From positions 1 through 38,026 of IMG/VR virus record IMGVR_UViG_3300031707_000073: 38,026 bases of DNA. One strand, 5' to 3'. The notes beneath the pieces were generated by a model. That model was given only the letters and a program-made list of their open reading frames with translations, made no database searches and was not told the DNA's origin. This DNA comes from a virus. Of this stretch, positions 1 through 38,026 are shown piece by piece (position 1 is the stretch's first letter; every line of letters starts with the position of its first letter). A program made the position numbers and the translations under genes.

Positions 1-127
1 AGGAGGAGAAGTTCATGACAGAAGAGAAGAAGGAAGAGGCCTTAGAAAAGGTCAAGGGTCAGGAAGAGGACTTTTTGGCGATGGACCAGTGGGACGAGAA
101 GGCCATCGTGGATGAACTCCGAGGGGA
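1..127. repeat. Direct terminal repeat, left copy (circle junction)
   Basis: Bases 1-127 are identical to 37900-38026. The repeat covers the SD sequence and first codons of the gene at 15. A length of exactly 127 equals the largest k-mer SPAdes allows, so it is most simply an assembler overlap from a circular or circularly permuted genome of 37,899 bp. A genuine short terminal repeat cannot be excluded from sequence alone. Confidence 0.93.
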
Positions 128-770
128 AGTCATGGAAGAATTCGTCTATCGGATTCCTCGGGGGAATTCCCAAGTTGTCGGCCTGACGTGGGCAGGGACA
201 AAGGAAATTGCGAGACAGATGGCTTTGAGAGGTCAGACGATAACTCTTGGGAAACCGGAAGTGATCGAGACCTCCGAGAAGTACACAATCATGATGAAGG
301 CCACGAATCTCTACACCAAGGCCGAGATGTATGGAGGAGCCGTCGGGAAGATGAAGGACATATACGGAAAGGATGACCCCTTCGCATTCCAGAAGACTCT
401 GTCTAAGGCCCAGAGGAATGCGATTCGGACACTGATTCCCGAGAAGTTCGCCGCGATCTTCATCGACCAGCAGATCAAGGAAACGAAGAAGGTCAAGGAC
501 ATCAAACCCGTTAAGAAGGAGGAACCATCGTCGAATGGATGGAAAGGGGAGTTCGAGTCGGGGGATAAAGTCGGAGAGATGCCCCCGAGGAAGGCCACCG
601 AGAAACAGGTCGCATGTATTCGGGCGAAGGTCAAGGGATTGGGACTCGAGGAGGCCTCGATCTGCAAACAGAATGGGGTCGGGAAGTTGGAAGACCTTCT
701 CTTGCCTCAGGCCTCGGAAGTGATCGAGGAACTCGGAATCGTGGAGAAGGAGAAGGGAGGGTCAGGATAG
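15..770 (+). CDS. Candidate single-strand annealing (Rad52/Sak-like) recombination protein
   Basis: 251 aa, started at ATG 15 behind a strong AGGAGG SD. Seen: an acidic N-terminus, a central alpha/beta region with the segment LSKAQRNAIRTLIPE near residues 129-143, a Lys/Glu/Pro-rich linker, and a C-terminal helical module (about residues 195-245) beginning ATEKQV. Phage Rad52/Sak-type annealing proteins often carry an AQRNA-like helix and a detached C-terminal helical module, which is why I propose DNA annealing or recombination. No catalytic motif proves this. If the genome is circular, the gene follows the small right-arm genes directly, in one early operon. An uncharacterised ssDNA-binding protein is the main alternative. 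Confidence 0.5.
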   Translation: MTEEKKEEALEKVKGQEEDFLAMDQWDEKAIVDELRGEVMEEFVYRIPRGNSQVVGLTWAGTKEIARQMALRGQTITLGKPEVIETSEKYTIMMKATNLYTKAEMYGGAVGKMKDIYGKDDPFAFQKTLSKAQRNAIRTLIPEKFAAIFIDQQIKETKKVKDIKPVKKEEPSSNGWKGEFESGDKVGEMPPRKATEKQVACIRAKVKGLGLEEASICKQNGVGKLEDLLLPQASEVIEELGIVEKEKGGSG

Positions 771-985
771 GACGAGACGCCCCCTATCGTTTCCGGTGGA
801 AACTCTGGGGAAGGTGTCCGTCCTGTCAGAGGGATGGGATGCCAAGTTCCTGTGGAAACCTGTCAAACACACATACACACTACACATAACTGATAACTGG
901 ACAAGGAAGGAGGAGGGGAGGGGGGAGACCTTTTCTCGGACTCCACTGGAAACAACAAGGGGGCTGTCTCGATGAAGGAGGTCGG
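771..985 (+). other. Intergenic stretch with three TGGAAAC repeats
   Basis: No well-supported gene lies between the stop at 770 and the ATG at 986. The heptamer TGGAAAC occurs at 797-803, 853-859 and 947-953, and a CA/TA-rich run (ACACATAC-like) occupies about 868-890. These could be regulator sites or part of a weak promoter for the next genes. An open frame with a CPSC motif crosses 780-889, but it has no usable start codon before an internal ATG at 839. Confidence 0.35.
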
Positions 986-1159
986 ATGACGGACCTTGAG
1001 TTCACAGGCCGGAAGACGACTCGGCCGAGAACTGGCGAACCGCCTAAGTGCCCACGCTGTCAAATCTCAGTCGTACAGTTGAGCAAACCGGGCGAGAAAC
1101 TCAAGATCGGCTGTCCCGAGTGTGGTCTAGTGGTGGTCGAGGTTATCGCGGGAGATTGA
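986..1159 (+). CDS. Small zinc-ribbon protein
   Basis: 57 aa, ATG 986 preceded by AAGGAGGTCGG, an excellent SD. The protein contains CPRC and CPEC knuckles about 23 residues apart with a short beta-type segment between, the pattern of a one-domain zinc ribbon. It would bind one zinc ion and probably nucleic acid or a partner protein. Codon use (AGG/GAG, CTC) matches the neighbours. It is followed 17 nt later by another Cys-knuckle ORF. No specific function is recognisable. Confidence 0.7.
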   Translation: MTDLEFTGRKTTRPRTGEPPKCPRCQISVVQLSKPGEKLKIGCPECGLVVVEVIAGD

Positions 1160-1176
1160 AAGGAAAGGGGCTTAGA

Positions 1177-1512
1177 ATGGACTACATCTGTGGGAAGTGC
1201 AAGAGGGTTCTCCATAGGAATGGCCGTCCCGTATCGAAGACTCGGTGCGGTTGGTGTGGCGAGAGAGTCTCGATCACGCCTGACCCCGATTGGAAGAATC
1301 GGAAGACCAGGGACCAAAAAGGTCGATATGGAAACCGCGTGTGCTGCCGAGCGAAGGCTCGGAGGAGAAGAGGAATCGGCGTTCGACCTGTGGAAATAGT
1401 TCTTACGCTGACCCGAGAGAAGATCGATAAATTAGGAGGAGAAGTTCATGACAATACCGACAGAGGGATTGAGCAACACAGAGGAATTGGAAAACCACAT
1501 CCGGGTGCTTGA
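1177..1512 (+). CDS. Small protein with N-terminal zinc knuckles; uncertain 3' end
   Basis: 111 aa from ATG 1177 with upstream AGGAAAGGGG. The N-terminal part holds CGKC and CGWC knuckles (residues 5-27) typical of a zinc ribbon. After about residue 50 the frame becomes Arg-rich and low in plausibility, and its last 65 nt overlap the next gene, which has a far stronger start at 1448. Another frame from ATG 1328 to 1399 (23 codons, ending FDLWK) looks at least as natural. A frameshift or two short genes are therefore possible. The zinc-knuckle part is credible; the C-terminus is not secure. Confidence 0.4.
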   Translation: MDYICGKCKRVLHRNGRPVSKTRCGWCGERVSITPDPDWKNRKTRDQKGRYGNRVCCRAKARRRRGIGVRPVEIVLTLTREKIDKLGGEVHDNTDRGIEQHRGIGKPHPGA

Positions 1513-1849
1513 AAGTGCAGTTGCGGAATTGAATCGGGAGATCGAGTTCCTGAAGGCGAGTGATATAGTTTCGTCCATTCAGATTAATGTCTTCCAACTC
1601 ATGATGACGTCCTTCACTCATTGGGTCGCAAAGGAAATGGGGAAGAACTACCACATCGATGTAGTCCCCGAACTGATGCCTGTCGCAAGGAAGGGAGTCG
1701 AGAAGCTCAAGGAAGCTTGTCACATCGGGAACTATCCCGATTGGCTGACGAAAGCCGTTACGGATGGAGTGAACCGAGGCCTAGATCAGGCCGAGAAGGA
1801 ATCCCGAGACATGAGGAAGATCAGTCTCGGCCCCGATTATGTGGGATGA
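1448..1849 (+). CDS. Hypothetical coiled-coil protein
   Basis: 133 aa. The start is fixed by the block AGGAGGAGAAGTTCATGACA (1435-1454), identical to the SD and start of the gene at 15. Residues about 10-40 form a heptad-like helix rich in Leu and Glu, likely a coiled coil, followed by a mostly helical domain with Trp and Met residues. No family is recognised. The tail of the gene overlaps an alternative upstream ATG (1839) of the following nuclease-like gene, suggesting translational coupling. Confidence 0.75.
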   Translation: MTIPTEGLSNTEELENHIRVLESAVAELNREIEFLKASDIVSSIQINVFQLMMTSFTHWVAKEMGKNYHIDVVPELMPVARKGVEKLKEACHIGNYPDWLTKAVTDGVNRGLDQAEKESRDMRKISLGPDYVG

Positions 1850-1853
1850 TACC

Positions 1854-2255
1854 ATGTCAGGAAATCAGAGAGGAAATGAGTTGGAGAAAAGGGCGAAGGA
1901 ATGGCTTGAGACACAGGGATACAAGGTCCATCGAGCAGTGAGATCATTCTACCTCGACCCGAGGACTCACCAACCGAGGTCGAGGACAAATGACCTCTAC
2001 AATGCTTTCGATCTCCTTGCGGTCCATCCTGAGAGAACGCCCCGTCTAGCCCAAATCACGACGGATGAATCTGACCGTCAGCACAAGAGGAAGATCGAAG
2101 GATTGTTCTCCTTCGACCCCGCCGGAATCATGGTCGAGGTCTGGTCATGGCATCGAGGCAAGAACTTCTTCCGAATCTATCGGTGGGTAGTCGCCGCAGA
2201 TGACAAGTTATCGTGGTTGACTGTTGGTGACTTCAAGAAGGGGGATGGCCTTTGA
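1854..2255 (+). CDS. PD-(D/E)xK nuclease-like protein (Holliday-junction-resolvase-like fold)
   Basis: 133 aa from ATG 1854; an in-frame ATG at 1839 overlaps the previous stop. Seen: N-terminal GNELEKRAKEWLETQGYKV, resembling the Glu-bearing first helix of Hjc/VRR-NUC-like nucleases, then NAFDLLAVHP and a beta strand LAQITT. In the family an Asp ends one strand and (E/Q)xK/T sits on the next; here Q and T replace the usual E and K, so activity may be altered or reduced. With the annealing protein at 15 and the nuclease-like gene at 2970 it could form a recombination or DNA-processing set. The fold assignment is by pattern only. Confidence 0.5.
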   Translation: MSGNQRGNELEKRAKEWLETQGYKVHRAVRSFYLDPRTHQPRSRTNDLYNAFDLLAVHPERTPRLAQITTDESDRQHKRKIEGLFSFDPAGIMVEVWSWHRGKNFFRIYRWVVAADDKLSWLTVGDFKKGDGL

Positions 2256-2674
2256 CCATACATATTCTCGGATTTGCCTACAAACCGAAGGATGTAGGGG
2301 TAAGCGAAGGATATATCAGGCAGACCATCAGGACTCTCTCAGTGAAGCCGAGGAAGGTCGAAGATGATCTTCTTCTTCATGGATGGAAAGGACCGCCCTA
2401 TCACAGCAATTGGTCATGGAGAAGAAGGGAATCGATCTCGGAACTCATCCCGATCAGGGTCACGAACCGAGGATTCTACTATCTCTCCGATGACGGAAAT
2501 CAAGATCGAATGCTAGGGGTTCTGATTGGGGTCAGTCTATGGGAATGCCCGAATGCTGACAGAGTCGCTTTCAGAGATGGAATCGTACCACCGACAGGTC
2601 TCGAATTGAAGAAGGTTCTCAAGCACTACGCCGGATGGAAGAGATCGGCAAGAATGGACATCATCCGGTGGTGA
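2252..2674 (+). CDS. ASCH/PUA-like domain protein
   Basis: 140 aa with a TTG start overlapping the previous TGA (TTGA). The segment YIRQTIRTLSVKPRKVEDD followed by HGWKGPPYHSNW matches the layout of ASCH domains (conserved TIR helix, then a basic strand and a W/Y-rich loop). ASCH proteins have a PUA-like beta-barrel and bind RNA or modified nucleotides; some phage members are nucleoside hydrolases or processing factors. A C-terminal segment with DGIVPPTG and a helix also fits. The exact substrate cannot be told. Confidence 0.55.
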   Translation: MTIHILGFAYKPKDVGVSEGYIRQTIRTLSVKPRKVEDDLLLHGWKGPPYHSNWSWRRRESISELIPIRVTNRGFYYLSDDGNQDRMLGVLIGVSLWECPNADRVAFRDGIVPPTGLELKKVLKHYAGWKRSARMDIIRW

Positions 2675-2676
2675 GA

Positions 2677-2973
2677 ATGACCCCGAAGACCCCATCGGAA
2701 TATCGGGAAATTGTTTTCTCTCAGGCCAAGGTTATCAAAAATCTTCGAGACCGGATGAAGCACATCGGTGAGAGAGCAGAGAGAACTGTCAACTTCTGTA
2801 AGGACAAAGGATATGCGCCATCGAAACTCGGGGAATCAATCATGGAGGAAGTCGAAGAAGCCTTGTTCTATCTCGATAATGAGTCCGCAAAATTGATGCA
2901 GAAGGTCAACCCCGAGGAAATTTCCCAGACGAGACTCTGGGAAGGCCATGAAGACCTGAAGGTGAGGAAGTGA
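2677..2973 (+). CDS. Hypothetical helical protein
   Basis: 98 aa from ATG 2677 with GGTGAGA just upstream; an in-frame ATG at 2635 would overlap the previous gene by 40 nt and is less likely. The product is almost entirely helical and charged (Glu, Lys, Arg) with a likely short coiled coil around residues 10-60. No catalytic motif. Its stop overlaps the GTG start of the next nuclease-like gene (GTGA), so the two are probably translated together. Confidence 0.65.
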   Translation: MTPKTPSEYREIVFSQAKVIKNLRDRMKHIGERAERTVNFCKDKGYAPSKLGESIMEEVEEALFYLDNESAKLMQKVNPEEISQTRLWEGHEDLKVRK

Positions 2974-3515
2974 GGGTCAAGGTCAATTCATATGACCGAC
3001 AGTGGGCAGACTCGATGGCACAAATCGCTGTCTCCAAGTATCCCGAGAGAGAGAACGACATCGGGAAGTTCACCGATGAGAAGAGGTCTAGGTTCGATAC
3101 GCAGATGATCGGATTCATCGGAGAGGCCGTCTTCGGGAGGACATTCGAACTGGCGATGAATGAGGAAGGTTCATTCGACAGACTCTATGATTTCATCTGG
3201 GGGAACCATCGAATCGATGTGAAGACCACTGACCGAGGAGGTCGATATTTCCAGATTCCGAGTAGTCAATTTTTAAGGTCGGATGCAGATATATACCTAA
3301 GAGTCGTTCTCTCGAAGGATTGGGAGGAAGCGAATCTCATGGGATGGGCGATGAAGGAAGAGTTCTCCGGGCCTATGGTCGGGAAGTTATCTCCGTTCTA
3401 TTGGGTCGAGGAGAAGTCTCTGAGAACCGTCGAAGACTTGGTCGATCTCCTTCCTGCGAAGATTCGAGTCGCCACTCCTCATGGGAGGAAGTTAGAGATC
3501 GAGGACATGATGTAA
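2970..3515 (+). CDS. PD-(D/E)xK nuclease-like protein
   Basis: 181 aa, GTG start overlapping the previous TGA. The central part reads GFIGEAVFGR (residues about 48-57) and later NHRIDVKTTDRGG (about residues 76-88). This E...D-x-K pattern, with Asp and Lys on adjacent strand positions after a Glu-bearing helix, is the signature of restriction-endonuclease-fold nucleases of the size seen in phage genomes. DNA cleavage or repair is inferred, not shown. It is immediately upstream of, and overlaps by one base (TAATG), an adenine methyltransferase, a pairing that also allows a restriction-modification-like reading. Confidence 0.55.
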   Translation: MRVKVNSYDRQWADSMAQIAVSKYPERENDIGKFTDEKRSRFDTQMIGFIGEAVFGRTFELAMNEEGSFDRLYDFIWGNHRIDVKTTDRGGRYFQIPSSQFLRSDADIYLRVVLSKDWEEANLMGWAMKEEFSGPMVGKLSPFYWVEEKSLRTVEDLVDLLPAKIRVATPHGRKLEIEDMM

Positions 3516-4042
3516 TGACATTTCATACCATGTTGGCCGATCCTCCGTGGAATGAGACTGGAGGAGGAAGAATCAAACGAGGAGCAGACAGACACTACAC
3601 TCTCATGAAGGTCGAGGACATCATCACATTTCTGAAGAAGATCGAGATGGCCGCAGACAGTCATCTCTATCTATGGGTTACGAACAATCATCTTCCCGAG
3701 GGCCTTCAGGTCATGAAGGCCCTCGGGTTCACGTACAAAACGAATCTTGTCTGGGTGAAGGATAGATTCGGTCTAGGTCAATACTTCAGAGGCCAACATG
3801 AACTCTGTCTCTTCGGTACGAGAGGGAGTCTGCCATACAAGAGTTCGATAAGTCCATCCCGTTCATCATGTACGATTCCATCGGTGATCTTCGCCCCGAG
3901 AACCGAACATTCGAGGAAGCCGGAAGAACTGTATGACATCATTGAGAAGACGTCATATCCGGAGTGGGTCGAAGTTTTCGCTCGTTACAAGAGACATGGA
4001 TGGAATGCCATAGGAGACCAAGTGCAGGAGACTCTGGGATGA
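3515..4042 (+). CDS. MT-A70-family adenine methyltransferase
   Basis: 175 aa from ATG 3515, which overlaps the preceding TAA. The catalytic DPPW tetrad is at residues 9-12 and is followed by the family features HYTLMKVEDI, HLYLWVTNN, LVWVKDRFGLGQYFR and a GHE-like QHELCLFGTRG. The C-terminal RKPEELYDIIEKTSYPEWVE helix and final GWNAIGD are also typical. It should transfer a methyl group from S-adenosylmethionine to N6 of adenine, probably in viral DNA. About 175 aa is the normal compact size for phage members. Likely role: protection from host restriction or marking of viral DNA. Confidence 0.9.
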   Translation: MTFHTMLADPPWNETGGGRIKRGADRHYTLMKVEDIITFLKKIEMAADSHLYLWVTNNHLPEGLQVMKALGFTYKTNLVWVKDRFGLGQYFRGQHELCLFGTRGSLPYKSSISPSRSSCTIPSVIFAPRTEHSRKPEELYDIIEKTSYPEWVEVFARYKRHGWNAIGDQVQETLG

Positions 4043-4224
4043 ATGAAGTCGTCGTCGAGGTCGGGACTCCTTTCGGATTCATGTCCTATGAAGGGAAGTG
4101 CTGGCAATGTCGATTTCGTCTGAACATCTCGGGGTTCTGTACGAAATTGAATCGACCTGTTCCGAGATATGGCTGGTGTGAGTTATTCGAGAAGTTGAAG
4201 AAGGAGGTCGAGAAGGATGTTTGA
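4039..4224 (+). CDS. Small four-cysteine protein
   Basis: 61 aa, ATG 4039 overlapping the methyltransferase stop (ATGA). Seen: CWQC, then single Cys residues about 12 and 13 positions further on (FC...GWC), the spacing of a small zinc- or Fe-S-binding fold, followed by a charged C-terminal helix. No family is recognised. Tight coupling to the methyltransferase suggests co-expression. Confidence 0.6.
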   Translation: MNEVVVEVGTPFGFMSYEGKCWQCRFRLNISGFCTKLNRPVPRYGWCELFEKLKKEVEKDV

Positions 4225-4342
4225 CTGGATGCGAAGGAAGAGACCACACAAGATTGCGTACCCAACATATTATGTCTGGACCGTTGCTCATGTGAATTGC
4301 AGATGTCCGCTGATGGAGGTTGAGAAGGATGCCGGACATTAA
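4217..4342 (+). CDS. Very small hypothetical protein
   Basis: 41 aa, from ATG 4217, overlapping both the previous gene (8 nt) and the following ParB-like gene (14 nt). SD-like GGAGGTCGAGAAGG lies upstream. It has a basic N-terminus and a CRC dipeptide motif; too short for assignment. The chain of short overlaps on both sides supports that it is translated. Confidence 0.4.
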   Translation: MFDWMRRKRPHKIAYPTYYVWTVAHVNCRCPLMEVEKDAGH

Positions 4343-4970
4343 AATCGTGCTGGTGGAGATTGAGAAGATCAAGAAGGCCGGATACAATCCGCGAGTCATA
4401 TCGAAGGAACAGTTCGAGGCTCTGGTGAAGAGTCTCCGGGAGTTCGGATTTGTCGAACCCGTCGTTCTCAATAAGAGGAAGGAGAAGGAACTGGTCATGA
4501 TCGGAGGCCATCAGAGACTGGAAGCCGCGAAGAGGATAGGCCTCAAGGAAGTGCCGGCTATCATAGTCTCTCTCTCATTGGAGAAGGAGAAACTCTTGAA
4601 CCTCGCCCTCAACCGAATCAAGGGAGACTGGAATAAGGAGAAACTCGCCGTCGTGATCTCGGAACTCTTGAAGAAGGAGGAACTCGATCTCTCTATCGCA
4701 GGGTTCTACCCCGAGGAAGTCGATAGACTCATGAAGAAGATGCTCGATGATACGAAGCCGATTGCTCAGGATTTCGATGCGCAGATCAGATTGGCCTCGA
4801 AGGTTGAGAAACTTCTGAGGGCCGCGCTCGTCGAGGGGAGAGGCTCGATCAAGGGAGCATACCTCTATGTGATCGACCCCGATACGATGGGAATCGTCCT
4901 CTTCGAGTTCATCAAGGATATACAGAATAGTATAGTGAAGAAGGTCATCGACGGAGTGCGGAAGAAATGA
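4329..4970 (+). CDS. ParB/Srx-type N-terminal domain protein
   Basis: 213 aa from ATG 4329 (SD GGAGG at 4315-4319). Residues 1-110 match the ParB nuclease/CTP-binding-like domain: an initial VEIEKIKKAGYNPR strand, KSLREFGFVEPVV, the hallmark GGHQRLEAAKRIGLKEVP (GxxR box) and NLALNRIKGDW. Phage copies often sit beside DNA methyltransferases, as here, and are thought to be DNA-binding or nicking/CTPase accessory proteins. The C-terminal 100 residues are helical and unfamiliar. It is not a plasmid partition system by itself, as no ParA is present. Confidence 0.82.
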   Translation: MPDIKIVLVEIEKIKKAGYNPRVISKEQFEALVKSLREFGFVEPVVLNKRKEKELVMIGGHQRLEAAKRIGLKEVPAIIVSLSLEKEKLLNLALNRIKGDWNKEKLAVVISELLKKEELDLSIAGFYPEEVDRLMKKMLDDTKPIAQDFDAQIRLASKVEKLLRAALVEGRGSIKGAYLYVIDPDTMGIVLFEFIKDIQNSIVKKVIDGVRKK

Positions 4971-5113
4971 ATGAGACAATCTACAAACTGACCGCCCCCG
5001 TTTGCATGAAGCATCACCGATTCGGCGACGACAAACCGTTCCCAGATAGAATCACGCTGGAATGTGGTTGCACTCTCATAAGGTGCAAGAAGAAGATGGG
5101 GAGGAAGAAATGA
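4967..5113 (+). CDS. Small Cys/Lys-rich protein
   Basis: 48 aa from ATG 4967 (ATGA overlap with the ParB-like stop). It contains a Cys-Met-Lys-His-His cluster, then ECGC and a further Cys before a Lys/Arg-rich tail. The Cys/His spacing could hold one zinc ion. Its TGA overlaps the start of the next gene. No function assigned. Confidence 0.5.
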   Translation: MNETIYKLTAPVCMKHHRFGDDKPFPDRITLECGCTLIRCKKKMGRKK

Positions 5114-5283
5114 CAGAAGAATTGAAGATACCGCCGACAAACTCGGAAGGTCGAAAGTGCAAAACGTGTGGGAGTGACAGAACGATAATCCTCAGATGGC
5201 CGGACACCGACAGTATCGATGAACACATCTTGGCATGCATTAACTGTGGTGCCGAAGAGACATTGGAGGACGAGAAGAAATGA
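5110..5283 (+). CDS. Small zinc-ribbon protein
   Basis: 57 aa from ATG 5110, overlapping the previous stop. Two knuckles, CKTCG and CINCG, 24 residues apart frame a short beta region (RTIILRWPDT), which is a standard zinc ribbon. The acidic C-terminus leads into an ATGA overlap with the glycosyltransferase gene. Likely a nucleic-acid or protein adaptor. Confidence 0.68.
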   Translation: MTEELKIPPTNSEGRKCKTCGSDRTIILRWPDTDSIDEHILACINCGAEETLEDEKK

Positions 5284-6734
5284 GAATCATGGTCTATCCA
5301 ATGGTCTCGAACACTGGGAATCTCGCAGGAGATTCGGGCATCAGCATTCCGATGACCCATGCTCGGTATCTCCTAGAGAAGGAAAAGGAGTCATGGGTCT
5401 ATTTCTGCGCCCCGACAGAGTGGGGGAAACTTGAAGAGGCCTTACAGAAGTTCTGGCCTTCGGAGAAGGACCTCGACCGCGAGAGGATGACGTTGATTCC
5501 TCTGAGATGGATGGGGAAGTGCCGTCACTGCTCGAATCACTTCATTGACATCGAGGGACTCTGGAATTTCAGCGGGTCGGGAAGGTACGAGGTCGATGTT
5601 TTCTGGACATTCGTTCCCGAGATCGTGCCTCATTGGAAGGCCTTCAGGAAACAGGGGTACTCGTCGAAGGACACCACAGTCCCGACAATCGCCGAGGGGT
5701 TCTCGGGAATCCGGGGAGACGCGAACACGGACTTGAGAGAATCGATCATCTCGCAGGGGGTCGGTTATCTTCTCTCGGACAAGATATTCTGGGAGACGTC
5801 GTACCAGCGCGAGATCAGCCTTCGGTACTTCCTAGAGTTCATGTCGAAGAAGGCAGTCGAGGAGATCAGGGGGAAGTCCGAAGTTGTCGGATGCCCCGTC
5901 AAGGTCTCGGACTACCCGAAGCCGAAGGAGAAGGAAGAGAGGTTCATCATTGCGTGGAACCAGAAGATGACCAACCAGAAGAGGCCGGAGGTCATGTTCG
6001 AGGTAGGGAAGAGACTCAATGCGATGGGAGAGGACTTCGAGGTCTGGGTCTTCGGGGAAGACCAGAGGAAGTTCAAGGCCGAGAGACATGAGGCCTTCAC
6101 TCGATCATTCGTCATGCCGGACAGGAAGAAGTATCTCAGTCAGCTCTCGAAGGCTACGATATGCCTCGCCCCGACGATTTGGGATGGATGGGCGAGGTCA
6201 TATGTCGATTGTCTCCTCTTCGAGATACCGATAGTGTGTGAGAGGAAGTTCCTGTTCGCAGACCTGTTCCCTGAGGACTACCCCTATTTCGTCGATGCCC
6301 CGGGAGATTATCTCAAGCTCACTCTCCGGGCCTTGAAGGATAGGCGAGAGGTCGCGGCGTGGGGGAAGAGACTCAGGGAGATCGCCCTCAAGAGATGCGA
6401 CGTCTCTGTCTTCTCGGAGAGATTCCGACAGGTCTCGAAGGAACTCTTCGAGTCTGAGATCGGGAGGACCAACCTCGAAGAAGACCGCACGGACAATCTC
6501 CTCAAGGTCGCCCGGGAGTTCGCAGGAGGGCCGTTCGAGATGAAGGAGTATGCAGGGATTGCTCGGAGAGAGGTTCTCGGGTACGACCCTCTAGGGTCAG
6601 GCCCGAGGTCGGACTCGTGGAGATTCAGAGTCACGATGCTGAGGAACGGATATCGAGATATGTACGATTCGCCGATTGTGAGATACAAGAAGGATAAGGA
6701 GGAAACGGATGCTAAACGGACAGAGAGTTCTTGA
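5280..6734 (+). CDS. GT-B fold glycosyltransferase (GT4-like)
   Basis: 484 aa, ATG 5280. The N-terminal half begins with a beta strand and a nucleotide-fold-like SNTGNLAGDSG. The C-terminal half has the donor-site architecture of GT4-like enzymes: IAWNQKMTNQKRPEVMFE, FEVWVFGE, FVMPDRKKYLSQLSKATIC and APTIWDGWARSYVDCLLFE, where the ExxxxG/E region normally binds the nucleotide sugar. It should transfer a sugar from a nucleotide-sugar donor. The acceptor is unknown: modified DNA bases (as in T4-like phages), a virion protein or a cell-surface glycan. Position between a methyltransferase/ParB pair and a DUF5131 gene favours a DNA- or host-modification role, by inference only. Confidence 0.75.
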   Translation: MRIMVYPMVSNTGNLAGDSGISIPMTHARYLLEKEKESWVYFCAPTEWGKLEEALQKFWPSEKDLDRERMTLIPLRWMGKCRHCSNHFIDIEGLWNFSGSGRYEVDVFWTFVPEIVPHWKAFRKQGYSSKDTTVPTIAEGFSGIRGDANTDLRESIISQGVGYLLSDKIFWETSYQREISLRYFLEFMSKKAVEEIRGKSEVVGCPVKVSDYPKPKEKEERFIIAWNQKMTNQKRPEVMFEVGKRLNAMGEDFEVWVFGEDQRKFKAERHEAFTRSFVMPDRKKYLSQLSKATICLAPTIWDGWARSYVDCLLFEIPIVCERKFLFADLFPEDYPYFVDAPGDYLKLTLRALKDRREVAAWGKRLREIALKRCDVSVFSERFRQVSKELFESEIGRTNLEEDRTDNLLKVAREFAGGPFEMKEYAGIARREVLGYDPLGSGPRSDSWRFRVTMLRNGYRDMYDSPIVRYKKDKEETDAKRTESS

Positions 6735-6942
6735 AACATTGGCCGCACTCGAACACGAACAATGGATGTCATGGGCGAAGGCAATCGCCCCCTCTCTCGA
6801 TATTGAGGAGGCAGATGCCATAATGCCGAGATGGAATCGACTCTGGGTTCCGTATGACAAACTACCAGAAGAAGAAAAGGAGAAGGACAGAACATGGGCA
6901 AGAAGAGTCCTTCAGATTCTCAACAGGGAGATGGGTCGATGA
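6709..6942 (+). CDS. RyR-domain-like small protein
   Basis: 77 aa from ATG 6709, inside the end of the glycosyltransferase gene, with a strong AAGGAGGAAACGG leader. Pattern: LAALEHEQWMSWAKAI, then RLWVPYDKLPEEEKEKDR and a final helix. The combination EHxxW...PYxxLPxxxKxxDR is that of the RyR domain found in many phage small proteins as well as in ryanodine receptors. In phages its role is unknown; nucleotide-derivative binding has been suggested for relatives. Coupled to DUF5131 by an ATGA overlap. Confidence 0.65.
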   Translation: MLNGQRVLETLAALEHEQWMSWAKAIAPSLDIEEADAIMPRWNRLWVPYDKLPEEEKEKDRTWARRVLQILNREMGR

Positions 6943-7709
6943 CCAAGATCGAGTGGGCCGACTTCACCAGAAATCCTGTCGTCGGATGTTGGGGTCCGGG
7001 AGGGTCGCCTGACAATGCGAAATGGTGTGACTATTGCTTCGCTCGGTCATGGGCAGAGAGACGGATGATCGAGAAGTACTCCGAGGGATTCATCCCGAGG
7101 TTCTTCCCCGAACTTCTTGCCGATGGACAGTACAAGGTCTCGGAATCGTACAGGAGCAAGAACCCGAATCTGAGTCTAGGTCAAGCCGTGTTCTTCATGG
7201 TCGATATGGGAGACCTCTTCGGGGATTGGGTAGATGCCTCGGTGATTGAGAAGGTCATCGATGTCCCGAGGAGATTCCCTCAGCACAAGTTCCTCTTCCT
7301 GACGAAGAATCCGTCGAGGTACAAGGAGTTCAAGTTTTCAGTCAATTCGTGGCTCGGGACGACCATCACAGGATGGAATACCGATGAGACGTGGAAGAGA
7401 CTTCATGCTCTGGTCGAGGAGTCGCCCCCGACAGAAATGAAGTTCGTCTCCTTCGAGCCTCTTCTCGGGAATGTGGCATCTCATCTATTCGTGCCGAGCA
7501 TCGATAGTTACTTCGGCGATCTCGATTGGGTTATCATTGGGAAGATGACCGGACTGGCCGCGAAAACGCAAAAGTACAAGTATGTACTAAGTCAATTCGA
7601 TAGATATGCGAGGAACCTTGCCGAGGAAGCAAGGAAGAGATCGATACCTGTCCTGATGAAGGATAATTCGGGATGGCCGGACCCGCCTCGGGAATGGCCG
7701 AAGACATAG
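6939..7709 (+). CDS. Phage Gp37/Gp68 family protein (DUF5131)
   Basis: 256 aa from ATG 6939 (overlap with previous TGA); an in-frame upstream ATG at 6894 would sit inside the RyR-like gene. The N-terminus MTKIEWADFTRNPVVGCWGP followed by a CDYC motif and AERRM is the hallmark of the Gp37/Gp68 family (kIeWtd.TwNPv.GC...C..C). The three-Cys arrangement resembles an iron-sulfur site and the fold has been compared to radical-SAM proteins, but activity is not established. Later motifs FLTKNP, LGTTI and MKFVSFEPLLG also fit. Found in many phages, often near DNA-modification genes. Confidence 0.85.
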   Translation: MTKIEWADFTRNPVVGCWGPGGSPDNAKWCDYCFARSWAERRMIEKYSEGFIPRFFPELLADGQYKVSESYRSKNPNLSLGQAVFFMVDMGDLFGDWVDASVIEKVIDVPRRFPQHKFLFLTKNPSRYKEFKFSVNSWLGTTITGWNTDETWKRLHALVEESPPTEMKFVSFEPLLGNVASHLFVPSIDSYFGDLDWVIIGKMTGLAAKTQKYKYVLSQFDRYARNLAEEARKRSIPVLMKDNSGWPDPPREWPKT

Positions 7710-7721
7710 GAGAGGAGAAGA

Positions 7722-8123
7722 ATGGGAGAGGCCAAACAGGAAGACCTATATGGAAAGGAAGTGAACCAGATCGAGGAAAGCACGGAGGATACGCCTCCGA
7801 AGGATGTCCTGAAATCGTTGGGGTTCGTCCTCAAGATCAGGGAGGACAAATGGAATGCAGTCTTCAAACTGAAGCCGCCGGAACTGAAGTCCATGGTCCA
7901 GCACAGAGTTCGCCTAGATAAGGACGAATTCACGGGGAATGATGGGGCATATGACAAGGCCTGTCGCTCGATCATCAAACGCATTAAGGAAAAGGCCACG
8001 AAAGGCGTGAAGCCTCTCGATGCAGTCGAGGAGAAGAAGCCGACAGTGAAGGAGACCCCGCCCGCGAAACTCAAGCCCAAGAAGAAGAAGGAGATCAAGG
8101 AATCCTACGCCAAGAAGGAGTGA
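7722..8123 (+). CDS. Hypothetical Lys-rich protein
   Basis: 133 aa, ATG 7722 behind GGAGAGGAGAAGA. A structured centre (about residues 30-90, FVLKIREDKWNAVFKL) is flanked by an acidic N-terminus and a Lys/Pro-rich C-terminal tail, which suggests nucleic-acid binding through a disordered basic tail. No family recognised. Confidence 0.68.
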   Translation: MGEAKQEDLYGKEVNQIEESTEDTPPKDVLKSLGFVLKIREDKWNAVFKLKPPELKSMVQHRVRLDKDEFTGNDGAYDKACRSIIKRIKEKATKGVKPLDAVEEKKPTVKETPPAKLKPKKKKEIKESYAKKE

Positions 8124-8125
8124 AC

Positions 8126-8383
8126 ATGGGGGAGAAGGAGAGAAGGTCTCCGTACAAGAAGCGAGACAGCCTCATCAAGCAACTCCGAAAGGACTCGGAT
8201 GAGTGGAGAGACAAGTACTGGAAGGAGGAATCCGAGAGGTCTCGACTGTTCACGTTGAAGATCAATGCGGAGACGTCTCTCGATGGGTTCAAGAAACTCT
8301 CCGCATCTCTGACCGCAGAGTATGAGGGATACCGGAAGGCGATGGGGGAAGTCCTCGACCGTCTTCTCCCGAAGAAGGAATGA
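8126..8383 (+). CDS. Hypothetical helical protein
   Basis: 85 aa from ATG 8126 with AAGGAG five bases upstream; GTG 8120 is a weaker alternative. Almost completely helical, with Lys/Arg/Glu heptads at residues 12-50, likely a coiled coil. No motif of known function. Confidence 0.6.
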   Translation: MGEKERRSPYKKRDSLIKQLRKDSDEWRDKYWKEESERSRLFTLKINAETSLDGFKKLSASLTAEYEGYRKAMGEVLDRLLPKKE

Positions 8384-8550
8384 GGATGCAGGTCGAGAGA
8401 TCGTACATCGTCCGAGTTGTCTGCCCGTCCTGCGGAGGGAGAGGGGTAATCTTGAACCCAGACCTTATCACCACAGAACTCTATATCATCTGCCCGGCCT
8501 GTCTCGGGGTAAAGACTCAGGAAGTGAAGGTCACAGAAGGCATCACATAA
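8380..8550 (+). CDS. Small zinc-ribbon protein
   Basis: 56 aa from ATG 8380 overlapping the previous stop (ATGA). CPSCGGRG and CPACLG knuckles are separated by about 22 residues including a strand LYII, a compact zinc ribbon of the DnaJ/rubredoxin-knuckle style. Codon use matches neighbours. Function unknown; probably a nucleic-acid or partner-binding adaptor. Confidence 0.6.
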   Translation: MRMQVERSYIVRVVCPSCGGRGVILNPDLITTELYIICPACLGVKTQEVKVTEGIT

Positions 8551-8563
8551 GGAGCAGGAACCA

Positions 8564-8860
8564 ATGAAGTTATTCAAGAAGAGAGAGAGGAAGGTCATCA
8601 TTGAGGGAGCAACCTTTTGGTCAGATGGGAAGGTCACAGGTCAAGGTCTGAGTGAAATCATCATCCGGAATTGTCGGTTCAAGAAGGGAGCGCGGATTGA
8701 TGCTGGAGGGGCGGCTGTCGAACTCGCACATAACGTCTTGGCCACCATTGACCAAGTGACGGACATAATCACATCACGACCACCCATTGAAATCAAGCCG
8801 TTGCCCGGGACGGCATCGTATCGTGAAGTCGGGTCCAAGAAGAACGAAGAAGGGAATTGA
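8564..8860 (+). CDS. Hypothetical small beta-rich protein
   Basis: 98 aa from ATG 8564 with AAGGAGCAGGAACCA upstream. Begins with a basic MKLFKKRERK then alternating hydrophobic strands (VIIEGATFW, SEIIIRNCRF) like a rung-forming beta structure. No recognised family. It ends before the transcription-factor-like gene; their frames overlap only if the latter used an upstream start. Confidence 0.55.
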   Translation: MKLFKKRERKVIIEGATFWSDGKVTGQGLSEIIIRNCRFKKGARIDAGGAAVELAHNVLATIDQVTDIITSRPPIEIKPLPGTASYREVGSKKNEEGN

Positions 8861-8891
8861 TCGTCAATTCGTGAGAGAAGGATGGGAACAG

Positions 8892-9512
8892 ATGCTAGAT
8901 GACAAGGATATCGAGAAGAGAATGATGGATGCACTTGAAGAAGGAGGGAGGTACTCGATAGATGATCTCGCCAAGTCAACCGGGATAGATAAGGAACGGA
9001 TTGTTAGGGCACTCCTGGCGTTGGAGGCTCAGGAATCCATTCACCACATCACTCTTGAAGGAACATCTCGATTCTATGCAACAGCCGCGAATCTTAAGGA
9101 CGGACCAGTAATGGTCGAGCGTAGGAAGGTACGTATGTATCACAGTCCACCTAAGCAGCCGTGCCCGAAATGTGGTAGGATGTGCGGTCCGACTGGAATG
9201 TCGAGGCACATCAAAGCATGTAAGGGGTCCGTTTTGGGGAAACCGACACCGATAAAGGAAGTCAAACCTCCTTTAGTTCTCGAAGGTCCGTCGATCATGA
9301 CAACGGAAGATGTTTCGACCACATGGTCAGTTGGTGTCGAAGATGTCGTTCCGAGGGAGAAGGAAGTCGAGACCAAGGAAGAACTCGGGAGGGTCGGTCA
9401 ATATCATCATGTGAGATGCCCCAAGTGCGGGACAGTGTGGAGACTCGTTCTCTCTCTCACCTACAAGAGTCCGACTGCTCTCCTCGTCGAATGTCCGTTC
9501 TGCCGGACATAG
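8892..9512 (+). CDS. Winged-helix / zinc-finger DNA-binding protein
   Basis: 206 aa from ATG 8892 (GAAGGA 10 nt upstream; GTG 8871 also possible). Domains in order: a winged helix-turn-helix (about residues 1-65: YSIDDLAKSTGIDKERIVRA, then a wing), a C2HC finger with CPKCGRMCG...H...C (about residues 94-115), a Pro-rich linker, and a C-terminal zinc ribbon (CPKCGTVW...CPFC). Such wHTH plus zinc combinations are typical archaeal transcription regulators. It sits at the end of the left-arm operon, just before terminase, so it is a good candidate for the early/late switch. That role is inferred. Confidence 0.75.
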   Translation: MLDDKDIEKRMMDALEEGGRYSIDDLAKSTGIDKERIVRALLALEAQESIHHITLEGTSRFYATAANLKDGPVMVERRKVRMYHSPPKQPCPKCGRMCGPTGMSRHIKACKGSVLGKPTPIKEVKPPLVLEGPSIMTTEDVSTTWSVGVEDVVPREKEVETKEELGRVGQYHHVRCPKCGTVWRLVLSLTYKSPTALLVECPFCRT

Positions 9513-9537
9513 AGAAAACAGGAGGGATTGAGGGGGG

Positions 9538-10092
9538 ATGCCGCCAAAGAGGAAGCCCGTCAGGGTTATCCCCAAACTCGCCCCTCAAAAGGAGAGGCCC
9601 TGGGTGACGGTTGAGGAGAGGCAGGGTCAAGTAGAGAGACTGAGACTTCTAGGACATCAGAGAACGGACATAGGGAGGTTCCTAGAGGTCTCCCCAAAGA
9701 CCGTTGATGCCGATTGGACTGTTATTAGGAAGAGAAGAGTCGCGGCGTGGAGATCGAAGTCGGGGGATGAGGTTCTCGCCGAGATTCAAGGAATGGTAGA
9801 GGAGAACCGGAGGGAGTGGGCCGAACTCAAGGCACAGGCCACGACCATACAGGAGAAGATGGGCTGCCTCTTCGGATTCCTGAAAGCTGTTGATAGACTG
9901 TTGAGGCTCTACCAGATCGGGGGAAAGGTCATGGCTGAAACCGTGAGAGTCGAGGTCTCGGAGGTTTACCGGGCCTCGATCATGGAGGCAATCAGGGATG
10001 TCCCAGAAGAAGTCCAAGAGAAGTTCCTCGACGGTCTCGAACGATACGCCCTTGCTGAAGGCAGTAAGGGAAGTTCGGACTTCACTCGTTGA
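9538..10092 (+). CDS. terS: Terminase small subunit-like protein
   Basis: 184 aa from ATG 9538, SD GGAGG at 9521-9525 and GGGGGG directly before. Residues about 28-62 form a helix-turn-helix (VERLRLLGHQRTDIGRFLEVSPKTV, quoted here as VERLRLLGH, then RTDIGRFLEVSPKTVDADW). The remainder is helical and may mediate oligomerisation. Position directly upstream of, and overlapping, the large terminase gene gives the assignment: it should recognise the viral packaging site. Confidence 0.75.
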   Translation: MPPKRKPVRVIPKLAPQKERPWVTVEERQGQVERLRLLGHQRTDIGRFLEVSPKTVDADWTVIRKRRVAAWRSKSGDEVLAEIQGMVEENRREWAELKAQATTIQEKMGCLFGFLKAVDRLLRLYQIGGKVMAETVRVEVSEVYRASIMEAIRDVPEEVQEKFLDGLERYALAEGSKGSSDFTR

Positions 10093-11446
10093 GAACAAGA
10101 AGATCACTGGGGACTTCATCAAGTTCCGTCTCAAGTATAGGAACAGGCAGACCCCGCCTCACCAGAAGGAAATGATCGAGCATATCGAGGGTCATAAGTT
10201 CTCTCTGATTCTGGAACCGAGGACTCATGGGAAGAGCGAGACCGCGACAATCGATTATCCCATGTGGAGAGTGGCCGCGAATCGGAACATTAGGATTCTG
10301 ATCGTGAGCCAGTCGGATTCACTGGCAAAGGACTTCTTGAGGCCCATCAAGTTCGAGATGCTCAACAACCCCGACATGGCTCAGGACTTCGGTCTAGGTC
10401 CATTCGAGAAGGAGTCAGAGCATGAGATAATCGTTAAGAGGACATTGAACCTCAAGGACTCCACCATCACATCGGTAGGATGGGGAGGAGGAGTCACGGG
10501 CAGGAAGGTCGATCTCATCGTTGCTGACGACCTATTCGATTCAGAGGATGCCATGTCAGAGGTCTTCAGGGAATCGATGAGAAGGTGGTTCCTGAAGGAG
10601 CTGGTGAACTGTCTCGACGAACATGGGGAGAAGAAACTCGTCGTGATCGGGACGACCAAACACTACGACGACCTCTATGCTACCTTGTCGAAGTCGGGGG
10701 ATTTCGCAGTTCTGAAGAGACAGGCGATTCTCGATGAGGAGAAGAAGATCACTTTATGGCCAGAGAAGTTCCCCTTCGAGGCAGTAGATCGGCTGAGAAG
10801 GATGCTCGGCCCCATCTACTTCTCGGCTGAGTACATGAACGACCCGACGCCATTGGAAGGAGAACTTCTCAAGGGGGAGTGGCTTCATTACTGGGATGCA
10901 GATGACCCGACTTTACCGCACCCGCCTGAGGGTTCGGGGATGGAGGTCATGATGGGAGTGGACCCCGCTATCTCGAAGTCCGCGACGGCAGACAACTCGT
11001 CGATATGTGTGGTCGGGAGAGATCGAGAACGAGGTCTCATGTTTGTCCTCAAATCGTGGGCAGGGAAGGTGGATTTCCCCGAACTTTTGAATCTGGTCGG
11101 CCAAGAAGTCAATGTCTGGAAGCCGACAAAGGTCTTCATCGAGGAGAACGCTTACCAAGCTTCTCTGATTCAGATTGCTAAGAGAATCTCATCGATGCCT
11201 GTCGTGGGAATCAGGAACTCGAAGGATAAGGTGTCGAGGATGATTACTCTCTCGCCCCACTTCCAGAATGGCAGGATTCTGATTCACAAGAGCATGAGAC
11301 AGCTCATCCAAGAGTATCTTCAGTTCCCGAAGGGAGCGCACGATGACAGTCTCGATGCTCTCGATCTCGCCGTCAGAGAATGGCTAGAGAGAGGAGGACT
11401 ATCGTATGGAGTCACATCATTCGATTTTGGAAGTCTCATGAGATAG
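9998..11446 (+). CDS. terL: Terminase large subunit
   Basis: 482 aa from ATG 9998 (GGAGG at 9984-9988), overlapping terS by 95 nt; no later start is better. ATPase domain: Walker A-like EPRTHGKSET at about residues 73-82, Walker B VDLIVADD at 171-178. Nuclease domain: MGVDPAIS with Asp 322, EEN near 382-384, and GAHDDSLDAL near 446-455 giving the acidic cluster of the RNase-H-like nuclease. The enzyme pumps DNA into the prohead and cuts concatemers. Length is normal. The R-x-H-G-K-S form of Walker A is common in archaeal and many bacterial tailed viruses. Confidence 0.95.
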   Translation: MSQKKSKRSSSTVSNDTPLLKAVREVRTSLVENKKITGDFIKFRLKYRNRQTPPHQKEMIEHIEGHKFSLILEPRTHGKSETATIDYPMWRVAANRNIRILIVSQSDSLAKDFLRPIKFEMLNNPDMAQDFGLGPFEKESEHEIIVKRTLNLKDSTITSVGWGGGVTGRKVDLIVADDLFDSEDAMSEVFRESMRRWFLKELVNCLDEHGEKKLVVIGTTKHYDDLYATLSKSGDFAVLKRQAILDEEKKITLWPEKFPFEAVDRLRRMLGPIYFSAEYMNDPTPLEGELLKGEWLHYWDADDPTLPHPPEGSGMEVMMGVDPAISKSATADNSSICVVGRDRERGLMFVLKSWAGKVDFPELLNLVGQEVNVWKPTKVFIEENAYQASLIQIAKRISSMPVVGIRNSKDKVSRMITLSPHFQNGRILIHKSMRQLIQEYLQFPKGAHDDSLDALDLAVREWLERGGLSYGVTSFDFGSLMR

Positions 11447-11458
11447 GAGGTACAAGGA

Positions 11459-12277
11459 ATGACAAGGGTATTAGGAATCGGGGACATCCATGATGGGTCT
11501 TACTCAGGGGTCATGCCCGAGATCGGGATTGTCAAGGATGCCCAATCGGGGGATGAGATCGAAGTCAAGCCGAGTCGGACACAGAGGAAGATCATCGACG
11601 AATGGTTCAAGATGAGGGATACTCTCGGGAAGATCGATTTAGTCATAGTCAACGGAGAAACGTGCGACGGCCCCGCGAGGAAGTCTGAAGGCCTCAATCA
11701 GTGGACTACCGACAAGAGGTCTCAAGCCTTGAACACCGTCGAACTGTTGAAGACTCTCAGATGCAACCACTTCCACTTCACATGGGGAAGCAAGTATCAT
11801 GTCGAGGAGAACATGAATCTCGATCAGTATGTCGCAGATCAGATGACGAACCCGAAACTGGGGAGACCCGTCGATGCAGAGTACGCCCCGAGGTTCATCC
11901 AGCACGATACGAAGAGCGGCCTGAGGATTCATGTCCAGCACTACCTTCAGCCGAGCAAGGCGACCTGGCAGTATCTGACAACGCCTCTCGCCCGAGACAT
12001 GGTTCTCCTAAAGTTGAATGACAGCAGGAAGAAGTATGGAGAGATCGACATAGTGATTCGGTCTCATGTTCACTTCTACACCGATGTCGGGTACAGCGCG
12101 AGTCGAGGAATCATCCTTCCATGTTGGCAGGGTCCGACGCCCTACGATGTCATGAAGGGAATCATCACGCCACCGGAGATCGGATACGTGACTATCGACA
12201 CGAATGATGATGGGACATTCGAGTTCCATCATTCGGCGAGACCCGTCGTCTCTAGTATTAAGGTCTTCGAGGACTGA
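11459..12277 (+). CDS. Calcineurin-like metallophosphoesterase
   Basis: 272 aa from ATG 11459, SD AGGAGG at 11444-11449. Metal-binding motifs: GDIHDG (residues 8-13), LVIVNGETCDG (near 60-70; Gly-Asn/Glu in place of the common GNHD/GD) and SHVHFYTD near residue 203. This is the order of the calcineurin-like phosphoesterase fold that uses two metal ions to cleave phosphoester bonds. Placed right after terL it may trim DNA ends, act on nucleotides, or take part in packaging. The substrate is unknown. Confidence 0.82.
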   Translation: MTRVLGIGDIHDGSYSGVMPEIGIVKDAQSGDEIEVKPSRTQRKIIDEWFKMRDTLGKIDLVIVNGETCDGPARKSEGLNQWTTDKRSQALNTVELLKTLRCNHFHFTWGSKYHVEENMNLDQYVADQMTNPKLGRPVDAEYAPRFIQHDTKSGLRIHVQHYLQPSKATWQYLTTPLARDMVLLKLNDSRKKYGEIDIVIRSHVHFYTDVGYSASRGIILPCWQGPTPYDVMKGIITPPEIGYVTIDTNDDGTFEFHHSARPVVSSIKVFED

Positions 12278-12282
12278 GAAAT

Positions 12283-12540
12283 ATGAAGAGGAAGCCAATC
12301 GTCGCAGAGGTCGAGGAGATATTCATCCCGGAACTTGAGAACGCAGAAATGTCGGTTAAACGATGGACCGAAAAGGACAAGAAGATCGTCGAGAGGTATG
12401 CAGTCGAGAAGGGTATCAAGCACAGGATTGTTGCCAAACATCTCGGGAGAAGCCTCAACAGTGTCCGGCAGATGGCTATGGAAATCAGACTGAAGAGGGC
12501 ACGGGATGGGAAAGGGGGAGATTCTGATAATCGAACTTAA
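12283..12540 (+). CDS. Myb/SANT-like helix-turn-helix protein
   Basis: 85 aa from ATG 12283, six nt after the phosphoesterase stop. RWTEKDKKIVERYAVEKG followed by VAKHLGRSLNSVRQMAMEI matches a Myb/SANT-type or SpoIID-like three-helix DNA-binding unit: a W-initiated helix, then a recognition helix after GRS. Probable DNA-binding regulator or packaging accessory. Confidence 0.65.
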   Translation: MKRKPIVAEVEEIFIPELENAEMSVKRWTEKDKKIVERYAVEKGIKHRIVAKHLGRSLNSVRQMAMEIRLKRARDGKGGDSDNRT

Positions 12541-12600
12541 AGGAATTCGCAAAAACTGCACATTCAGAACCTTCTCCCAACGACAACGGAGGCCGACAAA

Positions 12601-12843
12601 ATGACAATGCCTTGCTGGAGAGACAAGATGCCCGATGGGACTCCCATCAAGTGCGGGAACTTCAAGTCATGGGAGGATTTCCTGAAGTGGGAGGGAGAAA
12701 AGTTCTGTCATTCTCGCTGTCCGCCAGGTTACAGAGGGAAGGAATCATCGAGTGGAAAATACCTCCGCGCAAAGTCGCATCCTTGGATGGAACAGTTCGC
12801 CCCGATGTACCGTAGGAAGGTCAGAGGAAGGAAGGTGGCTTGA
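12601..12843 (+). CDS. Small Cys/Trp-rich protein
   Basis: 80 aa from ATG 12601 with GGAGGCCGACAAA upstream. Four Cys residues (positions 5, 18, 36 and 40: PCW, KCG, FCHSRC) suggest a zinc site; the C-terminus is basic. The 60-nt gap before it contains nothing recognisable beyond the SD. Unknown function. Its stop overlaps the next ATG. Confidence 0.58.
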   Translation: MTMPCWRDKMPDGTPIKCGNFKSWEDFLKWEGEKFCHSRCPPGYRGKESSSGKYLRAKSHPWMEQFAPMYRRKVRGRKVA

Positions 12844-13031
12844 TGACGGAAGTCGTCAAGTGGAAACGTCGAGATGATCTGATCGAAGATTTGGTCAGGA
12901 TGGCCAAGATTCCCGATGAGAACCTCGGGAATATTAAGAAGTTGAATGCCAAGAATCTGAATCGTCTCTGCAATGCAATCTCGAAAGCGAGAGGAACCGA
13001 GTGGAAGCCGTATCAACTGGCCGAAAAGTGA
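12843..13031 (+). CDS. Hypothetical small basic protein
   Basis: 62 aa from ATG 12843, sharing one base with the previous TGA (TGATG). Charged, helical, with LIEDLVRMAKIPDENLGN and LNRLCNAISKARG, resembling a SAP- or HeH-like two-helix DNA-binding unit but too divergent to name. Last gene before a 154-nt gap with a promoter-like element. Confidence 0.55.
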   Translation: MTEVVKWKRRDDLIEDLVRMAKIPDENLGNIKKLNAKNLNRLCNAISKARGTEWKPYQLAEK

Positions 13032-13106
13032 CGATGAAATAGGACATGATAAAAATCGATTCGTTCACAGATGACGGCCAGTTGAACTGAAAAAAGTCAG
13101 AAACGG

Positions 13107-13171
13107 TTTATCGTCTCAGTCGCCAATATCCTATCTGGACAGGAGGAACTGACCGACCAACAACTCCTGTC
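13107..13171 (+). promoter_or_regulatory. TATA-like box and SD-containing leader hairpin
   Basis: GTTTATCG near 13106-13113 could be an archaeal TATA box. About 25 nt later lies an 8-bp inverted repeat, GACAGGAG (13138-13145) with CTCCTGTC (13164-13171), loop 18 nt. The left arm contains a perfect SD (AGGAGG) and the right arm the anti-SD, so the hairpin would hide the SD. A CTG-initiated 10-codon ORF (13149-13181) would use that SD. This looks like a leader with translational or attenuation control, but it is inferred. Confidence 0.38.
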
Positions 13172-13185
13172 TAGGATGTGAGGAA

Positions 13186-13479
13186 GTGAGTCGAGAGGAA
13201 GAACGTGCGAAGGCGAAGCTCAGTCACTGCCTTTGGCACCCGACAGGAAATGCGAACGCCCCGGCAGACCCGAAGAAGAGATGCCCCATCTGCACCGCGG
13301 TCAAGATCAAGTGCGACCCGGTGAAGAAGTGCGTGATCGAGGAGTGGGTCGAACAAGTTCCGAATGAGCCGGGAGAATCTGGGAAGACCTATCAGATGAT
13401 GGGTCTCATCCATCATCCGAAATCGGAGGACTTCGATGACTGGGAACGAAAGTGCCAAGAGTATTGGGCAAGACCCTGA
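13186..13479 (+). CDS. Small Cys-rich protein
   Basis: 97 aa with GTG start at 13186 (weak SD GAGGAA). Cys residues at CLWH, CPIC, KC and KKC spacing give a possible zinc-binding N-terminal half (residues 14-50), followed by an acidic, aromatic C-terminal half. It overlaps the next gene by 44 nt. First gene behind the leader hairpin at 13138. Confidence 0.55.
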   Translation: MSREEERAKAKLSHCLWHPTGNANAPADPKKRCPICTAVKIKCDPVKKCVIEEWVEQVPNEPGESGKTYQMMGLIHHPKSEDFDDWERKCQEYWARP

Positions 13480-13666
13480 GTCGAGATCGGGGACCAAACT
13501 GTGGGTCGCTGTTTTTGAGGCCTACGTGATTGCCGAGTCTCGGGAAGAGGCATGGAAGAAGACGAGAGCATTCGAGGCGAAGCATCCTCTTCTCATGATA
13601 CAGAGAGTGAGTCTGGTCGAGGAGATTGCGGGAGGTCTCAAGCCGGAGCACTTCGATGGCATCTGA
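13436..13666 (+). CDS. Hypothetical small protein
   Basis: 76 aa from ATG 13436, starting inside the previous gene. A beta-alpha-beta-like core, LWVAVFEAYVIAESREEAW then KTRAFEAKHP, resembles small ferredoxin-like folds in phage genomes but carries no catalytic motif. Ends 11 nt inside the next gene. Confidence 0.5.
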   Translation: MTGNESAKSIGQDPESRSGTKLWVAVFEAYVIAESREEAWKKTRAFEAKHPLLMIQRVSLVEEIAGGLKPEHFDGI

Positions 13667-13829
13667 AGTATGCCCGAAGTGCGGGAAGACGGCAGAGACG
13701 ATTCATTGGTACGCGAGAGACAAGGATGGGAAGAAGACCGGAATCGCCTTTCACAAGACTCGCATGGTGAAGATCGCCGGGATCGCCTTCAGGGATGTCC
13801 AAGAATCCTGTTATCTTGAACAGGACTGA
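13656..13829 (+). CDS. Small zinc-knuckle protein
   Basis: 57 aa from ATG 13656. CPKCGKT opens the protein, a His and a beta-rich RDKDGKKTGIAFHK follow, and a single Cys lies near the C-terminus, so a CCHC-type zinc site is possible. It ends the left transcription unit: a T-rich tract follows at 13833. Confidence 0.55.
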   Translation: MASEVCPKCGKTAETIHWYARDKDGKKTGIAFHKTRMVKIAGIAFRDVQESCYLEQD

Positions 13830-13832
13830 AAC

Positions 13833-13854
13833 CTTTTCCCTCTATTTTTCTGAT
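13833..13854 (+). terminator. T-rich (archaeal-type) terminator
   Basis: Immediately after the stop at 13829 the non-template strand reads CCTTTTCCCTCTATTTTTCT. Archaeal RNA polymerase terminates on such U-tracts without needing a hairpin, and no stem precedes it. It would separate the left-arm/packaging operon from the RNA island and the late operon. Confidence 0.5.
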
Positions 13855-13868
13855 TGGTCAGCCGAGGG

Positions 13869-13878
13869 TCTAAGTAAT
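13869..13878 (+). promoter_or_regulatory. CTWAAGTA promoter-like box 1
   Basis: CTAAGTAAT followed by CGAGGA, closely matching the box at 14005 (CTTAAGTAATGAGGA) and the core CTTAAGTA at 14393. At about 26 nt from a TATA box, transcription would start near 13898, in the small RNA candidate below. Confidence 0.42.
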
Positions 13879-13896
13879 CGAGGAAACAATGACATA

Positions 13897-13975
13897 GTCG
13901 CTGATGGGGTCGAACAAATCAATCTCTCGAAGAACCTCGCATGAGGCAGAGGTTCAATCCTCTCCTCTCGAACTT
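13897..13975 (+). ncRNA. Candidate small structured RNA between promoter-like box and T-tract
   Basis: About 79 nt with no credible ORF, bounded by the box at 13869 and a CTTTTCC tract at 13973-13979. Two hairpins are seen: CCTC-GCAT-GAGG (13935-13946) and AGAGG-TTCAAT-CCTCT (13948-13963). The second resembles a tRNA T-arm shortened by one base. It could be a small RNA or decayed tRNA; I could not build a full cloverleaf. Confidence 0.33.
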
Positions 13976-14003
13976 TTCCTCCCTCGACTCCCATCGGCGC
14001 AGT

Positions 14004-14014
14004 TCTTAAGTAAT
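14004..14014 (+). promoter_or_regulatory. CTWAAGTA promoter-like box 2
   Basis: TCTTAAGTAAT, followed by GAGGA exactly as in the box at 13869. Predicted start near 14035, so it would drive the hairpin-rich segment and the tRNA downstream. Confidence 0.42.
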
Positions 14015-14034
14015 GAGGAGGCGATATTCTAACA

Positions 14035-14222
14035 ATCTCGGGCAGTGTAACATTCCTAGAAGAATCCCGAGGAGTCGGGACAATTCCGGGGAAATGAAGG
14101 AATCTCGAACTTCCCCGGACTGTCAGGACAATTCGATGGAAATCGAAGGAAATCTCAACATTTCCAACATCCCCGACATTCCAATCTCTTCGATGGGGAG
14201 ATCAGGATTCCAACCGGGGTAA
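14035..14222 (+). ncRNA. Hairpin-rich non-coding RNA candidate with a 48-nt degenerate repeat
   Basis: Perfect stems in order: TCCCGA/TCGGGA with loop GGAG (14065-14080); TCCGGGGAA/TTCCCCGGA, 9 bp, 17-nt loop (14085-14119); TTCGAT/ATCGAA closed by a GNRA tetraloop GGAA (14132-14147); and a weaker ATCTC/GAGAT stem near 14186-14204. GGACAATTC recurs at 14078 and 14126, so two degenerate copies of a 48-nt unit can be aligned. An ORF of 69 codons covers this stretch but lacks normal codon use here and would start inside the promoter-like box. It may be a structured RNA, or a replication-origin-like structure. Confidence 0.45.
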
Positions 14223-14224
14223 GT

Positions 14225-14282
14225 CGCCGCTGACGAAGGAGTGGTGAGCACTGCCAACTCAGTGTGGCAGGATGAAGCGGCG
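14225..14282 (+). ncRNA. Stem-closed RNA element upstream of the tRNA
   Basis: A 7-bp closing stem, CGCCGCT (14225-14231) with AGCGGCG (14276-14282), encloses 44 nt holding a CTGCC/GGCAG or alternative CACTG/CAGTG hairpin. CTGA next to the left arm and GGATGA next to the right arm resemble the D'/C' (kink-turn) motif of archaeal C/D RNAs. The closing arms share sequence with the tRNA acceptor arms that follow, allowing alternative pairing. Class unknown. Confidence 0.38.
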
Positions 14283-14295
14283 CACCCTTCATAAC

Positions 14296-14367
14296 TGCGG
14301 CGTAGGCTATCGGTCAAACTGCGGGGTTCATGCCCCCGTGTAGTTGGTTCGACTCCAACCGCCGCAA
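14296..14367 (+). tRNA. tRNA with anticodon CAT (initiator-like Met, or Ile2)
   Basis: 72 nt including the discriminator A at 14367; no encoded CCA. Acceptor stem TGCGGCG/CGCCGCA is 7 perfect bp. The D arm is weak (one C-A mismatch) but its loop has A14, GG (18-19) and A21. Anticodon stem CGGGG/CCCCG with loop TTCATGC puts CAT at 34-36. Variable loop 4 nt; T arm GTTGG-TTCGACT-CCAAC is perfect. The GGG/CCC block at 29-31/39-41 is the mark of initiator tRNA, and the 1-72 pair is weak (U-A). An Ile2 tRNA (lysidine/agmatidine type) cannot be excluded. Confidence 0.85.
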
Positions 14368-14390
14368 CCTTCTCCGACGAATTGAACGAG

Positions 14391-14400
14391 CACTTAAGTA
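14391..14400 (+). promoter_or_regulatory. Late-operon promoter-like box (CTTAAGTA)
   Basis: CACTTAAGTA lies 24 nt beyond the tRNA and about 30 nt before the portal ATG at 14427. At normal archaeal spacing transcription would begin at or just before that ATG. The portal gene has no SD, which fits a leaderless late mRNA. Confidence 0.5.
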
Positions 14401-14426
14401 CAACAGAGCCGCATATCGGTCAACTG

Positions 14427-16652
14427 ATGGGATTAGTCGATAGATTGCGGGGAGCTTTTGTCGGATTGTCGAAGGCCGCACCGAAGGCCGAAGCCCCTCA
14501 AGGGAGGGCGAGACCAGAGACACCGATGGCCGTCGCCGCTATCGAGAAGGATGGATTCCTCGTGCCTCTGAGGAATCCGAAGGAACTCGTCTCACTGGTC
14601 ATGAATGAGTGGATGGTCGGCACGGCCACTGACAAGATCGTTCTCGAAGATACTAGGGAAGGATATGACTTCGTCCTCAAGGAACCCGAGATGGAAGTCA
14701 ACAGACAGGTTCTGGAAAGGGAACTCGATGGAATCAAGGCCCTCTTCGAGAAGCCGAATGAAGGGAAGGATGGCACAGTCGCATACTCGATCAAGGCGAT
14801 TCTCGAAGGGATTGCGTGGTACAAGACAGCCACCGCCGATTGGTTCCTTGAGATGATTCCCGACCCGTTGGGAAGACCGACGGCATTGTGGCCTCTCCCG
14901 TCTGAATACATGAGGGAGAAGGCCGATAGTACACCAGCGCAGTTTTTCTGTAAGGAGTGCATCAAGCCGGGAGGCCCCGACATTCACTACCCCGACTCGA
15001 TCAAGTCATGCCCCAAGTGTGGGCAACCTCTAGTCGAGACTCGATGGATTCAAGTCGACGACCGAGAACAGATAGTCGCTCGGTGGACTGATGGAGAGAT
15101 TCTCTCGAATCTGTCCCGGGCGTATGGTCGAAGGAAGAGAGGAGTCTCGAAGGTTCAACGAGTCTGGTATGTCTGCCAGGTCATCAAGTGGATGGAGAGA
15201 TACCAGTACTCGGCCTATGCAAACAACACGAGCGCAGACAAGATCATTGCTCTTCCGAAGATGTCCCAGGTCATAGTCAACGATATGCTGAGATCGGTTT
15301 CGGAGGAGAAGAAGAAGAACCCCGAGATTCGCAGGAACCTCATGATTGGGACGGAGGAAGCCCCCGTCGTGATCGACCTTCTCGACTCACTTGTCGATCT
15401 CGATGCAAGGAGTCTAGCCGAGTTCTACCGAGAGGCAATCGCCATCAATATGGGAGTCTCTCTGAACATGCTCGGAGTCCAGACACCGGGGAAGCTAGGT
15501 CAGGAGACCGAGACTATCGAGGTCTCGATGGATACAGTGGCCGACGACCAGGCCTCGATGAACGAGTTCTTCAACCTTAAGGTTCTGCCCCTCTTCAAGG
15601 AAATCAAATCGTGGAAGTTCCAGATGAAGTCGCCGAAGAAGGACGACCTCATGAGGAAGTCACAGATCGAGCAGGTCAAGGCCCAAACATTCGTGACTCT
15701 GAGGTCTCAGGGAGTCGATGCCATCATCGATGAGAACTGGGAACTCAGGATTAGGAATCCCGAACCCATTCAACAGAATCCTCAGATACAAGGTCAGGAA
15801 CTCCCCCGTGATGAAAAGCCGATGAATGAAGAGAAACCGAAGGAGGGCCAGAAACAGGCCTCCAAGTCTCTCTTACCGAGGAATGCGCCGCCAGGAGAAG
15901 GTGTGCCGCAGGGCATCTCAATCGCCGAGAAGAAGTTCCTCGACAACCTTCTCTCGATCAGAGAGGGAGCAATCGGGAAGATAGGTCTCGCCAAGAATGC
16001 CAGTGATTACAGAAGAACAGTGGAACTCGCTCTTCTCGATCTTGAAACCGAGATCATCAAGGAAGCGAGACAATTCGAGATCGACTACTATTCGGAGGTT
16101 CTCGACAAGGGAGCGAACAAGGAAGGCTGGGACCCCGCCTTCATGCAAACCGATCTAGATGCCTTGGAGTTCATGAGGGTTGACCCGATGGGGATAGAAT
16201 CTGCTCTGAAGAGATTCGTTGGAGACCAGAGGAAGAATCTCTTCGAAGTAATCGAGACCCAGTACAAGACGCCGGGTGGCTTCACAATAGCCGAACTGAA
16301 GAACGAATTGGCGAAGGTCATCTCGGGAACGAAGTTCGAACTTGAGAGAATCGTCAGGACGGAGATGTCAAGGATAACCAACCTCGCCAGGAGATCGAGA
16401 TGGGAGAAGATCGCCGCGCCTGACGACGTCTTCGAGTTCGTCCCGGCCCACGACCCGAGGACTTGCGAAATATGCAATGCCGTCGCCTTCGGGGGAACCG
16501 TCGAGGTCGATGGAGTCATTCGGAATTTCACTGGGAATCCGTACACATTCGAGGGGATGAGACAGGCAGATGGGGGCAAGGGTTATATGCACCCGATGTG
16601 CAGATGCACTTGGGTTCGCAGACCCGCTTCTTCAATGGGAGCGATGGGATGA
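14427..16652 (+). CDS. Portal protein fused to a MuF-like head morphogenesis domain
   Basis: 741 aa. ATG 14427 is chosen because it is about 30 nt from the CTTAAGTA box and no SD exists for the in-frame TTG at 14382. The first about 500 residues are a portal (FVLKEPE, VYVCQVIKWMERY-like wing/stem helices, AINMGVSLNMLGVQ near the stem). A zinc ribbon is built in at about residues 174-205 (CKEC...CPKC). A Gln/Pro/Lys linker (about residues 450-500) leads to the MuF part: RIVRTEMSRITN, DPRTCEICNA and MHPMCRCTW at the end. The portal is the DNA entry ring; MuF domains sit in the head and are often injected or needed for assembly. Confidence 0.9.
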   Translation: MGLVDRLRGAFVGLSKAAPKAEAPQGRARPETPMAVAAIEKDGFLVPLRNPKELVSLVMNEWMVGTATDKIVLEDTREGYDFVLKEPEMEVNRQVLERELDGIKALFEKPNEGKDGTVAYSIKAILEGIAWYKTATADWFLEMIPDPLGRPTALWPLPSEYMREKADSTPAQFFCKECIKPGGPDIHYPDSIKSCPKCGQPLVETRWIQVDDREQIVARWTDGEILSNLSRAYGRRKRGVSKVQRVWYVCQVIKWMERYQYSAYANNTSADKIIALPKMSQVIVNDMLRSVSEEKKKNPEIRRNLMIGTEEAPVVIDLLDSLVDLDARSLAEFYREAIAINMGVSLNMLGVQTPGKLGQETETIEVSMDTVADDQASMNEFFNLKVLPLFKEIKSWKFQMKSPKKDDLMRKSQIEQVKAQTFVTLRSQGVDAIIDENWELRIRNPEPIQQNPQIQGQELPRDEKPMNEEKPKEGQKQASKSLLPRNAPPGEGVPQGISIAEKKFLDNLLSIREGAIGKIGLAKNASDYRRTVELALLDLETEIIKEARQFEIDYYSEVLDKGANKEGWDPAFMQTDLDALEFMRVDPMGIESALKRFVGDQRKNLFEVIETQYKTPGGFTIAELKNELAKVISGTKFELERIVRTEMSRITNLARRSRWEKIAAPDDVFEFVPAHDPRTCEICNAVAFGGTVEVDGVIRNFTGNPYTFEGMRQADGGKGYMHPMCRCTWVRRPASSMGAMG

Positions 16653-17152
16653 TTAAGGTCAACATCGAGACGAATGCCGACGAGGTAGTTGTCAAGTTGC
16701 AGCAGACACCGGGAATCGTCACTGAGGCAACTCAACTGGGACTCTATGACGTTGCGGATTCGATCTTCGCCAAGTCGCAGTGGAAGGTCAACGTGAAGAC
16801 CGGCCATCTGAAAGGAACCGGGAATGTGAGATATGGAGACATGTTCGCAATCGTTGGGTACAACGCGCCTTATGCCGGATATGTAGAGAGAGGGACAAGG
16901 CCGCACATCATCGCCCCGAAGACCAAACCGTTCCTCGCGTGGTCAACAGAGGCAATGGTCTTCGGATACAAGTCCGGGCCAGGAGGGGTCAAGATCAAGC
17001 CGACTGGCTGGGTCTTCACCACAAAGCCCGTCCATCATCCGGGCACAAAGGCCTATCGGTATCTCGGGGAGTCAGTAGATGAAACGATTCCCGAGATCGA
17101 CGGAATCATGAACGCCCGAATCCAAGAGGCCCTAGATCGGAGGGAAACCTGA
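16649..17152 (+). CDS. HK97 gp10-like neck/tail-completion protein
   Basis: 167 aa from ATG 16649, overlapping the portal stop (ATGA). YAPYAGYVERGTRPHI-type segment (here NAPYAGYVERGTRPHIIAPK, about residues 72-91) is the classic HK97 gp10-like motif for a protein at the head-tail joint. Preceding residues VKTGHLKGTG and the helical C-terminus also fit. It likely binds the tail terminator or connector ring. In most siphoviruses this gene lies after the capsid gene; here it precedes the protease. Confidence 0.75.
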   Translation: MIKVNIETNADEVVVKLQQTPGIVTEATQLGLYDVADSIFAKSQWKVNVKTGHLKGTGNVRYGDMFAIVGYNAPYAGYVERGTRPHIIAPKTKPFLAWSTEAMVFGYKSGPGGVKIKPTGWVFTTKPVHHPGTKAYRYLGESVDETIPEIDGIMNARIQEALDRRET

Positions 17153-18870
17153 TGCCGGAAGACATTCCGTGGCAAGGAGAGAAACCCTGGCCGAATGGCC
17201 GAATCATCGAGTCGTTCATCTCAAGTCCTATGGTTGATCTTCAGAATGAACTTCTGACTGAAGAGACCTTCAAACAGATCATGCCTTGGTTCAACGAGAA
17301 TGGGGTCTATACATGGTATCATTCCGACCTCGTGATCGGAAAGCCGATAGGGTTCCGTTTCAGAGGAGGGAATGCCGAGGCGAAGTTTGGCATCTTCGAT
17401 TCTCAGACTTCAGGTATTCCGTACCATGATGAAGTCTGGAAGATTCTCCAAAGGTATGGTACAAAGGGTTCGAGTTCGATCAGAGGAGTCCCGACCGGGA
17501 AGTCCACTGTCTGCATCGACAATCGATGCTTCAAGAAGATCACGGACATCGGATTGTGGGCAGTGGGATGGGTCGGGCAAGACCCTGCGAATGTGGGAGC
17601 GACTGTCAACAGGGTATCGTTCGCGAAGAGTCTGGGCCCGGAAGTCTGGTCTCAAAAGTACTGGATTGAAAAGGCCCTTGGTAGCGGGGACGCCGAGATA
17701 AGGAACTTGACGAAGGTGATCGTAAAGTTTGGATTAGCAAAGGAGTATTCGGAGGAAAGGAAGATGGAAGAGAAGATCAGACTGAGGATAACTGACAAGG
17801 CAATCGTGGCGATGGCGAAGGGCATGCCCATTACAGAACTGATAGTCAAGTGCCCGAAATGCCGCGAATTTCTAGCCAAACTTGAGGCCGCAGGAATAGA
17901 TACAAATGTGGCCGTGACTGATATCAATGCACAACTACAAGCGGCACTGAGCAAGCCATTCGGTGGCTACAAGGATTTTGCTGCGTGTGTGGCGGCGAAC
18001 AGCGATAAGGAAGACCCGGAGGCCTATTGTGCCACGATCATGCGCGCGATAGAAGGGAAAGCGGCAGGTCAGAGATATGGGGGATTTGAAGCACCCGAAC
18101 CAGCATCGGATTACACAGATCACCAGAAAACTGTTCTCGCGCATGTGTATGCTGGTTGTCGTGAAAATCAGGAAAGTGAAGGTGTAACAGATAAGGAGAA
18201 ATGCGCCAAGATCGCCCATGCGGCAGCGCAGAATGCCAAGTCCATGACAGTTCTATTTCCTTGGTGGGATGGCGATACAATCAAGAAGGACGGACGTCCT
18301 CCTGAGGATTGGTGGGATGCCTGTATAGGCCGCGCACAATCGTTTGCAGATGTTCCAGAGGAATTCTGCGGATGGCTGTGGGCAAGTGGTCCACCGGCCC
18401 AGCAGGAATCGATGGGCAAGGGTCAAGGTCAAGCGACCCCTCCTGGAGGGGGCGTTGACAAGGAAGGGGTTACAATGGCCGACAAGCCAAAGGACACCAC
18501 AGAGAAACAAGCACCCCCTCCGGCTGAGGGAGTGAAGAAGGAGGAGCCGAAGACTGAGGACTACATGGCCCTCATTAAGGCTCAGGAAGTGGAGATTGCA
18601 TCTCTGAAGGCAGAGATGGAGACTCTGAAGACTTCCAAGGGGGACTTCGCCAAAGTCGGCGAAGAGATGAAGAAGGCCCTCGAAGACTGGGGCAAGAAAT
18701 TCTCCGAACTCTCCGAGAGGGTACTCGGGATAGAGGGGAAGATCGGACAACCCGCAGGGTCAGGGAAGAGCAGGGGGCAGTCGCCAGAAGACATCAAGAA
18801 TGCCGCGATTGATTGGTCGAAGATCAACTCGGCGAATGATGTCCTGGGCTTGATCGCCCCGAAGAAGTAG
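17152..18870 (+). CDS. Head maturation protease fused to a Cys-pair insert and a scaffold domain
   Basis: 572 aa, ATG 17152 overlapping the previous TGA. Residues 1-160: prohead-protease-like domain with ISSPMVDLQNE, WYHSD (likely catalytic His), GSSSIRG (likely nucleophile Ser) and ITDIGLWAVGW. Residues about 210-425: an insert with three Cys-pair helical hairpins (C279/C293, C336/C351, C391/C406; 13-14 residues between). Residues about 440-572: acidic, Lys/Glu coiled-coil scaffold ending IAPKK. The protease should cut scaffold and capsid protein during prohead maturation. Base and codon usage of the insert differ from its flanks (fewer TCG/GAG codons), pointing to separate acquisition. Confidence 0.78.
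   Translation: MPEDIPWQGEKPWPNGRIIESFISSPMVDLQNELLTEETFKQIMPWFNENGVYTWYHSDLVIGKPIGFRFRGGNAEAKFGIFDSQTSGIPYHDEVWKILQRYGTKGSSSIRGVPTGKSTVCIDNRCFKKITDIGLWAVGWVGQDPANVGATVNRVSFAKSLGPEVWSQKYWIEKALGSGDAEIRNLTKVIVKFGLAKEYSEERKMEEKIRLRITDKAIVAMAKGMPITELIVKCPKCREFLAKLEAAGIDTNVAVTDINAQLQAALSKPFGGYKDFAACVAANSDKEDPEAYCATIMRAIEGKAAGQRYGGFEAPEPASDYTDHQKTVLAHVYAGCRENQESEGVTDKEKCAKIAHAAAQNAKSMTVLFPWWDGDTIKKDGRPPEDWWDACIGRAQSFADVPEEFCGWLWASGPPAQQESMGKGQGQATPPGGGVDKEGVTMADKPKDTTEKQAPPPAEGVKKEEPKTEDYMALIKAQEVEIASLKAEMETLKTSKGDFAKVGEEMKKALEDWGKKFSELSERVLGIEGKIGQPAGSGKSRGQSPEDIKNAAIDWSKINSANDVLGLIAPKK
18475..18870 (+). CDS. Possible internally initiated scaffolding protein
   Basis: An in-frame ATG at 18475 is preceded by AAGGAAGGGG, a usable SD, at 18460-18469. 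It would give a separate 131-residue scaffold (acidic N-terminus, coiled coil from about ALIKAQEVEIASLKAEM, C-terminal helix) from the 3' end of the protease gene, like the nested scaffold genes in lambda and relatives. The arrangement is seen; its use is inferred. Confidence 0.4.
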   Translation: MADKPKDTTEKQAPPPAEGVKKEEPKTEDYMALIKAQEVEIASLKAEMETLKTSKGDFAKVGEEMKKALEDWGKKFSELSERVLGIEGKIGQPAGSGKSRGQSPEDIKNAAIDWSKINSANDVLGLIAPKK

Positions 18871-18882
18871 GAGGGACCAGAG

Positions 18883-20040
18883 ATGAGCGTCTACGACAAG
18901 ATGACGTTCTTCGATGACTCAGGGATGGGCGTCGAAGACTTCTACAAGGAGAGGGTCCGGCAAGCCTTGGAGATCAAATCCCCGACCCTCGACGGTAGAA
19001 ATGCGGAGCTTCAGTTGGTCGACGAGTTGGCAAAGGCCGCTCTGACGACCGCTGACACAGGGGCCATCAATGCAGTCTATGACATGGCTGTGTTCATGGC
19101 GTATGCCACGAGGACAGACCCTCTCGGAGCTTTGCCCAAGAAGGCATGGCCGAGGCAGGGATTCAGAATCGTGAAGACAGCATCGGTAGCAAGTGGAATC
19201 GGTATTGCCGAGGGCGCGGCTCTCGGGGGAGGCGTCGAAGCGATCTACTTGGAGATCGCACCGAGCCCAAAGGAGATTGAGGTAGTCGCAGACTACACTC
19301 AGAGACTGAAGATTCTGGCAAAACTGGCCGACGGAGTCGCCGTCGATCAGAACAGGAGAGTCGTGGAGAAGGACTTCTGGCGTGCCCTCACGGCAGACCT
19401 GCTCAAAAACTACAACGACCTCCCGGTACTGAACTTCGAGTCTCTGGGAAGAGTCCCGGCGACCACGACTGAGACCACACAACAGACATACACCACTGGC
19501 GATGAGGACATGTACGGGATCGATGTCTCGACCGAGACGTCGTTCATGGGGTCATACCTCGGAGCGACGAGCGGAACAGACAGAGACCTGACGCTACAGC
19601 TCATCAACGACATCAGGGAGACTGTCGAACCATACTGGGAGTCCATGGACAACAAGTGGTATCTCACAGGGTTCGACACATGGAGTCGCTGGTCAGAGAT
19701 CGAGGACGCGAAGATGAGGTACTCGATGGAGGCCTACCAGATGACCGTCGGCGATGGAGTCGTCGTCGGCCCGGGGATTCAGATGGGGGGCAAGATCGCC
19801 ACCTTCGATGGATTCCCGATTATCAGGCATGATCTGGTGGACAAGACCGGAGATACCATCACCCCGATCACGATGTACGACAACGACCATCTCGGGATAT
19901 TCTGGGGACTGCCGGTGAGCTACAACGAGTCCGCAGACATGTTCCAGGTCGGGCACAACATCCGGGGAGTCTGGTACGGCATCGGTGAACTCGTCGTGAC
20001 CAACAGGAAGGTCCACGCAAGGCTGAGAGACCTCAAGTAG
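18883..20040 (+). CDS. Major capsid protein, HK97 fold
   Basis: 385 aa from ATG 18883 with GGAGGGACCAGAG upstream. N-terminal helix and Gly/Met-rich lead-in, then LPKKAWPRQGFRIVKTASVASG, AEGAALGGGVEA and EIAPSPKEIEVVADYTQRLKI (spine strands), a long spine-like helical part, and a P-domain/A-domain tail with PGIQMGGKIATFDGFPII and NHRKVHARLRDL-like end (here TNRKVHARLRDLK). Size and order after protease-scaffold are standard for HK97-type capsids. It forms the icosahedral shell. No separate N-terminal delta domain is visible, consistent with a separate scaffold. Confidence 0.88.
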   Translation: MSVYDKMTFFDDSGMGVEDFYKERVRQALEIKSPTLDGRNAELQLVDELAKAALTTADTGAINAVYDMAVFMAYATRTDPLGALPKKAWPRQGFRIVKTASVASGIGIAEGAALGGGVEAIYLEIAPSPKEIEVVADYTQRLKILAKLADGVAVDQNRRVVEKDFWRALTADLLKNYNDLPVLNFESLGRVPATTTETTQQTYTTGDEDMYGIDVSTETSFMGSYLGATSGTDRDLTLQLINDIRETVEPYWESMDNKWYLTGFDTWSRWSEIEDAKMRYSMEAYQMTVGDGVVVGPGIQMGGKIATFDGFPIIRHDLVDKTGDTITPITMYDNDHLGIFWGLPVSYNESADMFQVGHNIRGVWYGIGELVVTNRKVHARLRDLK

Positions 20041-20056
20041 GGGTTTAACCCCCTAC
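20037..20056 (+). terminator. Hairpin overlapping the capsid stop codon
   Basis: GTAGGGG and CCCCTAC form a 7-bp stem with loop TTTAAC, the left arm containing the TAG stop. Few T residues follow, so in an archaeon it more likely protects the 3' end of the capsid transcript or partially limits read-through than acts as a bacterial-type terminator. Confidence 0.5.
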
Positions 20057-20088
20057 TCTAAACCATTTCATTCGAGGAGGAATCAAGG

Positions 20089-20322
20089 ATGAAGGTAGTC
20101 TACAAGGGAGGGATGCAGAGAGTCCTCCATCGAGGAGTCAAGATGGACAGGGCCGCGACGCCTTACGAGTTCATTCAGAATCTCCCCGTGGAGGTTGCGA
20201 ACGAGGATGATCTCGCCATGTTCAAGGGCATGGCAGAGAGCAATCCGGAAACGTGGGAGGTCATCGATCTCCCTAAGAAGGTGGCGAAGATCGCCAGGAA
20301 GATCATCGGAGGCGATGAGTGA
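20089..20322 (+). CDS. Small head-associated protein
   Basis: 77 aa from ATG 20089 with GAGGAGGAATCAAGG upstream. Contains VANEDDLAMFKGMAESNPETW and a basic KKVAKIARKIIGG tail. Position right after the capsid gene suggests a decoration, head-completion or neck role; no family recognised. TGATG overlap with the next gene. Confidence 0.6.
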   Translation: MKVVYKGGMQRVLHRGVKMDRAATPYEFIQNLPVEVANEDDLAMFKGMAESNPETWEVIDLPKKVAKIARKIIGGDE

Positions 20323-20609
20323 TGACAAACACAATAACAGGAGTCGGTCTTCCCCATGTGAGTGGAGACCTGAAGTACAAGTTCGTCCTGATCGACATCA
20401 CGTCGTACACGGCGAGTGGAGAACCAATCTCAGCCGCAGACGTAGGGTTCGGCAAGATCGAGGAACTCTTCCCCGTTTCATATGAGAAGGGTCTTACCTT
20501 CTCTTGGGACGGAGCCAAGATTCACTCGTGGGGTTCGGCAACAATCGGGGTCGAGTCAGTAGCGACGACGGATTGCGGAGTCGTCCTGTGCTTGGTATTC
20601 GGATACTAG
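20322..20609 (+). CDS. Putative head decoration protein
   Basis: 95 aa from ATG 20322. Beta-rich with LKYKFVLIDITSYTASGEPISA and a hydrophobic C-terminus CGVVLCLVFGY. It looks like a compact beta-barrel subunit. Position between the capsid gene and a duplicated head-protein pair suggests a structural, possibly decoration, role. Not a recognised family. Confidence 0.55.
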   Translation: MTNTITGVGLPHVSGDLKYKFVLIDITSYTASGEPISAADVGFGKIEELFPVSYEKGLTFSWDGAKIHSWGSATIGVESVATTDCGVVLCLVFGY

Positions 20610-20638
20610 ACTTTGTCATGAAGAGGAGATGATCGTTC

Positions 20639-21088
20639 ATGGCAAGAGTCGCGGTCTTCCGAATACGCTCGGACAAGGATGCCCACTTCACAGGAGCCAT
20701 AGCCCAGAATGCATTCGAACAGGAGGACATATTAACTGAGACGGCAGTGAACAGATTCGCCATCCTGGCAGTAGAAATCCTGGCCGACCAAGCCTTAGAT
20801 TGGGAACTGTGGTTCTGGAACAAGGCCACGGCTGAGGATACCGACATGGACTTGGATGCGTACATAGGTCGAGTTGCCATTGCCGTCGCAGATCAGAAAT
20901 ACTACGGCACAAGTGGCACCTACTATGCGAACAAGGAACTGGCCGCCCCGGTCATCTATATGGATGACGATGCGCCTGGAACAGCACCTAAGCTACATGT
21001 CTCCTTACTCAACAGAAACGCGACGAGCAAGAATGCGGGTGCCACCGGGGAAGTAGTGGTCATTGTAACCTGCGAACCAATAGGATGA
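20639..21088 (+). CDS. Head/virion surface protein, copy A (no insertion)
   Basis: 149 aa from ATG 20639 with GAGGAGATGATCGTTC upstream. It is a paralogue of the next gene: FRIRSDKDAHFTGAIAQN versus FRIRSDKDTHFTTAIAAN, LDWELWFWNKA versus LNWELWLASRA, and a matching C-terminus ATGEVVVIVTCEP versus ANGEVVVMLTMEP. A beta-rich virion protein; this is the compact form of the pair and defines the uninterrupted fold. Confidence 0.68.
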   Translation: MARVAVFRIRSDKDAHFTGAIAQNAFEQEDILTETAVNRFAILAVEILADQALDWELWFWNKATAEDTDMDLDAYIGRVAIAVADQKYYGTSGTYYANKELAAPVIYMDDDAPGTAPKLHVSLLNRNATSKNAGATGEVVVIVTCEPIG

Positions 21089-21100
21089 GGAGTCGAGATC

Positions 21101-22156
21101 GTGCGGGAAGCATTTCGCATCAGGTCCGACAAGGACACTCACTTCACCACAGCGATAGCGGCGAACGGCGGCATCGAGGAAGAGGACATAATCTTCCCGA
21201 ACCGAGCCAAGAAGTGCGCCGTGGTGCACGCGGCGATTCAAGCTGATGAGGCGCTGAACTGGGAACTGTGGTTGGCATCAAGAGCCATGAAGCAACTGAC
21301 CGACCTCGACGGAGATAGTGTGCTGGGCAAGATCGCGCTTGACCTGGCGACGAACGGCAAGCGATACGCCGCAGGGGCACAGTATTACTATGATACCGCC
21401 TTGGCCACGCCCTTGCCCTATGTGGAGGAATCGGCGGCCCTCCTAGACCTAGACATGGACACTTTGAGGTCGGGAAAGTTGAAAAACTTCGCTGACGAAA
21501 GTGGCGTGACAGACGGGACCATGACCGATTGCACCACGGTGGAGGGGCGCGTGGGCAATGCTCAATCCTTCAACGGAACGACCAGTTATGTGGCTTGCGG
21601 AACAAACGACAAGTTTCGTATTGATGTAGGTACACTGTCTGCCTGGGTGAAAATTAGTACCACTAATCAAGCATGCATCATATCAAGAATCCGGCCAGAT
21701 TCACCATGGACAGGTTATGTCTTGCACATGAACGACACTGGAAATGTAGGCAAACTGGCTTTCTATGATGGTTCGGTGTCAGTGTATGGAACCAAAGTCA
21801 TCAATGATGGCAAATGGCATCATGTGGCTGTAACCTTCAGTGGCACAATATTGCGGTTCTATGTTGATGGCGCATTGGACATTCAGCGTACAATCACGGG
21901 CGTTAGTTCCTTATCTGGCCAACCATTAGAAGTTGGACGATCTGGAAACGCATCGGACCGCCGATATTTCACGGGCATCATTGATGAGCCGCGTGTCTTC
22001 CCGGTCGCACTTGATGACAACAGCATCGAAGTCTTGGCGCGGAACCAACGATTGTCCTTGATGCACATGGCCTTGGTGAACCGGTCGGTCACGCCTAAGA
22101 CAATCGGCGCGAATGGTGAAGTGGTAGTGATGCTAACAATGGAGCCTTATGGCTAG
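21101..22156 (+). CDS. Head/virion surface protein, copy B, with inserted LamG domain
   Basis: 351 aa, GTG start with GAGGAG upstream. Residues 1-111 and 317-351 align with the neighbouring 149-aa paralogue. Residues about 112-316 are a LamG/concanavalin-like beta-sandwich: NAQSFNGTTSYVACG, GTLSAWVKI, WHHVAVTFSGTILRFYVDG and GIIDEPRVFPVALDD. LamG domains bind glycans or proteins. The insertion therefore places a likely surface-binding module on a loop of a repeated capsid-surface subunit. The insert (about 21434-22048) uses different codons from the flanks, indicating acquisition from elsewhere. Confidence 0.78.
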   Translation: MREAFRIRSDKDTHFTTAIAANGGIEEEDIIFPNRAKKCAVVHAAIQADEALNWELWLASRAMKQLTDLDGDSVLGKIALDLATNGKRYAAGAQYYYDTALATPLPYVEESAALLDLDMDTLRSGKLKNFADESGVTDGTMTDCTTVEGRVGNAQSFNGTTSYVACGTNDKFRIDVGTLSAWVKISTTNQACIISRIRPDSPWTGYVLHMNDTGNVGKLAFYDGSVSVYGTKVINDGKWHHVAVTFSGTILRFYVDGALDIQRTITGVSSLSGQPLEVGRSGNASDRRYFTGIIDEPRVFPVALDDNSIEVLARNQRLSLMHMALVNRSVTPKTIGANGEVVVMLTMEPYG

Positions 22157-22168
22157 GAGGAGAAGATC

Positions 22169-22330
22169 ATGTCATGGAGAAACTGGTGGCAGAAACCAAA
22201 GAGAGTGTCATCTCATGTCTGCGGAGTCTGCGGTCAGAGATGGGCAACGGAAAAGGAATATGTCGAACATCTCTGCCCGAGCAGGAGAGGGATGAGGCCG
22301 ACAGACCAGGATTTCTCCTTGAGGAGATGA
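22169..22330 (+). CDS. Small zinc-finger protein
   Basis: 53 aa from ATG 22169, SD AGGAGGAGAAGATC. CGVCGQRWATEKEYVEHLC gives two Cys, a His and a final Cys: one C2HC-type finger, flanked by a Trp-rich basic N-terminus and a basic C-terminus. Within the late operon it may be a small virion or DNA-binding protein. Confidence 0.55.
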   Translation: MSWRNWWQKPKRVSSHVCGVCGQRWATEKEYVEHLCPSRRGMRPTDQDFSLRR

Positions 22331-22334
22331 GTTC

Positions 22335-22853
22335 ATGGCCGCCGCGGTAGAACTTTGCGAATCCAACGAATCGACGGGAGAATCGATCACCCACAACGTT
22401 ACCAATCTGAACTGGGGTACAGTGGACGAACCGAACACGGATTACGCGAATCATCCCGTGACCGCTGGCCAGAACGCCATGTTCAAGTTGGAGAGGATTC
22501 ATCTCACAGCCTTGAATGGGTCGAACAAGATCGACAACATTCAGATTTGGAAGTCGAATGGAAACTATGTGACGGATGAAAGCATCAAGTCGGTATTGCA
22601 CACCGTCCAAGGAAACTATGATACATACAAGGTCACAGCGTACTCTCAACCGAACACGACCACGATGTCTGGATATGCGATACCAATCGCTGACCCCGGG
22701 AGTGCGAATCTCGGGATAGGGGGTTCGCTTACAGGTTCATTGATAGCCGCAGGATATTCGGATTACTGGAAGTGGCAGACTCAAACATTGGGTACAACCC
22801 CGCCGGGGAACACGAACCAGAAGACGATGACTCTGCAATATGATGAGCAGTAG
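22335..22853 (+). CDS. Putative virion structural protein
   Basis: 172 aa from ATG 22335, four nt after the previous stop, with GAGGAG 10 nt upstream. Rich in Thr, Ser, Asn and Gly with alternating strands (KIDNIQIWKSNGNYV, GYSDYWKWQTQTLG), a beta-sandwich-like composition. A surface or fibre-associated protein is likely; no family assigned. Confidence 0.55.
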   Translation: MAAAVELCESNESTGESITHNVTNLNWGTVDEPNTDYANHPVTAGQNAMFKLERIHLTALNGSNKIDNIQIWKSNGNYVTDESIKSVLHTVQGNYDTYKVTAYSQPNTTTMSGYAIPIADPGSANLGIGGSLTGSLIAAGYSDYWKWQTQTLGTTPPGNTNQKTMTLQYDEQ

Positions 22854-22867
22854 GGAGAGGGAGATCG

Positions 22868-23221
22868 ATGAAGGACCATGGCTGGGAAATCGAAGGTGCA
22901 GATGGAACACTCAAGTCGGGAGAGGATGGATTCCCTCCTCTCGATCTGGTCGATCAGGCCAAGTCAATGGTCCTCATTTTACCCGAGTCATCCGTGAGAT
23001 TCAGAGTAGAGATTCCCGAGGGGAAGAGGCTCGTCTTCTTCCGAAGGAATCAGATTCTCATGAGTCAAGATGGGAGAGACCTCGGGAGGATGCACGTCTT
23101 CTTCATGGGATGGAAGACCCGGGGAGATCACCCGAAGGAGAAGTTCGTCCAGATGATACATCAGAGTCCGAAGGGAGAGATATTCTCATGCCTTCTGGAT
23201 AACGATGGGAGACAGGATTGA
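22868..23221 (+). CDS. Hypothetical protein
   Basis: 117 aa from ATG 22868 with AGGGAGAGGGAGATCG upstream. Mixed alpha/beta with FRVEIPEGKRLVFFRRN and IHQSPKGEIFSCLLDN. No family recognised; codon use is normal for the window. It lies inside the structural operon, so an accessory assembly or virion role is possible. Confidence 0.5.
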   Translation: MKDHGWEIEGADGTLKSGEDGFPPLDLVDQAKSMVLILPESSVRFRVEIPEGKRLVFFRRNQILMSQDGRDLGRMHVFFMGWKTRGDHPKEKFVQMIHQSPKGEIFSCLLDNDGRQD

Positions 23222-23223
23222 GC

Positions 23224-24204
23224 ATGGCGATAACTTATGTCGGGGTTTCGAATGATGCCGCGGCGGGGAGTGGCGATGTTTCAGTCACACCGCCAGTGAC
23301 GCAAACGAACGACATAATGATATGCGCGGTGACGACGCACGACAATGTGGCCGTGACATTCCCCGCTGGATGGACGATATACCAAGAAGCGAACAACACG
23401 ACTGCGATGAGGGCTACTCTCGCATGGAAGAGATGTACAGGCGCGGAGGGAGCGTTCACAGTCACGCACACCGCAGGAGATGGGATAGTCGCTACGGCCA
23501 TCGTATTCCGTGGATGTCTCGCATCGGGGTCGCCAATCAACATAAGCGTTCTGACGGCGAATGCATCATCGAGCACTTGCACAGCCGCGACCATCACGAC
23601 GACTGTGGCCGGATGTTGGCTTCTGTTCACGATGCACGACTCCGACAATGGCTCGTCGTCGGTTCAGTCCAGCGCGAATCTCGGTGCTATGACCGAGAGA
23701 TTCGATAACAGTTCCAACCTGGGATTGGACCAAGCGGTTTCCGGCGCTCATGTCGCTCAAGTTTCTGCGGGCGCAACCGGAGCATCCACCGGAACATTGA
23801 GCCTCGGACCAGATGTGAACAGTGGAGGGAACACCGCACTTGCTCCAGTCGCAGTCACCACTCAATCGATTACGAAGTATGGTGATGGAAGGATTCGGAA
23901 GACAGTAGAACTCTCGAAGTTCGGTGATGGGCGAATCAAGAAGACAATGGAGATGAGCAAATTCGGGGCTGGAAGAGTCCTCAAAGGCCAACAGTTCACC
24001 AAACTGTCGGATGGCGCAGTGATCACTGGGCCGGCAACTTATTCGATCACCAAGTATGCGGATGGGAGGGTCGTCAAGTATCAAACGATTCTCAAGACAT
24101 CGGATGGGAAGGTGAAAGGAACAGTCGAGTTCACCAAGACCTCGATGGGCAAGATCGCCGGAGAGGTTGCCGGACAGGAAGGGAGGTCTTGGTGGTACAG
24201 ATAG
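23224..24204 (+). CDS. Fibre-like protein with C-terminal 14-residue repeats
   Basis: 326 aa from ATG 23224 (in-frame TTG at 23218 also possible). The first about 210 residues are a Thr/Ala/Gly-rich beta-sandwich region (FPAGWTIYQEANNT, WKRCTGAEGAFTV) common in surface and fibre proteins. Residues 217-315 carry about seven copies of a roughly 14-residue repeat, (T/S)K(Y/F)xDGR(I/V)xK, for example SITKYGDGRIRK, LSKFGDGRIKK and ITKYADGRVVK. Such regular Gly-Asp turns usually build a repetitive beta shaft. Probably a virion fibre or decoration spike. Confidence 0.6.
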   Translation: MAITYVGVSNDAAAGSGDVSVTPPVTQTNDIMICAVTTHDNVAVTFPAGWTIYQEANNTTAMRATLAWKRCTGAEGAFTVTHTAGDGIVATAIVFRGCLASGSPINISVLTANASSSTCTAATITTTVAGCWLLFTMHDSDNGSSSVQSSANLGAMTERFDNSSNLGLDQAVSGAHVAQVSAGATGASTGTLSLGPDVNSGGNTALAPVAVTTQSITKYGDGRIRKTVELSKFGDGRIKKTMEMSKFGAGRVLKGQQFTKLSDGAVITGPATYSITKYADGRVVKYQTILKTSDGKVKGTVEFTKTSMGKIAGEVAGQEGRSWWYR

Positions 24205-24217
24205 GAGGGAGAGAAAC

Positions 24218-24508
24218 ATGGAAGAACTGATAGCCGTAGCACTCCTGTTAGTCATGGGAGTGATCGGAGGATTGCTTCACGCAATCATTCCCCCACTTGA
24301 GACGAGACGGATGGAACTTCTCATCCAAGTGGTCGCGGGAATCCTCGTGGCAATCCTATATGGACCAGTGCTTATCAGTCTGGACGACATGATGACGATG
24401 AGCATCTTGGGGGCGTTTGTAGTCTTCGGACCGGCAGTTATTGCATCGGCATATGGAGCGATGGATATACTCAAAGCCGTCGTCACGAAGATTCAAACCA
24501 GAGGTTAG
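24218..24508 (+). CDS. Small integral membrane protein (holin-like)
   Basis: 96 aa from ATG 24218, SD AGGAGGGAGAGAAAC. Three hydrophobic segments, about residues 4-25, 35-55 and 62-85, with a short charged C-terminus. Size and topology are those of small class I holins. In an archaeal virus it could form membrane lesions for egress or be a virion membrane-contact protein. No endolysin is recognisable nearby. Confidence 0.5.
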   Translation: MEELIAVALLLVMGVIGGLLHAIIPPLETRRMELLIQVVAGILVAILYGPVLISLDDMMTMSILGAFVVFGPAVIASAYGAMDILKAVVTKIQTRG

Positions 24509-24536
24509 GGCCAGGTTCGGTGAGTGGGGAAGGTTC

Positions 24537-24791
24537 ATGAACAACATCGACAACAACTTCAAGAGGATGGAACTCGAAGCGAAGTACACCAAGATGATAG
24601 ACCACGACCTGCTCACCAGCCTGGCCACGGAAGTTAAACTTATGTCGGAGGATGTCAAGGAAGTATGTTCGACACAGAAGGACCACGAGAAGAGAATAAC
24701 GGTGATGGAGACAACTTGGAAAGTCATAGTCGGGATTCTCGTCGTGGTAGTACCGACAGTCGTCGCAATCGTGTGGGACATGGTGAAGTAA
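24537..24791 (+). CDS. XhlA-like coiled-coil protein with C-terminal membrane segment
   Basis: 84 aa from ATG 24537 with GGGGAAGGTTC upstream. Residues about 1-58 are a charged coiled coil (heptads with Met, Leu, Glu, Lys, and HEKRITVMETTWKV), followed by one membrane span VIVGILVVVVPTVVAIVW. The HxKRIxxxE-W then membrane-span layout is that of haemolysin XhlA-type phage proteins, which partner with holins. Next to the three-span protein it makes a lysis-like pair. Role inferred. Confidence 0.55.
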   Translation: MNNIDNNFKRMELEAKYTKMIDHDLLTSLATEVKLMSEDVKEVCSTQKDHEKRITVMETTWKVIVGILVVVVPTVVAIVWDMVK

Positions 24792-24792
24792 C

Positions 24793-26181
24793 ATGACCAA
24801 CAAGAGTGGCACAATCAACACGGAAATCTGGGGGGACGATTCGAACCCTTCCCCGATTCACCTGACAGGGAATGTCGTGATCGGGATAGATCAGATTCTT
24901 CAAGTCATCGCCGGGACCGAGGTCATCTCGGACGGCAACTACTCGATAGATGCAACCAACGGGACTCTCATCGCCTCAGGGTCGAGAGAGAAGCCTGTCA
25001 AGTTCACCGCGAACTCTGAGATCAGGGGGGGATGGGTCGGTCTAGTCTCGACTACATCGGCCACGGTCAAGGTTCAACTTCAGGAATGCGAAGTTTGGTA
25101 TGCCTCGAAGGGAGTACATCTCAATGCCGCGAAGGGGTTCATGAAAGGAGTCCGGTTCTTCACATGTTCATGGGGTCTCTATCTCGAAGGAGGGTCGAAT
25201 GTCGAGGAGACCGAAGCCGTTGACCCCTGGTTCGAGGATTGCGGGGTGGGGATGTATTTCGCTTCGAATGTGCCGCTTACCACGGGTAGCCTCATAAAGG
25301 CTGCTAGAATCGTCAGGAATGACCTAGGCATCGAAATGACCAACGGATTGGGAATAGTTCACGACCTTGGGCATCGCCTCTGGGATAACATCGTAGGGGC
25401 CTTGCTGACCGGGACTTATGTTGGCATTGACCTCATGGGGATATGGTGGGGGTCGGATTCCGGACCTTATCAGGAGATCGACAACCCGACCGGGACAGGA
25501 GATGAGGCAATTTACACAGCGACGAAGGCCTATATCGCACCCTGGACCGAACTCGGGATGTATGTTCCTCTCGCCGAAGACATCAGGAAGGCCGCGTCAA
25601 GACTTCTCGGGGAGATTCAAGCAGGGACGGCAGAGAGACTGGCTCTCATTGACGATGATGAGATCGAGAAGATCGTCGAGAGGAAGGAGAAGATTTACGA
25701 CTCATGGGTCTCGGACAGGACCATGACCAAGAAACTCTTCATGAGAGGGTCGGAGACGAATGAGTGCCACGATATTCCCGAGACTGGGAGGTTCTTCAGA
25801 ACCTTCTATTGGCCCATCATCTCGATCTCGTCACTGGAGAGAAGGTCGGGGTCAACATCATGGGCATCGATTATCGAGAATGAATTCTCGGGCTGGTATT
25901 CGTCGGCATCGATGAAACTCTCGGGACAGGTCAAAGTCCATCCGGGAATCGTCTCCTATCGTCTCGATTCGGTCAGGATGACCTATGTGCATGGGTACTA
26001 TGATGCCCCCGAGAAGATCAGAGAGACCATCATCAAGATGGCAGTCATCGACCTCTACCAAAGGTTTTTACAGTTCGGAGCTGATGATGTCTTCACTCAG
26101 AGAGTGGAGAACCTGAGGAAGGAGATCGACGAAGAGAAGGCAAGGGTCAACAGAGACTCAATATGGTGGGAAGTGGTCTAA
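24793..26181 (+). CDS. Beta-helix protein fused to a connector-like C-terminal domain
   Basis: 462 aa from ATG 24793. Residues about 15-250 are a right-handed parallel beta-helix: repeated rungs, then the typical closing motif WWGSDSGPYQEIDNPTGTGD and IAPWTELGMY. Residues about 265-462 are helical and mixed; the final part (PEKIRETIIKMAVIDLYQRF with a long C-terminal helix) resembles head-tail connector (gp6-like) proteins. The fusion would put a sugar-binding or structural beta-helix on a neck ring, an unusual arrangement. The beta-helix is firm; the connector part is weaker. Confidence 0.6.
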   Translation: MTNKSGTINTEIWGDDSNPSPIHLTGNVVIGIDQILQVIAGTEVISDGNYSIDATNGTLIASGSREKPVKFTANSEIRGGWVGLVSTTSATVKVQLQECEVWYASKGVHLNAAKGFMKGVRFFTCSWGLYLEGGSNVEETEAVDPWFEDCGVGMYFASNVPLTTGSLIKAARIVRNDLGIEMTNGLGIVHDLGHRLWDNIVGALLTGTYVGIDLMGIWWGSDSGPYQEIDNPTGTGDEAIYTATKAYIAPWTELGMYVPLAEDIRKAASRLLGEIQAGTAERLALIDDDEIEKIVERKEKIYDSWVSDRTMTKKLFMRGSETNECHDIPETGRFFRTFYWPIISISSLERRSGSTSWASIIENEFSGWYSSASMKLSGQVKVHPGIVSYRLDSVRMTYVHGYYDAPEKIRETIIKMAVIDLYQRFLQFGADDVFTQRVENLRKEIDEEKARVNRDSIWWEVV

Positions 26182-26182
26182 A

Positions 26183-27961
26183 ATGCCAATCGTCAATGAC
26201 AAAACCGGGTATGTCAAATTCGGCCTCGACTTCGACTCTCTCAAACTAGCTGCTGAAGGAATCGGGGTGATCTCCGGCTGTGGCTGTTCTGCATCGGGGT
26301 CGGACACGAATGTGGCCTATGCATCGGGGATAGTCCGAACTGGTACAGGAAGATTCGCAATCACGGGTTCATCGATCAATCTCGTTTCCTATCAACATGC
26401 AACTTACTACAAGAAAATCGTGGTCTATGTCCAGTCGACAACAGGAACAGTCATGGCCGTCGCGGGTTCGGTGGAACAGAAGGTTCCCGCAGACCTCTCG
26501 GGAAGATACACTCGGAAGCCGGTTCCTGCGGATTTCACAGGATCGTATGCCCTCGCCGCAGGGGATGTGGTTCTCGCCGAGGTATGGTTGAGACCCAGTG
26601 GGCAGTACATTCTCGCCGCAGATGTCACGGACAGAAGATCGGGAGTACAGGAAACCGGAATCGGTCCCACTTCATATGTCGTCTGGAAGGAAGGAAGTAC
26701 ATACTTTGCGAAAAACGGCATTACCGGAGAGGTAGAGTGGTCCGGAATTGACGCCCTCACTGTGATTCAATCTGCGGTCAATGCACTCACTTCCGGAGGG
26801 AAAATATTTTTCAAGTCTGGAACATATACTCTGACTGGTCCAATTGTTCTTAGTGTCGGCAACATACTTCTGGAAGGAGAAGGGCCGGCCTCAATCCTTT
26901 ATAACACTGGAACTGGGAATACGATTGAGCACACGGCAGCCAGCATCTTGTGGCACATTCGTATCAAGAATTTGAAAATATCGAGTTCTGGGACAGGAGC
27001 AGATGCCGTTCACCTAAAATGGTGTCATTTCACGAGAGTCGAAGATTGCTACGTCTCCGCACATATCAACGGCATCTACATCGACGAATGTTTCTATTGT
27101 ATCATCGGTCCAAATCATATAGATACAATGTCCGGTTCGGGTGTTCTACTCACCAATCACGCTAATGCCAATCAGATCATTGGCGGTTCTATCCAGACGT
27201 GCGCAATCGGTGTTAATGTTCTGGTCGGAGCTGCAACAGTGAGTATTCGTGATGTTTCCATAGAATCCAGCGCACTGGGACTGCAATTAATAGGAGGAAT
27301 TTGCTGTTTGGTGGAAGGCTGTTACTTTGAAGTATGCAGCACCGGTTGTATATTAGTCGATGCGACTCCCGACTATACCTACTACTCGGAAATCAAAAAT
27401 TGTTTCATAGAACAGAGTTCGGTTGCTGGTTACGGAATCAAATTCATGCACACTTGGGCATGCTCCATAACTCGCTGCAAATTCTACATGGCCGGAGGTT
27501 CTCCTGTTATATTCACAGCCGATTCTCTCCATACAACCTTTGACAATCCCGAAGGAGTTTCCTACACTGGTGGACTCGGCTTGGAGGTCATGGAAACGGC
27601 TCAATATGACCAAGCGAATTACGCCCAGCATCACAAGCACCGGATGAGAGTGCAGGAATGTCTCATGAGTGGAGACGGTAGCTCGGCCTATTATGGTACT
27701 TCTGGAAGTTACTCGTATTTTCAGGGACCGGGAGCGGTTTATCTTGAAATGACTAACTTCGTTGCTACAATGGTCGGCCGTCTGAAATTTGATTCGAGTT
27801 CATCTCAACTCGTTATCCGAGAAAAAGCCGACGCCGGCCCCCCCACAGATGCGGTGTACGGTAATGCCATCGGAACTCTGGTTTTCAACAGCAATGAAAG
27901 CAAGTTTTACATCAAGGCTACTGCTGCAACCGATGATTGGCATAGCGTGACGGTGAGTTAG
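26183..27961 (+). CDS. Tailspike-like beta-helix protein (pectate-lyase-like)
   Basis: 592 aa from ATG 26183. The N-terminal 170 residues are virion-attachment-like (SSYVVWKEGSTYFAKN-type linker). Residues about 190-480 show the pectate-lyase-like beta-helix: TVIQSAVNALTSGGKIFFKSG at the start (quoted as IQSAVNALTSGGKIFFKSG), GTYTLTGPIVL, then successive rungs with N/I-rich turns and paired Cys. The C-terminal 100 residues resemble a trimerising cap. It should bind or cut a host surface polysaccharide and set host range. The middle (about 26780-27550) is more A/T-rich with other codon choices, a sign of module exchange. Confidence 0.72.
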   Translation: MPIVNDKTGYVKFGLDFDSLKLAAEGIGVISGCGCSASGSDTNVAYASGIVRTGTGRFAITGSSINLVSYQHATYYKKIVVYVQSTTGTVMAVAGSVEQKVPADLSGRYTRKPVPADFTGSYALAAGDVVLAEVWLRPSGQYILAADVTDRRSGVQETGIGPTSYVVWKEGSTYFAKNGITGEVEWSGIDALTVIQSAVNALTSGGKIFFKSGTYTLTGPIVLSVGNILLEGEGPASILYNTGTGNTIEHTAASILWHIRIKNLKISSSGTGADAVHLKWCHFTRVEDCYVSAHINGIYIDECFYCIIGPNHIDTMSGSGVLLTNHANANQIIGGSIQTCAIGVNVLVGAATVSIRDVSIESSALGLQLIGGICCLVEGCYFEVCSTGCILVDATPDYTYYSEIKNCFIEQSSVAGYGIKFMHTWACSITRCKFYMAGGSPVIFTADSLHTTFDNPEGVSYTGGLGLEVMETAQYDQANYAQHHKHRMRVQECLMSGDGSSAYYGTSGSYSYFQGPGAVYLEMTNFVATMVGRLKFDSSSSQLVIREKADAGPPTDAVYGNAIGTLVFNSNESKFYIKATAATDDWHSVTVS

Positions 27962-27963
27962 AT

Positions 27964-28446
27964 ATGGAACCACTGATCGTCTCGGACGAATCGCCAACTT
28001 CGTTAGAATCGCCGACGGGAGCGATTCCTCTTGGAACGACCACATGGTCAATCATTCAGGGTCTCAAGGATATTCTGAAGAGATCGGATTGGTTCCGGGA
28101 GTACACCAACTTCTACTTCGACAAACAGAGGTCTCAGAAATATCCGTATGCCATGATAATCCTCGATGAGGAGAACATGGAAGAGATGATCTCGGGAAGG
28201 AAGATGGAAGCCATCCTGACAGTGTGGTTCGTCAGGGCGAATGCCCAGAAGACCGAGATGGAAAAGGCGTACTCGGAAATTGAGAGATTCTGGGAACTCC
28301 TTCAACTTCACCCAAGGCTTGACAATCTCGATATGATAGATTCCATCGGGATAGTCAAGGCAAAGGTTTTGTATGGAGAAGGAACTGAGTACTTCGAGAC
28401 GATAGTCGAGATCAAGGTCAAGGTCAAATTACACAGGAGGACATGA
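27964..28446 (+). CDS. Tail terminator/completion-like protein
   Basis: 160 aa from ATG 27964. N-terminal low-complexity lead (SDESPTSLESPTG) then a compact alpha/beta region with WSIIQGLKDILKRSDWF, YAMIILDEENMEEM and strands near the C-terminus (YFETIVEIKVKVKL), the layout of gpU/gp17-like tail terminators. Position directly before the tail tube supports this. It would cap the tail and join it to the neck. Confidence 0.55.
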   Translation: MEPLIVSDESPTSLESPTGAIPLGTTTWSIIQGLKDILKRSDWFREYTNFYFDKQRSQKYPYAMIILDEENMEEMISGRKMEAILTVWFVRANAQKTEMEKAYSEIERFWELLQLHPRLDNLDMIDSIGIVKAKVLYGEGTEYFETIVEIKVKVKLHRRT

Positions 28447-28450
28447 GAAA

Positions 28451-29407
28451 ATGGCAGTAGTGACGATGAGGGACTTCACGCCCTTCGGATATTCGTTCGA
28501 ATCAACCTGGGGAACGGACCCTGCAACAGCGAGACTTCCTTTCCTCGGAGATATCAAGAAGGCCGTAGTCTCTGGTCCCGATTGGCAGAAGGAGGCCCGG
28601 AGATCGATAGGAAGCGGGATAGACCCGAAGGGATTCGCCAGGAAATGGAAGAAGGTCGGATTCAATCTTGAGATGAATCTCGCCGATGACAACCCGTCGA
28701 ATTCTCTTCTGGGATTGGCATTGGGGTCGGCCCCGAATGGCACAACTGGACTTATCACAAACTACCCCACGACATCATATGGGAATCTGAGATCAATCAC
28801 CATCGAGGGAGGATTCGATTGGCCGGACACCGATGAGTTCTGGCTTCTGACAGGATGCATGATCGAGTCTCTTGATCTGACCCTGGAAGACGGTCTCGCT
28901 AAGGAGGAAATCAAGTTCTCCGTCAAGGATTGTGTGAGATCGAGTTCTCGGGCAGTGGCCGCGCCGACGGAATCAACGACTTCTCTCTTCAATCCAAATG
29001 ATGATGCCACCGTGACATGGAACACGAGTCCCGTACCGACCGTCTATGGGGAGAAGTTGAAGTTCTCGATTCAGAACAAGCTGAAGTCGAAGGCCGTCGT
29101 AGGGCCCACCCCGACTCTGGGATATTGTGAGATTGTCGGGAGAGACGTCTTCCTAGAGGCGACGATACCGAGAGTCGACGACGTCTTCCTCGATAAGTAC
29201 GAAGCAGACCCGAGTAGTGCAGACGCAGAACTCACGAGTATCATCCTCAATCTCGCCAAGAACTCCAACTCAGAGTACATCAACATCACTCTGAGCAATC
29301 CCCAGGTGCTTGGCCCATATGAACTGAACATCGAGGATTCGGATGCCGAGGTCATGGATACTTGGAAGTTCCAGGCTAAGACCTACTCCGTGGATGTCAA
29401 GGCGTGA
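28451..29407 (+). CDS. Major tail (tube) protein
   Basis: 318 aa from ATG 28451. A beta-rich two-domain sequence with LTGCMIESLDLTLEDGLAKE and KFSVKDCVRSS; the SLxLxxxxGxxxxExxF strand pair is typical of tail tube subunits. It lies between a terminator-like gene and the frameshifting chaperones, exactly where tube genes sit in siphoviruses. No separate sheath gene is seen, so a non-contractile tail is likely. Subunits stack as rings to form the tail channel. Confidence 0.68.
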   Translation: MAVVTMRDFTPFGYSFESTWGTDPATARLPFLGDIKKAVVSGPDWQKEARRSIGSGIDPKGFARKWKKVGFNLEMNLADDNPSNSLLGLALGSAPNGTTGLITNYPTTSYGNLRSITIEGGFDWPDTDEFWLLTGCMIESLDLTLEDGLAKEEIKFSVKDCVRSSSRAVAAPTESTTSLFNPNDDATVTWNTSPVPTVYGEKLKFSIQNKLKSKAVVGPTPTLGYCEIVGRDVFLEATIPRVDDVFLDKYEADPSSADAELTSIILNLAKNSNSEYINITLSNPQVLGPYELNIEDSDAEVMDTWKFQAKTYSVDVKA

Positions 29408-29421
29408 GAAGGAGGAGAAGT

Positions 29422-29934
29422 ATGCGAACATCGGTGCTGATCGATGGAAAGGAGACACCCATCGAACTGAGAATGTGGTCTAAGAAGAAGCGAGATGACA
29501 TCGAGAGGGAATACGGGATTCCGGGAGCGACCTATGTGAACATGGTTGTCGGGAGTCTCAGTCAGGGAAGAGGCCCCGCCCTTCAACTTGCGAAGGAACT
29601 CATTGACCGAGAAGTGAAGAGGCAGAACGAAGTGGGGGACGAGTTCAACATGAAGATGATCTCCGTCGTGGCCTTCAAGGTCGTCGAATGGAAGACGGAA
29701 CAGACATCGGGAGAGGACCTCGTCCCGTTCAAGATGGAAGAGATCGAGAACCTTCCTGATGGGGAATATGAGAGGTTGAGGTCGCTAGTCACGAACTTTC
29801 TTCTCGGGAATCAGGATAAGTTCACTATCGTCAAGGTCGGTCTCGCAGAGAAGATCAAGGATGATACCTTGAGGGAGGATGTCCTCAAGTTCGTCGATGA
29901 AGTCGCATCCGGGCAGGTCGAGACAAAAAACTGA
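29422..29934 (+). CDS. Tail assembly chaperone, short form (gpG-like)
   Basis: 170 aa from ATG 29422 behind AGAAGGAGGAGAAGT; an in-frame upstream start at 29404 lacks an SD. Mostly helical with RMWSKKKRDDIEREYGIPG and a C-terminal acidic helix region ending VETKN. It sits between tail tube and tape measure. Its last codons form a frameshift site, so ribosomes can shift to produce a longer G-T product, as in lambda. The short form should coat the tape measure during tail assembly. Confidence 0.75.
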   Translation: MRTSVLIDGKETPIELRMWSKKKRDDIEREYGIPGATYVNMVVGSLSQGRGPALQLAKELIDREVKRQNEVGDEFNMKMISVVAFKVVEWKTEQTSGEDLVPFKMEEIENLPDGEYERLRSLVTNFLLGNQDKFTIVKVGLAEKIKDDTLREDVLKFVDEVASGQVETKN

Positions 29935-29982
29935 GAGCGAGGCTTCGGGGAGAGCCGACAAAATATCCCGAACCGCCTCGCT
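29925..29982 (+). promoter_or_regulatory. Programmed -1 frameshift signal (slippery site plus hairpin)
   Basis: The 0-frame codons AAA-AAC preceded by A make a canonical heptamer A_AAA_AAC (29925-29931), directly followed by the stop TGA. After a 5-nt spacer (TGAGA) a 13-bp stem begins: GCGAGGCTTCGGG (29937-29949) pairs with CCCGAA and GCCTCGC (29967-29981) with one 2-nt bulge and a 17-nt loop. This is the textbook layout for -1 frameshifting. The shifted frame is open to 30149. Confidence 0.88.
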
Positions 29983-30149
29983 TCCTCGATGTAGTCATGG
30001 CCTTGAGGTATGGGGTTCTCCCCGTGAAAGGAGGCCTCGATGACCAGCCCACCGACTTCATCGATGCTCTGAAGACCGGTCTTACAGTCATGTTTGAAGG
30101 AGAGAAGGAAGCAATCGAGAAACAGAGAGAGGCGACAAGGGATGCCTGA
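29931..30149 (+). CDS. Tail assembly chaperone extension (gpT-like), reached by -1 frameshift
   Basis: 72 codons in the -1 frame from CTG 29931 (the base shared with AAC) to TGA 30147-30149; no suitable start of its own is present early in the frame. The product, FLDVVMALRYGVLPVKGG then DDQPTDFIDAL and a basic helix, resembles T-type extensions of tail chaperones. Joined to the 170-aa gene, it gives a 242-aa fusion. The extension should bind the tape measure and tail tube subunits. It ends 8 nt inside the tape measure gene. Confidence 0.82.
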   Translation: MRARLRGEPTKYPEPPRFLDVVMALRYGVLPVKGGLDDQPTDFIDALKTGLTVMFEGEKEAIEKQREATRDA

Positions 30150-30810
30150 TGTACAAGTCAGAGTAGGAGCAGAGTCCGTAGGTGGAGAAGAAGTCTATGA
30201 GGCTCATGCTCATGGTCTCTCCCGAATCTCAGCAGGAGCGAGACAAAGTATTCTTGCATTCGGAGATGCCCGAAAGGAGATGTTCCAATACCGGATGGGG
30301 CTCATGGCCATCAATGCCACTCTCTCGACGGCAAATATGTTGATCGGAATGGCAGGAATCAAGAACGAGGCCTTGAGGAAAGTCATGATCGGACTGAATG
30401 CCGCCGTCGCTATCGGGAACACGCTCGTCCTTCTAAGGGCCGCGTATGAATCGAGGGCTGCTCTCGCAACATGGGGAAGAGCGATTGCGAATGTGGCCGC
30501 GTCGGGATTTCTCGCCCCCGCCCTTCTAGCAGTCATGGCCGCCGCTGTGATTGGAGCATTGGCTCTTCGGTCAACTGCTATGGCTCAGGGAGGTTATGGT
30601 CTAGTCTCAAAACCGACTCTCTTCCTCGCAGGAGAGGCTGGACCAGAGGCATATTCATTCGCTCCCCTGAGAGGAGGAGGTCCGTTCTCCGCCGGAGGAG
30701 GTTCGGTCAATGTCAGACAGATCAATATCACAGTCGTCACGGATGACCCGAGGAAGGTCGGTCAGGCAGTCGCGGAAGAGATGAGGAAACTCAAGGAGGT
30801 TCTGAGATAA
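30142..30810 (+). CDS. Very short tail tape measure protein
   Basis: 222 aa from ATG 30142, overlapping the T frame by 8 nt. Helical N-terminus with repeated Ala-rich stretches, one or two hydrophobic segments (NAAVAIGNTLVLL, LLAVMAAAVIGALAL), then the typical tape-measure ending LFLAGEAGPEAYSFAPLRGGG and a Gly-rich loop, followed by a beta/alpha tail. GEAGPEA is a very common C-terminal mark of tape measures. Tape measures usually span 500-2000 aa, so this one predicts a very short tail (about 30 nm by the 1.5 angstrom per residue rule). Confidence 0.65.
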   Translation: MPDVQVRVGAESVGGEEVYEAHAHGLSRISAGARQSILAFGDARKEMFQYRMGLMAINATLSTANMLIGMAGIKNEALRKVMIGLNAAVAIGNTLVLLRAAYESRAALATWGRAIANVAASGFLAPALLAVMAAAVIGALALRSTAMAQGGYGLVSKPTLFLAGEAGPEAYSFAPLRGGGPFSAGGGSVNVRQINITVVTDDPRKVGQAVAEEMRKLKEVLR

Positions 30811-32636
30811 TGGTCGAGACATATACAGATGTCACAGTCACAGATGATTGTTTCATTGAAGCCACGGACCCGACATATAATTATGGAGTATCGACAAATC
30901 TTGACGTCGCAAAAAATTGGCCCTCAACTTATGATGCGAGAGCCTTGGTCAAGATCGTCGCTCCATCAAAGCCAATCGGAGCAACCGGAAATCCGCGGCC
31001 TAGAATCAGAATCTATTGTAGCACCGCTCCGGCTGCTGGTCTCCTGATACAGGTATTCAAGATATCCAGAACTGCAACTGAAGTTCTCGAAGGTTCGGGG
31101 AATGGGTCGGCTACCGGAGACGGAGCTACATGGAATACATACAACGGTGTCAACAATTGGACAATTGCAGGAGGGGACTACAACGAGTTCCTCGGCCAAG
31201 GAATCGTAACTACAACTGGATGGAATGAATTTTCCCTGGGGCAGATCGGCCTCGATTGGGGGCAGTCTGCATGGGTCATTCTCCGCTGTGCCGATGAAAC
31301 ATCAGGGTCGGATGGGGCCACTTTCAACTCGGCTGAGAACGGCTCGAACAAACCCGTCATTCGCTGGTATTATGACGATGACGTGCCCAAGAAGATTGTC
31401 GATCTCAAGGCAGTCCCGTACCAGACCGACCCAAGGAAAGTGAAACTCACATGGTCTCCAAATGATGATGTGGACTTCGCATCGTATAAGATCAGAAGAA
31501 GTACATCGTCGCCAGTCCTTTATTCGGATACATTGGTGGAAACGATCACTGGTCAATCGACATCGGAATACATAGACAGCACCGACTACACTGGGAACAT
31601 CGTCTATTTCTTCGCAATCTTCATCGAGGATGGCGTGAACACCGGAATCAATGGGTCGAAGTCGAATGAGACATGGATGATTAGGCCGAAGATTTTCACT
31701 CATACCTGGGACGCATCTGGGCCAGTTTTCAGTGAGGCCGAGGTCTGGATAACGCCTGACACTTATGTTAGTACTCCGACACCAGTCACTGATACGCATG
31801 GATATGTTGAGTGGGGGTCGGGGTCGGACCCGGATGTATCAAGTGCATGGGTTCCAATAGATGAGATTGCCCCGGGGAATCACCGAGTCCATCGGTATCC
31901 ATATGTCGGAAGTCACTCAGGTCGAGTCGCCATGAGAAATAGTCTGGGGTTCGAGACCAACAAGAGTAGCCCGGCCACGATCACCGTCACTTCGATAAAT
32001 CCCGTTGCTAAGATCAGGGCGTCGCCGAGATTGATCGGCTTGAATACTGATGTCAACTTCTATGGGGATGAGTCGTATGCCTCCGCAGGAAACAGAAGTC
32101 TCGCCGCGTCGAATGCTTATGAGTGGGATAAGGATTACAGTGGGGCATTCTCGGCAGACTACACCACGACACTTCCTTATCAGGCGATGCAGTGGACAGG
32201 TGCGGGAACGAAAACCGTCGCTCTGAGGGTCAAGGATGAAGATGGACTATACTCATCCGTCGTGACGATGACCGTGATTGTAGTCGCAGAGGTTACGACC
32301 GCTCTCGATAATCTGGTGGATGGATTCGAGGTACTCGATCTCTCCGAAGGAAGACACGGCGCGATTCTCGATGGGATGGAGTCCTACGAGATTACTGCAG
32401 GTTCGGAGAAGCCGAAACAGGTTTCGATTGAGGGATTCGCGTACACAGACACAGATGTAGATGGAGTTCCCGACGATATCGAGACGCTCAGGGATGTGGT
32501 CACAAACAACAAGAAGGTCTCTCTCACAGTCGATGGGACTTCGAGAACAGGAAGGATAATGGGAGATTTGGAGACGCACAACGAAGGAGGATGGGGTAAT
32601 AAGAGATCGTGGAGATGCGCAATCACTCTAGAATGA
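30810..32636 (+). CDS. Multidomain tail protein (DNRLRE, Fn3, PKD)
   Basis: 608 aa, ATG 30810 overlapping the tape measure TAA. Residues about 1-190: DNRLRE/CBM96-like domain (DVTVTDDCFIEATDPTYNYG, then ARALVKI and a Gly-rich strand set). About 195-290: fibronectin-III (VDLKAVPYQTDPRKVKLTWS, DVDFASYKIRRS). About 395-505: PKD domain (PVAKIRASPRLIGLNTDV, YEWDKDYSG and GTKTVALRVKDEDG). The last 100 residues look like the distal-tail/hub-binding part (VSIEGFAYTDTD). It should sit at the tail tip and contact glycans or host surface. Longer than ordinary distal tail proteins because of the added sugar-binding modules. Confidence 0.7.
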   Translation: MVETYTDVTVTDDCFIEATDPTYNYGVSTNLDVAKNWPSTYDARALVKIVAPSKPIGATGNPRPRIRIYCSTAPAAGLLIQVFKISRTATEVLEGSGNGSATGDGATWNTYNGVNNWTIAGGDYNEFLGQGIVTTTGWNEFSLGQIGLDWGQSAWVILRCADETSGSDGATFNSAENGSNKPVIRWYYDDDVPKKIVDLKAVPYQTDPRKVKLTWSPNDDVDFASYKIRRSTSSPVLYSDTLVETITGQSTSEYIDSTDYTGNIVYFFAIFIEDGVNTGINGSKSNETWMIRPKIFTHTWDASGPVFSEAEVWITPDTYVSTPTPVTDTHGYVEWGSGSDPDVSSAWVPIDEIAPGNHRVHRYPYVGSHSGRVAMRNSLGFETNKSSPATITVTSINPVAKIRASPRLIGLNTDVNFYGDESYASAGNRSLAASNAYEWDKDYSGAFSADYTTTLPYQAMQWTGAGTKTVALRVKDEDGLYSSVVTMTVIVVAEVTTALDNLVDGFEVLDLSEGRHGAILDGMESYEITAGSEKPKQVSIEGFAYTDTDVDGVPDDIETLRDVVTNNKKVSLTVDGTSRTGRIMGDLETHNEGGWGNKRSWRCAITLE

Positions 32637-33802
32637 GGATGTCCATGACCCTGAAAACGAATCCGACCCAAACGAATAGTACATACCGACCTTTGGTTTC
32701 AGCCCTCTATTATGCCCAACCGTGGGAGACATCCTATTCCAGAGTCTATGGAATCATGGGGGGGAGATTGACTCGAAGGGTCAATGCCGCCCCGTCGTTA
32801 GAATTCGAGTACATGAATCCGAGAGGAGGGAACACGGAACTGTTCACCGTCGGAGGGAAGGTGAAACTTCTTCTCGATTGGTCTGTCACTGATACAGACC
32901 TTGCGCAATTTATCGGAATCATCACGCCAGGAGCAGGTATATCTCGGGGGACAGGGAAATCGGTCTCGATTCATGCAGTGGGGTTCTCGTCTCTGTTGGG
33001 GAAGGAATATCAACTCATTGGAGAATACTACTTGGGGTCGGCACCGACCACTCTTCATGAGGAAACATTCGAAGACTTTGAGGCAGGAGTCGCCATAAGG
33101 AAACTCGTCTCGAATCTCTCAGGGTCTCCTCTGGATATTTCAGGGGTGGCCTCATCGAATCCGGAGAAGGTCATCGGAAGGGACATCATTCTCCCAGAAG
33201 GGTGGTCTCTGAAGTCTGCTTTGGTCTCGAAGATAGTCGAGGGGATGATAGATGCAGATGAATCGGCAAATATCCCGAGACCCTACTATTGGTTCGAGAC
33301 ATCGGACAGAGGGTCGGACATACCGGGATTCTATGTAAGGAAGTTCCCCGATCTCGGAGTCGCTCCGGCACTCAGAACACTTGATTGGGATGACGAAATC
33401 ATAGACTCGACTGACAATGTCAGGGTCGATCAGGCCACGAGATGCATTTGTGTCTCATCGAGGGACAGAACAGTTTATGAGGTCTTCCAATCGGATTCCG
33501 CGGTGGAACGTTATGGCCTTCTCGATGCCAAGATCGACTGGAACTCGACAAATCGGGATGACTTGTTTAAGATGGCATGGAGATATGTACAGAGTCACAA
33601 GTCGCCATTCAGGTCGATCTCAGTCTCGACGCCGTTCGCTATCGATATCATGCCATTGGAGGTTCTCCAGATCAACAATGGGCCTTATGGGTTCGAGGGG
33701 AAACAGGCCGTCGTCGAGGTATCGATACCGTTTGGGAATTCGCCAGGATTGACTGAGATCACCCTCGCCTCTCAGGAAGAGGTAATCACAGATTTGGTCT
33801 AG
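32633..33802 (+). CDS. Tail hub / baseplate-like protein
   Basis: 389 aa from ATG 32633, overlapping the previous stop (ATGA). Beta-rich domains in order: a tube-like segment (GRLTRRVNAAPSLEFEYMNP), FIGIITPGAGISRG, and a C-terminal barrel with DIMPLEVLQINNGPYG. This repeated tail-tube-like fold is typical of hub proteins (gp27/gp44-like) that end the tail channel. Last gene of the late operon: an ATATATA promoter follows 8 nt after the stop. Confidence 0.6.
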   Translation: MRMSMTLKTNPTQTNSTYRPLVSALYYAQPWETSYSRVYGIMGGRLTRRVNAAPSLEFEYMNPRGGNTELFTVGGKVKLLLDWSVTDTDLAQFIGIITPGAGISRGTGKSVSIHAVGFSSLLGKEYQLIGEYYLGSAPTTLHEETFEDFEAGVAIRKLVSNLSGSPLDISGVASSNPEKVIGRDIILPEGWSLKSALVSKIVEGMIDADESANIPRPYYWFETSDRGSDIPGFYVRKFPDLGVAPALRTLDWDDEIIDSTDNVRVDQATRCICVSSRDRTVYEVFQSDSAVERYGLLDAKIDWNSTNRDDLFKMAWRYVQSHKSPFRSISVSTPFAIDIMPLEVLQINNGPYGFEGKQAVVEVSIPFGNSPGLTEITLASQEEVITDLV

Positions 33803-33808
33803 TCTCCA

Positions 33809-33824
33809 TAGATATATATACATA
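33809..33824 (+). promoter_or_regulatory. Archaeal-type TATA box (ATATATATA)
   Basis: TAGATATATATACATA, seven nt after the hub stop. Core ATATATATA at 33812-33820 is about 32 nt before the ATG at 33848, so transcription would begin a few nt upstream of that codon. No SD precedes the ATG, which supports leaderless or near-leaderless initiation. Confidence 0.62.
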
Positions 33825-33847
33825 CGGCAGTCATAGTAATCTTCCCG

Positions 33848-33997
33848 ATGCTCGTCTGTCGGAGATGCGGGATAGAGTACCGAGACTGTTTCATCATGAG
33901 AGTCCTCGAAGAGGCCGGAGTGCTCGATGATTCTCTCTCGCACAGATGCCCCGTGTCAGACGAACACGATTTTCAGGAATGCGGGGAAGCCTGTTAG
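33848..33997 (+). CDS. Small zinc-finger protein
   Basis: 49 aa from ATG 33848. CRRCG at the N-terminus, a Cys at the next turn, a helix (MRVLEEAGVLDD), then HRCPVSDEHDF gives a C2HC-like finger with further Cys/His near the end. First gene of the right-arm transcription unit, placed at the correct distance from a TATA box and without an SD. Possibly an early regulator. Confidence 0.55.
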   Translation: MLVCRRCGIEYRDCFIMRVLEEAGVLDDSLSHRCPVSDEHDFQECGEAC

Positions 33998-34016
33998 AAC
34001 GGCGCAAAGTCCGGAT

Positions 34017-34030
34017 GGATATATATATCC
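34017..34030 (+). promoter_or_regulatory. Palindromic TATA box (GGATATATATATCC)
   Basis: A perfect 14-bp palindrome GGATATATATATCC about 35 nt before the TTG at 34059. It could act as a TATA box and, being symmetric, as an operator for a dimeric regulator. It is one of three ATATATA-type boxes in the right arm. Confidence 0.5.
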
Positions 34031-34058
34031 ACCACGCCAATGGACGGTCGGTGAGAAC

Positions 34059-34169
34059 TTGGGAAGGTTCTTCGAGAGAAACAACGATTGGATAGACCAG
34101 TGGGCCGACCTCGTAGAGGAAGTCCTCGGCATGGACATCCACGAGGTCGATGAGGGGATGAACGCATGA
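34059..34169 (+). CDS. Very small protein with TTG start
   Basis: 36 aa from TTG 34059 with GGTGAGAAC as SD. Helical and acidic (FFERNNDWIDQWADLVEEVLG). The same frame is open upstream, but no earlier start fits the promoter at 34017. It shares ATGA with the next gene, supporting translation. Function unknown. Confidence 0.4.
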   Translation: MGRFFERNNDWIDQWADLVEEVLGMDIHEVDEGMNA

Positions 34170-34597
34170 CCATCGAGGTTCGATTCAGACTCTACACCGA
34201 TGCAGTCGGAGTGAACCAGTATGCGGTTCTCTTCGCTATCGACCAGAAGAGACAGTCGGATGACCACGCAGAGCAGTGGCATCGACTCGCAGTCGAACTA
34301 GACAAGTTGAAGAAGAAGGGAATTCGCGCCCTCGACGTTCAGGAACAGAAGGTCTCGATGAAGAAGAAGCACGACTGGGAACTCTTGATGGATGATCCCG
34401 AGACCGGGATAACCTGCTATGTATGCAAGGACTGCGGAGATCAGTCTCTCAGTCAGGACAGAGAGGAGTATGATGAAGAGGGATGCACTCCGAAGGATGG
34501 GGGAGAACCAAAGTGCGAGAAGTGCGGAACAGAGATATTCTCGGAAGACGATGGGTTCTGCCAGACCTGCTACGACAGGGAACACCCAGGAGGATGA
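34166..34597 (+). CDS. Zinc-ribbon protein with two Cys clusters
   Basis: 143 aa from ATG 34166 overlapping the previous stop. The first 80 residues are alpha/beta with a charged helix; then CYVCKDCG, a single Cys, and a C-terminal CEKCG...CQTC ribbon (residues about 85-137). The double zinc module suggests nucleic-acid or protein binding. It lies directly before the mini-A topoisomerase-like gene (4-nt gap) and could be its partner; that is inference. Confidence 0.62.
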   Translation: MTIEVRFRLYTDAVGVNQYAVLFAIDQKRQSDDHAEQWHRLAVELDKLKKKGIRALDVQEQKVSMKKKHDWELLMDDPETGITCYVCKDCGDQSLSQDREEYDEEGCTPKDGGEPKCEKCGTEIFSEDDGFCQTCYDREHPGG

Positions 34598-34601
34598 TTG
34601 A

Positions 34602-35525
34602 ATGGTTGAGGAGAAGGCAACGAAGGAAGAGATAGTCGCCAAGGTGAAGAAGATCATTGCACAGTATGGAGGGATGAGACTCACCCTCCGTCAGATTTTC
34701 TACCGCCTAGTCGCAGGTCAAGTGATCGTGAACAGCGAACACTCGTACAAGAGGCTCGGGAGAATCCTCGTCGAAGCAAGGAAGTCGAAGCAGATTCGAT
34801 ACACGGACATCGAGGACAGGACAAGGGCAGTTCATTCGCCAGTCGGACAGGATGAGTACACATCGGCCAAGTGGTTCCGGCGATTCTACGACCACATCCG
34901 GGAACTCGACAAGGGATACAGTCTGCCTCGCTGGTGGGGACAGAAGACGAATGTAGTCGTCTTCCTTGAGAAGGAGGCCCTGAGTGCACTCTTCGAGGAC
35001 GTCACAGACCGCCTCAAGGTCGATCTAGTTGTCTGCCGAGGATACCCGTCACTGACCCTGATGTACGAAGTCGCCTCTCATCTCGGGGAGATGCCCGAGG
35101 AAGTCGAGTCCGTGGAGTTCATCTACTTCGGGGACTACGACCCATCGGGAGCAGACATCGAGAGGCATGTCGGGGAAGAACTCTCGACCACCTTTGGTCT
35201 CGACTTCAACATCACGAGGAAGGCAATCACGAGAGACCAGATTGATGAATACCACATACCTCCCGCACCCGCGAAACAGACCGACAGCAGGACCGCAGGA
35301 TTCGAGGAGAGAGAGGGGGTCTCCTGGCAGGTCGAACTCGATGCCATCGAGCCGAAGGTTCTCCAGGGGATGATCGAGGAAGAGATCGAACAGTACTACT
35401 CCACCGAACAGGCTAAGGTTCGGGCGAAGGAACTTGAGAAGAGGAGAGAGAAGATCAGGGGATGGCTCGATGATGCCTTCAACGAGGACTTCGAAGCCCC
35501 GGATGAGGATGAGGAGGACGAGTGA
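34602..35525 (+). CDS. Topo VI-A/Spo11-like protein (mini-A type)
   Basis: 307 aa from ATG 34602 (GGAGGATGATTGA upstream). Seen: a 5Y-CAP-like winged-helix start MRLTLRQIFYRLV with the candidate catalytic Tyr 34, and a TOPRIM domain with FLEKEALSAL (Glu 123) and YFGDYDPSGADIERH (Asp 178, Asp 180). This is the DNA-cleaving A subunit of type IIB topoisomerases. No B subunit (ATPase) is present in the window, and the length matches free-standing mini-A proteins known from archaeal and bacterial mobile elements. It should break and rejoin DNA, for decatenation, replication or recombination. The Glu/Asp tail is unusually acidic. Confidence 0.82.
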   Translation: MVEEKATKEEIVAKVKKIIAQYGGMRLTLRQIFYRLVAGQVIVNSEHSYKRLGRILVEARKSKQIRYTDIEDRTRAVHSPVGQDEYTSAKWFRRFYDHIRELDKGYSLPRWWGQKTNVVVFLEKEALSALFEDVTDRLKVDLVVCRGYPSLTLMYEVASHLGEMPEEVESVEFIYFGDYDPSGADIERHVGEELSTTFGLDFNITRKAITRDQIDEYHIPPAPAKQTDSRTAGFEEREGVSWQVELDAIEPKVLQGMIEEEIEQYYSTEQAKVRAKELEKRREKIRGWLDDAFNEDFEAPDEDEEDE

Positions 35526-35526
35526 A

Positions 35527-35973
35527 TTGACTCAGGCGAAGTACCACTGTGATTGTGGATGGGCGGGGATTCTCCCCCCGCCTTCGGAGTACCGGAGACT
35601 CATGGGTCATGCCGTCATCTGCCCGAAATGTGGAGGTTATCCGTACTTCGAGGAGGTCGTGCAAGTGAAGACCGAGATCGAGGAGAAGCCGGAAGGCAAG
35701 CCGGTTCTCTTCTCTCTCGGTCAGACCTTGATGACACCGGGGACGATTGCGGCTTTCGAGAGGACAGGAGAGAGGCCGTTGTCGTTCCTCGGCCTCCATC
35801 AGAGGGGGATATGGGGTCAGCTCTCGAAGGATGATCGAGAGGAGAACAGGCTCTCCTTGGAGAAGGGATGGAGACTCATGTCGGCCTACTTCCTCAAGGA
35901 TGGCACGAGGATATGGGTCATCACCGAGGCAGATCGGGCATCGACAACGATTCTCCTTCCGAGCGAATATTAG
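35527..35973 (+). CDS. Zinc-ribbon protein with conserved HQxGxWG...TEADR domain
   Basis: 148 aa with TTG start 35527, two nt after the topoisomerase-like stop; an SD-like GAGGACGAGTGAA precedes it. N-terminal zinc ribbon (CDCGW, CPKCGG), linker, then GLHQRGIWGQLSKDD, NRLSLEKGWRLMSAYF, DGTRIWVITEADR and TTILLPSEY. This C-terminal block is a widespread plasmid/phage domain of unknown function, recognised by its HQxGxWG, S-x-Y, WxxTEADRxxTTxLLPxEY pattern. The zinc-ribbon fusion is less common. Confidence 0.65.
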   Translation: MTQAKYHCDCGWAGILPPPSEYRRLMGHAVICPKCGGYPYFEEVVQVKTEIEEKPEGKPVLFSLGQTLMTPGTIAAFERTGERPLSFLGLHQRGIWGQLSKDDREENRLSLEKGWRLMSAYFLKDGTRIWVITEADRASTTILLPSEY

Positions 35974-35986
35974 GGAGGTCCGGAGA

Positions 35987-36190
35987 ATGGAGAAGGAAGA
36001 AGCAATCGAACTCGTGCAGAATCTGAAGGACATCAGAGATGAGATAATCGCCCTGTTGAATCAGGCGAACCAGATTGTCGAAAAATATGACAAAGGAACT
36101 TGGGTCAGGGGAGTCTGCGGAGTGTATGATCTCCATTATCTGAACTCGGATATCAGGAACATCGAAAGGAAGGAGGGTCTCGGTCAATGA
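35987..36190 (+). CDS. Hypothetical helical protein
   Basis: 67 aa from ATG 35987 behind GGGAGGTCCGGAGA. Helical with VQNLKDIRDEIIALLNQANQ then a single Cys; a likely coiled-coil helix. Overlaps the next zinc gene by an ATGA. Unknown function. Confidence 0.6.
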   Translation: MEKEEAIELVQNLKDIRDEIIALLNQANQIVEKYDKGTWVRGVCGVYDLHYLNSDIRNIERKEGLGQ

Positions 36191-36369
36191 CCCCTCAGTA
36201 TTATGGAGACCGATGCCCCGAATGCGGTGCATCATCTCGCATTCTGGTCCTTCTGAGATCATCGAAGGGGAACAGGCCGAGGATTCCAATCGTGGTCGAG
36301 TGGATGCCCGCCTTTCTGCCAAATGGACAGTGGTGCAGATTTTGCGGCTGGATGAATGGGAGGCCGTGA
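36187..36369 (+). CDS. Small zinc-ribbon protein
   Basis: 60 aa from ATG 36187 (ATGA overlap). CPECGASS and CRFCGW knuckles about 37 residues apart, with a strand-rich basic middle (SSRILVLLRSSKG). A typical zinc ribbon. Last gene before the 280-nt structured intergenic segment. Confidence 0.62.
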   Translation: MTPQYYGDRCPECGASSRILVLLRSSKGNRPRIPIVVEWMPAFLPNGQWCRFCGWMNGRP

Positions 36370-36373
36370 CGGA

Positions 36374-36385
36374 TAGATATATCTA
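36374..36385 (+). promoter_or_regulatory. Palindromic TATA box (TAGATATATCTA)
   Basis: A perfect 12-bp palindrome with core ATATAT, right after the stop at 36369. Start expected near 36405, at the front of the structured segment. Third ATATATA-type box in the right arm. Confidence 0.5.
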
Positions 36386-36405
36386 ATGTGAGGATGATTA
36401 AGGAA

Positions 36406-36640
36406 GGGAGGTCAAGAGGATTGAATCCATCATGGGGTCGGGGGTCTCACCATTTCCTCCAGAAGAACCACCCACAAAACATTTCTGAACCCCCGGCCTC
36501 GCCAACATGGGGCTTGTCTGGTGATAGTTTATCCCACCCTCTCACAGGCCCCTGGAATCGGGAGAGACTCAGTGCAAATGGGGGGAGAGAAGATCGTGGT
36601 GCCTTACCAGATTTTCCACTCTCCCGATTCCACCCTGAGG
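36406..36640 (+). ncRNA. Structured non-coding RNA candidate
   Basis: About 235 nt between a TATA box and the next gene, without credible coding. Hairpin 1: 36434-36445 pairs with 36489-36500 (CGGGGGT/ACCCCCG core of 7 bp, extended by G-C and G-U pairs). Hairpin 2: TGGAATCGGGAGAG (36553-36566) with CTCTCCCGATTCCA (36619-36632), a perfect 14-bp stem with a 52-nt loop that contains its own TGGT/ACCA hairpin. CATGGGG recurs at 36431 and 36506. This could be a regulatory RNA, a long leader, or a replication-origin structure. Confidence 0.5.
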
Positions 36641-36650
36641 AGTCGATAAG

Positions 36651-36809
36651 ATGAAGTGCCCTAAGTGCGGGGAATCGCTCAGCAGCCTCGATATATGGAC
36701 TTGCGGGAAGACGGTCATGTACCGCTGCCATGTCTGCCGAGGCCGATGGAAACCTATCGAAGAGCTGCGTGGTCACGAAGAGAAGCTCAAGGATGGTGAG
36801 AAGAGATGA
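36651..36809 (+). CDS. Small zinc-ribbon protein
   Basis: 52 aa from ATG 36651, SD GAGGAGTCGATAAG. CPKCG and CHVC frame a short beta segment with an extra Cys; Trp/Lys-rich middle. Ends in EEKLKDGEKR, repeated at the end of the next gene. It lies directly after the structured RNA segment, which could be its leader. Confidence 0.65.
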   Translation: MKCPKCGESLSSLDIWTCGKTVMYRCHVCRGRWKPIEELRGHEEKLKDGEKR

Positions 36810-36970
36810 ACGATTCGACTTGGTTGCAGGTGCGCGGGGAACTTCTGGAACTCGCTATGGATTATCGGATGGATTGGTCGGGGTTTGACGGCAGAACCCT
36901 ATTGCATCAGATTGAATCCATTATCGAGAAGGCCGAAAATACGGAGAAGCTCAAGGACGGTGAGCGATGA
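36806..36970 (+). CDS. Hypothetical small helical protein
   Basis: 54 aa from ATG 36806 (ATGA overlap). Helical, acidic (VRGELLELAMDYRMDW), ending EKLKDGER, the same C-terminal tag as the preceding gene and encoded by a near-identical 22-nt run. Function unknown; the shared ends suggest a local duplication that carried the stop/SD/start junction. Confidence 0.52.
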   Translation: MNDSTWLQVRGELLELAMDYRMDWSGFDGRTLLHQIESIIEKAENTEKLKDGER

Positions 36971-37227
36971 TGGAAGAGGTTCGGAGAGAATCGGCCTGTG
37001 GGGAATATCTTCATTGTGTCGAATGCCAGAAGAAGATCAAACTCGCGGAGTCGCACAAGTGCGTAACGCTGAGATGCATGGACTGTGGAGGCCTATTCTG
37101 CCCTGTTTGTGAGGGCGTAGGCGAGAGGTATGACGTGGCCGATGTTCTGGTCATGGTCCCTCATCAATGTGGTGTGTGCTTGAAGCGGACTGATGATAGA
37201 GGAGGAGGGAGACATGCCGTCGTATGA
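36967..37227 (+). CDS. Cys-rich zinc-binding protein
   Basis: 86 aa from ATG 36967 (ATGA overlap). Knuckles CVEC, then Cys at KCV, CMDCGGLFCPVC and CGVC: eight or more Cys residues plus His, enough for two zinc ions, as in RING-, LIM- or B-box-like cross-braced folds. Possibly a protein-protein or nucleic-acid adaptor. Its end overlaps the next gene. Confidence 0.62.
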   Translation: MMEEVRRESACGEYLHCVECQKKIKLAESHKCVTLRCMDCGGLFCPVCEGVGERYDVADVLVMVPHQCGVCLKRTDDRGGGRHAVV

Positions 37228-37396
37228 ACACATCCTATTGAGATCGGATGTCAAGAAGGCCCTGGTAAGGAATATCCAGAGGAAGTTGAAGAAGAAGCGG
37301 AAGAAGAAACAGCTCGGGATGTCTGAAGTGCTGGAGTACCTGATGGGAGTCGAGGAGTCCGTCACTTTGGACGACCCCGACGAAGTCGTTGAATAG
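37214..37396 (+). CDS. Small basic DNA-binding-like protein
   Basis: 60 aa from ATG 37214, SD GGAGGAGGGAGAC. N-terminal strand-like YEHILLRSDVKKALV, then a very Lys/Arg-rich helix and LGMSEVLEYLMG. The strand plus helix plus GxSxxxxxxL order resembles ribbon-helix-helix repressors. Acidic tail. A plausible regulator of the circle-junction operon. Confidence 0.52.
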   Translation: MPSYEHILLRSDVKKALVRNIQRKLKKKRKKKQLGMSEVLEYLMGVEESVTLDDPDEVVE

Positions 37397-37406
37397 GGAG
37401 AAGGAG

Positions 37407-37619
37407 ATGCGAGACCTCGTGGGAGACAACTATGACCCCGACCCGATAGTGGCGTATGAGACAGAACAGGCAAGAAGAAGGGAAAGGGTTTATGTCCATT
37501 TCAATCCGATGGCTCGATGTCTGGTGGACCATGCATTCAGGAGCGAGAAGTCGATGAAGATGTACCAAGAAACTCATCCTGAAGATGACACATTTCAGGT
37601 AGTCGAACTGGAGGATTGA
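37407..37619 (+). CDS. Hypothetical small protein
   Basis: 70 aa from ATG 37407 with GGAGAAGGAG upstream; TTG 37389 is possible but overlaps. Mixed charged helix with DPDPIVAYETEQARRR and a C-terminal acidic part. No family. Upstream of the last gene before the circle junction. Confidence 0.58.
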   Translation: MRDLVGDNYDPDPIVAYETEQARRRERVYVHFNPMARCLVDHAFRSEKSMKMYQETHPEDDTFQVVELED

Positions 37620-37641
37620 TTCGAGAGAGGAGGAGAAGATT

Positions 37642-37887
37642 GTGGGAACAAACAACACATTACCGACGTTGTTGGATATCGTGAGCAGGTTGGCTCAGGT
37701 CGAGACGAACCCCGATAGCCTAGAATTCGGTTCGCCGTCGAAGGGAGGAGTCGTCAAAATCTACTCGAACTATGATCGAGAGGGCGAGTTCAAGGCGAAG
37801 ATCGACAGGGCCATCAGAGTCAGGATGTATGCGCAGGATGCGGTCATGAAGGCCGAGAAAGGGGAACTCCCGATGGAGACCCCCTAG
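37642..37887 (+). CDS. Hypothetical small protein
   Basis: 81 aa with GTG start 37642, SD AGGAGGAGAAGATT. Helical LLDIVSRLAQVE, then a beta-like SKGGVVKIYSNYD and a charged C-terminal helix. No family. Only 26 nt separate its stop from the next gene across the circle junction. Confidence 0.58.
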   Translation: MGTNNTLPTLLDIVSRLAQVETNPDSLEFGSPSKGGVVKIYSNYDREGEFKAKIDRAIRVRMYAQDAVMKAEKGELPMETP

Positions 37888-37899
37888 AAAACCGTTTCG

Positions 37900-38026
37900 A
37901 GGAGGAGAAGTTCATGACAGAAGAGAAGAAGGAAGAGGCCTTAGAAAAGGTCAAGGGTCAGGAAGAGGACTTTTTGGCGATGGACCAGTGGGACGAGAAG
38001 GCCATCGTGGATGAACTCCGAGGGGA
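37900..38026. repeat. Direct terminal repeat, right copy (circle junction)
   Basis: Identical to 1-127. With the left copy removed the genome closes to 37,899 bp, and the operon of the right arm continues into the candidate annealing protein gene. Confidence 0.93.
37914..38026 (+). CDS. Second copy (partial) of the candidate annealing protein gene start
   Basis: Carries the first 37 codons and part of the next of the gene found complete at 15-770, with the same SD (AGGAGGAGAAGTTC). It is truncated only by the window end. It is not an extra gene: it is the same gene seen twice because of the terminal repeat. Confidence 0.9.
   Translation, partial: MTEEKKEEALEKVKGQEEDFLAMDQWDEKAIVDELRG

Follow-up and report, generated by a model that had tools for sequence, protein, structure and literature searches.

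A probable -1 frameshift site joining the tail chaperone frames of an uncultured, probably archaeal tailed virus, with comparable slippery sites in its relatives

A -1 frameshift very probably joins the two tail assembly chaperone frames of the virus record analysed here (38,026 bp, referred to as the window) into a single GT fusion protein. This G-like/T-like reading, put forward in an earlier note on this DNA, is supported by the gene order, by the coding signal of the -1 frame and by the conservation of slippery-plus-stop sites in relatives. The slippery heptamer A_AAA_AAC lies at 29925-29931 on the plus strand, in the canonical phase at the end of a 0-frame ORF, and this is the single occurrence of AAAAAAC on the analysed strand (38 kb). 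The ORF ends ACA AAA AAC TGA, with the stop (TGA, 29932-29934, +) abutting the heptamer, which confirms that a 170-codon gene ends in this way at 29925-29934. The ORF (29422-29934, +) encodes a putative G-like tail assembly chaperone of 170 aa, based on its position between the tube and tape measure genes and on its similarity to the equivalent ORF of the nearest relative. Its preferred start is the ATG at 29422, with a Shine-Dalgarno-like AAGGAGGAG 5' of it (29409-29418, +), as read from the sequence. The T-like -1 extension (29931-30149, +) runs from CTG at 29931 to TGA at 30147-30149; its 72 open codons and the predicted fusion of 242 aa agree with the earlier values. It does end inside the tape-measure-like gene, since the T stop and the ATG of the next ORF (30142) overlap by 8 nt.

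In the proposed mechanism, most ribosomes would translate ACA AAA AAC, terminate at the TGA and yield the G protein of 170 aa. A minority, delayed by a hairpin with AAA-AAC in the P and A sites, would move back by one base, from AAA-AAC to AAA-AAA, and continue past the stop to produce the GT fusion of 242 aa. If G and GT work as they do in lambda, G would form a coat on the tape measure protein, the scarcer GT would bring in tail tube subunits through its T domain, and the G:GT ratio would set tail assembly. The signal, the two coding frames, their conservation and the gene order are present in the sequence itself, and we infer the slippage, how often it happens and what G and GT do. The slippery site of lambda, G_GGA_AAG, is unlike that of the window, and sequence similarity of the window G and T to lambda is not to be expected.

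Given the G gene's own codons, a slippery heptamer would fall on its last two codons with a probability of 0.0046. AAA makes up only 18% of the Lys codons in this genome, and the slippery spelling is therefore not the default. A full match, defined as an ORF of at least 150 codons with an A/T-type heptamer directly 5' of the stop and at least 70 open codons in the -1 frame, was found in 0 of 60 shuffled windows. The chance that an off-frame stretch stays open over 69 codons is 7%. Between the stop and the next gene, the T frame has a coding score of 0.166 per codon, compared to window averages of 0.204 for true genes and -0.246 for off-frame stretches, and none of the off-frame controls scored for coding equals the T-frame value. 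Judged by the codon usage of the window and by the substitution pattern in a sister family of viruses (below), the -1 frame is a real coding extension under selection.

The T frame might instead be one of two separate genes, with T made by internal initiation or by reinitiation past the TGA and no frameshift; indeed, the annotation of HHTV-2 shows the chaperone at this place as two separate genes next to each other. Scanning the T frame for ATG, GTG or TTG, we found none ahead of 29997, and the codon at 29997 has no ribosome-binding-like sequence and leaves 50 aa; thus, the T extension could be expressed whole only via the preceding ORF. Moreover, the slippery heptamers of the relatives lie exactly at the frame junction, and a separate gene has no need of one. 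We consider separate genes very unlikely, and favour the -1 frameshift.

The best local fold 3' of the heptamer is a predicted stimulatory hairpin (29935-29983, +) of 15 pairs, made up of 9 bp (29935-29943 with 29975-29983) and 6 bp (29944-29949 with 29967-29972). It has a 17-nt loop and a CC bulge at 29973-29974, and starts 3-4 nt past the heptamer. The 2-nt bulge described previously was retained, but the stem of 13 bp beginning after 5 nt gave way to this fold. Compared to shuffled sequences, the hairpin has an MFE z of -2.99; only 0.6% of 55-nt windows of the sequence fold as well, as do 8 of 1000 recodings that preserve the T protein. A possible pseudoknot of 7 pairs, in which 29950-29956 of the hairpin loop would pair with 30014-30020, was set aside, since 7 pairs are, by our estimate, expected by chance.

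The G protein retrieved no relatives when used as a query, and the capsid protein was therefore used to find them; an alignment of the capsid with those of vir519, HCTV-1 and HVTV-1 yielded 46 IMG/VR loci. Counted over the loci in which the tail region is present and a slippery junction was found, the common layout consists of a tube gene (~300-340 aa), a short ORF, a slippery heptamer, a -1 extension and a tape-measure-like gene. The nearest relative, L011, has a tube with 34% identity to that of the window, and carries A_AAA_AAC at 16608; its 0 frame reaches a stop four codons further on, and its -1 extension is 72 codons long. The identity between the window and L011 is 18% for the G ORF, 31% for the T extension and 33% for the next gene. 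Another locus, L017, has A_AAA_AAA followed by TAA.

Further evidence comes from the sister family, which comprises L042, L013, L025 and L022 as well as L058-L060, the last three identified via a tube alignment. All seven have Asn/Asp/Ser-Pro-Asn-stop, spelled NNC CCA AAY stop, and thus C_CCA_AAY followed by the stop. The preceding C and the CCA codon are both free to vary synonymously, yet both are kept: from each contig's codon usage, the probability that all seven use CCA is 3.2e-4 and the probability that all of the preceding codons end in C is 7.7e-5. The joint probability is ~2.5e-8 under naive independence, a figure that is an overstatement due to shared ancestry. The contigs differ strongly in codon usage, with GC contents of 30-50%, and the CCCAAA columns are invariant in the alignment. 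The T frame of the family is coding, with mismatches of 0.455, 0.299 and 0.579 at codon positions 1, 2 and 3. The hairpin is kept partly, not consistently, in the family (5 consensus pairs, one of them with a compensatory change), and is less conserved in relatives than the heptamer. The comparison of sites across relatives, suggested in the earlier note, thus bore out the slippery site (the heptamer in L011 and C_CCA_AAY in 7/7 sisters), but the hairpin to a lesser extent. Applied to the loci found, the contrary pattern that the note had named, in which the overlapping frames are kept and both heptamer and stem are lost, did not refute the frameshift reading. At the level of sequence, the slippery-plus-stop sites of the relatives support selection on the frameshift site.

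These comparisons bear on two further explanations of the junction. RNA polymerase slippage on A runs is a known route to such fusions, and the run of six As at the site might allow it, with mRNAs carrying an extra or missing A giving rise to the fusion. Six As are short for transcriptional slippage, the seven sister genomes have CCCAAAY with no long homopolymer, and a hairpin 3' of the site suits a ribosome; we think it highly improbable that the fusion arises during transcription. The second explanation, that a sequencing or assembly error or gene decay has removed one base from a normal single gene, draws on the facts that errors are commonest in homopolymers and that no second contig over the site was found: an exact 21-mer search for near-identical IMG/VR contigs over the site returned none, and L002, L003, L005 and L006, which are short, cut-off contigs of the same virus, apparently do not contain the G/T region. 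However, the frame is broken at the corresponding position in independent contigs too, where slippery sites and stops are likewise in frame, and this recurrence appears largely to refute an error or a decayed gene, to which we give hardly any credence. The preferred reading is still that ribosomes shift at A_AAA_AAC.

Other loci were more varied. In another family of relatives, the sites are G/T-rich: G_GGT_TTT in L015 (7363), T_TTT_TTG in L029 (8444) and T_TTT_TTA in L035 (7170). The T domain of this family is conserved (31-42% identity). Several loci with other tail layouts were scanned and no slippery site was found in them. Similarly, no slippery heptamer was found near the end of the gene in the chaperone position of vir519 (L007), a Methanofastidiosa virus with a related capsid; this gene (18327-18611) encodes 94 aa, and the T extension may be absent in vir519.

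Neither G nor T of the window matched any entry in the family libraries, and profile-profile comparison did not link them significantly to the sister family or to haloviruses. The structure model of the window G is poor (pLDDT 43), and the fold search from it was therefore dropped. The model of the sister-family G is better (pLDDT 83.6) and could be aligned to YqbN (3klu; Z 5.0, 2.7 A) and to HK97 gp13 (2ob9; Z 3.7). The three best re-aligned solved structures are a PICI-like-element protein, YqbN and the HK97 tail assembly chaperone, and the viral models near the top are the tail chaperones of HHTV-2 and of Bacillus and Enterococcus phages, with E-values of 0.03-0.1. Foldseek alone gave no significant match of the sister G model in the PDB. 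The modelled sister G thus seems to resemble known tail chaperones, with modest Z scores of 3.7-5.0 that are support for kinship, not proof of it, and the resemblance of HK97 gp13 and Bacillus YqbN is to the sister-family protein, not to the window protein. Matches to leucine-rich-repeat proteins in the PDB, found in a sequence search with the G alignment, involve one 30-residue stretch (LPDG..ERL..L) and were rejected as a chance resemblance to the repeat consensus.

The virus probably has an archaeal host in our judgement. The major capsid protein, compared to ~50,700 phage records, had 9 matches, all to archaeal viruses, with 24-28% identity; it matches phrog_24667 and is related to a Druskaviridae-like group of archaeal tailed viruses. 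The terminase matches TIGR01630 (psiM2_ORF9, named for a methanogen virus) and passes the cut-off, although its best matches in the phage records are bacterial phages. A related capsid gene occurs on a contig binned as Pacearchaeota and also in one other genome of the same phylum (sample n=279), although bins can hold stray viral contigs. The previous description of an archaeal virus is thus likely from the capsid matches and the bins of relatives, but not proven.

The frameshift is an ordinary, known mechanism, of which the window is an additional example from outside the halophile isolates. The earlier suggestion of novelty was overstated, since passages in reviews list -1 frameshifting of g and t in four haloarchaeal viruses, HCTV-1, HCTV-2, HCTV-5 and HVTV-1 (Pietila 2013; Sencilo 2013, cited in PMC5009743 and PMC8211752), of which HCTV-2 uses A_AAA_AAC, identical to the heptamer of the window (PMC5009743, PMC8211752). 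Like the shift predicted in the window, the -1 shift of the Haloarcula viruses falls in a tail chaperone gene flanked by the tube and tape measure genes, and HCTV-1, HCTV-5 and HVTV-1 also have a related major capsid protein, at only ~25% identity. They differ in that the window has a stop immediately after the heptamer, in that its G and T show no recognisable sequence relationship to theirs, and in that it does not come from a halophile isolate. The records of HCTV-1 and HVTV-1 have joined chaperone genes at the same place. In HHTV-2 (L010, NC_021340), G ends GAG GAA AAC TGA (31050-31080) and the -1 frame is open across the stop into the second gene, which suggests that G_GAA_AAC may be a shift site missed by the annotation; HHTV-2 and the window share the identical stretch AAAACTGAGAGCG. 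Lambda G/GT is like the window in its gene order and in the combination of a short 0-frame product with a -1 extension (PMC5009743). Frameshifting in Archaea had been shown experimentally for one cellular gene only, according to a 2021 review (PMC8211752). In the Saccharolobus alpha-L-fucosidase, a -1 frameshift at an A-rich slippery heptamer read by archaeal ribosomes has been proven by experiment (PMC8211752). Its heptamer is A-rich like that of the window, but it is a cellular enzyme gene, not a viral fixed-ratio device.

We lean towards the wider view that tail assembly depends on fixed-ratio -1 frameshifting throughout a broad, uncultured, non-halophilic lineage of archaeal tailed viruses, to which the window virus, L011 and the seven genomes of the C_CCA_AAY family would belong. 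If this is true, slippery sites of several kinds, among them C_CCA_AAY directly 5' of a stop, would be read by ribosomes of Archaea other than the Haloarchaea. Viral cases of archaeal frameshifting have so far rested on a few halophile isolates; the locus and its relatives provide a comparative set from outside these isolates, in which the evidence of selection is at the codon level and the slippery sites are of several types, and this set could be used directly for reporter tests with archaeal ribosomes.

The structural genes of the window are arranged, from left to right, as terminase (9998-11446), fused portal-MuF (14382-16652), major capsid protein (18883-20040), tail tube (28451-29407) and the G-like ORF. 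The tail tube gene (28451-29407, +, 318 aa), directly 5' of the G-like ORF, was identified from Pfam PF18906 Phage_tube_2 (E 3.2e-12) and phrog_290 minor tail protein (E 9.4e-10). On the other side of the G/T locus lies a small tape-measure-like gene (30142-30810, +, 222 aa), assigned from its position, its similarity to the next gene of L011 and a weak match (E 0.0076) to the L042 tape measure, which was itself called by PHROGs. In the family libraries, the 222-aa gene had only a sub-threshold match, to DUF1656. The order tube, G, T, tape measure is common to the annotated joined chaperones of HCTV-1/HVTV-1 and to the IMG/VR relatives found with the capsid. The tape-measure-like product is 175 aa in L011. 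By the usual rule of ~0.15 nm per residue, a tape measure of 222 aa would correspond to a very short tail, near 33 nm. The end of this gene carries GLVSKPTLFLAGEAGPEA, which we take to resemble the ends of many tape measure proteins.

Elsewhere in the window, two adjacent paralogues (20639-21088 and 21101-22156) share 43% identity, and the conserved ends of the second are separated by an inserted laminin-G/lectin-like domain (PF13385, E 1.5e-24), an arrangement as might be seen in a head-decoration protein that had gained a binding domain. A tRNA-Met gene (anticodon CAT, 14296-14369) lies just 5' of the portal gene, and the early region includes genes for an MT-A70 adenine methyltransferase (3494-4039) and a DUF5131 protein of the phage Gp37 type (6936-7709).
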